54,784 bases of DNA. It comes from Clostridia bacterium. Its GTDB lineage: Bacteria > Bacillota > Clostridia > Christensenellales > Aristaeellaceae. The notes beneath the pieces were generated by a model. The model was given only the letters and a program-made list of their open reading frames with translations, was not told where the DNA came from and ran no database searches. This document shows positions 1-54,784 of this stretch, piece by piece; within the stretch, counting starts at the first letter, position 1, and each line of letters begins with the position of its first letter. The stretch covers positions 1 through 54,784 of the forward strand of contig JAFXRG010000045.1 of the NCBI GenBank assembly GCA_017526525.1, written 5' to 3'. Position numbers and translations under genes: made by a program.

Positions 1-1
1 T

Positions 2-2146
2 AACGGAGCGCTTGCGGACGGTGTGGTAACCTGGACGCTGGCGGACGTACCGGCAGGCAAGTCCGGTGTGGTCACCCTGACAGTTAAGGTACTGCCCGGC
101 GCGCTGGTATCCAACGGCGGAACCGGCAGCGTGATCAACGGCGGCGATACGGCTACGGTGAAGGTGGGCAACGATGCCGAGTTCACTCTGAACCCGGTGG
201 AGAACCCGGTGCCGGAGAAGAAGGAAACAAAGCCTTACGAAGGCACGGGCCTGCTGGGAGCGGTAAAGGTCGGCGACGAAATCACCTACGAAATCTCCTA
301 CCGGAACTACAAGACGGCAGCCGCGACGGTAACCGTCAAGGACAAGCTGGATAAGAATGTTGAGTTCATCTCGGCCAGCGATAACGGAGCGCTTGCGGAC
401 GGTGTGGTAACCTGGACGCTGGCGGACGTACCGGCAGGCAAGTCCGGTGTGGTCACCCTGACGGTGAAGGTGCTGCCCGGCGCACTGGTGTCCAACGGCG
501 GAACCGGCAGCGTCATCAACGGCGGTGACACCGCCACTGTGAAGGTGGGCAACGATAACGAGTTCACCCTGAACACTGTGGAGAACCCGGTGCCGGAGGA
601 TGACAAACCGCACAAGAAGGAAATCACGCCCTACGAAGGGAACGGAGTATTGGGCGCGGTGAAGGTCGGGGACGAGATCACCTACCAGATCAGCTACCGG
701 AACTACAAGACGGAAGCCGCGACGGTAACCATCAGAGACAAGCTGGACCGGAACGTGGAATTTGTCTCCGCCAGCAACGGCGGCGCGGTGACGGACGGCG
801 TGGTGAACTGGACCCTGGCGGACGTACCGGCGGAAACGGCAGGCGCTGTGACCCTGACGGTGAAGGTGCTGCCCGGCGCCCTGGTCTCCAACAGCGGGCT
901 CGGAAAGGTTGTCAATAACGGCGAAACCGCGACGGTGAAGATCGGCAACGATGACGAGATTTCCCTGGAAACCGTGGAAAATCCCGTGCCGGAAGAACCG
1001 CACAAGAAAGAAATCACGCCGTATGAAGGCATCGGCATGCTGGGCCTGGTTGATGTCGGCGACGAGATTACCTATGAAATCAGTTATATCAACTACAAGA
1101 CGGAAGCAGCTACGGTTGTGATCCGCGACCGGCTGGACGAAAACGTGGAATTTGTTTCCGCGGATCAGGGCGGCGTACTGACCGACGGCGTGGTTGTCTG
1201 GACGATTCCGGGAGCGCCCGCCGGGAAAGCCGGTTCCGTGAAGCTGACTGTGCGGGTACTGGAAGGCGCGAAGCTTTCGCTGGACGGACCGGGCAAGGTG
1301 GTCAACGGCGGCGAAACCGCGACGGTGAAGATCGGCAACGATAACGAGTTTGCGCTGGAAGTAGTGGAGAACCCGCTGCCCGAACTGCCCCACAAGAAGG
1401 AAGTCGCGCCGTATGAAGGCACGGGCGCCCTGGGCGCGGTGAAGGTCGGTGACCATATTTCCTACGAAATCACTTACACCAACTACCTGCAGGAAACTGC
1501 GACGGTGGTAATCAAGGATAAGCTGGACACGAACGTGAACTTCATATCCTGCAGCTACGGCGGAGAACTGACGGACGGCGTGGTCATCTGGGCAATTCCG
1601 GATGTGGCGCCCGGAAAGTCCGGATCCGTGTTCCTGACGGTGGAGGTGCTGGAGAGCGCGCTGGTTTCCCACGACGGTCCCGGCATCGTCGTGAACGGCG
1701 GCAAGGGAACAACAGTGAAGGTCGGCAACGAAAACGCGGTTACGCTGGAGAGGGTCAGCAACCCCGTACCGACCGTATCGGTGACCGTGACCAAGATCTG
1801 GGACGATAACAACAACGAGGCAAACCTGCGGCCGGAGAACCTGCGGGTGACGCTGAGCACCGGAGACGAGTACTACCTGAACGAAGAAAACGGATGGACC
1901 GTGACGGTGGACGACCTGCCGAAGTACGACAATGCAAAGCTGATTGAATATACCTGGAGCGAGCAGAGCGTTACCGGTTACACCCGGACCGGCGTGAAGG
2001 TGGAGGGAAGCACCACCACATTCACCAACCGCTGCGTCCTGAAAGACACACCGAAGAAGCAGGAGATCCTCTACGAATTCGACGACATGCCGACACCGCT
2101 CGGACTTGGCATCTGCATGAACCATGTCGGCGACAACTTCGAATAA
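2..2146 (+). CDS. Repeat-built surface adhesin (DUF11 repeats plus Cna-B domain), 5' end outside window
   Basis: The reading frame is open through the left edge, so only the C-terminal part of the protein is seen. It has five copies, the first partial, of a 127-132 residue module. The module contains a PYEGxGxLGxVxVGD start, an NVxFxS core, a DGVVxW strand and an NPVPE linker, which is the pattern of DUF11-type beta-sandwich repeats of Gram-positive stalks. A Cna B-type domain follows at about visible residues 585-670, starting TVTKIWDDNNN. Copies 1 and 2 are nearly identical in DNA (positions 1-80 match 382-461), indicating recent duplication or conversion. The C-terminus has no LPxTG motif, hydrophobic helix or basic tail. 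It ends in a short acidic segment, TPLGLGICMNHVGDNFE, so the anchoring mode is unknown. Role in surface attachment is inferred from the architecture. It is probably cotranscribed with the binding protein 39 bases downstream. Confidence 0.85.
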   Translation, partial: NGALADGVVTWTLADVPAGKSGVVTLTVKVLPGALVSNGGTGSVINGGDTATVKVGNDAEFTLNPVENPVPEKKETKPYEGTGLLGAVKVGDEITYEISYRNYKTAAATVTVKDKLDKNVEFISASDNGALADGVVTWTLADVPAGKSGVVTLTVKVLPGALVSNGGTGSVINGGDTATVKVGNDNEFTLNTVENPVPEDDKPHKKEITPYEGNGVLGAVKVGDEITYQISYRNYKTEAATVTIRDKLDRNVEFVSASNGGAVTDGVVNWTLADVPAETAGAVTLTVKVLPGALVSNSGLGKVVNNGETATVKIGNDDEISLETVENPVPEEPHKKEITPYEGIGMLGLVDVGDEITYEISYINYKTEAATVVIRDRLDENVEFVSADQGGVLTDGVVVWTIPGAPAGKAGSVKLTVRVLEGAKLSLDGPGKVVNGGETATVKIGNDNEFALEVVENPLPELPHKKEVAPYEGTGALGAVKVGDHISYEITYTNYLQETATVVIKDKLDTNVNFISCSYGGELTDGVVIWAIPDVAPGKSGSVFLTVEVLESALVSHDGPGIVVNGGKGTTVKVGNENAVTLERVSNPVPTVSVTVTKIWDDNNNEANLRPENLRVTLSTGDEYYLNEENGWTVTVDDLPKYDNAKLIEYTWSEQSVTGYTRTGVKVEGSTTTFTNRCVLKDTPKKQEILYEFDDMPTPLGLGICMNHVGDNFE

Positions 2147-2185
2147 TCCCGGCAGCGAACCGAAGAGAAAGGAGAGCGCAAAATC

Positions 2186-4597
2186 ATGAAGAACCTGTTC
2201 AGAAGGACTTTATCCTTTCTGCTGGCATTGCTGCTGGCGGGATCCATGATGCCCCTGACGACGCTGGCTGAAGAGTACGGGGATACGGGAACCCCCGCAG
2301 AAGAGGAAGAAACAGAGGTTTTCTATCCCGACGAGCTGTGGGTTGGAAATCCGACGATCACCAAGGGGGATTTCTTCACCGAGATGTTTGGCAACGACAC
2401 GGCCGATATCGACGTGCGGGCCCTGATTCACGGATACAACCTGGTGAACTGGGATCAGAACCAGGGGGTTTACGTAATCGATGAATCCGTGGTGGAAAAC
2501 CTGCTGGTGACATCGGACGACGCCGGAAACAAGACCTATTATTTCAGTCTTTTTGAAGACCTGTTCTACAGCGACGGAACGCCCATCACAGCGTGGGACT
2601 ATGCATTTTCCCTGCTGCTGATGATGAGCCGCGAGATCGATGAAATCGGAGGAAAGATTTACCGGTCCGAGCACATCCTGGGATCGCGGGAATACCTGCA
2701 GGGGGCGCTGCCCTACCTGCAGGGCGTTGCCGTGCTGGACGAACACCAGCTGGCCATTACGCTGGACGGCGAATTCCTGCCGTACTTCTTTGAGCCGGGC
2801 CTGCTGCTTTGCGTTCCGTATCCCATCAGGGAAATTGCTCCCGGATGCAAGGTATACGCCGGCGGCGAAGTGGATCTGGGGAACGGATACGGATACGGCG
2901 TATGGATCGGAAACGAAAATCCCGCGGTGAAGGAGCCGGTGTTTACGGCGGACCTGCTGCGGAAGACAATCCTGGATCCGGAAACGGGATACAACAGCCA
3001 TCCGAAGGTTGTCAGCGGACCGTATAAGCTGGTCAGCTGGGACGGAACGGTAAGCCACTTTGAGATCAACGAATATTTCAAAGGCGTATGGCTGGGCGAT
3101 GAACTGCCTGAAGGTTTCCGGTTTGAGGCACGGCCGTTCCCCGGCGTCGGCAGCGGTACCGTAGAGGCGGACAGCCACACGGGCCCGAACATCTACCGGG
3201 CGGAAAAGATGACCCGGGACGGAAAGACGAAAACCATGTACCTGCTGAAGCCGACCATCCGCAGGATTGCCTATACGGTGGCGAATAACGACACCCTGCC
3301 GGAGGACCTCCGGGAAGGCAGGCTTCACCTGGCGAACAAGGTGACCTACGCCGAAACCATTGACGCCTGCATGGGCCGGGGACAGGCCGCGGTACCGGCA
3401 GACGACGGTATGGAAATGGACCCGGATGCTGAACCGGCCGGGGACGCAGAAGACGAAGAGCTGACCGGGGAAGAAGCGGAAACGGAAGACGGTGCGCAGA
3501 TTGCCTACCAGAATTATCCGCGGATCGGACTGGCTTTCCTGACCTTTACCTATGAAAACCCGACGGTTCATGAAATGGAAGTCCGGCAGGCCATGGCCTG
3601 GTGTATGGACCGGGACCGGATGACCCAGGATTACTGCGGCTACTACGGCCTGGTGGTCAACGGCTACTACGGGATTGAACAGTGGGAGTACAGGCTCATT
3701 AACGGTACGCTGGAGTACCCCGTGGTTTACAAGGACGACGCGGAAGAACTGACGCCGGCGGAAATTGAGAAAATGAAGCAGCATCCGAATATCTACGCGG
3801 AGACGGATGAGGAATACGAAGCGATTCTTGAAAAATGGCAGGAGCTAAACCTGGACAACCTGGTCAACTACAACGTGGGCTCCGCGGAAACGGAAGACGG
3901 GGAGAAGCCCGGAATTGTGAAGGCCAACCAGCTGCTGGACAAGGCCGGATGGACGCTGAACCGGAACGGGGAAACGTATCAGCCGGGCGTGGACGACGTA
4001 CGCTGCAAGAAGATTGACGACAAACTGACGGCGCTGGATCTGACGCTGATGTATCCGCGGGGGAATCACATCGTGGATACGATTCAGGAAAATTTCCTGG
4101 ACAATCTGGCAAAAGCCGGGATCCGGGTGACGCTGGTGCCGGAAGACATGGAGGAGCTGCTGAAGAGCTATTACCGGGAAAAGGAACGGACCACGGACAT
4201 GATTTATCTGGGAACGGATTTCCATGTTATCGTGGACCCGAGCATCACCTATTCTGCGGATCCGACGCCGGATCACCTGATCTGGAACAATACCTACAGC
4301 GACGACGAAGAGCTGTGGGAGCGGGCAGTGGACATGCGGAAGACCGAACCGGAAAGCTTCTATGAGTACGTTGTGAAGTGGATCCGCTTCCAGGAACGGT
4401 ACAACGAAGTGCTGCCGGCGATTCCGCTGTACAGCAACGTCTATTTTGACTTTTTCACCAGCCAGCTGCAGAACTACGTTATTACTGACCATGTGACCTG
4501 GAGCCAGGCCATTCTGGAAAGCTACTTCGGCGAGGCTCCGGAGGAACCGGAAGCAGAGGAAGGCGAGGACGGAGAAGCAGCGGAGTTTGATTTCTGA
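2186..4597 (+). CDS. Exported solute-binding protein, peptide/OppA type (SBP_bac_5)
   Basis: 803 residues. It has a clear signal peptide (KNLFRR, hydrophobic core, TTLAEEYG) with a signal-peptidase-I-type end and no lipobox cysteine. The mature part carries the SBP_bac_5 signature region LFYSDGTPITAWDYAFSL at about residues 125-143 and the closing peptide-binding lobe, as in oligopeptide or dipeptide binding proteins of ABC importers. Two features are odd. An acidic low-complexity insert at about residues 403-437 (runs of D and E) sits in the middle, and the last 25 residues are again mostly E, D, A and P. No permease or ATPase genes flank it, so it is an orphan receptor or acts as a secreted chaperone-like binder. 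The start is set by AAAGGAG at 2168-2174. A hairpin terminator follows. Family call is firm; ligand unknown. Confidence 0.85.
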   Translation: MKNLFRRTLSFLLALLLAGSMMPLTTLAEEYGDTGTPAEEEETEVFYPDELWVGNPTITKGDFFTEMFGNDTADIDVRALIHGYNLVNWDQNQGVYVIDESVVENLLVTSDDAGNKTYYFSLFEDLFYSDGTPITAWDYAFSLLLMMSREIDEIGGKIYRSEHILGSREYLQGALPYLQGVAVLDEHQLAITLDGEFLPYFFEPGLLLCVPYPIREIAPGCKVYAGGEVDLGNGYGYGVWIGNENPAVKEPVFTADLLRKTILDPETGYNSHPKVVSGPYKLVSWDGTVSHFEINEYFKGVWLGDELPEGFRFEARPFPGVGSGTVEADSHTGPNIYRAEKMTRDGKTKTMYLLKPTIRRIAYTVANNDTLPEDLREGRLHLANKVTYAETIDACMGRGQAAVPADDGMEMDPDAEPAGDAEDEELTGEEAETEDGAQIAYQNYPRIGLAFLTFTYENPTVHEMEVRQAMAWCMDRDRMTQDYCGYYGLVVNGYYGIEQWEYRLINGTLEYPVVYKDDAEELTPAEIEKMKQHPNIYAETDEEYEAILEKWQELNLDNLVNYNVGSAETEDGEKPGIVKANQLLDKAGWTLNRNGETYQPGVDDVRCKKIDDKLTALDLTLMYPRGNHIVDTIQENFLDNLAKAGIRVTLVPEDMEELLKSYYREKERTTDMIYLGTDFHVIVDPSITYSADPTPDHLIWNNTYSDDEELWERAVDMRKTEPESFYEYVVKWIRFQERYNEVLPAIPLYSNVYFDFFTSQLQNYVITDHVTWSQAILESYFGEAPEEPEAEEGEDGEAAEFDF

Positions 4598-4616
4598 GAA
4601 ACAGAAGGGACAACAG

Positions 4617-4653
4617 GGTTCCGCATCCGATGGGTGCGGAGCCTCTTTTCTTT
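4617..4653 (+). terminator. Intrinsic terminator of the binding-protein gene
   Basis: The arms GGTTCCGCA (4617-4625) and TGCGGAGCC (4635-4643) pair over nine bases with one G-U pair, followed by a T-rich stretch. It lies 20 bases after the stop codon and separates this unit from the sulfur-amino-acid operon. Confidence 0.75.
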
Positions 4654-4736
4654 CGGAATCCGGGTTGCACGAAGGCGGGGAATAAGGCAAAAAAACGGCG
4701 GAAGAAAATTCTTTTTGAAAATATCCTAAAAACCTA

Positions 4737-4765
4737 TTGACATAGTAGACAAATGGGATTATACT
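4737..4765 (+). promoter_or_regulatory. Sigma-A promoter of the met/cys uptake operon
   Basis: A perfect -35 TTGACA (4737-4742), a 17-base spacer and -10 TATACT (4760-4765) predict a transcript start near 4772. That leaves about 260 bases of leader before the first transporter gene. Confidence 0.85.
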
Positions 4766-4798
4766 CTGCTCAATTCATACGAAAGGAGGAGCGGGGCA

Positions 4799-4927
4799 AT
4801 GACCGTGAAGGGAACATACAAAAGCTTAACCGGCATGTGTTGTCGAATGCTGATCTCCCGGGCATGCGGTGGGACCGGGGCGTCCGGCGATTGCTTTGCG
4901 CGCCTCCGGTTGATGCGATGTTGCTGA
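4799..4927 (+). CDS. Cysteine-rich leader peptide (42 codons)
   Basis: A short ORF in the leader of the transporter operon has ATG at 4799, TGA at 4925-4927 and an excellent ribosome site (AGGAGG at 4784-4789, 9 bases before ATG). The predicted peptide has six cysteines: an adjacent pair at residues 14-15, singles at 23 and 32, and an adjacent pair at 41-42 just before the stop. It also has four methionines (1, 13, 17, 39) and many arginines. Cysteine at 6 of 42 is far above normal use, and the paired codons sit where a stalled ribosome would change pairing of the flanking RNA. I infer a regulatory leader peptide sensing cysteine (or charged tRNA-Cys) supply, not a functional protein. It does not match a known named leader that I can recall. 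The longer ORF in another frame (from 4753) lacks a ribosome site. Confidence 0.7.
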   Translation: MTVKGTYKSLTGMCCRMLISRACGGTGASGDCFARLRLMRCC

Positions 4928-4962
4928 AAACATGGCACTTGAACAGACACCTTGCCCGGGAG
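4855..4962 (+). promoter_or_regulatory. Candidate antiterminator pairing in the leader
   Basis: CTCCCGGGCA at 4855-4864, inside codons 19-22 of the leader ORF, is perfectly complementary to TGCCCGGGAG at 4953-4962. The latter contains seven bases of the 5' arm of the leader terminator, so the two structures exclude each other. GCCTCCGGTT at 4902-4911 repeats the 3' arm sequence of the terminator (4973-4982) and could act as an alternative partner. A ribosome halted on the terminal Cys-Cys codons (4919-4924) would cover this decoy while leaving 4855-4864 free, which favours readthrough. Confidence 0.6.
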
Positions 4963-4987
4963 CTTTCCGAAAGCCTCCGGTTTTTTT
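4956..4987 (+). terminator. Attenuator terminator in the leader of the met/cys operon
   Basis: CCGGGAGCTT (4956-4965) pairs with AAGCCTCCGG (4971-4980) with one mismatch and one G-U pair around a short loop, followed by seven T (4981-4987). It stands between the promoter and the first structural gene, 44 bases before the metQ start codon, so it must be conditionally overridden for the operon to be expressed. Confidence 0.75.
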
Positions 4988-5030
4988 AATGAATCATTAC
5001 TGATGAATGAATTGAAAGGGGATACAAACC

Positions 5031-5870
5031 ATGAAAAAGTTTTTTGCCATTCTGCTTGCTGCCGCGCTGCTGCTGACCGCCGCGGTTTCCTTCGCCGATG
5101 AAGAGCTGACCCATATCAAGTATTCCAAATCCCAGGGACCCTACACCGAACTGTTTGAAGCGGCCATCATTCCGATCCTGGAAGCCCAGGGCTACACCTT
5201 CGAAGTGGTGGAAACCTCTGAACTGCTGGTGGCGGACCAGCAGCTGCAGGCCGGCGAGGTGCAGGTAAACGTTGAACAGCACACCGCCTATGCCAACAAC
5301 TTCAACGCCAACAACAACGGCGACCTGACTCCCATCAGCGTGATCCCCACCGTTCCCGCGGGCATCTATTCCGTCAATCACGCTTCCCTGGATGAGGTGG
5401 GCAAGGGCTTCACGGTGGCCATTCCCAACGACGCCAGCAACACGGCCCGCTGCCTGGCGATCCTGCAGAAGATCGGCTGGATCAAGCTGGATGAGAACGT
5501 GGACATTTCCGCGGTGACCGTGGACGACGTGGTGGAAAATCCCTACGAACTGGAGCTGATTGAGCAGAAGAGCCTGACCATTCCGGCGGCCATCCAGGAT
5601 TATGACTACGCTGCCATTACCGGTTCGGTGGTTTACAACGCGGGCATTGACGGATCCACGGCGCTGGCCAACGAGGACGTGCTGCCCCACCTGATCCTGC
5701 AGGTGGTTGTGAAGGCGGAGAACGTGGACGCCCCCTGGGCCAAAGCGATTGTGGCCGCGTATCATTCCAAGGAGTTCAAGGAATACCTGGACAAGGAAAA
5801 CGCACCGGACGGCGCCTGGAGAGGCCTGTGGTGGATTCCGGAAGAACTGTTCGCGGACCTGGCGGAATAA
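5031..5870 (+). CDS. metQ: MetQ/NlpA-type methionine (sulfur amino acid) binding protein
   Basis: 279 residues with a signal peptide (KKFFAILLAAALLLTAAVSFA) and canonical NlpA lobe order. An N-terminal half (about 25-123) contains the EQHTAY segment equivalent to the family's FQHxPY. The hinge follows (FTVAIPNDASN at about 126), then a C-terminal half with ILQKIGWIKL. NlpA proteins bind L- or D-methionine or related amino acids and deliver them to MetN/MetI. The signal sequence contains no cysteine, so it cannot be lipid-anchored as MetQ usually is. GAAAGGGG lies upstream of ATG. It is first in the eight-gene operon, directly behind the leader attenuator. The substrate could be methionine, cystine or an acylated sulfur amino acid; the family is certain, the ligand is not. 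Confidence 0.88.
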   Translation: MKKFFAILLAAALLLTAAVSFADEELTHIKYSKSQGPYTELFEAAIIPILEAQGYTFEVVETSELLVADQQLQAGEVQVNVEQHTAYANNFNANNNGDLTPISVIPTVPAGIYSVNHASLDEVGKGFTVAIPNDASNTARCLAILQKIGWIKLDENVDISAVTVDDVVENPYELELIEQKSLTIPAAIQDYDYAAITGSVVYNAGIDGSTALANEDVLPHLILQVVVKAENVDAPWAKAIVAAYHSKEFKEYLDKENAPDGAWRGLWWIPEELFADLAE

Positions 5871-5913
5871 GACTGAAAAATGATGATGTAAAGAGAACAG
5901 GAGGATCATGAAT

Positions 5914-6819
5914 ATGAAAGCAACAAAAAAATTCTTTGCGCTGGCTCTGGCGCTGGTTCTGGCCCTGACCGCCGCGGCCGCGGCTGCTGAAACCCTGCAG
6001 ATCGGTATTCCGGACGACGGCACCAACCTTTCCCGCGGCATCAAGCTGCTGGAAACCGCGGGCCTGATTACGGTGAAACCGGAAGCGGGCTACACCCCGG
6101 AAATCGCGGATATCACCGGATACCTGTACGACATTGAGGTGAAGCCCGTGCAGGCCAATACCCTGCCCTCCACCCTGCAGGATTTCGGCGCCTCCACCAT
6201 CAACGGAACCTACGCCATTCCCTACGGCCTGATTCCCTCCCGGGACGGCCTGATCATTGAGAAGCAGAGCGAATCCGGCGACAATCCCTACGTCAACATC
6301 ATCGTGGCCCGGACGGCGGACAAGGAAAACGAAACCTTCCGGACTGTTGTGGAAGCCTATCAGACCCAGCTGGTGGCGGAATTCCTGCTGGTGAACTACG
6401 AGGAAGCTTTCTTCCCGGCCTTCCCCTATGACAGCGCCATCACCCTGACGGCGGAGGATGCCCAGGCCATCCGTGAATACCAGTCTTCCCGGGACGGAAA
6501 GACTGTTGTGCGGGTCGGCGTATGCGGCGCCAACAACGATCAGTGGAAAGCCGTTCAGAAGGTGCTGGACGAGGAAAATGCGGGCATCTACATCGAGCTG
6601 GTGGAATTTGACGCCTACAACCTTCCGAATGAAGCGCTGAACGCGGGCGAGATTGAGCTGAATGCCTTCCAGCACAAGGCTTACCTGAACAAAGACGCGG
6701 AACAGAACGGATACGACCTGACCGTGATCGGCGATACGCTGATTGCCCCGCTGACCCTGTACTCCGAGAAGTTCGATTCCCTGGACGCCCTGAAGGAAGC
6801 CGCCGGAGCCATTCAGTAA
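5914..6819 (+). CDS. Circularly permuted MetQ/NlpA-type binding protein
   Basis: 301 residues from ATG 5914, chosen because AGGAGG at 5899-5904 is 9 bases away; the in-frame ATG at 5908 would be only 3 bases away. After the signal peptide the protein opens with LQIGIPDDGTN at residue 28, equivalent to the mid-protein hinge strand of ordinary MetQ (FTVAIPNDASN at residue 126 of its neighbour). It runs through the usual C-terminal half (LLETAGLI, DNPYVNIIVAR, FFPAF). After a short linker at about 181-197 comes what is normally the N-terminal half: VVRVGVCGANND at 198, LNAFQHKAYL and LYSEKFDSLDALKEAAG. It stops exactly where the hinge would begin. Both halves are complete, so the fold can close. 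No lipobox cysteine is present. The partner is probably one of the two MetN/MetI sets downstream. Confidence 0.8.
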   Translation: MKATKKFFALALALVLALTAAAAAAETLQIGIPDDGTNLSRGIKLLETAGLITVKPEAGYTPEIADITGYLYDIEVKPVQANTLPSTLQDFGASTINGTYAIPYGLIPSRDGLIIEKQSESGDNPYVNIIVARTADKENETFRTVVEAYQTQLVAEFLLVNYEEAFFPAFPYDSAITLTAEDAQAIREYQSSRDGKTVVRVGVCGANNDQWKAVQKVLDEENAGIYIELVEFDAYNLPNEALNAGEIELNAFQHKAYLNKDAEQNGYDLTVIGDTLIAPLTLYSEKFDSLDALKEAAGAIQ

Positions 6820-6857
6820 AAACCGGCGATTGAACCGGCAGAAATGAGGCAGCCGCA

Positions 6858-7973
6858 ATGATTGAAGTCAAGCACCTGAACAAAACCTTCCACCTGAAAA
6901 GCGGGGATGTGACCGCGCTGAGGGATGTATCCTTCCGGGTGGAAAAGGGTTCCATCTACGGAATCATCGGGTATTCGGGAGCGGGCAAATCAACCCTTGT
7001 GCGCTGCCTCAATCTTTTGGAATATGCCGATTCCGGGGAGCTCCGGATCGGAGACGACCGGGAAATCGTGCTGCAGCAGGGGCGGCCCGCCATTGGCGGC
7101 CGGAAGATGACCGCCCGGCAGGAGAACGCCCTGCGCCGGGGAATCGGGATGATTTTTCAGCACTTTAACCTGTTGGACCGGCTGACGGTGTTCGACAATA
7201 TCGCCTATCCCCTGAAGCATACCGGGAAGAACCGGATCCGGATCCGGCAGCGGGTGATGGAGCTGCTGGAGCTTGTGGGGCTGACGGACAAAGCGGATGT
7301 GTTTCCGTCCCAGCTTTCCGGCGGCCAGAAGCAGCGGGTTGCCATTGCCCGGGCCCTGGCCGGCAATCCCCCGATTCTGCTGTCGGATGAAGCCACCAGT
7401 GCCCTGGATCCGGAAGCGACGGAATCGATTCTGACCCTGCTGAAGGAACTGAACCGGAAGCTGGGAATTACGGTGGTGCTGATTACCCATGAAATGGCGG
7501 TTGTGAAACGGATTGCGGACCGGGTTGCCGTGATGGAGGAAGGACGGATTGTGGAAGAGGGCAGCGTGTACGACCTGTTCTCCAATCCGGGAACGGAGAT
7601 CAGCAGACGCTTTGTGGCTTCCTCCTCCCTGCTGGGGAAGATTGACCGGATGATCCGGGACAACGCGGACCTGGCGAACGTCCGGGAAGGGGAGCTGCTG
7701 GTGCGGCTGACTTTTGAAAAAGAATGCGTCGGCCAGCATGTGCTGACCAGCGCGGCGAAAGAGACCGGGGTGGACCTGAACCTGCTGCTGGCGGACGCGG
7801 AGTACCTCCAGGGAAGTCCCCTGGGCGGTATTGTGGGAATCCTCAGCGGCACACCGGAGAGCATCGAAAAGGGAATTGACTATCTCAGGAATCATCATGT
7901 AAGAACGGAGGTGCTTCAGGATGGAGGAGTTCATCAGAACCGCCGCACCGAATCTTTACACGTACCGGGATAA
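6858..7973 (+). CDS. metN: Methionine ABC transporter ATP-binding protein MetN (first copy)
   Basis: 371 residues. Walker A GYSGAGKST at about 38-46, LSGGQ at about 153, Walker B ILLSDEA at about 173 and the H-loop ITHE near 209 are all intact. A C-terminal NIL domain (about 265-345) is present, the regulatory ligand-sensing domain typical of MetN. A short insert follows the Walker A region (RPAIGGRKMTARQ). It powers uptake through the MetI permease encoded next. Its last 53 bases overlap the metI start at 7921, so the terminal residues (GGVHQNRRTESLHVPG) are probably an overlap-derived tail. ATG 6858 follows a weak AGG-containing site. Family call is firm. Confidence 0.9.
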   Translation: MIEVKHLNKTFHLKSGDVTALRDVSFRVEKGSIYGIIGYSGAGKSTLVRCLNLLEYADSGELRIGDDREIVLQQGRPAIGGRKMTARQENALRRGIGMIFQHFNLLDRLTVFDNIAYPLKHTGKNRIRIRQRVMELLELVGLTDKADVFPSQLSGGQKQRVAIARALAGNPPILLSDEATSALDPEATESILTLLKELNRKLGITVVLITHEMAVVKRIADRVAVMEEGRIVEEGSVYDLFSNPGTEISRRFVASSSLLGKIDRMIRDNADLANVREGELLVRLTFEKECVGQHVLTSAAKETGVDLNLLLADAEYLQGSPLGGIVGILSGTPESIEKGIDYLRNHHVRTEVLQDGGVHQNRRTESLHVPG

Positions 7974-8646
7974 GTTCTGGAAAAGCTTTGGCGCAACCTT
8001 TGAGATGTTCTGGAAGGCCGGGGGAATTGTTTTCCTGGTGGGAATGTTTTTCGGCGTGCTGCTGGTGGTGACCCGAAAGGGCGGGATCCGCCAGAACCTG
8101 GTGGTTTACCAGCTGGTGAACACAGTGGTAAACCTGTTCCGGAGCATTCCCTTCATCATCCTGCTGATTTTCCTGATTCCGCTGACCCGGGCGGTGGTGG
8201 GAACGGCCATCAACGTCAAAGGCGCAATCCTGCCGCTGGTGTTCGGCGCGGTACCCTTTTACACCCGGCAGGTGGAGGTGGCGCTGAGCGGTGTGGACGC
8301 AGGAAAGATTGAGGCGGCCCGGAGTATGGGCAGCGGAACCGCGGGCCTGATTTTCCGGGTTTACCTGCGGGAGGCGGTACCGGACCTGATCCGCGTGACC
8401 ACGGTGACGGCCATCAGCCTGATCGGCCTGACCACCATGGCCGGGGCGGTGGGCGCCGGGGGAATCGGATCCTTTGCCATTAACTACGGACAGAACCAGA
8501 ACCATCCGGACATTGTGAACGCCTGCGTCATCGTCCTGCTGCTGCTGACCTTTCTGCTGCAGGGCAGCGGGAACCTGCTGGCCCGGAGAACCCACAACCG
8601 GAAGCTGTTTGTCCGGATACATCGGAAACAGGAGAAATCGATATGA
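7921..8646 (+). CDS. metI: Methionine ABC transporter permease MetI (first copy)
   Basis: 241 residues with about five hydrophobic helices and the binding-protein-dependent permease EAA loop (EAARSMGSGTAGLIFRVYLREAVP region, about residues 124-147) that docks with MetN. The RSIPFIILL and TTMAGAVGAGGIG segments are typical MetI features. Translation starts inside metN (overlap 53 bases) and ends in an ATGA overlap with the M20 gene, so the three are translationally coupled. The N-terminal extension MEEFIRTAAPNLYTYRDKF is amphipathic and longer than in most MetI. Confidence 0.9.
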   Translation: MEEFIRTAAPNLYTYRDKFWKSFGATFEMFWKAGGIVFLVGMFFGVLLVVTRKGGIRQNLVVYQLVNTVVNLFRSIPFIILLIFLIPLTRAVVGTAINVKGAILPLVFGAVPFYTRQVEVALSGVDAGKIEAARSMGSGTAGLIFRVYLREAVPDLIRVTTVTAISLIGLTTMAGAVGAGGIGSFAINYGQNQNHPDIVNACVIVLLLLTFLLQGSGNLLARRTHNRKLFVRIHRKQEKSI

Positions 8647-9836
8647 GTATCAGGGAAAAAATCCTGCAGTACGCGGAAAGCCGGTATCCGGTATACCGGG
8701 AAATCGCGCTGCAGATTCACGCAAAACCGGAAACAAGCAATCACGAGGAATTTGCCTGCGCCTTGCTCAGTGAACAGGCGCGGAAGGAAGGCTTTGAGGT
8801 CACCGTGGACGTGGCGGGCCACCCCACCGGATTTACCGGCGTTTACCGCTCCGGCAAGCCCGGACCGGTGCTGGCATTCCTGGCGGAATACGACGCGCTG
8901 CCCGGATTGGGGCATGGCTGCGGCCATAACCTGTTCGGCGCTACGTCCCTGCTGGCCGCGGCTTCCCTGAAGCAGGTCATTGAGGAGATCGGCGGGGAAA
9001 TCCGGGTTTACGGCACCCCGGGAGAGGAAGGCGGAGAGAACGGAAGCGCCAAGGGGAGCTTCGTCCGGGAAGGCTTCTTCCGGGACGTGGACGCGGCGCT
9101 GTGCGTTCATCCCGGGTCGGACCACCATGAACTGACCCACGCGGAAATCGCCTGCGCGCCGATCCGGATTGAATTCCGGGGCAAAGCGGCCCACGTGTCT
9201 TCCGCGCCCCAGGACGGCATCAACGCCCTGGATGCGCTGGTGCTGGTGTTCAACGCCATCGGCCTGCTGCGGCAGCAGCTGCCGGGGGATGTGCGGATTC
9301 ACGGAATTGTGACGAAGGGCGGAGACGCGCCGAACATCATTCCGGATCTGACGGAGGGCCGGTTTTATGTCCGGGCTTCCACGGTGGGCCGGATGATGAA
9401 GGTTTACCACCGCCTGGAGGAGATTGTGAAGGGCGCGGCGCTGCAGACCGGATGCGAAGGACTGCTGGAGCCCGCCCAGCGGAACCTGATTGACAACGTG
9501 GTTCCGACGCCGTCCTTCGACGAGGTGTACCGGAAGAACCTGCTGTCCCTGGGAGAAACCGTTGACGACCGTAATTTCCCGCTGGGATCCTCCGACGTGG
9601 GGAACGTTTCCCAGGTGATTCCGGTAATCCAGCCGATGATCCGGATCAGCGACAAACCCGTGGCCGGCCACAGCATTGAAAAGGTGGAAGCGAGCCGCAG
9701 CGAGACCGGGCTCCGGTCCATCGCGCTGGGAGCCAAGGCCCTGGCGCTGACCGCCGCGGACCTGATCACCGATCCGGAACTGCTGCGCAAAATCAGGGAA
9801 GACCACAAGCTGGCGGTAGCCGCACAGGACGAATAA
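8643..9836 (+). CDS. M20-family amidohydrolase/aminoacylase
   Basis: 397 residues, cytoplasmic. The dinuclear-zinc M20 signature is intact: HGCGHN near residue 97, GTPGEEGGE with the catalytic glutamate near 129, the CVHPGSDHH ligand, AHVSSAPQDG of the dimerisation lid and VAGHSIE near the C-terminus. M20D enzymes of this type remove acyl groups from N-acyl amino acids or open amide-linked conjugates. Lying between two MetNI sets and sharing an ATGA overlap with metI, it most plausibly processes an imported N-acyl or S-modified cysteine or methionine. Homologues in sulfur-compound operons of Bacillus do comparable work. The substrate assignment is inference. Confidence 0.85.
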   Translation: MSIREKILQYAESRYPVYREIALQIHAKPETSNHEEFACALLSEQARKEGFEVTVDVAGHPTGFTGVYRSGKPGPVLAFLAEYDALPGLGHGCGHNLFGATSLLAAASLKQVIEEIGGEIRVYGTPGEEGGENGSAKGSFVREGFFRDVDAALCVHPGSDHHELTHAEIACAPIRIEFRGKAAHVSSAPQDGINALDALVLVFNAIGLLRQQLPGDVRIHGIVTKGGDAPNIIPDLTEGRFYVRASTVGRMMKVYHRLEEIVKGAALQTGCEGLLEPAQRNLIDNVVPTPSFDEVYRKNLLSLGETVDDRNFPLGSSDVGNVSQVIPVIQPMIRISDKPVAGHSIEKVEASRSETGLRSIALGAKALALTAADLITDPELLRKIREDHKLAVAAQDE

Positions 9837-9858
9837 AACAGAGGGTGAAGCAGAAGCC

Positions 9859-10914
9859 ATGATCCGATTGGAACACGTATCCCGGACCTTCAGGGAAAAG
9901 AACCTGGAAGTGCATGCCCTGCAGGATGTGAGCCTGCAGGTGCAGGAAGGGGAAATTTACGGAATTGTCGGGTTTTCCGGCGCCGGGAAATCCACCCTGA
10001 TCCGGCTGGTGAACCGGCTGGAAACCCCGGATACCGGAACGGTCCGGGTGGACGGGGAGGAGCTTTCGGGGCTGAAAGGGAAGGCCCTGTCCATCCTGCG
10101 GAGAAAGATCGGCATGGTCTTTCAGCAGTTTAACCTGCTGGAAGGGAAGACGGTTTACCACAACATTGCCATTCCCCTCCGGATGGAAGGCCGGTCCAAG
10201 GCGGAGATTGAACGCCGGGTTTCCGAAGTGCTTGATTTTGTGGAGCTGGGGGAAAAGAAAAACGCGTATGTGAGCCAGCTTTCCGGCGGCCAGAAGCAGC
10301 GGGTGGGCATTGCCCGGGCCCTGGCCACGAAACCGAAAATCCTGCTGTGCGACGAGGCCACCAGCGCCCTGGATCCGCAGACGACGGAATCCATCCTGAA
10401 GCTGCTGAAGCGGGTCAACCAGGAAATGGGTATCACGATTATGCTGATTACCCACCAGATGCAGGTGATTCAGATGATCTGCGACCGGGTGGCCGTGATG
10501 GAAAACGGGAAGATTGTGGAGGAAGGAAACGTACTGGACGTGTTCGGGCAGCCGCAGGCGGAAGTGACGAGGCGGTTTGTGCGGACCGTGATCAACGACC
10601 AGGTGCCGGAAACCTTCTATGACACGATCCGCTCCGAAAACCGGCATTACCGGCTGGAGCAGCTGAAGTTTATCGGGGATACGGTCAACGAACCGGTGAT
10701 TGCCAGCCTGTGCCGGCGGGAAGGGCTGGACGTGAATATCGTCGGGGCCAATATTTCACCGATGCAGGGAAGCATGATGAGCGTTTTCATCCTGCAGCTG
10801 ATCGGGGATTCGGAACAGATTAACGCGGCGGAGGCATATATCGACAAGTCCGGCGCCATACGGAAGCGGCTGATCATTGACTGGGAAAACCGGACGGTGA
10901 CAGAAACCGCCTGA
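9859..10914 (+). CDS. metN: Methionine ABC transporter ATP-binding protein MetN (second copy)
   Basis: 351 residues. Walker A GFSGAGKST (about 38-46), LSGGQ (about 142), Walker B ILLCDEA (about 162) and H-loop ITHQ are intact, followed by a NIL domain (about 265-340). It is clearly paralogous to the first MetN but lacks that copy's insert, so the two are not a recent duplication. It likely pairs with the MetI starting 29 bases downstream. With two binding proteins, two ATPases and two permeases the operon encodes two parallel importers, or one with interchangeable parts. Confidence 0.9.
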   Translation: MIRLEHVSRTFREKNLEVHALQDVSLQVQEGEIYGIVGFSGAGKSTLIRLVNRLETPDTGTVRVDGEELSGLKGKALSILRRKIGMVFQQFNLLEGKTVYHNIAIPLRMEGRSKAEIERRVSEVLDFVELGEKKNAYVSQLSGGQKQRVGIARALATKPKILLCDEATSALDPQTTESILKLLKRVNQEMGITIMLITHQMQVIQMICDRVAVMENGKIVEEGNVLDVFGQPQAEVTRRFVRTVINDQVPETFYDTIRSENRHYRLEQLKFIGDTVNEPVIASLCRREGLDVNIVGANISPMQGSMMSVFILQLIGDSEQINAAEAYIDKSGAIRKRLIIDWENRTVTETA

Positions 10915-10943
10915 AGGGCGGGAACGGAAAGGAAAACCGGAGC

Positions 10944-11633
10944 ATGAACTGGACGGATACAAAAATTTTCGGGGTGAAATGGAGCCGGCTGCTGCTGAAT
11001 ATCCAGCAGACCCTGTATATGGTCGGATGGGCGCTGCTGATCGGAACGGTGATCGGGTTCCTGCTGGCGCTGGCGCTGGTGTTGACCCGGAAGGGCGGGA
11101 TCCTGCGGGGGAAAGCGGCCGCCGCGGTGCATACGGTGCTGAACCTGTATGTGAACGTTGTGCGGTCGGTGCCGTTTGTGATTTTGCTGGTGACCATCAT
11201 GCCCTTCACCCGGATGCTGATGGGAACCACCATCGGGTCCACCGCGGCACTGGTGCCGCTGGTGCTGTATATCAGTCCGTATCTGGCCCGGCTCATCGAG
11301 AACAGCCTGCTGGAGTGCTCTCCCGGGATCATTGAGGCGGCGCAGGCCATGGGGGCCAACGTGTTCCAGGTGATCCGGTATTTTATGATTCCCGAAACGC
11401 TCGGATCCATGGTTCTGGCGCTGACGACCGGGACCATCGGACTGCTTGGGGCGTCGGCCATGGCGGGCTATGTCGGCGGCGGCGGTGTGGGCGATCTGGC
11501 GCTGACCTACGGCTATGAAAAGATGAACACGGCGCTGATGATTCTGACCGTTGTGATTCTGATTGTGATTGTACAGTTGATTCAGCTTCTGGGGAGCTTT
11601 ATTTCCGGCAGGCTCCGGGCTCACCAGTCCTGA
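10944..11633 (+). CDS. metI: Methionine ABC transporter permease MetI (second copy)
   Basis: 229 residues with five or six hydrophobic segments and the EAA loop around EAAQAMGANVFQVIRYFMIPE. VRSVPFVILL and GASAMAGYVGGGGVGD are standard MetI motifs. An AAAGGA site precedes ATG 10944. It is more distant from the first MetI than expected for recent copies. It works in the cytoplasmic membrane with the second MetN. Confidence 0.9.
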   Translation: MNWTDTKIFGVKWSRLLLNIQQTLYMVGWALLIGTVIGFLLALALVLTRKGGILRGKAAAAVHTVLNLYVNVVRSVPFVILLVTIMPFTRMLMGTTIGSTAALVPLVLYISPYLARLIENSLLECSPGIIEAAQAMGANVFQVIRYFMIPETLGSMVLALTTGTIGLLGASAMAGYVGGGGVGDLALTYGYEKMNTALMILTVVILIVIVQLIQLLGSFISGRLRAHQS

Positions 11634-11690
11634 CAGGAGGACGCTTTTTTCGCTGGACAAGACAGCGACAGACAGAACAGGAGGTGTCCC

Positions 11691-12137
11691 ATGAAATTTT
11701 CCACCCGGGTTGAATACGGTGTGCTGGCACTGACGGATATCGCACTGCATACGGAGAACGGAGACAGTGTCTCCGCGCCGGAAATTGCGGACCGGCAGAA
11801 AATTTCCCAGAAGTACCTGGAGCAGATCCTGACGCATCTGAAGCAGGCGGGGCTGATCCGTTCGCAGAAGGGACTGCGGGGCGGGTATACCCTGGCCAGA
11901 AAGGCGGAGGAAATCCGTCTTTCGGATGTGCTGAACGCATTGGATACCAGCATTCTGGAGGAAATGCCTCCCGGGGAAAGCGGGGACGGATCAGCCCTGC
12001 GGGATGCCGTGAATACCTGCCTGTGGAAAAAGCTGAACGGGTTAATCACGGAGTTTACCGAAAAAAAGAGCCTGGCCGAATTCGCCCGGGAATGCAGGGA
12101 GAAGACGCCGGACAGCTGGGATCTGTACATTATCTGA
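11691..12137 (+). CDS. Rrf2-family transcriptional regulator, CymR-like
   Basis: 148 residues with the Rrf2 winged helix (KFSTRVEYGVLALTDIA; SQKYLEQILTHLKQAGL; KGLRGGYTLAR). Only two cysteines occur in the C-terminal part, not the three spaced cysteines that hold an Fe-S cluster in IscR or NsrR. That places it nearer to CymR, the cysteine-metabolism repressor of Firmicutes that senses sulfur status through partner proteins. AGGAGG precedes ATG by a normal distance. As last gene of the uptake operon it probably feeds back on sulfur amino acid genes. The regulatory target is inferred from position only. Confidence 0.82.
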   Translation: MKFSTRVEYGVLALTDIALHTENGDSVSAPEIADRQKISQKYLEQILTHLKQAGLIRSQKGLRGGYTLARKAEEIRLSDVLNALDTSILEEMPPGESGDGSALRDAVNTCLWKKLNGLITEFTEKKSLAEFARECREKTPDSWDLYII

Positions 12138-12151
12138 CGGGGGAATCCCTG

Positions 12152-12180
12152 TTGATTAAAAACTGAATAACAGGTAAAAT
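12152..12180 (+). promoter_or_regulatory. Promoter upstream of the cytidylate-kinase-like gene
   Basis: TTGATT (12152-12157), 17 bases, TAAAAT (12175-12180). The expected start is near 12187, so transcripts first pass the hairpins at 12205-12240 (AGGCGG/CCGCCT and GGAAC/GTTCC) and the terminator at 12246-12289 before reaching the gene. Confidence 0.55.
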
Positions 12181-12245
12181 GGAGCCGGAACTGCAGCGCA
12201 GAATAGGCGGGCAGCTTCGGTCCGCCTGGAACTTTGTTCCGCTGA

Positions 12246-12289
12246 AACCCGGGATGCCGTCGAAGGAAAAGACGAAATCCGGGTTTTTT
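12246..12289 (+). terminator. Intrinsic terminator between rrf2 and the kinase-like gene
   Basis: The arms AACCCGGGAT (12246-12255) and ATCCGGGTT (12277-12285) enclose a small inner GTC/GAC stem and run into six T (12284-12289). It can end the met/cys operon, but it also lies downstream of a good promoter and could attenuate the next gene. Confidence 0.75.
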
Positions 12290-12334
12290 GCAACGGAATC
12301 CGAAAAGCATCGCGGAAGGAGATGACAGACGGCT

Positions 12335-12961
12335 GTGGCGAAAATCATTACAGTCAGCCGCCAGTTTGGCAGCGGAGGCCGGGAACTGGGCAAAAGGCTT
12401 TCGGATCTGCTGGGGTGGGACTACTATGACCGGGAAATCATCCAGCGGCTGTCCGAACAGCAGGGCCTGGATCCGGAGTATGTGCACAAAGCCCTGAGCG
12501 GCCATGGATGGCACCAGTTTCAGCTGACCTACCGGAGCAGCTTCCGGGAGCCTGTGGGAACGGGATGGCGGCAGACAGAGGTGCTGGTGAAGCAGCGGGA
12601 GATCATCCAGGAGATCGCTGCGGAAGGCAACGACTGCATTATTGTCGGACGGGATGCGGACGTGATTCTGCATGATGCGGATCCCTTCCGGATTTTTGTG
12701 TGCGCCGACATCGGAAGCCGACTGGCCCGGTGTGCACGGTATGAGGAGAAAAAGGAACCCGGAGAGCGCCTGACGGAAAAGGAAATCCTCCGGAATATCC
12801 GCCGCATTGACCGGAACCGGAGGCAGGTTCGGGAAATCCTGACGGGAAAAAGCGCAGTGGACGGAAGCGCTTTTGACCTGACGGTCAACGCGACCCACTG
12901 GGAAATTAAAAAACTGGCGGAAGCTGTGGCGGAGTTTTCCGGACGGTGGTTTGAAAAATGA
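12335..12961 (+). CDS. Cytidylate-kinase-like family protein
   Basis: 208 residues, GTG start with AGGAG at 12317-12321 (13 bases, slightly long). The N-terminus has the nucleotide-binding loop SRQFGSGGRELG, followed by DYYDREII and the NDCIIVGRDADVIL strand. This is the pattern of the cytidylate-kinase-like family (Cytidylate_kin_2), which is distinct from true Cmk. Members are common in Clostridia next to transporters, and their substrate is not established. The stop overlaps the MATE gene start by four bases (ATGA), implying coupled translation and a shared role. Not the housekeeping CMP kinase, as it lacks that protein's usual length and motifs. Confidence 0.75.
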   Translation: MAKIITVSRQFGSGGRELGKRLSDLLGWDYYDREIIQRLSEQQGLDPEYVHKALSGHGWHQFQLTYRSSFREPVGTGWRQTEVLVKQREIIQEIAAEGNDCIIVGRDADVILHDADPFRIFVCADIGSRLARCARYEEKKEPGERLTEKEILRNIRRIDRNRRQVREILTGKSAVDGSAFDLTVNATHWEIKKLAEAVAEFSGRWFEK

Positions 12962-14319
12962 GAAATGCAAAAGAAAAAACGAACCTGACCGAAGGCAGCG
13001 TGTGGAAGAAACTGCTGATTTTCTTTCTTCCCATTGCCGCCGGCACGATCATTCAGCAGCTGTACAACGCTGTGGACGGACTGATTGTCGGCCGCTTTGT
13101 GGGAACCAATGCGCTGGCGGCGGTAGGCGGAAGCTCCGCCCAGATTATTAACGTCCTGGTGGGCTTTTTTGTGGCGATGACCGCGGGCGCCTCCGTGGTG
13201 ATCGGGCAAATTTACGGAGCCGGCCGGAGAGAGGACCTGAACCGGGCCATCGGCAACTCGGTGACGGTAATGGGGCTTTTCGGGCTGGGGCTGATGATTC
13301 TCGGAATCGTGGCTTCGCCGGCGCTGCTCCGGCTGCTGAATACGCCGGAGGAAACCCTGGAAGGCGCAGTGCTGTACCTGCGGATTTATTTCCTGGGCGT
13401 TCCGTTCCTGATGGTGCTGAACATGGAATCCAGCATTCTGCGGGCGGTGGGGGATTCTTTTCATCCCTTCCTGTTTATGGTGGTGGGATGCGTACTGAAT
13501 ATTGTGATGGACACGGTGTTTGTGGTAGCGTTCGGTTGGGGCGTGGCCGGAGTGGCCGTGGCCACGGTGGCTGCCCAGGGAGTGAACACGGCGCTGTTAA
13601 CCCGGCAGCTGGCCCGCAGGGACCAGGAATACCGGCTGACCTTCAAGGAACTGGGGGTCCGGGGGGTATACCTGAAGAACATGCTGCGGCTGGGCGTGCC
13701 TTCCGGGCTGCAGTCCTCCATGTACAGCATTTCCAATATGATTATTCAGGTGGCGGTCAATTCCCTGGGAACGGTGGTGGTGGCCTCCTGGGCCATGAGC
13801 GGAAAAACGGACGGATTTTACTGGGCGATCAGCAATGCCATGGGCGCGGCCATTACCAGTTTTATCGCACAGAATTACGGGGCCGGAAGGACGGACCGGG
13901 TGAAGCAGTGCGTACGGCAGGGCCTGATTATGCATTTTGTGATCACAGGGGCGGTCAGCGCGGGGCTGATGCTGACCGCCATTCCGGCACTGCGGCTGCT
14001 GACCCCGGACGAGGCGGTGGTCCAGACCACCTACACCGTGATGTCCTACTTTGTTCCCTTCTATTTCACCTGGGTCCTGGTGGAAGTGCTGTCCGCCGTG
14101 CTGCGGGGCGCAGGGGACGCAGTTTATCCGGTGGTTATTATCGGAACCGGGATCTGCCTGTTCCGGGTGATTTGGATTGTGACGGTGTTTTCCTGGTTCG
14201 GCACGCTGCTGTCGCTTTGCCTTTCCTATACGGTTTCCTGGACGATTACCAGCATTGTCCTGGTGATTTACTACAAAAGGGGAAAATGGATCAACCGCCA
14301 GCGCCTGGTGGATCGCTGA
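12958..14319 (+). CDS. MATE-family multidrug/metabolite exporter
   Basis: 453 residues with about twelve hydrophobic helices in two repeats. The N-terminal region (LLIFFLPIAAGTIIQQLYNAVDGLIVGRFVG) and GASVVIGQIYGAGR match the MATE fold, which exports cationic compounds using Na+ or H+ gradients. It is coupled to the kinase-like gene through a four-base overlap. Substrate unknown. A gap of 69 bases precedes the rhamnogalacturonan lyase, so readthrough to it is possible. Only weakly similar to the second MATE gene in this window. Confidence 0.88.
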   Translation: MRNAKEKTNLTEGSVWKKLLIFFLPIAAGTIIQQLYNAVDGLIVGRFVGTNALAAVGGSSAQIINVLVGFFVAMTAGASVVIGQIYGAGRREDLNRAIGNSVTVMGLFGLGLMILGIVASPALLRLLNTPEETLEGAVLYLRIYFLGVPFLMVLNMESSILRAVGDSFHPFLFMVVGCVLNIVMDTVFVVAFGWGVAGVAVATVAAQGVNTALLTRQLARRDQEYRLTFKELGVRGVYLKNMLRLGVPSGLQSSMYSISNMIIQVAVNSLGTVVVASWAMSGKTDGFYWAISNAMGAAITSFIAQNYGAGRTDRVKQCVRQGLIMHFVITGAVSAGLMLTAIPALRLLTPDEAVVQTTYTVMSYFVPFYFTWVLVEVLSAVLRGAGDAVYPVVIIGTGICLFRVIWIVTVFSWFGTLLSLCLSYTVSWTITSIVLVIYYKRGKWINRQRLVDR

Positions 14320-14388
14320 CGGGAAGGATCCGGCCGGGGAAAAGTCAGTGCCTGCGGAGAGAACAGAACGGAGAAAGGGAGCGTTCGT

Positions 14389-17217
14389 ATGCGGAGAATG
14401 GAGAAACTGAACCGGGGGCTGATTGCGGCCCGGGCAGAAAAAGGAATCTACCTGAGCTGGCGGTATCTGGGAGACGAGCCGGACGGAATTGCCTGGCGGG
14501 TTTACCGGAAACGGGGGGAAGGGCCCTGGGAACGGATTACGGAAATCCTTCCCCGGGACGTGGAACCCGAAAGTCATTATGAAGAGAACCCGGGCATTGT
14601 GAAAAAGAACACAACCCCCTGCTGCTGGACGGATCCGGAGGGACAGGCGGGGGACTGCTACGCCGTTGCCCCGGTGGCCGGAGGAACGGAAGGTGTCCGG
14701 GAGTCCATGATGCTGCCTCTGCTGGAGCCTCTTGCGGGCGCGGAGGGACAGGCCTTCCGGGCCGCGGTTCACCGCATTGCCCTGTGCCCGCCGCCGGAGC
14801 GGGTTCCGCTGGTGCATTTTTCCTACCGCGGGGTTTCCGTGGGACCGGGATGCACCCCGGATCCGGCGGCTTTCCGCCTGGAAAACGGGGAGGACTGGTA
14901 CCGGGTGGATATGGATCTGCTGCGGGCTTTCCGGGAACCCTATGAAAACGGGGAGGCGGTCAGCGGGGAAACGCTTCGGGGAATCTGCGACCGGCTTTCC
15001 GGATATCTGGGCACGCCCTTTGAACCGGAGTGCCGGCCGGAAAACGGGCGGATTACGGAGGAGCTGTACAAGGAACTGGAGGCAGCCTTCATCCGCTATG
15101 TGCGCGCCCTGGACAGCGGGGAATCGCTGCCCTTCGCCCGGACATCCTCCGGGGCAATTGAAACCTCCCTGTGTTCGGAATACCATACGCAGGACATGAG
15201 CGTCGGGGATTTTGACGGGGACGGCGAGTATGAAATCGTTGTGAAATGGCGGGCGGAAAGCCCGGATCCCATGTTTTCGGATCCCATTTACAGGCCGGAT
15301 TTCAATGTCAGCGCGCCGGAATATATTGACGTTTACAAGCTGAACGGAAAGCTGCTCCTGCGGATTGATATGGGATACAACGTGAAATCGTCCAACGATC
15401 ACGAAACCATGCTGCACGTGCAGGATTTTAACCGGGACGGCCGGGCGGAAATCATCCTGAAGACAGCCCCGGGAACCCGGGTCGGCTTCTGGGACGAGGC
15501 GAAAGGCCGCGTGATTTATCCGGAAGACGCGGACCATGTGGTGGGAGGCGAGGAAGGACTCCGGTGCACCACGGAACGGTTTATCCTGGACTTTGAGGAA
15601 GGAAACGCGGAGGAGCTGCGCCGTAAATGGTCGCTGCTGAACAACTTTGACATCTGCTACAGGTCCCCGGTCCGTTCCGAGGGCAACGACGGGCCCAACG
15701 ACCCGGACCGGAAGGCATGGATCAAATCCTACCATATCGGCCCCATGGGACCGGGACACCGGGAATACGTAACCGCTATCGGGTTTGACGGCCGGCAGGG
15801 CGTGATTCTGGATACCGTGGATTACGCGTTCCCCTGGATCGCCGTTTCTGCAGACGGGGATAATTTTGCCCTGGATCCCATGACCCAGCGGGGGAATTTC
15901 TGCACAATCACGGATCCCCTGCCCGGGGCGGATACCCTGGACAGCTACAAGGTGCAGGTGATGCAGAAAAAGGACGGATATTTCCTGGCGCACCGCTGGA
16001 AATACCCGGTCTGGGGAGACGGCCAGGGAAACCGCGCCAACCGCTATGCGGGCGGCGTTGCCTGCCTGGACGGGGAAAACTATTACGCCGTGATTCAGCG
16101 GGGATATTACCAGCGGACCACCTTTGCGGCTTATACCATGAAAGGAAACAGGCTGGCTGAGCCGGTGACCTTTGACTCGGAGGATCCGGAATGCTGGACC
16201 CTGGGAGACGGACCGGAGCTTTACCGGGCCCGGGGAAACCACTTTACGGACATGGCGGACATTGACGGCGACGGCCGGGACGAGGTGGTGCTGAAGGGCA
16301 TGAACCTCAGCCTGTCCGAAGACGGAAAGCACCTGCTGCCCCGGGTGCTCTGCGGGGATATCCTGCCGATGCTGCAGGGAACGGGAAAACAACCGGAATT
16401 CGGGGAGAATATTGCCACTGACGAAATCCGCCGGATTCCGGGCAATGCCTGGGCCGGCCTGCAGCACGGGGACCGCAGTGCCCTGCTGCCGGTGAACGCG
16501 GCAGGGGAGATTCGTGTTTATTCCGGAACCGAGGAATATACGCTGGACGACCGGCATACCGGGCGCCAGTTCGGCTGGCTGCCGGGACCGGAGGCCCATG
16601 ATCCCAACCGGGGACTCCGGCGGAAAGACGGAAAGCTGGTTCAGGAAAGCTCCATGGTTTTCGGCGAGTTCTCCGGGGATGACGACGAAGGTTCCGTGGC
16701 CGGAAACTTCTCCAACCGCTGGCCCGGCGCCATGGCAGGCGGATCTGAGTGCGGACATCGGGTGCGGAGCCTGGTGGACGGGCGGGTCCTGACGGAAACA
16801 GAAAGTCCCCGGGGCATTCCCCAGGGAGAAAACGCGGTCTGGTTCGGACCGGGACTGACCCACTATGCCTGCAACGGCAGCGAAGTGCATATTCCTGATC
16901 AGGAAACACTGAAATTTGAACCGTATCTGACCACCGGACTGATTTCCTCCGGCATGAAGAAGACCCCCACCCTCAAGGCGGACCTGTTCGGCGACTGGCG
17001 GGAGGAACTGATCCTGACGGACGGGGAAAACCACATTGTGATCGTGCGGACCCTCGCGCCGACGGAATACGGTATCCGCTGCCTGATGCATGACCCCTGG
17101 TACCGCAATTCCGCGGCAAACCAGAATATCTGTTACAATCAGGTAGGCTTTGCCTCCTTCTACCTGGGAGACGAAGCGCCGCTGCCGGCAAAGCGCGGCG
17201 ATATCTGCTTCGGCTGA
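14389..17217 (+). CDS. Rhamnogalacturonan lyase, polysaccharide lyase family 11
   Basis: 942 residues. The beta-propeller repeats of PL11 enzymes such as YesW/YesX are clear: GDFDGDGEYEIVVKW, NVKSSNDHE, DFNRDGRAEIILK, DIDGDGRDEVVLKG, GLQHGDRSALLPV and DLFGDWREELIL. The DxDGDG calcium loops are intact. PL11 cleaves the alternating rhamnose-galacturonate backbone of pectin by beta-elimination. No signal peptide is present, so the enzyme acts in the cytoplasm on imported oligomers. It is some 300 residues longer than typical family members; the extra sequence includes a segment at about 110-250 (SGYLGTPFEPECRPENG). The MRRMEKLNRG start follows a GAAAGGGAG site. It converges on the GGDEF gene with a 16-base gap and no visible terminator. 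Confidence 0.88.
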   Translation: MRRMEKLNRGLIAARAEKGIYLSWRYLGDEPDGIAWRVYRKRGEGPWERITEILPRDVEPESHYEENPGIVKKNTTPCCWTDPEGQAGDCYAVAPVAGGTEGVRESMMLPLLEPLAGAEGQAFRAAVHRIALCPPPERVPLVHFSYRGVSVGPGCTPDPAAFRLENGEDWYRVDMDLLRAFREPYENGEAVSGETLRGICDRLSGYLGTPFEPECRPENGRITEELYKELEAAFIRYVRALDSGESLPFARTSSGAIETSLCSEYHTQDMSVGDFDGDGEYEIVVKWRAESPDPMFSDPIYRPDFNVSAPEYIDVYKLNGKLLLRIDMGYNVKSSNDHETMLHVQDFNRDGRAEIILKTAPGTRVGFWDEAKGRVIYPEDADHVVGGEEGLRCTTERFILDFEEGNAEELRRKWSLLNNFDICYRSPVRSEGNDGPNDPDRKAWIKSYHIGPMGPGHREYVTAIGFDGRQGVILDTVDYAFPWIAVSADGDNFALDPMTQRGNFCTITDPLPGADTLDSYKVQVMQKKDGYFLAHRWKYPVWGDGQGNRANRYAGGVACLDGENYYAVIQRGYYQRTTFAAYTMKGNRLAEPVTFDSEDPECWTLGDGPELYRARGNHFTDMADIDGDGRDEVVLKGMNLSLSEDGKHLLPRVLCGDILPMLQGTGKQPEFGENIATDEIRRIPGNAWAGLQHGDRSALLPVNAAGEIRVYSGTEEYTLDDRHTGRQFGWLPGPEAHDPNRGLRRKDGKLVQESSMVFGEFSGDDDEGSVAGNFSNRWPGAMAGGSECGHRVRSLVDGRVLTETESPRGIPQGENAVWFGPGLTHYACNGSEVHIPDQETLKFEPYLTTGLISSGMKKTPTLKADLFGDWREELILTDGENHIVIVRTLAPTEYGIRCLMHDPWYRNSAANQNICYNQVGFASFYLGDEAPLPAKRGDICFG

Positions 17218-17233
17218 GGGAAAGCGGAGGCGG

Positions 17234-19162
17234 TTACGAACCGGAACGGGTCCGGCGGTTTCGCTTGTGGCTGTACATCTGCCGGTCCGCCCGCTCAATC
17301 TGTTCCTCGATGCTGGGGGCTTCGCTTCCGTCGCAGGTGGAATAGCCGAAGCTGATTCCGACGGAATACGGAAGCTTCTGCTTTTCCACGCCCCGGCACA
17401 GCCGGAGGTTCAGGCTTTCACTGAGCTGCGCCCAGTAATCCGGATCCGTGTTTTTTGACAGGATCAGGAATTCATCGCCCCCGTAGCGGAGGATCAGGTC
17501 GTCTTTTGCCTGTTCATCCTTCAGGGCTTCGGCGACCATGCAGAGGGCGTTGTTGCCGGCCAGATGCCCGTAGGTATCATTGATCTGCTTCAGGCCGTCC
17601 AGATCCGCCAGTGCGACGGTATACCGCGGCTGCCGGGTGAATTCCGCCGCAAAACGGGTGAGGGCAAAGCGGTTGTAAAGGCCGGTCATCTGGTCTTCCA
17701 TATGCAGCCGGTCCAGCTCCCGGAGGTTGCCTTTCAGGATCATCTTTTTATGCAGGTTATCGATGCTGTTTCCGAGGCTTTCCTGGAAAATGCGGTAAAC
17801 ATACTGCTCAATCGGCAGGTCATCATTCAGAAAAACCATATAGCCATAGCTGCGGTTGGCGTGGTGAACCGGAAGCACCAGGAACTGGTCTCCCGGTTCC
17901 GGCCGGATCGGAACCAGCTCCTGCAGGGGGAACTCGCGATTCCGGATTTCTCCCGTTCTCCGGGAATAACCCGCGACCACGGTCATCAGGCTGTCGTAAT
18001 CCGGAGAGCTCTCCGTTTTCGGATCCTCCCGGTTGCTTTCGATATAGGGAATATCCTCCCGGTTCAGGCAGCAGTAAAATCCCTTGCAGCCCAGATCCAG
18101 CAGGGTTTCATACAGGCTTTCGGCCCAGTCTTTCAAAGACTCCGCTTTTTCCAGGGAATCATTGAAGCGCATCATGCGGCTGACCTGTCCGCCCGTTTCG
18201 ATTTTGGTGACGGCCTGGTGCTGGAGCGCGAACCGCTGCCGGAGCAGGGATGCTTCATCGATTTCACTGCCGCTGCTGGATCCGTACCGAAGAACGCCCT
18301 CATAATAATTGTTCATGGGAACGGATTCACCGGAAATCATCCGGATCAGCAAATCACAGGAAAGCTCCACCGCGACCCGGTCCATCCGGTCAATGCCGGT
18401 AATATCCGGCCGGAAGATCATGCTGTTCTGGCTGTAGTTCAGGGAGCAGACCAGCAGGTCCTCGGGTATCCGGATGTTTCGTTTTTCCGCTTCCAGGCAC
18501 AGGCCGACGGAGCAGACGTCGTGGGTGCAGATGACCGCCCGGCGTCCGGATCCCGGCTCCAGGCTGAGGATGCGGTCCAGCAGGTCCCGCCCGTTCTGGA
18601 CGGAAACCAGGCTTTCCAGGATGCGTTCCGGAACGTAGGGCAGGTTGTGGGCTTCCAGCTCACTGCGGTAGATTTCCAGCATTTCCTGGCAGATTATACT
18701 GTGGCCCGGATTGATGACAAAATAGATTTTGTCGCACCGGCGCTGCTCAATCAGGTGCTTCATCATCTGCCGGCCGGCCCCGGCCAGCTTCAGGCTTACG
18801 GACGGGGTACCGCTGATTTGCAGGTTGATGGCAATGACGGGAATTTTCCTTTTCCGCAGGCGCTCCGCAAAGAGGCTGACCATCCGGTCGCTGGCAAGAA
18901 CGGATTCCAGGATGCATCCGTCCAGCTGAATATGATCCAGCAGGGAGAAATCCGCGCCTTCTCCCCGGAGGATGAAATGATCCCCGAAATACACCCCGTA
19001 ATTGGTGATGACATACAGGGCGTAGGGGCCTTTTTCCTTCAGAACCTGATGAACCGCCTGGATAATGATCTGATGGCGCTCAAAATTGGCCGCGCAGATG
19101 ACCAGGCCGATCCGGTATATCTTCCTGCGGCTGTCTTCCGGAAGTGAAATTTCCTTCTTCAT
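17234..19162 (-). CDS. Sugar-type sensor domain fused to GGDEF diguanylate cyclase
   Basis: 642 residues from the ATG at 19162, chosen because AAAGGA precedes it; an open frame continues upstream without a ribosome site. Residues about 15-290 form a LacI/periplasmic-binding-protein-like fold (RIGLVICAANFERHQIII, DGCILESVLASDR, RAVICTHDVCSVGL, RIPEDLLVCSLNYS) without the LacI DNA-binding helix. A GAF-like middle part follows, then a GGDEF domain with intact YGGDEFLI and DQMTGLYNR. It is predicted to make cyclic di-GMP in the cytoplasm in response to a small ligand, perhaps a sugar given the lyase and amylosucrase on either side. There is no membrane segment. The leader contains alternative hairpins. 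Confidence 0.82.
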   Translation of the reverse strand: MKKEISLPEDSRRKIYRIGLVICAANFERHQIIIQAVHQVLKEKGPYALYVITNYGVYFGDHFILRGEGADFSLLDHIQLDGCILESVLASDRMVSLFAERLRKRKIPVIAINLQISGTPSVSLKLAGAGRQMMKHLIEQRRCDKIYFVINPGHSIICQEMLEIYRSELEAHNLPYVPERILESLVSVQNGRDLLDRILSLEPGSGRRAVICTHDVCSVGLCLEAEKRNIRIPEDLLVCSLNYSQNSMIFRPDITGIDRMDRVAVELSCDLLIRMISGESVPMNNYYEGVLRYGSSSGSEIDEASLLRQRFALQHQAVTKIETGGQVSRMMRFNDSLEKAESLKDWAESLYETLLDLGCKGFYCCLNREDIPYIESNREDPKTESSPDYDSLMTVVAGYSRRTGEIRNREFPLQELVPIRPEPGDQFLVLPVHHANRSYGYMVFLNDDLPIEQYVYRIFQESLGNSIDNLHKKMILKGNLRELDRLHMEDQMTGLYNRFALTRFAAEFTRQPRYTVALADLDGLKQINDTYGHLAGNNALCMVAEALKDEQAKDDLILRYGGDEFLILSKNTDPDYWAQLSESLNLRLCRGVEKQKLPYSVGISFGYSTCDGSEAPSIEEQIERADRQMYSHKRNRRTRSGS

Positions 19163-19202
19163 TGCAATCGTCCTTTGTTGCCGGATCTTTCTGGCAGAAT
19201 AC

Positions 19203-19257
19203 AAAAAAAGCATCGAACCGGACCCATGAAAAACCGCCAGATGCTTTTTCATGGGTC
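19203..19257 (-). promoter_or_regulatory. Two mutually exclusive hairpins in the leader of the GGDEF gene
   Basis: On the minus strand GACCCATGAAAAA and TTTTTCATGGGTC form a perfect 13-base-pair hairpin with an 11-base loop (plus coordinates 19221-19257). Overlapping it, AAAAAGCATC pairs with GATGCTTTTT (19249-19240 with 19214-19205) followed by more T, giving a terminator-type hairpin. Both use the same AAAAA segment, so only one can form. They lie between the promoter and the start codon. Confidence 0.6.
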
Positions 19258-19287
19258 TTTTGATTTGCTGTCTGAATTTCTCCAGAT

Positions 19288-19316
19288 AGAATACCACAGA
19301 AAAGGGATTCGGGCAA
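19288..19316 (-). promoter_or_regulatory. Promoter of the sensor-GGDEF gene
   Basis: Read on the minus strand: TTGCCC (19316-19311), 17 bases, TATTCT (19293-19288). The predicted start near 19281 gives a leader of about 120 bases holding the paired hairpins. Confidence 0.55.
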
Positions 19317-19340
19317 GGAAATGCGGAGCCGGGAATTTTA

Positions 19341-19369
19341 TTGCAAAACGACCGCAAAACAGGTAGAAT
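19341..19369 (+). promoter_or_regulatory. Promoter of the amylosucrase gene
   Basis: TTGCAA (19341-19346), 17 bases, TAGAAT (19364-19369), about 107 bases ahead of the start codon. It is divergent from the GGDEF promoter, and the two -35 boxes are 24 bases apart, allowing shared control. Confidence 0.6.
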
Positions 19370-19475
19370 GAAGGAGAGTTCGATCAACTGAAAAAATGAG
19401 AAACCGAAGGAAACCGGCCGGAAAACCGGGGAAATCCGCCGGGCTTTACGAAAAAGAAAACCAGGCAGGGGAGGG

Positions 19476-21326
19476 ATGGCTTTGATGGAATACCGGGACC
19501 CGGAATTTTCCGATCGCTTCAGGCGCCATGAGGACGAACTGAAATGGCTGTACTATGAGCTGTACCATTCCGATGAAAAAGCCTATGCCGGCTTTACGGA
19601 GATGCTTTACCGCTGCCGGGAGGAGCGCCCCGAATCCCTTCGGGCGGCGGACCGGGAGCGGGAAACGCACCCGGACTGGTATAAAGACCGCCGCCTGACC
19701 GGGATGCAGATGTATGCCGGCGCCTTTGCCGGAACCCTGCCGGGAGTCCGCGGGAAACTGGATTATATTGCGGAGAGCGGCGTGAACTGCCTTCACCTGA
19801 TGCCGCTGCTGGAAAGCCCGAAGGACCGGAGCGACGGCGGATACGCCGTGAGCGATTTCCGGAAGGTACAGCCGGAGCTCGGCACGATGGAGGACCTGCG
19901 GGAGCTGGCGGAGGACTGCAGGGCCCGGGGGATCGCCCTCTGCCTGGATTTTGTGATGAATCACACCAGCGAGGATCACGAATGGGCCCGGCGGGCCCGG
20001 GCCGGGGAAAAGGAATACCAGGACCGCTATTTCTTCTATGACGGCTGGGAAATTCCGAATGCCTACGAGCAGACGGTTCCGCAGGTGTTTCCCGCCACGG
20101 CTCCGGGAAACTTTACCTGGTGCCCGGAGGCCGGAAAAACGGTGATGACCACCTTTCATCCCTATCAGTGGGATCTGAACTATATGAATCCTGCCGTGTT
20201 CACCGATATGACGGACAATATGCTGAACCTGTGCAATCACGGGGCGGATACCATCCGCCTGGACGCGGTGCCGTATATCTGGAAAGCACTGGGCACCTCC
20301 TGCCGGAACCTGCCCCAGGTGCATACGCTGGTGCGGATGATGCGAATCGCCTGCGAAATCGTCTGCCCCGGGACGCTGCTGCTGGGAGAGGTTGTGATGG
20401 AGCCGGACAAAGTGGTTCCTTATTTCGGAACGGTGCAAAAACCGGAATGCCATCTGCTTTACAACGTGACGACCATGGCGACCCTTTGGCATACCGTTGC
20501 CACAAAGGATGCCAGGCTGCTGGCGCACCAGATGCGGCAGGTGTTCAGCCTGCCGCGGGAATATACATTCGTGAATTACCTGCGGTGCCATGACGATATC
20601 GGGTGGGGACTGGATTTCGGATTCCTGCGGCAGTTTGCACAGGAGGAAGTTCCCCACAAAAAGTTCCTGAACGATTACCTGACCGGAAAATGGAAGGACA
20701 GCCCGGCCCGGGGAGAGCTCTACAACGACGATCCGCGCCTGGGGGACGCCCGGCTTTGCGGAACCACCGCCTCCCTGTGCGGCGTGGAGAAGGCCCTGGA
20801 AACCGGGGACAGGGAAGCCATGAACCGGGCGCTCCGGCTGGACGGGATGCTGCACGCGTTCATTTTTACCCTTAGCGGGATTCCGGTGCTTTACAGCGGG
20901 GATGAAATTGCCCGGCTCAACGATCCGTCCTACCATGACGATCCCCTCCGGAGGGAGGACAGCCGGTACCTGCACCGGGGAGCGATGGACTGGGAAAAGG
21001 CGGAGAAGCGCCGGAAGAAAACCACGCCGGAGGGCCGGATGTTTGCCGCGGTCCGGCAGCTGGAGGAAATCCGCAGAAAGCATCGGGTGTTTGACCCGAA
21101 GGCGGACGTCTGGGTGCTGGATACAGGAAATGAGCATGTGCTGGGAATCGGCCGGTATTATTGCGGGGAACAGCTGCTGGCGCTGTTCAACTTCCTGGAC
21201 CAGCCGCAGAAGGTCCGGCCGGGGGATGAAAAAGCCTATACGGACCTGATCAGCGGAAAGGAAGGCGATGCCGGAACCGTCCGCCTGGAGGCCGGAGGCT
21301 TCCGCTGGCTGCTGCATCAGTTCTGA
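19476..21326 (+). CDS. Amylosucrase-type glycoside hydrolase (GH13)
   Basis: 616 residues, cytoplasmic. The GH13 catalytic residues are visible: nucleophile D263 in TIRLDAVPYIWK, acid/base E305 in LLLGEVVM, and D373 in LRCHDDIGW; DFVMNHTS is conserved region I. The IWKALGTSCRNLPQVH and HDDIGW segments and the helical N-terminal domain (WLYYELY) are characteristic of amylosucrase. That enzyme transfers glucose from sucrose to alpha-glucan and releases fructose, or hydrolyses sucrose. It could equally be a sucrose hydrolase of the same subfamily. Start codon ATG 19476 follows GGGAGGG closely; a second in-frame ATG lies at 19485. It sits alone behind its own promoter. Confidence 0.85.
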   Translation: MALMEYRDPEFSDRFRRHEDELKWLYYELYHSDEKAYAGFTEMLYRCREERPESLRAADRERETHPDWYKDRRLTGMQMYAGAFAGTLPGVRGKLDYIAESGVNCLHLMPLLESPKDRSDGGYAVSDFRKVQPELGTMEDLRELAEDCRARGIALCLDFVMNHTSEDHEWARRARAGEKEYQDRYFFYDGWEIPNAYEQTVPQVFPATAPGNFTWCPEAGKTVMTTFHPYQWDLNYMNPAVFTDMTDNMLNLCNHGADTIRLDAVPYIWKALGTSCRNLPQVHTLVRMMRIACEIVCPGTLLLGEVVMEPDKVVPYFGTVQKPECHLLYNVTTMATLWHTVATKDARLLAHQMRQVFSLPREYTFVNYLRCHDDIGWGLDFGFLRQFAQEEVPHKKFLNDYLTGKWKDSPARGELYNDDPRLGDARLCGTTASLCGVEKALETGDREAMNRALRLDGMLHAFIFTLSGIPVLYSGDEIARLNDPSYHDDPLRREDSRYLHRGAMDWEKAEKRRKKTTPEGRMFAAVRQLEEIRRKHRVFDPKADVWVLDTGNEHVLGIGRYYCGEQLLALFNFLDQPQKVRPGDEKAYTDLISGKEGDAGTVRLEAGGFRWLLHQF

Positions 21327-21423
21327 CCGGAGGAGCGAAGCCCCGGCGATCCAAAGCCCGTTAATGCCCATATGGAACACTACGGCCAGCAGCTGCGTTC
21401 CGGCCGGAAGCCCGGATGAACGA

Positions 21424-21453
21424 TTGACAGCGGTGCGGTTTTCAAGTTAAAAT
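21424..21453 (+). promoter_or_regulatory. Promoter of the 89-residue protein gene
   Basis: Consensus TTGACA (21424-21429), then 17 or 18 bases to TTAAAA/TAAAAT (21447-21453). One of the strongest promoters in the window for such a small gene. Confidence 0.65.
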
Positions 21454-21500
21454 CTGATTACTGCAAAGAGCAAATATCGTTAAGGAAGGCAAGGAGAAAG

Positions 21501-21770
21501 ATGAGCGTGAAAGGAAGAAAGCAATTTCTGGAAACGGTGGCCGGGAATCCGTTGGTTGCCCGGTATGTGAAGCTGTTCCGTATGCCCCTGTTTTTAACGG
21601 TGCTGGATGACGAACTGAAGAAAAATGACGATTCCGTCTGGGAAAGCGAAAGCACAATCCGGGAAACGGCCTCCAGGGTCATGCCGGCTACTTTGCAGCA
21701 GTTCAGCATTCCGCAGGAGGAGATCAGCAACGTGATCGATCAGTGCGTGAAGGAGTATATGCAAAAATAA
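21501..21770 (+). CDS. Small hypothetical protein (89 residues)
   Basis: I do not recognise a family. The protein is soluble, mixed charge, predicted mostly helical, with one hydrophobic patch (YVKLFRMPLFLTVLDDEL) and a helical C-terminus (ISNVIDQCVKEYMQK). It has a good ribosome site (AAGGAG), a consensus promoter and its own terminator, so it is a monocistronic expressed gene and not a chance ORF. Neighbours (amylosucrase, MATE exporter) give no functional hint. Confidence 0.7.
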   Translation: MSVKGRKQFLETVAGNPLVARYVKLFRMPLFLTVLDDELKKNDDSVWESESTIRETASRVMPATLQQFSIPQEEISNVIDQCVKEYMQK

Positions 21771-21815
21771 GGGGCGGGGAAACGGCTTCAGCCGGTTGGA
21801 TTTCAACGCCGCAGG

Positions 21816-21853
21816 AAAAAGCGCAGGCCTTTGAAAAGGGTCAGCGCTTTTTT
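21816..21853 (+). terminator. Intrinsic terminator after the 89-residue protein gene
   Basis: AAAAAGCGC (21816-21824) pairs with GCGCTTTTT (21844-21852), ending in six T (21848-21853). The A-rich left arm makes it potentially bidirectional. Confidence 0.7.
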
Positions 21854-21870
21854 GCGGCCCGGTTTCCCGT

Positions 21871-21899
21871 TTGCGGCACCGGCTGTTTCATGGTATATT
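21871..21899 (+). promoter_or_regulatory. Promoter of the second MATE gene
   Basis: TTGCGG (21871-21876), 17 bases, TATATT (21894-21899). It lies just after the preceding terminator and about 117 bases before the chosen start codon. Confidence 0.5.
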
Positions 21900-22015
21900 T
21901 TACAGGCTTTCCGGGATTCGGACCCCGGGCGGAACGCGCGGCGGCCGGAGACGGACGATGACGGGGAAACGGAAGCACACAAAAAGCAAATTTGCACGGA
22001 AGGCGGGGGAACAGG

Positions 22016-23425
22016 ATGCGGTGGAAAAGCAGGTTTGACCGGACCATGCTGGCAGCCATTTTTACCCTTGCCTGGCCGACCATGCTGGAACAGCTGACCC
22101 AGACCGCCGTGCAATACATTGATACCGCCATGGTGGGCTCCCTGGGGACCGAGGCAACGGCGGCTGTAGGCGCCACCTCAACGGTGAACTGGATGGTCGG
22201 CAGCGTGGTGTCCGCCGTCGGCGTCGGATTCCTGGCCTTTATTGCCAGGCAGTTCGGCGCCGGAAAGCCGGACCGGGCCCGCCAGGCCAGTGCCCAGGCG
22301 TGCCTGGCGGCACTGGTGCTGGGCAGCCTGCTGACGGCTCTGACCATGGCTGTCGCCGGGCGGGTTCCGGTCTGGATGCAGGTGGATCCCGGCATTCGGG
22401 ATACGGCTTCCCGGTATTTCAGGATTCTTTACCTGCCCATGATTTTCCGCACGGCCTCCATCCTGTTCGGCATGGTTCTCCGGTCCGCCGGGGATTCCCG
22501 CACGCCGATGCGGGTGGGCCTCGCGGTAAACGGGCTGAACGTGGCGCTGAACTTTTTCCTGATTTATCCGTCGCGGCAGATTTCGCTCCTGGGCGTCACG
22601 ATTCCGGTGCCCGGCGCCGGCCTGGGGGTGGAGGGGGCCGCCTGGGCAAGTGCGGCAGCCTTTGTTTACGGAGGGGTTGCGCTGAGCATAGCCCTCTGGC
22701 GCCATAAGGCGATTTCGCCCCGGGGATGTTCCTTCCGCCCGAACGGGGAGGTGCTCCGGGCCTGCGGCCGGGTGGCGCTGCCGAACCTGGGCCAGCGGCT
22801 GGCCACTACGCTGGGGTATGTGGTTTTTGCCTCCATGATCAACAGCCTGGGCGGTGTTTCCACCGCGGCCCATACCGTGGCAAATACGGTGGAAAGCCTC
22901 TTCTACATTCCCGGCTACGGCATGCAGACCGCGGCGGCGACCCTCAGCGGAAACGCCTATGGGGCCAGGGACCGCGAACGGCTGAAACGGCTGGGCAGCA
23001 CGGTGATTCCGCTGGAGCTGGCCCTGATGATCGTTTCCGGGAGCCTGCTGTTCCTGCTGGCGGAGCCGCTGGTCCGGATTTTCAGCAGCGATGAAAGCGT
23101 CATCCGCCTGGGCGCCACGGTGCTGCGCATGGTGGCTGTGTCGGAGCCCTTCTACGGGATTCCCATTGTTGTGGAGGGACTGATGCAGGGGGTCGGAAAA
23201 ACCGTGGCGCCCTTTGTATACAATGTGGTGGGCATGTGGGCGGTCCGGATTGTCGGCACCTTTGTCTGCATTCACTGTTTCGGACTGGGCCTGGTGGCGG
23301 CCTGGGGATGCATGATCTGTCACAACCTGCTGCTGTTTGCGCTTTTTGTCCGGCATTATCTTTCCGGCCGCTGGAATCCCTTCCACGGGATGCCTCCTGC
23401 GGAATCTCCCGGGGAAGCCTCCTGA
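22016..23425 (+). CDS. MATE-family exporter (second)
   Basis: 469 residues from ATG 22016, preferred over the in-frame TTG at 21992 because GGGGGA lies directly upstream. About twelve hydrophobic segments are present, with MATE motifs at LAWPTMLEQLTQTAVQYIDTAMVG and ARQFGAGKPDRARQ. The internal repeat (FRTASILFGMVLRSAGDSRTPM and PIVVEGLMQGVGKT) is conserved. It is predicted to export organic cations or a metabolite through the cytoplasmic membrane. It belongs to the NorM/DinF-like branch more than the first copy does, but the substrate is unknown. The C-terminal tail is proline- and glycine-rich. Confidence 0.88.
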   Translation: MRWKSRFDRTMLAAIFTLAWPTMLEQLTQTAVQYIDTAMVGSLGTEATAAVGATSTVNWMVGSVVSAVGVGFLAFIARQFGAGKPDRARQASAQACLAALVLGSLLTALTMAVAGRVPVWMQVDPGIRDTASRYFRILYLPMIFRTASILFGMVLRSAGDSRTPMRVGLAVNGLNVALNFFLIYPSRQISLLGVTIPVPGAGLGVEGAAWASAAAFVYGGVALSIALWRHKAISPRGCSFRPNGEVLRACGRVALPNLGQRLATTLGYVVFASMINSLGGVSTAAHTVANTVESLFYIPGYGMQTAAATLSGNAYGARDRERLKRLGSTVIPLELALMIVSGSLLFLLAEPLVRIFSSDESVIRLGATVLRMVAVSEPFYGIPIVVEGLMQGVGKTVAPFVYNVVGMWAVRIVGTFVCIHCFGLGLVAAWGCMICHNLLLFALFVRHYLSGRWNPFHGMPPAESPGEAS

Positions 23426-23494
23426 GCCGCGCCGAAAATGCATGTTTTTTTGACGTTTTTTGAGAAAAAATAAAAAATCCCCCTGCGTCATGGG

Positions 23495-23525
23495 TTGCTT
23501 GTGACGCAGCGTCATATCGTAAAAT
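23495..23525 (+). promoter_or_regulatory. MerR-type promoter with 19-base spacer and central dyad
   Basis: TTGCTT (23495-23500) and TAAAAT (23520-23525) are separated by 19 bases, the over-long spacer that MerR proteins untwist. The perfect palindrome TGACGCAGCGTCA (23502-23514) lies inside the spacer. An extra half-site GCGTCA occurs at 23485-23490. The start codon of the MerR gene is only 26 bases from the -10 box, which points to autoregulation. Confidence 0.8.
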
Positions 23526-23550
23526 GGCCGCTGAAAGGAGGTTCGGAGCT

Positions 23551-24276
23551 ATGTCACAGTATACGACAGGAGAGCTGGCGAAAGCGTGCGGCGTTACGGT
23601 CCGTACAGTTCAGTTTTATGATCAGCGGGGCATTCTGATTCCCAGCGCGCTGACGGAGGGAGGCCGGCGGCTGTATTCTGCGGAAGATCTGAAAAAGATG
23701 AAGATCATCTGTTTCCTGCGGGAAACGGGCCTGTCCCTGGATACCATCGGTCAGCTGATGAAGGAAGAAAATTCGGAAAGCGTGGTTACCGTATTGCTGG
23801 AGCAGCAGGAACAGCTGCTCCTGGATGAAATCGGGGAGCGCAGGAAGAAACTTGACCGCCTGACAGAGCTGAAGAAAGGACTGAAAACCGTTTCTTCGGT
23901 CAGTACAGAAACCATTGGTGACATAGCAACGGTTATGGAAAACAAAAAGAAAATGGACGCCATGCACAGGAATATGCTGCTGACGGGGCTTCCCGTGAGC
24001 ATCCTGCAAATTGGTTCCATCCTGCTCTGGGTTCTCAAAGGGATCTGGTGGCCTTTCGTTCTGTGGCTTGCAGTGGCAATTCTTTACGCAGTGATCTGGT
24101 CATGCTACTACTTCGGGCACACGGCCTATATTTGTCCTCAGTGCCACGAGGTTTTCAGGCCCGCATTCAGGGAAGCATTCTTTGCGGCGCATACACCGAA
24201 GACCCGGAAGCTGACCTGCGTCAAGTGCGGTCATCACGGATTCTGCGTAGAGACATGGGGAGGAAAAACCAAATGA
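23551..24276 (+). CDS. MerR-family regulator with membrane helices and zinc ribbon
   Basis: 241 residues from ATG 23551 (AAAGGAGG at 23535-23542). An N-terminal MerR winged helix (YTTGELAKACGVTVRTVQFYDQRG; EGGRRLYSAEDL) and a coiled coil (about 75-125) precede two hydrophobic segments (about 150-190, LLWVLKGIWWPFVLWLAVAILYAVIW region). A four-cysteine zinc ribbon (CPQC ... CVKCGHHG) ends the protein. Membrane anchoring of a MerR protein with a metal-binding tail is unusual. It may sense membrane or envelope state, or a metal. The gene overlaps the exported hydrolase by four bases (ATGA), so that gene is the likely target. The promoter has the matching MerR dyad. Confidence 0.85.
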   Translation: MSQYTTGELAKACGVTVRTVQFYDQRGILIPSALTEGGRRLYSAEDLKKMKIICFLRETGLSLDTIGQLMKEENSESVVTVLLEQQEQLLLDEIGERRKKLDRLTELKKGLKTVSSVSTETIGDIATVMENKKKMDAMHRNMLLTGLPVSILQIGSILLWVLKGIWWPFVLWLAVAILYAVIWSCYYFGHTAYICPQCHEVFRPAFREAFFAAHTPKTRKLTCVKCGHHGFCVETWGGKTK

Positions 24277-25622
24277 AAAAGGTGATTTCGGCAATTTTGG
24301 CTTTGATGGTTATGCTGGCCGTGTGCGGAAGCGCCGGGGCAGAGAATGCAGGGAGAAAAATGGAAACGGCCGCGGATGCGGATGAATTTATTGCGGGATT
24401 CCTGGGAGAGCATCCGGAAGAGCTGGAAAATACGTGGGCATTCTCCGCTCAAATGGAGGCTGCACTCAAACAGCTGGGCGGAACGGCTGGCATGGCAAAG
24501 CAGCTGGCGGCACTGGGAAGTCCGGAAACCGTACTGCCGGCATATGAAGCAGAGGCGGGAGGACTGAAGATCTTCCATGTTCCCTGTGCTTTTTCCGCCA
24601 TGAAAGCGGACCTGATCCTGGCTGTGCAGGATGGGGTCATCGCAGGCCTGCAAACCGGCATCTACAGTGGCAACAGGGAGGAACCAAAAAAAGAATCGGA
24701 TGCCTTTGACGCCATTGAGCTGGCCCTGCCGGTTCCTTCGCTGGGGGAATTGCCCGGAATCCTGACGGTGCCGAAGGGAGAAGGGCCTTTTCCGGCGGTG
24801 GTTCTCCTGCAGGGATCCGGCGCCAGCGACAAGGATGAATCGATTATGGAACTGAAACCCTTCCGTGACCTGGCGGAAGGCCTGGCAGAAAAGGGAATTG
24901 CGGTATACCGCTTTGACAAACGGACCTACACCTACGCCGTAAACATGGCAACCGACCCGACGATCACCCTGAAGGAAGAATATCTGGAGGATGCCGTGAA
25001 TGCCCTGCAGCTGCTTGCCGCCCAGGACAGGATAGATCCGGACCGCCTCTATGTGCTTGGTCACAGCCTGGGAGGAAACGCAATTCCGGCTGTTGCCCGG
25101 GAACTGGAAAAAGCACCGGTAAAAGCCAGGGGTTTCATTATGATGGCGGCTTCGCCCAGGCCGCTGGAGGTACTGATGCGGGAACAGTATGAATTTCTCT
25201 ATTCCCTGATGCCGGAAATCACAGCCGAGCAGCAGGCGGAAAAGGACAGCCTGTTTGCGGAACTGGATAAATTGCAGGACCTGGATGCGCTGGACGTGGA
25301 AACCCAGGTGGCCGGGGCTTACCCCGCTTACTGGAAATGGCTGGCGGACTACGATATCCTGCAGGCCGCGGAAGAAATCTCCGTACCGGTTTTGCTGCTG
25401 CAGGGAGAGGAAGATTACCAGGTGACCCTGGAAGACTTCGGAATCTGGAAAGACGCGCTGGGAGAAAAAGAAAACTGGCACCTGATTTCCTATCCGGGCC
25501 TGACGCATCCCTTCACCGCAGGCAGGAAAACGGAGGGAGCGGAGATTTATACCCGCCCGGATCATGTGGACGCCCGGGTGATTCAGGATATTGCGGATTT
25601 CATTGTCCAAACCGGGAATTAA
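24273..25622 (+). CDS. Exported alpha/beta hydrolase with DUF3887-like N-terminal domain
   Basis: 449 residues. The start at 24273 overlaps the MerR stop. A signal peptide (KKVISAILALMVMLAVCGSAGA) precedes a DUF3887-like domain (about 35-130). The hydrolase domain follows, with nucleophile S265 in GHSLGG, an oxyanion-region LLQGSGASDKDE, the acid in LQGEEDYQV and the base in LTHPF. It is probably an esterase or peptidase-like hydrolase outside the membrane. MVMLAVCGS might act as a weak lipobox, but the preceding residues fit poorly. It is coupled to the MerR regulator, and the pair probably answers a toxic or envelope-active compound. Substrate unknown. Confidence 0.82.
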   Translation: MKKVISAILALMVMLAVCGSAGAENAGRKMETAADADEFIAGFLGEHPEELENTWAFSAQMEAALKQLGGTAGMAKQLAALGSPETVLPAYEAEAGGLKIFHVPCAFSAMKADLILAVQDGVIAGLQTGIYSGNREEPKKESDAFDAIELALPVPSLGELPGILTVPKGEGPFPAVVLLQGSGASDKDESIMELKPFRDLAEGLAEKGIAVYRFDKRTYTYAVNMATDPTITLKEEYLEDAVNALQLLAAQDRIDPDRLYVLGHSLGGNAIPAVARELEKAPVKARGFIMMAASPRPLEVLMREQYEFLYSLMPEITAEQQAEKDSLFAELDKLQDLDALDVETQVAGAYPAYWKWLADYDILQAAEEISVPVLLLQGEEDYQVTLEDFGIWKDALGEKENWHLISYPGLTHPFTAGRKTEGAEIYTRPDHVDARVIQDIADFIVQTGN

Positions 25623-25640
25623 CCGGGAAAAACCAAAAAC

Positions 25641-25683
25641 AAATACCGCCGCCGGCAGGCTGTGTGCCCCGGTGGCGGTATTT
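25641..25683 (+). terminator. Terminator of the MerR-hydrolase operon
   Basis: AAATACCGCC (25641-25650) pairs perfectly with GGCGGTATTT (25674-25683) around an inner GCCGG/CCGG stem. The trailing sequence is only moderately T-rich. Confidence 0.6.
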
Positions 25684-25829
25684 GCGTTGTTTATGCTGCT
25701 TTCAGGATCAGTCGCGGACGTCTTTTCCGGTTTTTTCTTCGAAAGAACAACATGAACGATCGAACAGGCAAATCTGGTAAAAACCGGTCCGCCATGGTAT
25801 AATTTCCGGTGAAGACGGACGTACAGGGC

Positions 25830-25857
25830 TTGTCAGGGAGATATAACCGGATATACT
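25830..25857 (+). promoter_or_regulatory. Promoter of the HIT-family gene
   Basis: TTGTCA (25830-25835), 16 bases, TATACT (25852-25857), 25 bases before the start codon. A second -10 candidate TATAAT (25798-25803) lies upstream with a poor -35 (TGGTAA). Confidence 0.5.
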
Positions 25858-25882
25858 TTTTGTCAGAAAGGCAGGGAGAATC

Positions 25883-26314
25883 ATGACGGAAGAAATGAAA
25901 AACTGTTCCTACTGCAGCGAGGGAAAGCTGCTGGATGCCTTCGGGATCAAAATCTGCGAACTGCCCATGTCCAAGGTGATCCTGTTCCGGGAGCAGAGCC
26001 ACCGGGGCCGGGTGATCGTGGCATGCAGGAAACATGTGGATGATATTACCGGACTTTCCCGGGAAGAACGGATACAGTTTATGGAGGATGTCAACCGTAC
26101 GGCGGAGGTGCTTCACGAACTGTTCCATCCGGACAAGATCAATTTCGGCGCTTACGGGGACACCATGCATCACCTGCACTTTCATCTGGTGCCGAAGTAC
26201 AGGGACGGGTTTGAATGGGGCGGCGTTTTTGCCATGAATCCGGGCCGGGAAACGCTGACGCCGGAACAGTATGAGGAACTGATTGCCCTGATTCGTTCAA
26301 AGCTTCAGGGCTGA
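25883..26314 (+). CDS. HIT-family nucleotide-binding hydrolase
   Basis: 143 residues. The histidine triad H97-L-H99-F-H101 followed by LVP is intact, with H99 the expected nucleophile. CSYC near the N-terminus and H96 could hold a structural zinc, as in HINT-like proteins. Such enzymes hydrolyse nucleotide phosphoramidates or dinucleotides in the cytoplasm. The start follows GGCAGGGAG. The gene has its own promoter and a strong shared terminator, so it is monocistronic. HIT membership is certain; the exact substrate is unknown. Confidence 0.88.
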   Translation: MTEEMKNCSYCSEGKLLDAFGIKICELPMSKVILFREQSHRGRVIVACRKHVDDITGLSREERIQFMEDVNRTAEVLHELFHPDKINFGAYGDTMHHLHFHLVPKYRDGFEWGGVFAMNPGRETLTPEQYEELIALIRSKLQG

Positions 26315-26373
26315 TAAACCGCAGGGGGAAAACACATTTCACGAAAAAAGAAAAACAGGGTGCTCCGCATTAC

Positions 26374-26434
26374 GGAAAAAGCCAGTCAGCCTGCCGCGCA
26401 GATTTCCTGCCGGCGGGAGGGACTGGCTTTTTCC
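26374..26434. terminator. Bidirectional terminator between HIT gene and KDG kinase
   Basis: GGAAAAAGCCAGTC (26374-26387) and GACTGGCTTTTTCC (26421-26434) are perfectly complementary over 14 bases, giving T-runs on both strands. It serves the converging genes on either side. Confidence 0.85.
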
Positions 26435-26475
26435 GGTGGCCCTGAAGCGGCCCGTTTATCGAAAGAAGGGGCGGC

Positions 26476-27564
26476 TTACCGCTTAATGTCGTAATTCATG
26501 TTCATCAGGTTCCGGATGGTCTGCACGTCATCAATAATGTTGGCATCGCCGTTGATCGTATGCTTGATCACGCTGGAGGCAACCGCGAAATTCAGGATAT
26601 CCATGGGACGGTCCTCGTGCATCATGGCGTAGATCAGTCCGGAGGCGAACGCGTCTCCGCCGCCGACCCGGTCCAGGATGGTGAAAGTGAACAGCTTGCT
26701 TTCAAAGGTGTGCCCGTCATACCACATGAAGGCTTTCAGGCTGTTTTCCGAACCGGAATGCGCGTAGCGCACGTGGCGGGCAATGCATTTCAGGTTCGGG
26801 TAGGTCCGGATGAAAGCCTGGAAAATTTCATCCTGCTGTTCATAGGAGGGCTGCAGCGGAACGCCGTCCTTCCAGTCCCCGAGGGAAGGATTTTCAGGAT
26901 CCCTGTACAGATGGTAGGGCTCGATTCCGAGCAGCACGTCCACATAGGGGAGGCAGCGGGTGCAGTAATCCCGCGCCTCCTCCCAGCTCCACAGGGAGGA
27001 ACGGAAATTTCCGTCAAAGGACACGGTCAGTCCGAGTTCTTTGGCGGTTTTCAGCATTTTCAGCACCAGTTCGGCACAGCCCGGCCCCAGCGCCGGGGTA
27101 ATTCCCGAAAGATGCAGCCAGGTAAAATCCTTCAGCATGGCGTTCAGATCCACGCCGGAAAAGTCATATTCCGTGATGGCGGAATGCTTCCGGTCGTAAA
27201 TAACCTTGCTCGGGCGGATGCCGTATCCCGTTTCCAGGTAATACGTTCCCAGCCGATGGGTAGGGGTTTCCTCCGGCGTGGAAAGAATGACGGGCGTACA
27301 GTGCACATCATTGGAGCGCAGGGCACGCACCGCGCTTTTTCCCAGGCTGTTGTCCGGAACAACGGAAAAGAACGTTGCGTCTGTTCCCAGGTTGGCCAGC
27401 GCCAGGGCGATGTTTGCCTCCGATCCGCCGTAACTGGCTTCAAAGCTGTTGGCTACCCGTATTTTGTCGTAGTTCGGCGGTGTGAGACGCAACATGATTT
27501 CACCCATGGTAATGAAACGGTGATCCGAAGAGTGCCCCCGCAGGAGCGGATTTTCATGCCGCAT
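26476..27564 (-). CDS. kdgK: 2-keto-3-deoxygluconate kinase (PfkB family)
   Basis: 362 residues. PfkB features are present: GEIMLRLTPP at the N-terminus, the substrate-side GGSEANIALALANLG motif and the C-terminal catalytic VGGGDAFASG, with the aspartate as general base. FDGNFRSSLWSW and the length fit KDG kinase, which phosphorylates KDG from uronate catabolism to KDPG. This agrees with the pectin genes around it. A closely related sugar kinase such as a fructokinase is less likely. The start has GAGGGG seven bases upstream. Besides cotranscription with the glycosidase upstream it has its own minus-strand promoter. Confidence 0.82.
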   Translation of the reverse strand: MRHENPLLRGHSSDHRFITMGEIMLRLTPPNYDKIRVANSFEASYGGSEANIALALANLGTDATFFSVVPDNSLGKSAVRALRSNDVHCTPVILSTPEETPTHRLGTYYLETGYGIRPSKVIYDRKHSAITEYDFSGVDLNAMLKDFTWLHLSGITPALGPGCAELVLKMLKTAKELGLTVSFDGNFRSSLWSWEEARDYCTRCLPYVDVLLGIEPYHLYRDPENPSLGDWKDGVPLQPSYEQQDEIFQAFIRTYPNLKCIARHVRYAHSGSENSLKAFMWYDGHTFESKLFTFTILDRVGGGDAFASGLIYAMMHEDRPMDILNFAVASSVIKHTINGDANIIDDVQTIRNLMNMNYDIKR

Positions 27565-27593
27565 GGTTTTCCCCTCATTCTGTTTTTTTTCGT

Positions 27594-27622
27594 ATTATAC
27601 CAAAAATAATCCGGGATGACAA
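27594..27622 (-). promoter_or_regulatory. Internal promoter for kdgK
   Basis: Minus strand TTGTCA (27622-27617), 17 bases, TATAAT (27599-27594). It sits in the 60-base gap after the glycosidase stop codon and allows kdgK to be expressed alone. Confidence 0.7.
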
Positions 27623-27624
27623 AT

Positions 27625-29079
27625 TCATCCGTCCGCCTCCGCCGCTTCGATCCGCACGGTCCGCAGGACTTCTCCCGTTTCCTTCGTAATGATCCGCAAT
27701 CCGCAGTCCCACCGGCCGAGGAGCCTGCCGTCCGCATAGATTTCAGCGGCCCGTCCGCTGCTGCGGATGGCGTAACGGTGCTGATAAAACTCCGCCCGGT
27801 ATTCATAGGGCGCTCCTGTGCCGAGGCTGAACCAGACCTGTCCGAGGTACGGGCAGATTCCGTAATGATGCGCCGTGTATTCCAGGCACGCCAGCATGGT
27901 GGGCCCGTAGGCATCCTGGACGGATTCGCCGCAGCCTTCGTTTACCGGCTGGTGGGTGTCCGTGCTGATCAGGGAGGCCTTTCCGGTAAACGGATCATAC
28001 TGCTGGGTAAACCGGCAGTGATTCCGGCCGACCGCATCCATGAGTTTTTGTCCCAGCGCCGTTACCGTCTGATGATAGCCGTATCGTTCGAGCGCCAGGA
28101 TGGCCCGCTGGTACGTCAGCCCTTCCGGCTGCCCGCTCCAGTTGTTTTCCGGCGCGTTGCGGAAAGCCGGATCATTGGCCGCCACGCTGGGAAGCGGGAA
28201 GGGTGTCCAGAATTCCGAGGCGTTCAGCAGGTGTTCCTTCACAAAGCGGTCCGCCATACGGGGGGACAGGCTGCCCCAGTACATGCACCGCAGGGGGTTG
28301 TGGCAGAGAATACGGATGGGTTTTCCGTGCCTGTCCCTGTCAAACAGCGCCCCTTCCTGCTCATCCCACAGGCCCTTTTCCAGGGACGCGGCTACGGCTT
28401 TCGCCTTTTTCCGCCATGTTTCCTGCACCGGATCTCCCTGGATCCGGCAGATTTCGGCCAGGGTATCCCTCGCGGCAAAGCTCCAGCTGGTTACGTCCAT
28501 ACTGGCCATGGGAACAACCTGATATCCTTCCGGGGGTGCGTCCTCTTCCCACCAGCAGGGAGCGTCCCCGTAGCGAAGGGCATTGTCCTCTCCGGTATCA
28601 TAAACGCAGAAAGAGGAAAGCAGTCCGTTTCCTGAAAGATGCCGGGTTTTCCATAAACAGGCGTCAAACCGGATCAGCGTTTCCTTCAGCTGTTCGAGAT
28701 AATCCCTGTCTTTTCCCGCCAGGTAATACAGATTCAGCGCCGGGAAAGGGAAACAGAAGCCCTGGTATTTGTTGAACTGCGGCTCGACTTTTCCGCCTGT
28801 ACACTGAATGGATCCGGGAAGTCTTCCGTCTTCCCGCTGATAACGCATAAAGAGAAGGCAGTTGTTCAGGGCTGCCTGCAGGTTTCGCAGGGCATACATT
28901 TCTCCGCCCATGGGCTGTGTTTCAAGCCAGATTTTTTCATATCCGCCGCCCTCCACCAGCACGGGATCCGTGCCGAAAAGCCGCAGGTTCAGGCGGCTTT
29001 TTGTTTCCGCGGCATCATAGATCCGCTGGAGCTGATCGTTTTCCGTGCGGAACGAAACGCTTGTTTCGGGCAGCGTCAT
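27625..29079 (-). CDS. MGH1-like (alpha/alpha)6-barrel glycoside hydrolase
   Basis: 484 residues from ATG 29079 (AGGGAGG upstream); the longer open frame to 29331 runs through the divergent promoter region and has no ribosome site. There is no signal peptide. The toroid repeats show conserved acidic/aromatic clusters (EKIWLETQPMGGEMYAL, DGRLPGSIQ, YQGFCFPFPALNLYYLAG, MASMDVTSWSFAARD, FWTPFPLPSVAANDPAF, NNWSGQPEGLTYQRAILAL). These are typical of the MGH1/GH63-like superfamily. It is likely an intracellular glycosidase acting on imported oligosaccharides. Exact GH family and substrate not determined. It is probably cotranscribed with kdgK. Confidence 0.72.
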   Translation of the reverse strand: MTLPETSVSFRTENDQLQRIYDAAETKSRLNLRLFGTDPVLVEGGGYEKIWLETQPMGGEMYALRNLQAALNNCLLFMRYQREDGRLPGSIQCTGGKVEPQFNKYQGFCFPFPALNLYYLAGKDRDYLEQLKETLIRFDACLWKTRHLSGNGLLSSFCVYDTGEDNALRYGDAPCWWEEDAPPEGYQVVPMASMDVTSWSFAARDTLAEICRIQGDPVQETWRKKAKAVAASLEKGLWDEQEGALFDRDRHGKPIRILCHNPLRCMYWGSLSPRMADRFVKEHLLNASEFWTPFPLPSVAANDPAFRNAPENNWSGQPEGLTYQRAILALERYGYHQTVTALGQKLMDAVGRNHCRFTQQYDPFTGKASLISTDTHQPVNEGCGESVQDAYGPTMLACLEYTAHHYGICPYLGQVWFSLGTGAPYEYRAEFYQHRYAIRSSGRAAEIYADGRLLGRWDCGLRIITKETGEVLRTVRIEAAEADG

Positions 29080-29190
29080 TTCGTTTTTTCCTCCCTTGTC
29101 CGGATTCTGTTCACAACATGAAAATTGTATCATCTGAACCCCTTTTTGGACAGGAGCTAAAATTCTGCATATCCTTCCGGATGCCGGAAA

Positions 29191-29208
29191 CCGTTGAAAA
29201 ATCAACGG
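29191..29208. promoter_or_regulatory. Dyad in the divergent glycosidase/ABC promoter region
   Basis: CCGTTGA and TCAACGG are perfect inverted arms separated by four A. The 232-base gap (29080-29311) between the two divergent sugar genes holds it in a central position. A weak minus-strand promoter (TGTCCA, 17 bases, TACAAT around 29129-29157) reads toward the glycosidase. The plus-strand promoter is not clear. It could be an operator for a sugar regulator. Confidence 0.45.
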
Positions 29209-29311
29209 TATGCAAAATTTTCGCTTCTTCCTTTTTTGCTTTCGGCTGCTGATAATGAGGGTGCAAAATGAAGCAGACCGTTTTTCTGAATACACCGAAG
29301 GAGGTTCCCTG

Positions 29312-30265
29312 ATGAGCATCTCCGTTTCCACTTCCCCCCGACGCGGAAGCCTGAAGCACAGGGCGGCAATGACCCTGCGCCGGGACTGGCAGCTCTGGGT
29401 CCTGATGCTGCCCTGCCTGACCTTCTTTATTGTGTTCTGTTATTTCCCGATGTACGGCGTACAGATTGCTTTCCGGGATTACAAGGCGGCCTTCGGGATT
29501 ACCGGAAGCCAGTGGGTCGGGCTGAAATATTTTGAAAAGTTTTTTACCAGCTATTATTGCGGAAGGATGTTCCTGAACACTTTCCTGCTGAACTTTTTCG
29601 GCCTGCTCTTTGGCTTTCCGATTCCGATCCTGCTGGCCATCCTGCTGAACCAGCTGAACCGGAAGCGCTTCAAGGGCTTTGCACAGACCGCCATCTATGT
29701 ACCGCACTTTATTTCCACCGTGGTCCTGGCCGGAATGATCTACCTCTTTTTCTCTCCGACCAACGGGATCATCAACCACCTGATTACCGCGGCCGGCGGG
29801 AAAAGCATCTATTTTATCATGGAGGCCGGCTGGTTCAGGCCGCTGTTCATCGGTTCAGAGATCTGGCAGAACGCCGGCTGGAATACCATCCTGTATATCG
29901 CGACGCTGACCAGCATCGATCCGCAGCTGTATGAGGCGGCCACCATCGACGGGGCCACCCGCTGGGAAAAAATCCGGCATATTGACATTCCGCACCTGGT
30001 TCCCATCGCGGTCATGATGCTGATCCTGAACTGCGGGTCCCTGCTTTCCTCCAATACGGACAAGGCGCTGCTGCTGCAGACCAGCGGGAATATGGCAACC
30101 TCTGACATCCTGGGGGTGTATGTTTACAATGTCGGCATTGCCGCATCCAAAGCCCAGTATTCCTATGCCTCCGCCATCGGCCTGTGCCTGAATGTGATTA
30201 ACTTCGCGATCATTATGCTGGTGAACGCCGTTTCCCGCAAAATGAGCGATATCAGCCTGTTTTAG
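29312..30265 (+). CDS. Sugar ABC transporter permease, LplB/YteP type
   Basis: 317 residues from ATG 29312 (AAGGAGG at 29298-29304). Six hydrophobic helices and the EAA loop at YEAATIDGATRWEKIRHIDIPHL are present. The PMYGVQIAFRDYKAAFGI segment after helix 1 is diagnostic of the LplB/YteP/YesP family, which imports pectin- or xylan-derived oligosaccharides. The 34-residue N-terminal extension in the longer frame lacks a ribosome site. It forms a heterodimer with the next gene. No ATPase gene is nearby, so a shared MsmX-type ATPase elsewhere is expected, as in Bacillus. Confidence 0.88.
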   Translation: MSISVSTSPRRGSLKHRAAMTLRRDWQLWVLMLPCLTFFIVFCYFPMYGVQIAFRDYKAAFGITGSQWVGLKYFEKFFTSYYCGRMFLNTFLLNFFGLLFGFPIPILLAILLNQLNRKRFKGFAQTAIYVPHFISTVVLAGMIYLFFSPTNGIINHLITAAGGKSIYFIMEAGWFRPLFIGSEIWQNAGWNTILYIATLTSIDPQLYEAATIDGATRWEKIRHIDIPHLVPIAVMMLILNCGSLLSSNTDKALLLQTSGNMATSDILGVYVYNVGIAASKAQYSYASAIGLCLNVINFAIIMLVNAVSRKMSDISLF

Positions 30266-30281
30266 GAAGGGAGGGAAAGCC

Positions 30282-31214
30282 ATGACCGCGCTTGCCGTGA
30301 AAAAGAAGAACCGCGTGCGTGAAACCCGGAAAGACCGGATATTCAACGGGATCAACATTGTTTTCTGGATCATTGTGCTGTTTATTGTGCTCTATCCGCT
30401 CTGGCTGATTCTGATCGCCTCCGTTTCGGATCCGGACGCCGTGCTGCAGGCCAGGGTTCTGCTGTGGCCGGTGGATTTTTCCCTGATGGGCTATGAAGCG
30501 GTGTTTCAGTACAGCGAGCTCTGGGGAAGCTACCTGAATTCCATTTTCTACACCGTTGTGGGCTCCGGCCTGAGCGTTATCGTTTCCCTGGCGGCGGCAT
30601 ATGCCCTTTCCCGCCGTTTTGCGGGCAAGAAGCTTGTGAACCTGGCCATCACCTTCACCATGTTCTTTTCCGGCGGCCTGATTCCGATTTTCCTGAACAT
30701 CCGGGACCTCGGCCTTTACAACACCCGGGCTGTGATGATCCTGATGAACCTGGTTTCCGTCTGGAACCTGATGGTTGCCCGGACCTATATCCAGACCAGT
30801 ATCCCCAACGACCTTTATGAAGCGGCAGTGATCGACGGCGCGGATCATTTCACGTATTTCTTCCGGTGTGTGCTTCCGCTTTCCGGAACGATCGTGGCCG
30901 TCCTGGCGGTTTATTACGGCGTGGCGCGCTGGAATGATTATTTTACCGGCCTGGTCATGCTGCGGGACAGGAGCCTCTATCCCCTCCAGCTGGTGCTGCG
31001 GGAAATCCTTGCGTCCCTGACCTCCACCGGCTCCTCGGATACATTCTTCGCTGCCTATGCGGATAACCTGGGAGGACTGCAGGAAGCCCTGCGCAAGGCG
31101 GAGGTGGCCAAATACTGCTGCATTGTGGTTTCCACGGTTCCTGCCGTGCTGCTGTATGTTTTCATGCAGAAATACTTTGTCAAGGGCGTCATGATCGGCT
31201 CCCTGAAGGGATGA
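30282..31214 (+). CDS. Sugar ABC transporter permease, LplC/YtcP type
   Basis: 310 residues with six predicted helices and the EAA loop at YEAAVIDGADHFTYFFRCVLPLS. PLWLILIASVSDPDAV after helix 1 and MFFSGGLIPIFL are hallmarks of the LplC/YtcP branch. It is the second half of the importer channel. An AAGGGAGG site precedes ATG. The gap to the first permease is 16 bases. Confidence 0.88.
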   Translation: MTALAVKKKNRVRETRKDRIFNGINIVFWIIVLFIVLYPLWLILIASVSDPDAVLQARVLLWPVDFSLMGYEAVFQYSELWGSYLNSIFYTVVGSGLSVIVSLAAAYALSRRFAGKKLVNLAITFTMFFSGGLIPIFLNIRDLGLYNTRAVMILMNLVSVWNLMVARTYIQTSIPNDLYEAAVIDGADHFTYFFRCVLPLSGTIVAVLAVYYGVARWNDYFTGLVMLRDRSLYPLQLVLREILASLTSTGSSDTFFAAYADNLGGLQEALRKAEVAKYCCIVVSTVPAVLLYVFMQKYFVKGVMIGSLKG

Positions 31215-31307
31215 GGCGCTTCCGGCCGCCGGCGGAGCGGTGAGGAAGAGAACACGGATGTGTATTCTGGGGCTTCGGGCCCTGAAATAAAAAAGGAGGA
31301 TACCCGT

Positions 31308-32813
31308 ATGAAGAAACTCGTTTCCCTGCTGCTGGCCTGCTGTATGCTGTTCAGCCTGAGCGCCGCCTTCGCGGAGGACAAGGTGGAGCTCACCGCCTTC
31401 CAGTACGCGCTGGAGAACCAGAACACTGATTTCAACAACCTTTGGTTCTTTAACGAGCTGGAACAGAAGACCAATACCCACGTTACCTTCCAGATGGTGA
31501 AGGACGCCGACTGGGCGACAAATGTCAACCTGATGTTTGCCGTGCCGGACCAGATGCCGGACATGATCATCCGCCATGCCGTGGATGTGGAAGAATACGG
31601 CGTTTCCCAGGGACTGCTGCTTCCGCTGGATGAATACCTGACGGAAGAAATCATGCCCAATTATGTCAGCCGCCTGAAGATCAACAACGCCGGCGATTCC
31701 ATTCCGGCCAGCGACGGAAAAACCTATTACATCGGTTTCCTGATGGCGCAGAACGTAAACCATACCGGAACCTGGTATGTCCATCAGAAAGAGCTGGACA
31801 AGCTGGGCAAGACGGTTCCCACCACCATCGATGAGGTTACAGAGCTGCTTCGTGCCATGAAGGCCGACGGAATCAAGTGGCCTTTCTCCGCTTCCTATAC
31901 CCAGTTCGGACCGGAAACCATCTGGAATCAGTTCGCCTCTTTCGGGGTGCCGGAGAATACGTATTACTACTTTATCGATGAGAACAACAAGGTCCGGTTC
32001 ACCTGTGAACAGGACGGCTGGCGCGCCTGCGTCGAATGGCTGCACCAGCTGTATGAGGAAGAACTGATGGATCCGGAATCCCTGACCCAGGACTCCAATC
32101 TCTGGGCCAATAAAGTCAATGACGGCGAGGTGGGCTATTTCTGCTACCTGCGGCTGATCAACACGGCCATCAAAGCGGAAAACGTGGAGAATTTCAAGTC
32201 GATCCTCCCGCCTGCCGCGAACGGTTTCAAGGCCTGCGTATCCCAGATCCTGGAAGTGCCGGAAGCAGGCGCCTATCTGACCAGGAACTGCAAGGACCCC
32301 GTGGCTGCCCTGAAGTGGATTGATGCCCAGCTGGAAACCGAAACCATGATGGTTTCCCTCAACGGAAAGGTTGGAGAGCAGATTGTCCTGAACGACGAGG
32401 GCAAGTATGAAGTGATTGATATTCCGGCGGATAACGGCCTGTATCAGTTTGTACCGGTAACCATGGGACAGTTCTTTGCGCCGGGCGATTACTACACCTC
32501 CATTTACCAGATGGCTCCCCATCGGGTGGAACGCTACGAGGACAGCAAATGGTACGCCGAGGCCGGCGTGCTTGAGCCGAAGAGCTTCCAGTATCTGCGT
32601 GACCTGAGCAAGCTGAGCAACGAGGATGCCACCGAAGCGTCCGATATCTACACCGAGCTGCAGAAGCTGGTGGAGGAATCCTTCGCGAACTTTGTCCGCA
32701 ACGGTGTGACGGATGACAGCTGGAACAGCTTCCTTGCGCAGGCGAAAGCCATCGGTTCCGAGCGCTATATCGAACTGTACCAGAATGCCTATGATGCATA
32801 CCTGGCAAAGTAA
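31308..32813 (+). CDS. Sugar-binding protein of LplA type (first tandem copy)
   Basis: 501 residues from ATG 31308 (AAGGAGG at about 31292-31299). The signal peptide (KKLVSLLLACCMLFSLSAAFA) has an LLAC motif, but the hydrophobic stretch before that cysteine is too short for a good lipobox. Cleavage at AFA-ED by signal peptidase I looks more likely. The mature protein is an extracellular family 1 solute-binding protein (TAFQYALENQNTDF; VKDADWATNVNLMFA; DMIIRHAVDVEEYGV; IPASDGKTYYIGFLM) feeding the LplBC permeases. Its C-terminus aligns throughout with the next gene's product. Confidence 0.85.
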   Translation: MKKLVSLLLACCMLFSLSAAFAEDKVELTAFQYALENQNTDFNNLWFFNELEQKTNTHVTFQMVKDADWATNVNLMFAVPDQMPDMIIRHAVDVEEYGVSQGLLLPLDEYLTEEIMPNYVSRLKINNAGDSIPASDGKTYYIGFLMAQNVNHTGTWYVHQKELDKLGKTVPTTIDEVTELLRAMKADGIKWPFSASYTQFGPETIWNQFASFGVPENTYYYFIDENNKVRFTCEQDGWRACVEWLHQLYEEELMDPESLTQDSNLWANKVNDGEVGYFCYLRLINTAIKAENVENFKSILPPAANGFKACVSQILEVPEAGAYLTRNCKDPVAALKWIDAQLETETMMVSLNGKVGEQIVLNDEGKYEVIDIPADNGLYQFVPVTMGQFFAPGDYYTSIYQMAPHRVERYEDSKWYAEAGVLEPKSFQYLRDLSKLSNEDATEASDIYTELQKLVEESFANFVRNGVTDDSWNSFLAQAKAIGSERYIELYQNAYDAYLAK

Positions 32814-32817
32814 ATCC

Positions 32818-32907
32818 TTGAATGCCGCGGCCTGAGATGCTACAATATCCGCATCGAAAGCCGCCGGGCACCGCCGCAGGGCATGCTCCCGCCGGCGGTG
32901 CCCTTTT
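32818..32907 (+). promoter_or_regulatory. Promoter followed by a terminator-type hairpin between the two binding-protein genes
   Basis: TTGAAT (32818-32823), 17 bases, TACAAT (32841-32846). Directly behind it GGGCACCGCC (32866-32875) pairs perfectly with GGCGGTGCCC (32894-32903), ending in four T. The hairpin can end the permease operon, reducing the level of the second binding protein. The promoter would restart transcription. Confidence 0.55.
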
Positions 32908-32926
32908 GCCGTATAAAGGAGTACAT

Positions 32927-34477
32927 ATGAAGCGTACCATCAAACTGATCTGCCTGCTTGCGGCAGCTGTTTTCCTGCCGGCGGGGTGTTCGTCTCCGGA
33001 TCCTGTTTCAAAGGAATCTCCCGGCGCTTCGGAATCATATACCGCGCTGCAATATGAAATCGACAACATCGCGGTTGATTTCAGCAGCATGTGGTACTAT
33101 CAGCAGATTGAAAAGCAGACAGGCGTCCATGTGGATTTTACCGAGGTCAAGGATTCGGAGTGGAGCAGTTCGGTGGCCCTGGCCTTTGCCCAGGGCAAAA
33201 TGCCGGATATGATTCTGCGCGGCTCCCTTGATATCGAGGAATACGGTGTAACCCGGCACCTTCTGGTTCCGCTGGATGAGTATATTGACAAGGGATTCCT
33301 GCCCAATTATGCCGCCCGGATGGACGCGGCCGGCCTTCGGCAGCAGCTGACTGCTTCCGACGGCCACATCTACCAGCTGGGTTTCCTGATTTCCCAGGAT
33401 GTCAATACCAACGGCCATTTTTTCATCAACCGGAAGTGGCTGGACGCGCTGAAGCTTCCTGTTCCGGAAACCACAGGGGAGCTGACGGAGGTCCTGCGTC
33501 ATTTCAGGAACGATGACCCGAACGGGAACGGCCTTCGGGATGAAATTCCCCTGGAGTTTACCTTTGACGATAACACCACCGGGATTTACAATCTTTTTTC
33601 CTTCTTCGGGCTTCCGCTGAACGAGGACTTTGTTTATCCGGACCGTCAGGGGAAGGTGCGCTTTGCCCCGGAGGAAGACGCGTTCTTTGAGGCTGCAGGC
33701 TGGCTTCATCAGCTGTATCTGGAAGGGCTGCTGGATATTGACTTCATCAGCCAGGGCAGCAGCATCTGGGCGGCAAAAGTCAATGAAGGCAATATCGGGA
33801 TGTTCAGCTACTGGCGTTTGCAAAACACCGCACTGAATCCCGGAATCACAGCCGATTATGAAATCATGCTGCCGGTGCATGCGGAGGGAACGACGGCCTG
33901 CCTTCCCAGGAATATGGATATTATTGAATTCGGGGCGGCGCTGACGGTTGGCAACCGGAATATCGAAGCCTGCCTTCGGTGGCTTGACGCGCAGTTTGAA
34001 ACGGAAAACATGCTTGTGTCCCAGAACGGTCCTCTCGGGGATACGCTGATCCGGCGGGAAGACGGGAGGTATGAAGTTGCCTACGTGCCCGCGGATAACG
34101 AGCTTTACCAGACCGTTCCCGTGATCTGCGGACAGTTTTTTGCCCCCGCGGAGTACTATGCCTCTGTTTATGTTCCCGCGGCCCATCGCCGGGAAAAGGC
34201 CGACTACTGCGAACGATACGAGCAGGCGGGCGTTCTTGAACCGGTATCCGCCAAAGTGCTGACGGCGGTGGCGGCAAAAACCACGGCGGAGTCTTCTGAA
34301 ACGGCCCGCCTGAAAACAAAGCTGAAATCCATTGTGGATGCCGGGATTGTCGAAATGGTTACCCAGGGCGTAACGGAAGAGCGCGTTGAGGCGTTCCGCC
34401 GCCATCTGAAGGAAAACGGGTGTGAAGAGTACTGCCAGGTTTACCAGCAGATTTATGACCGCTGGAAGGAGAAATAA
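32927..34477 (+). CDS. Sugar-binding lipoprotein of LplA type (second tandem copy)
   Basis: 516 residues from ATG 32927 (AAAGGAG just upstream). It has a true lipoprotein signal peptide ending LPAGC-SSPD, so it is membrane-anchored, unlike its neighbour. Collinear similarity to the first copy runs end to end (TALQYEIDNIAVDF; VKDSEWSSSVALAFA; DMILRGSLDIEEYGV; QLGFLISQDVNTNG; GQFFAPAEYYASVY). It carries an EF-hand-like insert NDDPNGNGLRDEIP around residue 190 that may bind calcium. The gene ends two bases before the AraC-sensor GTG start. Placement suggests it either serves the permeases or presents ligand to the membrane sensor. Confidence 0.85.
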   Translation: MKRTIKLICLLAAAVFLPAGCSSPDPVSKESPGASESYTALQYEIDNIAVDFSSMWYYQQIEKQTGVHVDFTEVKDSEWSSSVALAFAQGKMPDMILRGSLDIEEYGVTRHLLVPLDEYIDKGFLPNYAARMDAAGLRQQLTASDGHIYQLGFLISQDVNTNGHFFINRKWLDALKLPVPETTGELTEVLRHFRNDDPNGNGLRDEIPLEFTFDDNTTGIYNLFSFFGLPLNEDFVYPDRQGKVRFAPEEDAFFEAAGWLHQLYLEGLLDIDFISQGSSIWAAKVNEGNIGMFSYWRLQNTALNPGITADYEIMLPVHAEGTTACLPRNMDIIEFGAALTVGNRNIEACLRWLDAQFETENMLVSQNGPLGDTLIRREDGRYEVAYVPADNELYQTVPVICGQFFAPAEYYASVYVPAAHRREKADYCERYEQAGVLEPVSAKVLTAVAAKTTAESSETARLKTKLKSIVDAGIVEMVTQGVTEERVEAFRRHLKENGCEEYCQVYQQIYDRWKEK

Positions 34478-34479
34478 GC

Positions 34480-36741
34480 GTGATCAAAAAGAGCCGGTCC
34501 TCTGTCTTCATCCGCTATGCCCTGTCGTACATCGCGGTTGTACTGCTGCTTTTTTTCAGCATTACCGGCTATCTGTATGTCCGGCTCAGCGGGAATTCCC
34601 GGGAGGACTTTATTGACAACCAGATCAACCGGCTTTCCCGGATCGCAAACCAGCATGAGAGCTATATTTCCGCCATGATGAATATGGCAGAGGAAATCGG
34701 CATGAGCCCCGATATCGAGTTTTTCCGGTATGATGAGGAGCCCTGGAAGGCCTATGACCTGCAGCTGAAGCTGGTTCCCTATACCTCCACCGCCACTTTC
34801 TGTGACCAGGTTTTCCTGTATTTCTTCGGGGACGACAGGATCTATTCTTCCGCCTCCTCCATGGAGATATCCCTTTTTGCACGGATGATGCGGTATGAGT
34901 TCCTGCCCATGGAGCGGCTGATTTCCATGATCAGCACTACGGACAGGCTGACCGTTATTCCGGCCCAGCAGGTATCCTCCACGCTGGTGGACAGCTCCCG
35001 CGTTGTGACGTTCCTCGTCCCCCTGGGGTCTGCCCCCGGCACGGGAAAAGGCGTACTGGTTTTCCTCATCAAGGATAACGTTTACCAGACCCTTTTCGCG
35101 GATGCCATTGAAGGCCATCTCAATACCTATATTTTCCAGAATGACGTGCTGCTCTCCTCAGCTGAAGAGCTGTCTGTTCCCCCGGATCAGCTGGATCCCT
35201 CACAGGAGAATCCCTCCCGGTCCTTCCGCTGGGACGGACAGGAATGGACGCAGGTGACGTTTTCCAGCAAAACCCGGGGCCTGTCCTATGCAACCGTCCT
35301 GAGGAATTCCGATATTACATCCTCTGTAACGCAGCAGATTTTAAGCAACCTGGCAATCCTTCCGGCGTTTGTGTTACTGTCCCTGATTCTCGCGCTGTGG
35401 ATGGCCAACCGTCACGCCCGGCCGATCCGGGCGATTACCGGCCTTCTCTCCCGCCAGGAAGAGGAGGCCTCCACGGACGAACTGCAGCAGATTTCCACCG
35501 GGATCCGCCGGCTTACGACCCGGAACCAGGAGCTGTCCTCCAGGCTGGACAGCGCGATTCCCGTGCAGCGGCATGATTTTGTTTTCAGGTTTGTAAAGGG
35601 ACGCTTTTCCTCAAGAGACGAGGCTGTTTCCGCTGCGCGTGCCGTGGGACTGGAGATTGACCGCGCCGTTTATGCAATCGTCCTGTCCGCCGGAACGGGC
35701 GGAAATGATCATCCGCTGGACCTGAACGCGGCTCCCTTTACCCGCTTTTCCGGATATTCAGGAGCAGGCGTTGAACTGGTGGCGCTGAAAGCCAGTCTCT
35801 ACCTGATCTTTGCCGACAGCCCGGAAATGCTTCCGGAAATGGCTGAAACCATCCGCATGGAAGGTGAAGCGGGGGGAGAGCCCTGTGTGACATCGCTGTC
35901 CCTTTCCCACGCGGACTTTGAAGAAGCATCCGCGGCCTATCTGGAAGCCTTCTCCGCCTATGAAAACCGTTTTGTGATGGGAAGCCGGAAAGTGCTCCGC
36001 TACAGCGATATTTCCACGAACCTTCCGAAAATACTGCCGCAGGCGCGCAGGATCACCACCGCGATCAGCCAGGCGCTGGTCCTCGGGAACCGGGAAGTCC
36101 TGGACGGACGGATCAACGACCTGCTGCATTTCCTGAAGAATACCAACATGTCGCCTTTTGCATTCCGGATGATCTACAGCGACGTGATCAATTCCCTGGT
36201 GCATATGCATTCCGCCGCGCTGTCCGACGGAAGTTCCGTACAGGAAACCTACAATAATATTTTTTCCCTGACCTCCTGCCAGTCGATTGACGACCTGGAC
36301 GAACTTCTCCGCGGCCTGTGCGACCGCCTGCTGAGCGAGGAGCCTTCCGAAGAAGACCCTGTTCAGGAGGAAGATGAGATCGGGCAGGTTGTGCGTTATA
36401 TGGAAGAACATTTCAGCGATCCTGAAATTTCCATGACCGCGCTGGCGGATTCCTTCGAAATTTCCACAACCCGTTTCAGCCTGGCGTTCAAGGAAAAGAT
36501 GGGAATGTCTCCCCTGGAATACCTGACCCTCCTGCGGGTGGAACATGCCAAAGAACTGCTGGCCTCGACGGATATGACAATCCGGGAAATCAGTGCGCAG
36601 ACCGGTTACTACGACTCCGGTTCTTTCATCCGCCGTTTCAAGCAGGTTACCGGTGAGACGCCTCTCCAGTACCGCCGCGGACGGGGCGGACAGGGTTCGG
36701 CGCCGGATATCGGTCCGGAAGGGAAGGCTGATTCATTATAA
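34480..36741 (+). CDS. Membrane-bound AraC-family sensor/regulator, YesS-like
   Basis: 753 residues, GTG start two bases after the previous stop. A transmembrane helix (about 12-34), an extracellular Cache-like domain (about 35-290) and a second helix (about 291-312) are followed by a linker. The tail carries an AraC DNA-binding domain (about 640-735) with both helix-turn-helix units: MTALADSFEISTTRFSLAFK and IREISAQTGYYDSGSFIRRFK. This layout matches YesS of the Bacillus rhamnogalacturonan locus, a one-protein sensor that binds DNA from the membrane. It probably activates this sugar operon. Translational proximity to the binding lipoprotein suggests that they cooperate in ligand sensing. Confidence 0.87.
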   Translation: MIKKSRSSVFIRYALSYIAVVLLLFFSITGYLYVRLSGNSREDFIDNQINRLSRIANQHESYISAMMNMAEEIGMSPDIEFFRYDEEPWKAYDLQLKLVPYTSTATFCDQVFLYFFGDDRIYSSASSMEISLFARMMRYEFLPMERLISMISTTDRLTVIPAQQVSSTLVDSSRVVTFLVPLGSAPGTGKGVLVFLIKDNVYQTLFADAIEGHLNTYIFQNDVLLSSAEELSVPPDQLDPSQENPSRSFRWDGQEWTQVTFSSKTRGLSYATVLRNSDITSSVTQQILSNLAILPAFVLLSLILALWMANRHARPIRAITGLLSRQEEEASTDELQQISTGIRRLTTRNQELSSRLDSAIPVQRHDFVFRFVKGRFSSRDEAVSAARAVGLEIDRAVYAIVLSAGTGGNDHPLDLNAAPFTRFSGYSGAGVELVALKASLYLIFADSPEMLPEMAETIRMEGEAGGEPCVTSLSLSHADFEEASAAYLEAFSAYENRFVMGSRKVLRYSDISTNLPKILPQARRITTAISQALVLGNREVLDGRINDLLHFLKNTNMSPFAFRMIYSDVINSLVHMHSAALSDGSSVQETYNNIFSLTSCQSIDDLDELLRGLCDRLLSEEPSEEDPVQEEDEIGQVVRYMEEHFSDPEISMTALADSFEISTTRFSLAFKEKMGMSPLEYLTLLRVEHAKELLASTDMTIREISAQTGYYDSGSFIRRFKQVTGETPLQYRRGRGGQGSAPDIGPEGKADSL

Positions 36742-36761
36742 AGGAAAAGAGGAACCGCAGA

Positions 36762-37604
36762 ATGCTTCGTACAGATCAGATCAATATCCGGGACCCGTTT
36801 GTTCTTGTGCATAACGGAATGTATTACCTTTACGGAACCCGCGGCGAAACCTGCTGGGGTCCCGCGGACGGATTCGACGTCTATACCGGGCGGGACCTGG
36901 TTTCCTGGGAAGGGCCGTTTGTCTGTTTCCGGAATGACGGATCCTTTTGGGCGGACCGGAATTACTGGGCTCCGGAAGTTCATTTCCGGCAGGGATATTT
37001 TTACATGTTTGCCAGCTTCAAAAGCGAAAGCCGGCGGCGGGGAACCGCCATCCTGCGGTCCGCGTCGCCCCTCGGCCCGTTTGAACCGTGGTCGGAGGGA
37101 CCGGTTACGCCGGAGGACTGGGAATGCCTGGACGGAACCTTTTACGTTTCGCCGGACGGAACCCCCTATATGGTTTTCTGCCATGAATGGGTCCAGGCCG
37201 GGGACGGGGAGATTCATGCCATGCCGCTCACGGAAGACCTGCGGGCGCCCGCGGGAAAGCCGTTCCTGCTCTTTCGGGCTTCCGATGCCCCGTGGAGCCG
37301 CAAAGTACATCACTCCTCCGGGATCGACGGAACGGTAACGGACGGCCCTTTTCTCTGGCGGAAGGAGGACGGAACGCTGCTGTGCCTCTGGTCCGGTTTT
37401 TCCGAAAAAGGATACGCCCAGGGGCTGGCCGTTTCAGACAACGGCGATATCGACGGACATTTTACCCAGCTGGAACCCCTGTTTCCGGAGGACGGCGGCC
37501 ACGGCATGCTTTTCCGGTCGATGCAGGGAGGGCTGTTTCTTGCGCTTCACAGTCCGAACAAACATCTTCTGGAACGTCCTCGTTTCATTCCGGTCCGGCT
37601 CTGA
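36762..37604 (+). CDS. GH43-type glycosidase (short form)
   Basis: 280 residues, no signal peptide. The five-bladed propeller triad is visible: base D11 in NIRDPF, pKa-modulating D124 in ECLDGTFY and acid E142 in CHEWVQ. WAPEVHF is also typical. GH43 enzymes release arabinose or xylose from side chains of pectin or xylan. The protein is short with no accessory module, so it acts on oligomers inside the cell. It is 20 bases behind the AraC sensor and probably its target. Family assignment good; exact sugar open. Confidence 0.8.
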   Translation: MLRTDQINIRDPFVLVHNGMYYLYGTRGETCWGPADGFDVYTGRDLVSWEGPFVCFRNDGSFWADRNYWAPEVHFRQGYFYMFASFKSESRRRGTAILRSASPLGPFEPWSEGPVTPEDWECLDGTFYVSPDGTPYMVFCHEWVQAGDGEIHAMPLTEDLRAPAGKPFLLFRASDAPWSRKVHHSSGIDGTVTDGPFLWRKEDGTLLCLWSGFSEKGYAQGLAVSDNGDIDGHFTQLEPLFPEDGGHGMLFRSMQGGLFLALHSPNKHLLERPRFIPVRL

Positions 37605-37637
37605 GGAAAAAGACTGCAGCCCGGCCTCCTGTTCCTG

Positions 37638-37666
37638 TGGACATGATTCCGGAGAAATGGTAAAAT
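37638..37666 (+). promoter_or_regulatory. Promoter of the membrane GGDEF gene
   Basis: TGGACA (37638-37643), 17 bases, TAAAAT (37661-37666), about 100 bases ahead of the GTG start. Confidence 0.5.
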
Positions 37667-37767
37667 CCGTTTGTCCGGCGCAACAGAACAACGGCGGAGC
37701 TTCGGTGAAACCGCTGCAATTGGCATATGCAGATTTATGCAGATTGTGCGGGGCAGGGGGGGATAAC

Positions 37768-38847
37768 GTGTTCCTTGACTACCTGATCCAGAACTGGGCA
37801 ATGATCCTTACCGGGATTGCCTTTGCCATTTCTTTGAAAATAACGGGTTTCCAGGACAAAGGTTCTGTAAAACGGATGTATATCCTGATTGCCGGTGTTT
37901 TTCTTCTTTCGGTCGTTGTGTTTGAAGAGTTTTACCTGGCCGATCTCGGCGGATACCGGACGTCCCGGATCATCCTGATGGCTGTCCGGTACAGCGCGAC
38001 GCCGATGATTGTCGCGATGATTCTCTATGCGCTGCAAAAGAAAACAAGGTGGATTGTCTTTATTCCCGCGGCAGCGCTGACGGTGATCAATGTCATTTCC
38101 ATCTTCACCGGTGTTGTTTTCGGCCTGGCGGAGGACGGAACGCTGCAGCGGGGCCCCCTCGGCTACCTTCCGTATATCGTTCCCGGGCTTTACGGGGTTT
38201 ACCTGATCTTCGTTCTTTACAAAAAGAGCAACAAGCTTTATACGGAAATCATTCCGCTTGTCTTTCTCGGGCTTGCATTTGCTTCCGGTGTTTTCCTTCC
38301 GTTCATTTTCGGAAGGAACTTTGCGCAGATCTTCTGCACCACCATTATGATTGCCCTGTTTGTCCATTATGTTTTTTCCATCCATCACCTGAGCAAAATC
38401 GATCCCCTTACCCGGGTGCTGAACCTCCAGGCGTTTTATGATGACAGCACAATCAATCCGGAAGATATTACGGCGCTGATTTCCCTGGACATGAACGGCC
38501 TGAAGGAAATCAACGACACCCAGGGCCATGCGGCCGGTGACCGGGCTTTGATTGCAATCACGGAATGCTTTACCGGCGAACTGAACAGCCGGCAGGCTGT
38601 TTACCGGATCGGCGGCGATGAATTTGTGATTATCTGCCGGAAAACATCGCAAAGCGAAGTGGAGGAACTGATTGAACGTATTATGCACAAGCTTTCCGAG
38701 ACAGAATACACCAGCGCCGCCGGATACTGCTACGGGGGGAACGGCAAAAAGTCCATCAGTGAAATGCTGAAAAAGTCAGATGAAATGATGTATGCGGAAA
38801 AGGCAAAGTATTATTCAAACACCAAAACAGACCGGAGAAGGAGATGA
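37768..38847 (+). CDS. Membrane GGDEF diguanylate cyclase
   Basis: 359 residues from GTG 37768, chosen because AGGGGGG lies just upstream; the longer frame has no ribosome site. Seven hydrophobic segments (about 10-215) form a membrane sensor, followed by a GGDEF domain with intact RIGGDEFVII, DPLTRVLN and DMNGLKEINDTQGHAAGD. The helical sensor arrangement resembles the N-terminal 7TM-type region found in many clostridial cyclases. It makes cyclic di-GMP at the inner membrane. This is the second GGDEF protein in the window; the two share only the catalytic domain. Confidence 0.82.
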   Translation: MFLDYLIQNWAMILTGIAFAISLKITGFQDKGSVKRMYILIAGVFLLSVVVFEEFYLADLGGYRTSRIILMAVRYSATPMIVAMILYALQKKTRWIVFIPAAALTVINVISIFTGVVFGLAEDGTLQRGPLGYLPYIVPGLYGVYLIFVLYKKSNKLYTEIIPLVFLGLAFASGVFLPFIFGRNFAQIFCTTIMIALFVHYVFSIHHLSKIDPLTRVLNLQAFYDDSTINPEDITALISLDMNGLKEINDTQGHAAGDRALIAITECFTGELNSRQAVYRIGGDEFVIICRKTSQSEVEELIERIMHKLSETEYTSAAGYCYGGNGKKSISEMLKKSDEMMYAEKAKYYSNTKTDRRRR

Positions 38848-38875
38848 TTTCCCGAAACGGGTTTTCTTTCCCGGC

Positions 38876-38912
38876 AAAAAAAACAGCAGGGGGCAGGATT
38901 TTCCTGCCCCTG
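38876..38912 (-). terminator. Terminator of the DUF4342 gene, usable in both directions
   Basis: GCAGGGG and CCCCTGC with an inner CAGGA/TCCTG stem (38886-38912). On the minus strand the hairpin is followed by eight T (38883-38876), a strong terminator. On the plus strand the T content is poor. Confidence 0.7.
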
Positions 38913-38935
38913 CCTGTTAACCGGGGGAGAGGCGA

Positions 38936-39364
38936 TTATTCTTTTCCGGAATCATCGGAATGCACATGAATGGTGGGAATGCCGTCTTCCCCAACGGTCG
39001 GCTCCGCCGGATCGTCCTCGTTTTCTTCACCTTCGGGGCATCCTTCCGGATCATCGGCGGACAAGTCATCCCAGACTTTCCCGATTTCTTCCTTCACGGT
39101 TTTTGCGGCGGAGGCCGCGGTGTTTGCGACGGAACCCGCCGCTTCCTTCACGGCTTTCCCGATATCAACTTCCTTGCCGTCCTCATTTTCCAGGTGAATA
39201 TTGCATCCCAGAAGCGGCGCGGCAATCATGCCGGCGATGCTCAGCTTCGGTGCAATCAGCAATCCGGGCAGGGCCAGGATTCCGGGAACATTCACGATTT
39301 CCTTGCCGTCCCGTTCAACCTTTACACGATATCCGGTCAGTTCATCCAAAAAACTCTTTGCCAT
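38936..39364 (-). CDS. DUF4342-type small protein with acidic tail
   Basis: 142 residues from ATG 39364 (AAGGAGG upstream). The N-terminal 75 residues match the DUF4342 layout: a beta strand pair (GYRVKVERDGKEIVNVPGI), a hydrophobic stretch (GLLIAPKLSIAGMIAAPLLGC) and NIHLENEDG. A helical segment and a strongly acidic tail (EGEENEDDPAEP) follow. No biochemical role is known for the family. Cotranscription partners are absent. Confidence 0.7.
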   Translation of the reverse strand: MAKSFLDELTGYRVKVERDGKEIVNVPGILALPGLLIAPKLSIAGMIAAPLLGCNIHLENEDGKEVDIGKAVKEAAGSVANTAASAAKTVKEEIGKVWDDLSADDPEGCPEGEENEDDPAEPTVGEDGIPTIHVHSDDSGKE

Positions 39365-39483
39365 GTTTATTTCCTCCTTGTTCTGTTTCTTTCGCTTCGG
39401 CGTTTTGCCTGTGCCGGTCATTTCCTGACCGCGAACCCATGATAACATCAGGAAAGGTCAGGATACAGGATTATCGGGGAGAA

Positions 39484-39825
39484 TTATAAGGGGTTATTCC
39501 GCTCCGGAAAGAAAAAAGAGGCCAGGCAGCCAATCAGCTGGATATCCTCCCCGATGGTCACCATTTCATCGGCGAGGATTTTCACGCCGGCGTTCAGTAT
39601 GGCGTCCTTCGCCCCGGGGACCCAGTCCTCCACCAGGCCGTCGTGATTTCCGTAAACATAATAGATTCCGTATTTCGGCTTCTGTATCGTCTCCAGAACC
39701 GAAACAAATTTTTCCGCGTCCGACTCCGCTGTGGTTTCATCGAACAGATCCCCGCCGATCAGCAGCACGTCCGCGTTGCAGGCGTCGATCTGGTCCCGGA
39801 TGTCCTCATAGGCGTATCCGATCAT
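39484..39825 (-). pseudogene. Fragment of a metallophosphoesterase
   Basis: 113 residues resembling the middle of YkuE-type phosphoesterases: NADVLLIGGDLFDE and YYVYGNHDG are two of the metal-binding motifs. The N-terminal DxH motif and the C-terminal GHxH motif are absent. No continuation is visible in other frames toward 39930, and the frame stops soon after position 39484. There is no plausible ribosome site at the ATG. I read it as a remnant of a once complete gene, truncated at both ends. A short functional protein cannot be excluded. Confidence 0.65.
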
Positions 39826-39929
39826 GGCAACAACGCGCCCTGCAGCTTTTTTTCGTCTTCGGAATGTGATATGATACCGGCAGAAAAAGCCTTTTGTCCG
39901 GTAAATAAATTTATGGGGAATGATCGGTT

Positions 39930-41339
39930 ATGAAAAAACAGGTGTTCAATCCTTATCTGCCAAGCTATGAATACATTCCGGACGGGGAGCCCCGGGTATT
40001 TAACGGCAGGCTCTATATCTACGGGAGCCATGACCGGTTCAACGGGGAGGTTTACTGCGCCAACGATTACGTGTGCTGGTCGGCGCCGGAAGACGATCTT
40101 TCCGACTGGCGTTATGAGGGCGTCATCTACCGGAAGACGCAGGACCCCAGGAATCCCGACGGTTCCCACGCACTGTGGGCTCCGGATGTATGCTGCGGAA
40201 ACGACGGGCGGTACTATCTGTACTACTGCCTGGATTTCCTGAAGGAGATCGGCGTTGCGGTTGCGGATCATCCTGCAGGCCCTTTCGAGTTTCTTGATTT
40301 TGTCCGCCGCCCGAACGGAGAGATTCTCGGCAGCCGGCCGGATGAAATCCGGCAGTTTGACCCTGGGATTTTTATCGACGATGACAAACGGATTTATCTA
40401 TTTTCCGGCAACAGTCCCCGATACAAACAGACACCGGTGGATAAAGACAGCCTGAAAATGGAACTGGAGCAGGATATGGTTACCGTAAAGAGCGGACCGT
40501 ATCATAACCTGCCGACCATCAATGACGCGGACGGAACCGAATATGAAGCGCACCCCTTCTTTGAGGCCAGTTCCGTCCGAAAGATCAACGGGAAATATTA
40601 CTTTATCTATTCATCCTGCTGGATGCATGAGCTTTGCTGGGCCGTGGCGGATTCTCCGCTGGGAGAGTACCGTTTCGGCGGCGTCCTTGTTTCAAACGCC
40701 GATATCGGCGTCAACGGCAATACGGAAGCCCTGAACTACCGCGGAAACACGCATGGAAGCGTGGCGTTTGTGAATGGAAAGTGGTACGTTTTTTATCACC
40801 GCCAGACAAACCGCCATTTCTTTTCCAGGCAGGCCTGCGCTGAGGAAATATACTTTGACGGGGAGGCTTTCCATCAGGCGGAGATTACTTCCTGCGGCTT
40901 GAACGGCGGCCCCCTGAAAGACGAAGGCGCCTATGAGGCGCGCATTGCCTGCCACCTGTACAGTAAAAACGGCACCACCGAGAGCCTGCGGGAGCAGCAG
41001 GATGAAAACCATCCGGCATTTACGCAGGAAGGTGAAGACCGGGAGGATCATCCGAACCAGTATATCAGCAATATGACGGACGGAGCCACCGCGGGGTACC
41101 GCTGGTTTGATTTCAGATCGGCAAAGGAACTCTCCGTGGAGATCCGGGGCACGGCGGAGGGCGAGTTCGTGGTCCGGGACGGCCGGGGCGGGGCTGTGGC
41201 GGCACGGATTCCGGTTTCGCCTTCGGAAAGCTGGCGGGTTTTCACGGCGCCTCTTGAGATTGAAAAGGGAAAACATGCCTTATACTTCACTTTCCGGGGA
41301 ACCGGCGCGGCGGACTTTATGTCCTTCCGCTTCGGCTGA
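39930..41339 (+). CDS. GH43 glycosidase with C-terminal CBM6-like module
   Basis: 469 residues, no signal peptide. The catalytic propeller covers about 1-330, with the base aspartate in YIPDGEPRVF, WAPDVCCGNDGRYYLYYC, the pKa-modulating residue in RQFDPGIFIDDD and the acid in PFFEASSVRK. It is followed by a beta-sandwich carbohydrate-binding module of family 6 type (about 365-469; AGYRWFDFRSAKELSVEIRG). Such enzymes remove arabinofuranose or xylose. It is probably intracellular like the other GH43, from which it differs in length and sequence. The ribosome site is weak (GGGGAATGATC). Confidence 0.82.
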   Translation: MKKQVFNPYLPSYEYIPDGEPRVFNGRLYIYGSHDRFNGEVYCANDYVCWSAPEDDLSDWRYEGVIYRKTQDPRNPDGSHALWAPDVCCGNDGRYYLYYCLDFLKEIGVAVADHPAGPFEFLDFVRRPNGEILGSRPDEIRQFDPGIFIDDDKRIYLFSGNSPRYKQTPVDKDSLKMELEQDMVTVKSGPYHNLPTINDADGTEYEAHPFFEASSVRKINGKYYFIYSSCWMHELCWAVADSPLGEYRFGGVLVSNADIGVNGNTEALNYRGNTHGSVAFVNGKWYVFYHRQTNRHFFSRQACAEEIYFDGEAFHQAEITSCGLNGGPLKDEGAYEARIACHLYSKNGTTESLREQQDENHPAFTQEGEDREDHPNQYISNMTDGATAGYRWFDFRSAKELSVEIRGTAEGEFVVRDGRGGAVAARIPVSPSESWRVFTAPLEIEKGKHALYFTFRGTGAADFMSFRFG

Positions 41340-41393
41340 GCCAAAAAAGAGTCCGGGCCCGGAACGCTGCGGCTGCGGAATGGGAGAATGAGA

Positions 41394-41996
41394 ATGAAAA
41401 GGATTGCGTGTTTGTTTCCCGGTATCGGATATACCTGTGACAAGCCGCTGCTGTATTACAGCTGGAAAATGCTCAAAGGCCTGGGATGGGAGGTTGTTCC
41501 GGTACGGTATTCCGGATTTCCGGACGGCGTAAAAGGCAACGCGGAGAAGATGCGTCAATGCGCACAGATGGCGCTGGAACAGGCGGAGGAACTGCTGCGG
41601 GAGATTGACTGGAGTGAATATGCAGAGATCCTGTTCATCGGGAAAAGCGTCGGAACAGTGGTTTGCGCGGCGTATGCAAAGCGCCGCGGACTGAAATGCC
41701 GCCAGATTCTTTTCACTCCGGTGGAGGCGTCATTTGAGTTTGCGGCCCGTGATTCCATTGTGTTTCACGGCACCGCGGATCCGTGGGCGGATACGAAGGC
41801 CATTGAAAAAGGCTGCCGGAAGCTGGATATTCCGCTTTATGAAACAGAAAACGCGAATCATTCCCTGGAAACCGGCGACGTGGACACGGATATCCGGGAA
41901 ATGCGGAAAATCATGAAAACGGTCAGGAGGTTTATCCGGAATGAAACCGGCGGATCCTCACGGCCGCAGGAACCGGAAGAAACGAAGGGGGAATAA
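41394..41996 (+). CDS. Small alpha/beta hydrolase
   Basis: 200 residues from ATG 41394, seven bases behind GGGAG; ATG 41388 would be too close. The nucleophile elbow is GKSVGT with serine, the acid is in FHGTADPWAD and the base in ANHSLE. This size and motif fit the small KANL3/Tex30-like hydrolases with unknown substrates. It is cytoplasmic. It follows the GH43 gene by 54 bases and may be cotranscribed, possibly as a carbohydrate esterase (inference only). Confidence 0.7.
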   Translation: MKRIACLFPGIGYTCDKPLLYYSWKMLKGLGWEVVPVRYSGFPDGVKGNAEKMRQCAQMALEQAEELLREIDWSEYAEILFIGKSVGTVVCAAYAKRRGLKCRQILFTPVEASFEFAARDSIVFHGTADPWADTKAIEKGCRKLDIPLYETENANHSLETGDVDTDIREMRKIMKTVRRFIRNETGGSSRPQEPEETKGE

Positions 41997-41999
41997 ACC

Positions 42000-42098
42000 C
42001 TGCTCAGCGCCGGAACAAAAGCACCGGATTTCAGCCTGCCGGACCGGAACGGAAACGTTCGGCCCCTGTCCGGTTTGTTTATGAGCCCTGTCCTTCCT
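42000..42098 (+). pseudogene. N-terminal remnant of a peroxiredoxin (AhpC/TSA type)
   Basis: In frame from CTG 42000 the sequence encodes LLSAGTKAPDFSLPDRNGN VRPLSGLF, the canonical opening of Bcp-type peroxiredoxins. It then runs into the tail of the opposite-strand MutS2-like gene and stops at 42099-42101. The catalytic cysteine region is missing. There is no ATG. It is what remains after a deletion that joined this gene's 5' end to the mutS2-like locus. Confidence 0.6.
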
Positions 42099-43983
42099 TA
42101 AGGATGATGACCGCGTCCGGATCATACTTACGGTCCATGGTGTGGGCCGCCTTCCGGTTGGCGACGGTGTCAAAGACGATGGAGAAATCATAATCCGGGG
42201 GATACAGCTCGGAAGCGGGGACGAGGAGCTTCAGGCGGTTATGGCGCACGGCCAGCTTCCGCCCCTGCAGCTGGATGATGACGTTGCCCGCATCATCCGC
42301 CGGCCGGAAGACAATCGCGTTCTTTTTATCCGGAAGCAGCAGGACGCTGTCCCCCATGGTGAAGTGCTCAAAATCGCCTTCATTCCGGAGCATGCGGCGC
42401 TGCAGGCGGGTGGAGGGAACCGGCATCGGCCGGTACCGTTCTTCCGGAGCGGCTTCCGGGCCGTGATCGGTTACCTGCCGGGCCCGGGCCAGGAGCCCTT
42501 CGTCCATTCCCAGCCGCCGGGCAATTTCGATGGCGCAGCTTTTGCCGCTTTTTCCGAGCTCCAGGCGGTAAAGGGGCTGCAGGGAGGCCTGGTCAAAGGC
42601 CATCCGGGCGGATACAACATGGTCGGTGTGCTCCGCCCATTGCTTGATCTGCGGGTCATGGGTGGTGACCATAAAGAAGCAGCTGCGGCGGAGCAGTTCT
42701 TCCAGGATGGCTGCCGCCAGGCCGGAGCCTTCCGCGGGGTCCGTGCCGCTGCCAAGCTCATCCAGCAGAACCAGGCTGTCCCGGCTGCATTCATGCAGGA
42801 TCCGGATCACATTGGTCATGTGGCCTGAAAAAGTGGAAAGATTCTGGCTGATGCTCTGGCTGTCGCCGATATCGCAGAGCACCCGGTCCATCATACCGAT
42901 GACGGTGCCTTGCCTGCAGGGAATATGAAGCCCGCTCTGGGCCATCAGGACCAGCAGGCCTACCGTCCTGAGGCAGACGGTTTTTCCGCCGGTGTTCGGT
43001 CCGGTGACCGCGATGCCGGCATCCGGCAGGGACAGATCCAGATTGAGCGGTACGCAGGTATCCGGGTTCAGCAGCGGATGCCGGGCATCCGCCAGGCAGA
43101 TCCGGCGCTCTGCCGTGATTTCTGCCGGACGGGCTTTCATTTCCAGGCTCAGCTTTGCCCGGGCAAAGAGCACATCCAGGTCTGTCATGACGCGGACTGC
43201 GTCTTTCAGCGGCTGCGCTTCGGCAGCAACCCGGCCGCTGAGCTCCCAGAGGACCCGGCGCTCTTCCGTATCCAAATCGATCATCAGCTGGTCCAGTTCC
43301 TGGCGCAGGGACCGGACAGCGGAAGGCTCCATGAATACGGTGGAACCCTTTCCGGAAACTTCCACGGCCCGGCCGGGGAACTGGCCCTGGAAGCGCTTCT
43401 GGACAGGAAGCACATAGGTTCCGCCCCGCTGTGTGATGTAGGCATCCGCCAGTTCTTTTTTATGATGAAGAATGATCTGGTTCAGTTTTTCACGAATTCC
43501 CTGCTCTGTATGCTCCCGCCGGCGGCGAAGGTCACGCAGGGCCGGGGAGGCGTCATCCAGCACGGCGTCCTCCCGGACGGAACGGCTGATATCCTCCTCC
43601 AGGAAGTCCAGCTCAGGAAGCTCCGAATGCCAGGAGGCGATGGCGGCGCTGAACGGAGCCGCTCCCTGCAGGTAGCGGCGCAGACGCCGGAGGGCGGCGC
43701 AGAAGCGTGCGACGGAGCAGAGATCCGCGGTGGAAAGCATGCCGCCCTGCAGTGCCGCGGCCAGGCCGGCCTGTGTGGTTTCTGTCTCTGTCAGGGGCGG
43801 AGTGCCCAGGTTTTCCATTACGCGGCGGGCGGCGGTGGTTTCCTCCATCCGCGCGCGGCAAAGGCTCTCGTTCAGGATGGGTTCCGTATCGCCCAGGATC
43901 CGGCGCGCGGACTGGGAGACGGCCATTTCCTGCAATTGTCCGATGATGTGGTCAAAACCGAGTGAAAGCATATCCTGTGTCAT
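42079..43983 (-). CDS. MutS2-like ATPase lacking the Smr nuclease domain
   Basis: 634 residues. The MutS ATPase is intact: Walker A TGPNTGGKT, DSQSISQNLSTFSGHM, Walker B LVLLDELGSGTDP and the HD motif THD. The N-terminal clamp/lever region resembles MutS2 (LGFDHIIGQLQEM; GTYVLPVQKRFQGQFPG). The protein ends after a KOW-like piece (YDFSIVFDTVANRKAAHTMDRK) and lacks the C-terminal Smr endonuclease of standard MutS2, which is near 780 residues. MutS2 proteins act on branched DNA or collided ribosomes. Here any nuclease activity must come from elsewhere. An AGAGGG site precedes ATG. A candidate RNA lies in its leader region. Confidence 0.82.
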   Translation of the reverse strand: MTQDMLSLGFDHIIGQLQEMAVSQSARRILGDTEPILNESLCRARMEETTAARRVMENLGTPPLTETETTQAGLAAALQGGMLSTADLCSVARFCAALRRLRRYLQGAAPFSAAIASWHSELPELDFLEEDISRSVREDAVLDDASPALRDLRRRREHTEQGIREKLNQIILHHKKELADAYITQRGGTYVLPVQKRFQGQFPGRAVEVSGKGSTVFMEPSAVRSLRQELDQLMIDLDTEERRVLWELSGRVAAEAQPLKDAVRVMTDLDVLFARAKLSLEMKARPAEITAERRICLADARHPLLNPDTCVPLNLDLSLPDAGIAVTGPNTGGKTVCLRTVGLLVLMAQSGLHIPCRQGTVIGMMDRVLCDIGDSQSISQNLSTFSGHMTNVIRILHECSRDSLVLLDELGSGTDPAEGSGLAAAILEELLRRSCFFMVTTHDPQIKQWAEHTDHVVSARMAFDQASLQPLYRLELGKSGKSCAIEIARRLGMDEGLLARARQVTDHGPEAAPEERYRPMPVPSTRLQRRMLRNEGDFEHFTMGDSVLLLPDKKNAIVFRPADDAGNVIIQLQGRKLAVRHNRLKLLVPASELYPPDYDFSIVFDTVANRKAAHTMDRKYDPDAVIILKEGQGS

Positions 43984-44062
43984 GGTGATCCCTCTTGTTC
44001 AATTTTGTTATGACATGAACAAGAACCGGAGAATGCGGCGGGGAAGCACCGAAAAAGGCAAA

Positions 44063-44220
44063 ACAAAAAGTGCCCGGACCCTGCCCGTACCGCGCCATGG
44101 CATTAGCAAACAAGCGGTCATGTCACCGCTCTCTTTTGATCAGCCACGTTCCCCGTTACAGAACAGTCTCCAAACACACCTCGTAATGCAGGATTGCCTG
44201 CTGTTGTCAGGTTCACTGCT
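44063..44220 (-). ncRNA. Candidate structured RNA (about 158 nt)
   Basis: A strong minus-strand promoter starts a transcript near 44220. Its 5' segment AGTGAACCTGAC (44217-44206) pairs imperfectly with GTCCGGGCACT near the 3' end, which is followed by five T at about 44069-44065. Inside, GCATTA pairs with TAATGC across a long range, and AGCGGT/ACCGCT forms a local hairpin. No start codon with a ribosome site is present. This rod-like layout with paired ends and length near 160-190 nt recalls 6S RNA, but I cannot match conserved 6S positions. It may instead be the long leader of the mutS2-like gene, which starts 80 bases downstream behind an RBS-near hairpin CTTGTTCA/TGAACAAG. Confidence 0.45.
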
Positions 44221-44226
44221 GCGCTT

Positions 44227-44256
44227 ATTATAGAAAGGCGGATCCGGTTTTGTCAA
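44227..44256 (-). promoter_or_regulatory. Strong promoter of the candidate RNA
   Basis: Minus strand TTGACA (44256-44251), 18 bases, TATAAT (44232-44227); both boxes are perfect consensus. The nearest protein start on this strand is 244 bases away. Confidence 0.8.
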
Positions 44257-44263
44257 CCGTTTG

Positions 44264-44292
44264 TTGTCCGGATTCTCCTTTTACGGTATCCT
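44264..44292 (+). promoter_or_regulatory. Promoter of the exported 218-residue protein gene
   Basis: TTGTCC (44264-44269), 17 bases, TATCCT (44287-44292). The leader then carries a perfect hairpin CCGGCGGAA/TTCCGCCGG (44359-44379) before the ribosome site. Confidence 0.4.
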
Positions 44293-44415
44293 GCAGCAAA
44301 CGGGGGGCTTCACGAACGGGAAAGAAAGCCGGGGGCCGGAGCATAAAAAAATGAAGAACCGGCGGAACTTTTCCGCCGGGCCGGCGTCTGACAGGGCAGG
44401 AAGGGGGCTTCAGCA

Positions 44416-45072
44416 ATGAAAAAGATTCTGGGATTCCTGACGGCACTGGTATTGTTTGTGTCCTGCGCCGCCGCATGGGCGGAGGGGGAATGGGCGGAAG
44501 AACGTAAAGCCGCCCGTGAATTCACCGCCGGATTTACCGCGGCGCTGACAGACCGGGACATGCTGACGTTCGTTATGCTCTACGGAAACGAAAACAGTTA
44601 TGTTCTCGGAGAGACTGCGCTGAGGGATATGGAGAGAGACAGATGGATTCTGTCTGAGGAATATGACGGGGCTTTTTCGCTGTGCGACATTAACGGGGAG
44701 CCTACCGGTGTTCTCCTGTATACGGAGCACGGAACCCTGGATGAACCGATTGTAACGATGAACGCCATGTTCCAGGAGGATATGAACGTGGCATACTGCG
44801 GGTTTGACGGAATCGTCGGGATCCATGCAAATGATCCGGATGAGTACTGGTATCCGGATCCGACAGGAATGGAGCTGGCCGGCCTGCTGGAGGAAACCGG
44901 GGAATGCATTAACCTGTGGAACGGCCTGGTGAACTGGCTGGTTACGGATTTCGGGGCTGAAGAAAGCGAAGAAGGAATCTATGAAGCAAAGATTGCGCTG
45001 GAAGACGGCCGAACCCTTTATGTTTCCTCCCATGACTCACAGGTCTGGATCTCCCTGAAAGGCTTTTACTGA
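44416..45072 (+). CDS. Exported protein of unknown function (218 residues)
   Basis: A signal peptide (KKILGFLTALVLFVSCAAAWA) ends in a clear AWA-EG cleavage site. The cysteine inside the hydrophobic core is not in lipobox context. The mature part starts with a helix (EERKAAREFTAGFTAALTDRDMLTFVML) resembling the start of NTF2-like domains, followed by acidic beta-rich sequence and two cysteines (CDINGE, YCGFDG) plus ETGECINLW. I do not recognise a named family. GGAAGGGGG precedes ATG. It stands alone between the candidate RNA and the ABC exporter. Confidence 0.72.
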   Translation: MKKILGFLTALVLFVSCAAAWAEGEWAEERKAAREFTAGFTAALTDRDMLTFVMLYGNENSYVLGETALRDMERDRWILSEEYDGAFSLCDINGEPTGVLLYTEHGTLDEPIVTMNAMFQEDMNVAYCGFDGIVGIHANDPDEYWYPDPTGMELAGLLEETGECINLWNGLVNWLVTDFGAEESEEGIYEAKIALEDGRTLYVSSHDSQVWISLKGFY

Positions 45073-45212
45073 TACGGGTGAACCGGACCGCGGCAAGCCG
45101 GAGGAGCTTGTTTCAGGCCGAATTGAACATCACCCGCGCATTTTCCGTGAAATCACTGAAGATCTTCCTGCCGTTTTACTGCTTTGGGGAATAAGGAACG
45201 GACCCAGCGGGT

Positions 45213-45263
45213 TTGACAAAACTAACTGTCTGTGGTAAATTATAGGCGTTAGTTGCGGCTAAC
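45213..45263 (+). promoter_or_regulatory. Promoter and inverted repeats of the MacB/FtsX-type ABC operon
   Basis: TTGACA (45213-45218), 17 bases, TAAATT (45236-45241). The inverted repeat GTTAG-ttgcgg-CTAAC (45248-45263) covers the expected start site. AACTAAC (45220-45226), inside the spacer, is the exact inverse of GTTAGTT (45248-45254). Paired half-sites flanking -10 and +1 suggest a TetR- or MarR-type repressor encoded elsewhere. Confidence 0.65.
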
Positions 45264-45294
45264 AATGATTGAAACGGAAGAGAGGCTGCGGACA

Positions 45295-45996
45295 ATGGCC
45301 ATTGTGGAATTCAAAAACGTATCGCGGGTATACCGTAACGGCGAACATGAACAGCGGGCACTGGATCATGTGGATTTATCCCTTGAGGAAGGGCAGTTCA
45401 TTGTGATACTGGGCCCCAGCGGGGCCGGAAAAAGTACCCTGCTGAACCTGCTGGGCGGACTGGACAGCCCCACAGAGGGAACCATCCTGGTGAACGGGAA
45501 GGATATTTCCACCCTGACGCCCAATGAACTGGCTGAATACCGGGCCGCCTCCGTCGGATTTGTTTTCCAGAGCTATAACCTGATTCCCACTTTGACCGTG
45601 ATCGAAAACGTTGCCCTGGTCAAGGAGATTGCCCCAAATCCATTATCAAGCCACGACATGCTTCGGGCGGTGGGCCTGGAGGATCACCGCCATAACTTCC
45701 CCTCGGAGCTTTCCGGCGGAGAACAGCAGCGGGTTTCCATTGCACGGGCACTGGCCAAGAATCCGCATATTCTCCTGTGCGATGAACCCACCGGCGCCCT
45801 GGATTCCGAAACCGGAGTCATGGTGCTGAAACTGCTGCTTTCCATGGCGCGGGATATGGGAAAAACCATTATCATCGTCACGCACAACCAGAATATTGCG
45901 AAAATGGCGGATACGGTGATCCGGGTCAAGAACGGGAAAATCAAGTCTTGTGAGAAACAGGATCATCCCCTGGCCGTGGAAGAGGTGGACTGGTAA
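45295..45996 (+). CDS. ABC exporter ATP-binding protein, MacB/LolD type
   Basis: 233 residues from ATG 45295 (GAAGAGAGG upstream); in-frame upstream starts lack a ribosome site. Walker [18 protein letters not shown], Walker [13 protein letters not shown] and H-loop THN are intact. The EPTGALD extension is typical of LolD/MacB ATPases that drive mechanotransmission with FtsX-like permeases. The stop codon TAATG overlaps the permease start by one base. It probably exports or expels peptides or antibiotics such as bacitracin-like compounds, or acts in envelope stress; this is inferred. Confidence 0.88.
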
Positions 45997-48293
45997 TGCT
46001 GCTGAAAAAACTGTTCCGCACCCTCTGGCATTACAAGGCTCAGTTCATCTCCATGGTGATCATGATTGCCCTGGGCGTGGGGGTGTTTCTGGGCTTCAAC
46101 ATCGAGTGGTATTCCCTGGATGTAAGCACCCGGGAGATCTATGAAGCCACGGGCTTTGCGGATTTCCGGATTTTTTCCGACAGCGGTTTTTCCGAAGCTG
46201 ACCTGGAAAAAGTGCTGGCAATCGACGGCGTGGAGGACGCGACCCGTTATCTGTCTGTCAATACCGCGGTAAAGGATGACACGGACACCATCGCGCTGAC
46301 CGTCAGTACCAACATGAAGGTTTCCGGCATTCAGCTGATGGAAGGCGAAGCCTACAGCGATACAGACCCGGAGGGTATCTGGCTTTCCGATTCCTATGCC
46401 GCGGCCAACGGCATCCATGTGGGAGACAGCCTGACGGTCAGCTATAAAACCATTACGGTGTCGGGCAAGGTAAAAGGACTGGTCAAATCCAGCGAATACC
46501 TGATCTGTGTGCCGGATGAAACCCAGATGATGCCGGATTATACTTCCTACGGATATGCATACATCTCGCCGGTGATGCTGGAAAACGCCATTCCCATGCT
46601 TTACAGGGCAGTCCTGGGATCCTCCCTGTATCACCAGATCAATGTAAAATCCGGACTGACGAAAGCACAGTTTGTGGAAAAGGCGGACAAAGCCCTTGGG
46701 GCCACACGCCTGATCCTGGACAAGAGCGAAACCATCTCCTGGGCAGAGGCCCGGGGAGAGGTGGAGGAAGGCATCACGATGGGTTCCATTCTGCCGGTGC
46801 TGTTCCTGGCGATCGCGATCCTTACCATGGTGACCACCATGCACAGGATCACCGCCAGCGAAAAGACCCAGATCGGGACCTTCAAAGCCCTGGGCTTTAA
46901 GGACCGGCGGATCCTGCGGCACTATTCCGCCTACGCCCTGATCATCGGACTGATGGGATCCCTCCTAGGGATCGGCATCGGATACGGTCTCGGACGGTTT
47001 ATCCTGAGTCCTGACGGCGCTATGGCCACCTATATCGATCTGCCTGCATGGCCGCTGTACGCTCCGGCTTTTACCTGGATCGTGATTGTGCTGATTAACG
47101 TTTTCCTGACGGTGATCGGGTTCCTGTCCGTTCGGAAAATGCTTGGGGGCACCGCAGCGGATGCTTTGCGGCCTTATGTGCCGAAACGGGTGAAGCATCT
47201 CTGGCTGGAGGAAACAAAACGCTTCAAGTCGCTGTCTTTCAGCACCAAATGGAATCTGCGGGATTGCTTCCGCCACAAATCCAGGAGCTTTATGACCCTG
47301 TTTGGCATCGTCGGCTGCATGATTCTGCTGGTGGGTGGAATGGGAATGAAGGATACCATGGATTCCTTCCTGGATACATTTTATGAACAGGCGATCAATT
47401 ACCGTTACCGGGTCAACCTGGACACGGAGAACGTGTCAAACGAGGAAGCTTTTGCCCTGGCGGAGAAACTGGAAGGGGACTGGTGCGCCCAGCGGGCCGT
47501 CCAGATCGGGGACAAGGGCTACAGCCTGGAGATCTATTCCATAACCCGGGACAAAGTTCGGTTTGCCGATGCCGATATGAAGATCCTGACCCTGTCGGAT
47601 GACGGCGCCTACATCTGCAGCCGTATTGCACGCGACTTTCACCTGAAAGCGGGTGACAGCATTACGTTCTCTCCCTATGGCGGCGATGAGGAGATTACGG
47701 TACCTGTGATCGGCGTCCTGGACTCCATGACGAAAAGTATCGTGATGACTGCCGCCTTTGCCGATCGTGCAGGGATTTCCTATACGGTCAGCACGGTCTT
47801 TACAGACCGGGAAGACATTCCTGCCGGCGGCTCCATTCTGAATACCCAGTCCAAGAAGTCCATCATGGATTCCTTCGACACATTTATGGACCTGATGAAC
47901 AAGATGATCTGGCTGCTGGTGATCGCCGCGATAATCCTGGGCATTGTGGTGCTGTACAACCTGGGTATTATGAGCTATACCGAGCGGTACCGGGAAATGG
48001 CAACGCTGAAGGTGGTCGGATTCAGGGATTCACGGATCGGCCGGCTGCTGATCATCCAGAATATGTGGCTGACGGTGATCGGGATCCTGATCGGCATTCC
48101 CGCCGGTGTGGGGGTGCTGCAGTACCTGCTGACGGCGCTGGCGTCGGAATATGAGCTGAAGCTGGTCCTGGGCCCGGCTACCTGGCTCGTCAGCGTGCTG
48201 CTGACCTTCGGGGTATCCCTGGCGGTGGGACTGATGATCTCCCGGAAAAACCGGACGATTGATATGGTGGCAGCCCTGAAAACAGAGGAGTGA
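45996..48293 (+). CDS. FtsX/MacB-type ABC permease
   Basis: 765 residues. The protein has two repeats of a transmembrane helix, a large extracellular domain and an FtsX core: the first TM at about 13-35 with an extracellular part to about 255 and FtsX at about 265-385, the second TM near 430-450 and FtsX at about 645-755. GVGVFLGFNIEWYSLDVS, TMHRITASEKTQIGTFKALGF and YREMATLKVVGFRDSRI are the conserved coupling loops. It works as a single-chain permease with the ATPase encoded one base upstream. No two-component system is adjacent, unlike BceAB. Confidence 0.87.
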   Translation: MLLKKLFRTLWHYKAQFISMVIMIALGVGVFLGFNIEWYSLDVSTREIYEATGFADFRIFSDSGFSEADLEKVLAIDGVEDATRYLSVNTAVKDDTDTIALTVSTNMKVSGIQLMEGEAYSDTDPEGIWLSDSYAAANGIHVGDSLTVSYKTITVSGKVKGLVKSSEYLICVPDETQMMPDYTSYGYAYISPVMLENAIPMLYRAVLGSSLYHQINVKSGLTKAQFVEKADKALGATRLILDKSETISWAEARGEVEEGITMGSILPVLFLAIAILTMVTTMHRITASEKTQIGTFKALGFKDRRILRHYSAYALIIGLMGSLLGIGIGYGLGRFILSPDGAMATYIDLPAWPLYAPAFTWIVIVLINVFLTVIGFLSVRKMLGGTAADALRPYVPKRVKHLWLEETKRFKSLSFSTKWNLRDCFRHKSRSFMTLFGIVGCMILLVGGMGMKDTMDSFLDTFYEQAINYRYRVNLDTENVSNEEAFALAEKLEGDWCAQRAVQIGDKGYSLEIYSITRDKVRFADADMKILTLSDDGAYICSRIARDFHLKAGDSITFSPYGGDEEITVPVIGVLDSMTKSIVMTAAFADRAGISYTVSTVFTDREDIPAGGSILNTQSKKSIMDSFDTFMDLMNKMIWLLVIAAIILGIVVLYNLGIMSYTERYREMATLKVVGFRDSRIGRLLIIQNMWLTVIGILIGIPAGVGVLQYLLTALASEYELKLVLGPATWLVSVLLTFGVSLAVGLMISRKNRTIDMVAALKTEE

Positions 48294-48321
48294 GACGGCC
48301 TGAAACTGCCAGCCGGGCTGA

Positions 48322-50397
48322 TCAGATGGCTTCAGGCGGCATCGGCGGTTTCGGACCGAAGTATTTCTCCATATCCTTTGTGCTCAGGCTGAAGGCTTTT
48401 CTTGTAAAATCCCACAGCCGTGTCGGCCGCTTCCGGATTACATTCCGGAGGCGGTCCACCCGCTTCTGCCAGTATTTATAGGCGCCTTCCGCCGTCGTAG
48501 GCACTTCGGAAATGACGTTTTTGTCGTTTTCCGGTCCCCAGCGGAGCCAGTGCTGCTCCATCTCCGGCAGAATCAGCTCCACCAGTTCATCCAGCACTTC
48601 CATCATCGTGTCCGTTGTCAGTTTCTGATAGATTTCACCGTATATGGTCAGGTACCGGTCCTTGTATTCCGGAACGGTCAGCAGCTTCAGGAAGATCGTA
48701 TTGTCGAAATTCAGCTGGCCCATTCCGCTTTTCTTGGTATAACTCTTCGGACTGTTGAATCCGGAGTCCCACAGGCCGTAGTCCAGGTCGTTGATCAGCC
48801 ATTTCCATTTGCTCCCGGGAGCGTCCAGGCGATAGATGCGGAAATTGCCGATATCGCTGTTGCCGAAGAACATCTCAAAAGCCATAAACGTGAAATAATT
48901 TTCCACGTCGACGTTGTCCAGAATATACTGCAGATCCTCCTGCTTTTTGGCCGGCTTTCCGGCTTTGATCTTTTTAATCATGGCCTTGTATTCCGTATTG
49001 GATCCGCTCTTCACGCTGCCGTTTGCATAAAGCAGGCTCAGCTGGTCCGCGTCCTCCAGATCCAGCCCCTCAAACTGCGCGACCATATATTCGTCCACCC
49101 GTTCCCGCAGGTTCATATGGCCCCAGTACTGACCGTTCAGATATACCGCATAAGGTTTCCATGCCTGATGGGCCACGATGCTTCCGCACAGATCCATCAG
49201 CCGGCTCTGGAACCCGTCCTGCAGCCGGGTCCACATGCAGTCATTCCCGCTGTTCCGCAGCACGAAGCTTTTGTATTCTTCATAATCCCGGTCCGGGAAC
49301 AGTTTTGCGTTGAACGTTTTTTCGCCGTATTTGCTTTTCGCTTTGAATTTGAAACTCTTCTGGGGCATGTCCAGCGAATAGTCGCCGTTCAGGGAGATAT
49401 CCGCGCCCTGGCTGATGATCCTTTTTCCGGCGTCGTCGTACATCTCCACATAGCATTCATATTTGACCCCGGAGTTTTTCACTTTCCGGTAAACCGTGTT
49501 TTTGAAGGGCAGGCCGTTTTTTTTGTTGACATTCTTTCCGACGGTCAGCATTCCCCGTTCGCGGTCCCACAGGTCATCCGGATCCACCGTGACGGATACC
49601 ACCGGCAGGCTGTGATCCGCCTGGATAAAGAACGTACCGGTGAGCGTATCGCCGGGCCGGATCATCCCCTCTGCGAAAGCCCTGGCCCGGACCACGGTCG
49701 TAGCGGTAATTTCCAGAGTTTCCCCGCCGTAAAGGGCGGATTCCCGCGTCGGCTCCGATCCGTCCAGGGTATAAAACACCTGTGTGCCTTCCGGGACGAT
49801 GATCTGCAAAAGCCGGGCCGAATCATAAAAACCGGGTTCCGCCGAGAACGACGGCATCGCGGCGTATCCGGCGAAGCCGCCGCTGTTTGCCGCAAAAGGC
49901 GTGGGCGGGTCATAATAGTATAGGCCGCCGTCCTCCCGGCTCCGTCCGAAGGAGACATCCGTCTTCATTTCACGAAGCGTGATCCGGTCATGCACGGCGC
50001 CTTCCGCGTCCGTCAGGGTAATGACCTCTCCGCTTTTCCGGCTGATCGAGAAAGACGCGTGCAGTTCCGCGCCTCCGTTCTTCCCCGTGTCCTTGTCGCA
50101 CAGAATGACCCTGTATTCCCCGGGACGGATGGTGGTTCCGTCAGGAAACCGCCATTTCCCCGGCTTTTCCGGATTGTCGCTCAGCCCCCATCCGCTCAGG
50201 TCCACGGCAGTATCTCCGGAATTGAAGATCTCGATCCAGTCGGTATATCCCGCTTCCGGATAAGCAGCGACCGAATCGTTGCTGGCCAGCACTTCGCTGA
50301 TCACCACCACCGGATGAAGCGCTTCCTCCGCGATTGCTGCATTCAGGGCCATTGCCGCCAGAAGCAGAACCGCCGCCAGGATCATGAACCGTTTCAT
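48322..50397 (-). CDS. Exported CotH-family protein with lamin-tail and chitobiase-type domains
   Basis: 691 residues. Signal peptide (KRFMILAAVLLLAAMALNAAIA), then a lamin-tail domain (about 30-150; VVISEVLASNDS, DWIEIFNSGDTAVDLSGW), a chitobiase C-terminal-like Ig module (about 195-265; VFYTLDGSEPT) and a CotH kinase-fold domain (about 275-620; LRNSGNDCMWTRLQDGF, GHMNLRERVDEYMV, WLINDLDYGLW). CotH proteins phosphorylate spore-coat proteins in Bacillus; the secreted multidomain versions of gut Firmicutes have unknown targets. D and N in LINDLDYG would be metal ligands. CGGAGGG precedes ATG. No anchor is seen. Confidence 0.85.
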   Translation of the reverse strand: MKRFMILAAVLLLAAMALNAAIAEEALHPVVVISEVLASNDSVAAYPEAGYTDWIEIFNSGDTAVDLSGWGLSDNPEKPGKWRFPDGTTIRPGEYRVILCDKDTGKNGGAELHASFSISRKSGEVITLTDAEGAVHDRITLREMKTDVSFGRSREDGGLYYYDPPTPFAANSGGFAGYAAMPSFSAEPGFYDSARLLQIIVPEGTQVFYTLDGSEPTRESALYGGETLEITATTVVRARAFAEGMIRPGDTLTGTFFIQADHSLPVVSVTVDPDDLWDRERGMLTVGKNVNKKNGLPFKNTVYRKVKNSGVKYECYVEMYDDAGKRIISQGADISLNGDYSLDMPQKSFKFKAKSKYGEKTFNAKLFPDRDYEEYKSFVLRNSGNDCMWTRLQDGFQSRLMDLCGSIVAHQAWKPYAVYLNGQYWGHMNLRERVDEYMVAQFEGLDLEDADQLSLLYANGSVKSGSNTEYKAMIKKIKAGKPAKKQEDLQYILDNVDVENYFTFMAFEMFFGNSDIGNFRIYRLDAPGSKWKWLINDLDYGLWDSGFNSPKSYTKKSGMGQLNFDNTIFLKLLTVPEYKDRYLTIYGEIYQKLTTDTMMEVLDELVELILPEMEQHWLRWGPENDKNVISEVPTTAEGAYKYWQKRVDRLRNVIRKRPTRLWDFTRKAFSLSTKDMEKYFGPKPPMPPEAI

Positions 50398-50600
50398 CTT
50401 TATTCCCTCCGATCATCGGTTTTCTGCCTGAATGAACTCATTGGTTCGAATGATTTTCGGCAAAGCCATGACTGGCTTCCGGTTCAGATAATAGCATATC
50501 TTCGTAAAAACAGGAAACCCCGCAGCCGGCCGGACCTCCGTGCATGAAGGCAGGTTATGCATTACTCACTCCTGATTGCCGAAAGCGGAAAAGCAACAGG

Positions 50601-51482
50601 CTATTCTGACGCAAAACTCATCTTCAGGTGCTTTAAGAACCGTTCCGCGATCGGGGAGAATGTCTGGTACTTTTTCCAGATCAGATACAATTTGTTCTCC
50701 AGCGCCGGTGACAGCGGACGGAAGACCAGGCCGGAACCGGGTGACGTGTCGACCAGGCGGTCAAAGGTCAGGAGATAGCCAAGTCCTTCCCGCGCGAACA
50801 TGGAACCGTTGTACGACAGCCGGAAGGAACCTTCCAGCCGCAGATCCCGCATGCGGTCCCCGCACCACCTGGGGATGTCGCTGCGCCAGCTCTGCTCCGA
50901 GCAGAACAGAGGCAGACCGACAAGGTCGTCCACCGTGACGGCCTTTTTCTTTGCCAGGGGATCGTCCGCCGGAAAAACCAGGCCCCACAGGTCCGCCCGG
51001 GGAAAGACAACAGAATCATATTTGGCCGGATCCGGAATCTCTGCCAGCACCGCAAAATCCAGCAGCCCCTTGTCCAGCTTTTCCGTAACCTGCTCCGTGT
51101 CGCCGCTGGTGATGTGGTAGCGCAGAAGCGGGTACTGCTTCCTGAATTCCCTGATAGCCCGGGCCAGCGTCCGGATCTGGCAGGATTCAGCGAGTCCCAG
51201 GCTGATATCCCCGCCGGTAATATCGTCCAGGGTGACAAACTCCCGCGTGATTTTGTCCGCCATGCCGACCAGGTCTTCCGCACGGTTGCGCAGCAGAACG
51301 CCCTCGTCCGTCAGGCGGATGCTGAAGCTGTGGCGCGTAAACAGCTTTTTCCCCAATTCATCCTCCAGCGCTTTCAGTGCTTTGGAAAGCGTCGGCTGGG
51401 TGACGTGCAGCTGCTCCGCCGCCCGGGTCATGTTTTCTTCCCTTGCAACCGCCAGGAAATAGCGCAATGTCCTGATCTCCAT
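50601..51482 (-). CDS. LysR-family transcriptional regulator
   Basis: 293 residues. N-terminal winged helix (RTLRYFLAVAREENMTRAAEQLHVTQPTLSKALKALE) and a C-terminal periplasmic-binding-like effector domain (about 90-290; GDISLGLAESCQIRTLA; DFAVLAEIPDPAKYD) are complete. AGGGGGG lies close to ATG 51482. It is divergent from a small protein and a hydrolase, which are its probable targets, and has a perfect palindrome just behind its own -10 box. Effector unknown. Confidence 0.87.
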   Translation of the reverse strand: MEIRTLRYFLAVAREENMTRAAEQLHVTQPTLSKALKALEDELGKKLFTRHSFSIRLTDEGVLLRNRAEDLVGMADKITREFVTLDDITGGDISLGLAESCQIRTLARAIREFRKQYPLLRYHITSGDTEQVTEKLDKGLLDFAVLAEIPDPAKYDSVVFPRADLWGLVFPADDPLAKKKAVTVDDLVGLPLFCSEQSWRSDIPRWCGDRMRDLRLEGSFRLSYNGSMFAREGLGYLLTFDRLVDTSPGSGLVFRPLSPALENKLYLIWKKYQTFSPIAERFLKHLKMSFASE

Positions 51483-51510
51483 ATTGCCCCCCTGATGAAA
51501 TGCCAGAAAG

Positions 51511-51526
51511 GAATATCATGATATTC
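51511..51526. promoter_or_regulatory. Perfect palindrome, candidate LysR operator
   Basis: GAATATCATGATATTC is a 16-base perfect palindrome containing the T-N11-A pattern of LysR sites. It lies immediately after the -10 box of the lysR promoter, where bound protein would block transcription. Confidence 0.65.
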
Positions 51527-51555
51527 AGTATAACTATTAGCGCGAATTTCCGCAA
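51527..51555 (-). promoter_or_regulatory. Promoter of the lysR gene
   Basis: Minus strand TTGCGG (51555-51550), 17 bases, TATACT (51532-51527). It overlaps a weaker plus-strand promoter (TTAGCG 51537-51542, 18 bases, TATCAT 51561-51566) for the divergent genes. Confidence 0.65.
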
Positions 51556-51604
51556 GATTGTATCATGGAAGCAGCTCAAAGGGCGGAACCGGCAGGAGGA
51601 AACC

Positions 51605-51826
51605 ATGCAACCGGAAACAGCAAGGCAGTGTATGGATCACATTGGCATCAGCGCGGATGATATGAAATTGATCACATCCTTGCTGAAAGACCACAGGAAC
51701 GCGGAGGCAAAGCAACGGCTCAGGAGAATCCGCTGTGAAATGATGGACGAGCTGCACGCCTGCCAGAGAAAAGTGGATCAGCTGGACTGGCTGATCCGGG
51801 AGACGGAAAAACAGGAACAGGACTGA
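51605..51826 (+). CDS. Small helical protein (73 residues)
   Basis: Start ATG 51605 with GGAGG five bases upstream; the longer frame has no ribosome site. The sequence is almost wholly helical and highly charged: a short N-terminal helix (ARQCMDHIGISADDMKLITSLL) and a heptad-like second half (RLRRIRCEMMDELHACQRKVDQLDWLIRETEK) that should form a coiled coil. I do not know a function. It is 17 bases ahead of the hydrolase gene and divergent from lysR, so it may be an accessory or regulatory protein in that unit. Confidence 0.7.
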   Translation: MQPETARQCMDHIGISADDMKLITSLLKDHRNAEAKQRLRRIRCEMMDELHACQRKVDQLDWLIRETEKQEQD

Positions 51827-51843
51827 AAGGAAGGACAGAGACC

Positions 51844-52845
51844 ATGATAAAGACCGAAACGCTGGCGCTGACGCAGGAATGGGACAAGACTTTCCCCAGG
51901 AGCGAAAAGGTGGAACACAGCAAGGTAACCTTTGTAAACCGGTACGGCATCACGCTGGCGGCGGATCTGTATGCGCCGAAGAACGCGGAAGGCAAGCTGC
52001 CCGCCATCGCGGTCTGCGGCCCCTTCGGCGCGGTGAAGGAACAGTGCTCCGGCCTGTATGCCCAGACCATGGCGGAGCGCGGCTTCCTGACCGTCGCCTT
52101 CGATCCTTCCTTTACCGGTGAAAGCGGCGGCAATGTGCGGTATATGGCTTCTCCGGATATCAATACGGAGGACTTCATGGCGGCGGTGGACTTCCTCTCC
52201 CTTCATGAAAAAGCCGATCCGGACCGCATCGGCATCATCGGCATCTGCGGCTGGGGCGGCATGGCCCTCAACACCGCGGCGCTGGATACCCGCATCAGGG
52301 CCACGGCCGCGATGACCATGTACGATATGACCCGCGTCAATGCCAAAGGCTATTTTGATGCTGAGGACAGCGAGGAAGCCCGTTATCAAAAGCGCGCCGC
52401 CATGTGTGCCCGGCGGCTGGAAGACCTGAAGGCCGGCGAGTACAGGCTGGGAGGCGGCGTGGCGGATCCCCTGCCGGAGGACGCGCCCTTCTTCGTCAGG
52501 GATTACTACGACTACTACAAGACCGGACGCGGCTATCATCCCCGCTCCCTCAACTCCAACGGCGGCTGGAACGTGATCGGCTGCGAGAGCTTCATCAACC
52601 AGCCCATCCTCAGGTATTCGGACGAAATCCGCTCCGCTGTGCTGATCGTCCATGGCGACCGGGCCCATTCCTGCTATTTCAGCCGTGATGCCTATGCCGA
52701 CATGACCAGGGACAGCAAATACACGGAAAACAAGGAGCTGCTGCTCATCCCCGGCGCCGTCCATACCGACCTGTACGACGGCGGCAGGGATCACGTCATC
52801 CCCTTTGACAGGCTGGATGAATTCTTCCGCCGCTATCTGCACTGA
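51844..52845 (+). CDS. Alpha/beta hydrolase, YcjY-like
   Basis: 333 residues, cytoplasmic. FVNRYGITLAADLYAP, AFDPSFTGESGG, PDRIGIIGICGWGG and the C-terminal VLIVHGDRAHS and PGAVHTDLYD define this family. In related proteins the elbow reads GICASGG with serine. Here the serine position is tryptophan and the preceding cysteine is kept, so the nucleophile is unclear and could be cysteine as in dienelactone hydrolases. AAGGAAGGA lies before ATG. It is probably controlled by the divergent LysR protein. Substrate unknown. Confidence 0.8.
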   Translation: MIKTETLALTQEWDKTFPRSEKVEHSKVTFVNRYGITLAADLYAPKNAEGKLPAIAVCGPFGAVKEQCSGLYAQTMAERGFLTVAFDPSFTGESGGNVRYMASPDINTEDFMAAVDFLSLHEKADPDRIGIIGICGWGGMALNTAALDTRIRATAAMTMYDMTRVNAKGYFDAEDSEEARYQKRAAMCARRLEDLKAGEYRLGGGVADPLPEDAPFFVRDYYDYYKTGRGYHPRSLNSNGGWNVIGCESFINQPILRYSDEIRSAVLIVHGDRAHSCYFSRDAYADMTRDSKYTENKELLLIPGAVHTDLYDGGRDHVIPFDRLDEFFRRYLH

Positions 52846-52951
52846 TCCGGAGCGTTTCACAATGAGTTCATGGCTGCCCCGCCGTCCTCATGCTGCGGGC
52901 GGCTGCTGCTGTTCCGATGCAATAAATATCAAAAAAGGGAAGGTGTCCGGA

Positions 52952-54361
52952 ATGAAAAAACGTCTGTCTGTTTTTCTGGCGCTGCTGATGATCTGCGCAG
53001 GCAAAACCGTGTTCGCATCAGCGGAACGCCCGTTGCAAAAACACATCCTGGTGGCGTATTTTTCCGCAACCGGCACGACCCGCCCCCTGGCGGAATACGC
53101 CGCGGAGCACCTGCATGCCGATCTGTATGAGATCGTACCCGAGGAACCCTATACACAGGAAGATCTTGCTTATTATACCGGCGGACGCTGTGACCGTGAG
53201 CAGGACGATCCGTCCGTCCGCCCTGCCATCAGCGGCCGGGTCGAAAACATGGAACAGTATGACACGGTGATCATCGGCCATCCCATCTGGCACGGACAGG
53301 CGCCCCGGATCATCAGCACTTTCCTTGAGAGCTATGATTTCAGTGAAAAAACGCTGGTGACTTTCTGCACTTCCCATTCCAGCGGCCTGGGCTCCAGCGC
53401 GAAAAACCTGCAGCCCCTCGTTCCGGAAACGGTCACCTGGCTGGAAAGCAGGCGGTTTCCGGGCGGCGCTTCCAGGGAAGATATCGCGTCATGGCTCGAC
53501 AGCATCGGCCTGAAAGCGGAGGAGCCGCGTGCGGGACAGTTCAGCTTTGATACGAAAACCGTGCTGCTGAACAGCGGGTATGAAATGCCCATCCTGGGCC
53601 TTGGCACCTATGCCCTCGACCATGACACCTGCGTGAATTCCGTGATGGCCCTGCTTGAAAACGGCGGCAGGCTCATTGACACGGCTTATATGTACGGCAA
53701 TGAAGAGGCCGTCGGCGAGGGCGTAAGGCAGGCGATGGCTGAATACAGCATTCCCCGCGGGGAGATTTTTGTCATCACAAAAATCTACCCCAGCCAGTTC
53801 GGAGATCCCGAAGCCGCGATTGACATGGCGCTGGAAAAGCTGGATATCGGCTATATCGACATGATGCTGCTGCATCATCCCGGCAGCAATGACGTAAACG
53901 CCTATCTGGCCATGGAGAAATATGTTGCAGAAGGGAAAATCCGCTCCCTGGGCCTGTCCAACTGGTATATCGAAGAGCTGACCGGGTTCCTGCCGCAGGT
54001 CAATATCATGCCTGCTTTGGTGCAGAATGAAATCCATCCGTACTATCAGGAACAGGATGTTGTTCCATTCATTCAGGAAAAGGGCATTGCCGTACAGTGC
54101 TGGTATCCCCTCGGCGGCAGAGGCTATACAAAAGAGCTTTTGACAGATGATACGATCCTGGGCATTGCGGCCGCCCACGGCGTTTCCGCCGCGCAGGTGA
54201 TCCTGAGATGGGATCTTCAGCGCGGCATCGTGGTGATCCCCGGCTCATCGAATCCGGATCATATCCGCGAGAATCTCGACCTGTTTGGCTTTGAACTGAC
54301 CCCGGCAGAGATGGAACAGATCACCGCGCTGGACCGCGGTGAAAAACACGACTGGTATTAA
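52952..54361 (+). CDS. Exported flavodoxin / aldo-keto reductase fusion
   Basis: 469 residues from ATG 52952, with GGGAAGG upstream. A signal peptide (KKRLSVFLALLMICAGKTVFAS) comes first. A flavodoxin-like domain at about 29-185 has the FMN phosphate loop YFSATGTTR and PIWHGQAPRIISTFLESYDF. A complete aldo-keto reductase barrel at about 193-469 has catalytic D243, Y248, K277 and H308 and the GSSNPDHIRENL cofactor motif. Flavodoxin and AKR genes occur next to each other in anaerobes. As one exported polypeptide this is unusual, because FMN and NADPH are cytoplasmic cofactors. The signal has no lipobox, though MICAG contains a cysteine. Export could be Sec-dependent; otherwise the N-terminus may be an uncleaved anchor facing in. 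Confidence 0.82.
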   Translation: MKKRLSVFLALLMICAGKTVFASAERPLQKHILVAYFSATGTTRPLAEYAAEHLHADLYEIVPEEPYTQEDLAYYTGGRCDREQDDPSVRPAISGRVENMEQYDTVIIGHPIWHGQAPRIISTFLESYDFSEKTLVTFCTSHSSGLGSSAKNLQPLVPETVTWLESRRFPGGASREDIASWLDSIGLKAEEPRAGQFSFDTKTVLLNSGYEMPILGLGTYALDHDTCVNSVMALLENGGRLIDTAYMYGNEEAVGEGVRQAMAEYSIPRGEIFVITKIYPSQFGDPEAAIDMALEKLDIGYIDMMLLHHPGSNDVNAYLAMEKYVAEGKIRSLGLSNWYIEELTGFLPQVNIMPALVQNEIHPYYQEQDVVPFIQEKGIAVQCWYPLGGRGYTKELLTDDTILGIAAAHGVSAAQVILRWDLQRGIVVIPGSSNPDHIRENLDLFGFELTPAEMEQITALDRGEKHDWY

Positions 54362-54413
54362 CAGTACGATTTCCCGCGGCGATGTGGAAAGCGGCTTTGC
54401 AAACCTTTCAAAA

Positions 54414-54443
54414 TGGACAAAAGCGGCAAAAACATGCTATAAT
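54414..54443 (+). promoter_or_regulatory. Promoter near the right edge
   Basis: TGGACA (54414-54419), 18 bases, TATAAT (54438-54443). The 200 bases after it contain no convincing gene. The open frame from 54339 overlaps the promoter, has no ribosome site and an unnatural composition. Confidence 0.55.
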
Positions 54444-54649
54444 CCACAGGCTTACCGGACTTTCTGCACCATGCGATTCATGGCCGGACGACCGCGTCTT
54501 TTTACTTTGAAAATACATATCCGGAATTTTGCGTTTTTATGGCTGTTGGGTGCCCGGGCCGCTGACGCGTGCAGAGACGGACGGCATGCTTTCGGGAACG
54601 GAGCATGCTGTGCCGCGGCAAGACCAACCTTCCTGCAGGAGGCAATAGT

Positions 54650-54733
54650 GTGAAAACATCATTTAAGAGTGCAGCAGGGCCACCAGCCAAAGAAGCGTAT
54701 AGCAAACAAGCCTCTGAGAGGCGAAGATTGTAG
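54650..54733 (+). CDS. Possible short ORF (27 residues) at the right edge
   Basis: GTG at 54650 follows AGGAGG (54637-54642) by seven bases and opens a 27-codon frame (KTSFKSAAGPPAKEAYSK, then a basic end) stopping at TAG 54731. The surroundings turn AT-richer here. It may be a leader or upstream ORF of something beyond the window, or the fortuitous start of an intron-like element. Function unknown. Confidence 0.3.
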   Translation: MKTSFKSAAGPPAKEAYSKQASERRRL

Positions 54734-54784
54734 ATAACTTGCTAACTAGCCAAAGCCTCCAGAGAGATTGATCCTTCAGCAACA

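Follow-up and report, generated by a model that had tools for sequence, protein, structure and literature searches.

Gene content of the locus

The window, by which we mean the whole analysed stretch of 54,784 nucleotides, comes from a clostridial bacterium that probably stems from an animal gut. It carries a cluster of genes for NlpA/MetQ-like binding proteins and two sets of MetNI-type transporter components, together with a hydrolase and a regulator (Table 1). The gene of interest, at 5914–6819, is adjoined by an ordinary metN, whose product carries a NIL domain, and by an ordinary metI. These assignments, based on profile matches, bear out the initial annotation and represent the gene context of a MetQ receptor. 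The M20-family gene stays with this cassette in many relatives. Two further open reading frames were observed at the beginning of the window. Positions 23–2146 form a long open reading frame with several near-identical repeats of about 120 residues and the look of a surface protein, while 2186–4597, directly upstream of the cluster, encode an extracellular solute-binding protein of family 5 (PF00496; 803 aa) that contains an acidic insertion.

Table 1. Position and assignment of features in the cluster around the permuted gene
Feature	Position	Strand	Remark
Ordinary-order NlpA-like protein, divergent	5031..5870	+	Pfam, alignment
Circularly permuted NlpA/MetQ receptor (CP1)	5914..6819	+	301 aa plus stop; in-frame ATG also at 5908
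Signal peptide, residues 1-25, without lipobox cysteine	5914..5988	+	putative cleavage site and boundary
Normal C-terminal part, residues 26-170, PF03180 positions 99-236	5989..6423	+	profile match
Linker, residues 171-197	6424..6504	+	boundaries set by us
Normal N-terminal part, residues 198-298, PF03180 positions 1-98, SLDALKEAAG helix last	6505..6807	+	profile match
metN1, ABC ATPase with NIL domain	6858..7973	+	profile matches
metI1, permease	7921..8646	+	profile matches
M20-family peptidase/amidohydrolase	8643..9836	+	Pfam
metN2, second ABC ATPase with NIL domain	9859..10914	+	profile matches
metI2, second permease	10944..11633	+	profile matches
Rrf2-family regulator	11691..12137	+	Pfam

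The product of the gene is arranged in the order signal peptide, normal C-terminal part, linker and normal N-terminal part. Its C-terminal part contains the equivalents of R144, N202 and N229 of Escherichia coli MetQ, and its N-terminal part those of Y69, H88 and Y91. Judged by eye, the linker combines what was the C-terminal tail with the former mature N-terminus, i.e. the residues preceding the first core strand, and no trace of another signal peptide is visible in the linker in the rotated alignment.

The halves of the receptor are swapped

In a Pfam search, PF03180 was the sole match to the window protein at E up to 0.01, with a total of 196 bits (cut-off 27) distributed over two stretches. 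The best stretch covers residues 29–170 and corresponds to profile positions 99–236. In genome coordinates, 5998–6423 match positions 99–236 and 6508–6804 match positions 1–98; since the later part of the profile precedes the earlier one, the two halves stand in swapped order, each of them complete. The whole profile is therefore matched above its cut-off, but not in colinear order. The MetQ models of NCBIfam likewise matched in two stretches, and a phmmer search against the PDB aligned residues 198–293 to positions 7–102 and residues 20–154 to positions 98–228 of the 3k2d chain.

We further scanned rotations of the protein. Rotation at residue 199 raised the score against the ordinary-order Q protein of Treponema bryantii B25 from 541 to 953; the gains against an Erysipelotrichaceae Q protein (525 to 887) and E. 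coli MetQ (220 to 411) were similarly large, whereas control pairs of two ordinary proteins remained almost flat (879 to 882 and 452 to 454), which excludes chance. After rotation, identity to the T. bryantii protein amounts to 190/269 aligned residues (70.6%). A single rotation thus gives back full-length colinear homology, as in a circular permutation in the strict sense. The three lines of evidence (Pfam, phmmer against the PDB and the rotation scan) agree with the initial annotation that a complete C-terminal half comes first and a complete N-terminal half second, and they rule out two unrelated domains. The window protein is a permuted branch of the NlpA/MetQ family and not an ordinary member.

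The cut had been placed precisely at the hinge. While the SLDALKEAAG helix indeed ends the normal N-terminal part, the exact cut falls in the loop between this helix and the IGIPDD strand, at about positions 127–132 of E. coli MetQ.

Both AlphaFold2 models made were weak (mean pLDDT 66 for the window protein and 61 for the second model). A Foldseek search with the weak permuted model gave chains of Bacillus subtilis OpuAC as best rows, with a TM-score of only 0.27, and a search with the second part of the model yielded no match to MetQ, which is uninformative at that model quality.

Distribution of the permuted form

The same half order recurs in related genomes, as the initial annotation would lead one to expect. 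Within the genus, 33/36 genomes showed a match spanning the junction; the three genomes without one (G013, G032, G034) are about 54–79% complete. Because the form is present in so many genomes of the genus, including four assembled in one or two contigs, an assembly or frameshift artefact is ruled out. Another permuted gene, 32% identical to the window gene, lies on contig 25 of the window's own genome. In the other genera of the family, junction-spanning matches were found in 4/17 genomes among the matches listed, most of the others being pieces in ordinary order. At the level of the order, the permuted form was detected in 13/296 other genomes, all confirmed by a profile scan of the two halves, and additionally in G230, where it was found by a partial match and then read directly. 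The search of the class gave 18/390 other genomes at E below 1e-50, with all 18 loci confirmed by the same scan, and the phylum sample 2/397, of which one also belongs to the class set; as this threshold misses divergent forms such as L147 (see below), the class and phylum counts are lower bounds. A tblastn search of plasmids gave joined two-piece matches in 20 of 445 records among the matches listed, in a table that is silent on half order.

The profile scan of both halves classified 160 NlpA open reading frame entries as 91 permuted and 69 ordinary, none of them mixed; these numbers represent no frequency, since the entries include copies of one gene and the loci were chosen for likeness to the permuted form. 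In two MAG loci the permuted gene is broken: in L054, a metN fragment runs straight into the permuted gene, and in L055 the permuted gene is interrupted by a frame change. Both breaks may be assembly errors.

Searching 11 chosen genomes of the genus for PF03180 revealed one permuted gene as the sole family member in seven of them (G001, G002, G018, G022, G035, G213, G288), which are 96–99% complete and of which G002, G022, G035 and G213 are assembled in one or two contigs. The remaining four (G000, G010, G011, G017) harbour an ordinary-order PF03180 gene in addition to the permuted one.

Selection, ligand and tether

Both halves of the window gene are under strong purifying selection: compared with four relatives, dN/dS was 0.07–0.12 for the C-terminal part and 0.06–0.11 for the N-terminal part, against 0.31–0.62 for the linker. 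Positions 69, 88, 91, 144 and 202 of E. coli MetQ, which we take to be pocket residues, are kept in the window protein and across the permuted rows, apart from a single Phe at position 91 and a single gap, the latter in a cut row. Residue N229, which is reported to control methionine binding in E. coli MetQ and for which an alanine change is documented (PMC12357092), is an asparagine in the window protein and in 59/59 non-redundant permuted rows. On these sequence grounds, we infer methionine as the substrate of the window receptor.

Alternatively, the permuted protein could be a functional receptor for another ligand, for instance a related sulphur compound or the product of the M20 enzyme, because an M20 hydrolase and an Rrf2 regulator are encoded in the cluster. 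The two MetNI sets in the cluster would suit this reading, as would the results for riboswitches: no methionine riboswitch was found in the window, at 20 CP2 loci (see below) or at 16 CP1 and two ordinary loci, many of which have short flanks, and the scan of the latter 18 returned only a 5S rRNA, a tRNA and a glycine riboswitch. Against it stand the retention of the pocket positions and the NIL domain on both MetN proteins, so that we consider another ligand rather unlikely and continue with methionine or a close relative as the presumed substrate.

The stretch between lipid cysteine and core had a median length of six residues (range 4–56) in 22 permuted lipoproteins and of nine (range 6–44) in 36 ordinary ones, both uncorrected for kinship. 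These lengths derive from a stricter rule than our first lipobox count, which contains false positives (L002 and probably L015). We tentatively suggest that the rotated receptor could be the normal form in some of these bacteria, held on a very short tether. The CP1 lipoprotein of L116 (genome G596, minus strand) has a tether of about 56 residues that is acidic and rich in Ser/Ala, compared with 4–8 residues in the other permuted lipoproteins. In three further permuted receptors (L032, L074, L077), the N-termini have the look of uncleaved membrane anchors and not of signal peptides or lipoboxes.

Two groups of permuted receptors

The permuted proteins fall into two groups. CP1, to which the window gene belongs, comprises members from the window's genus, two other members of the family (L077, L078), family f31 (L079, L080), three MAGs labelled Lachnospiraceae (L051–L053) and G596, while CP2, represented by the gene on contig 25, is scattered across the class. 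Expressed in E. coli MetQ positions, the new C-termini end at 131 in CP1 (median, range 128–135) and at 127 in CP2 (range 118–128), and the new N-termini start at 132 and 130, respectively (range 129–133 for both; 17/19 CP1 and 40/40 CP2 rows). Both groups are therefore cut at one loop, at about 127–132.

In a tree of 110 rows, CP1 and CP2 are located in different parts of the family, with unsettled bootstrap support. The nearest relatives of CP1 are ordinary receptors of Treponema and Erysipelotrichaceae that share the metN-metI-Q cassette. For the window protein itself, the closest ordinary proteins found come from Treponema and an Erysipelotrichaceae MAG and show 65–83% identity per half. 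CP2 is closest to ordinary clostridial MetQ. A single clade of all permuted rows was rejected (p-AU 5.7e-5, and 2.4e-6 in a second test), also when the halves were analysed apart (p-AU 0.0017 for the N-terminal and 0.018 for the C-terminal part) and when L147 was added (p-AU 1.3e-8). Most likely, the permutation thus has two origins at the same loop, one in CP1 from a Treponema/Erysipelotrichaceae-like receptor and one in the clostridial lineage leading to CP2.

The competing view is that one ancient permutation gave rise to both groups and that the ordinary receptors of Treponema, Erysipelotrichaceae and others are later reversals. It would account for the shared cut loop and for residues Y189 and G195 near the junction, which are common to all 17 rows of the two permuted alignments; these would fit common descent and are left unexplained by two origins. 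Moreover, both the 110-row tree and a 70-row tree nest Treponema inside CP1, so a reversal in Treponema is possible. At the cut site, the Treponema protein also has a loop that exceeds the Erysipelotrichaceae one by several residues. A grouping of CP1 with the divergent L147 was not rejected either (p-AU 0.14). However, besides the tests above, a clade uniting the permuted rows with Treponema and Erysipelotrichaceae, as a single origin with reversals would demand, was rejected, albeit less firmly (p-AU 0.029), and a focused mixture-model tree recovered a single CP1 clade (67/94), outside which Treponema falls, the Erysipelotrichaceae protein L065 being next to the clade. On balance, a single ancient event appears distinctly unlikely, and we retain two origins as the preferred reading.

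The L147 protein (G230:C118, minus strand) is a much diverged permuted NlpA lipoprotein encoded beside a metI-like gene, and its position among the trees' branches is uncertain. A third origin is not needed for it, since neither its grouping with CP2 (p-AU 0.67) nor that with CP1 was rejected.

The neighbouring gene and the route to the permutation

The initial annotation had described the neighbouring gene (5031–5870) as a metQ of ordinary order and proposed duplication of a metQ gene with subsequent loss of the outer halves. The order was corroborated by Pfam, but this neighbour does not qualify as the parent: it shares 22–37% identity with the permuted protein, over parts only, and its group of three rows sits on a branch of length 1.54 in the 110-row tree. 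At E. coli positions 69, 202 and 229 it has L, T and L, i.e. no equivalents of Y69, N202 and N229, which suggests that it is probably not a methionine receptor and has another ligand.

Duplication and loss of the outer halves is still a possible route from another parent. Tandem pairs of ordinary metQ genes in one frame exist in L082, L129 and L130, in the latter two with a single stop codon between the genes, which makes duplication, fusion and trimming plausible; these pairs are possible precursors of a permutation. The open frames of 564 and 586 aa in L129 and L130 were considered as fused intermediates and rejected, as each consists of two ordinary genes. Circular permutations are described as arising either by duplication or by fission and fusion (PMC3320104). 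The tandem pairs would fit the first of these routes; the present case differs in that no fused N-C-N-C open reading frame was found among the 160 NlpA entries on the fetched loci (profile scan, open reading frames of at least 180 aa).

That the permuted gene is a decaying, non-working remnant left next to the ordinary metQ by a tandem duplication, as the two adjacent NlpA genes in the window and the one-frame pairs elsewhere might suggest, is highly improbable given the dN/dS of 0.06–0.12 in its halves, the distant neighbour without an N229 equivalent, and the occurrence of the permuted form in many genera and as sole family member in 7/11 chosen genomes.

A probable working receptor in rotated order

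Overall, we consider it very probable that the window gene encodes a working binding protein of a MetNI-type importer, namely a circularly permuted NlpA/MetQ receptor whose form arose in two separate lineages. The old C-terminal and N-terminal parts would fold into an ordinary two-lobed Venus-flytrap receptor that binds methionine or a close relative and docks on MetN1I1 as ordinary MetQ does. The linker would close the old termini, while the new N-terminus, by which the secreted or lipid-anchored protein is tethered, would now lead into the IPDDGTN part instead of the other part. The permutation itself would have happened once in the CP1 lineage and once in the clostridial CP2 lineage.

Matched cassettes with either order

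The metN1-metI1-Q cassette contains an ordinary Q gene in Treponema and other Spirochaetota (L056–L062, L067) and in Erysipelotrichaceae (L065), and a permuted one in L051, L053, L079 and L080; in the window's genus, the arrangement is Q-metN1-metI1 with Q permuted. Since the cassette is the same and the MetI proteins of these non-genus cassettes are 62–66% identical to the window MetI1, receptors of both orders occur together with orthologous transporters. Ordinary and rotated receptors that are about 70% identical, occupy the same gene place and are encoded beside orthologous MetN and MetI represent a natural matched pair, which allows the influence of chain order, lobe continuity and tether position on opening, docking and ATPase stimulation to be probed. 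The interaction has been reported to need lipidated MetQ (PMC8416018), and transport in vitro is reported to be supported by non-lipidated E. coli MetQ as well (PMC12357092). In addition, with two seemingly independent permutations at a single loop, the way in which circular permutations evolve becomes testable. Annotation with profiles that assume a single order reports such proteins as two partial matches.

Comparison with known systems

Compared with MetQ of E. coli and Neisseria meningitidis (PF03180), the window receptor has both halves homologous and complete, keeps N229 and is encoded next to metN and metI. It differs in that the halves are swapped, with the termini at the loop around E. 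coli positions 127–132, and in that the opposite part now follows the signal peptide or lipid tether. The two domains of B. subtilis OpuAC, a member of the glycine betaine family, are described as exchanged relative to E. coli ProX. This putative exchange and the weak Foldseek rows (TM-score 0.27) constitute the likeness to the window receptor, which belongs to another family. Permutation and domain swapping are unmentioned in the accessible part of an OpuA paper (PMC2861598).

In line with the initial annotation, we found no description of a natural permutation of NlpA/MetQ in the literature searched, most subscription journals lying outside it. For another binding protein of an ABC importer, a natural circular permutation is known: Treponema pallidum Tp0684 (MglB-2; type Ic, cluster Bc) is a permuted sugar-binding receptor of a type reported from treponemes and Gram-positive gut bacteria (PMC4990184). 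According to the same source, MglB-2 has a type I fold with poor sequence conservation where it is permuted, carries a large insertion and crosses the hinge a fourth time. The window receptor shows no homology to this type I sugar-binding family at E up to 0.01 in Pfam; it belongs to the NlpA/MetQ family, has no inserted domain beyond the linker, and possesses ordinary homologues that are about 70% identical.
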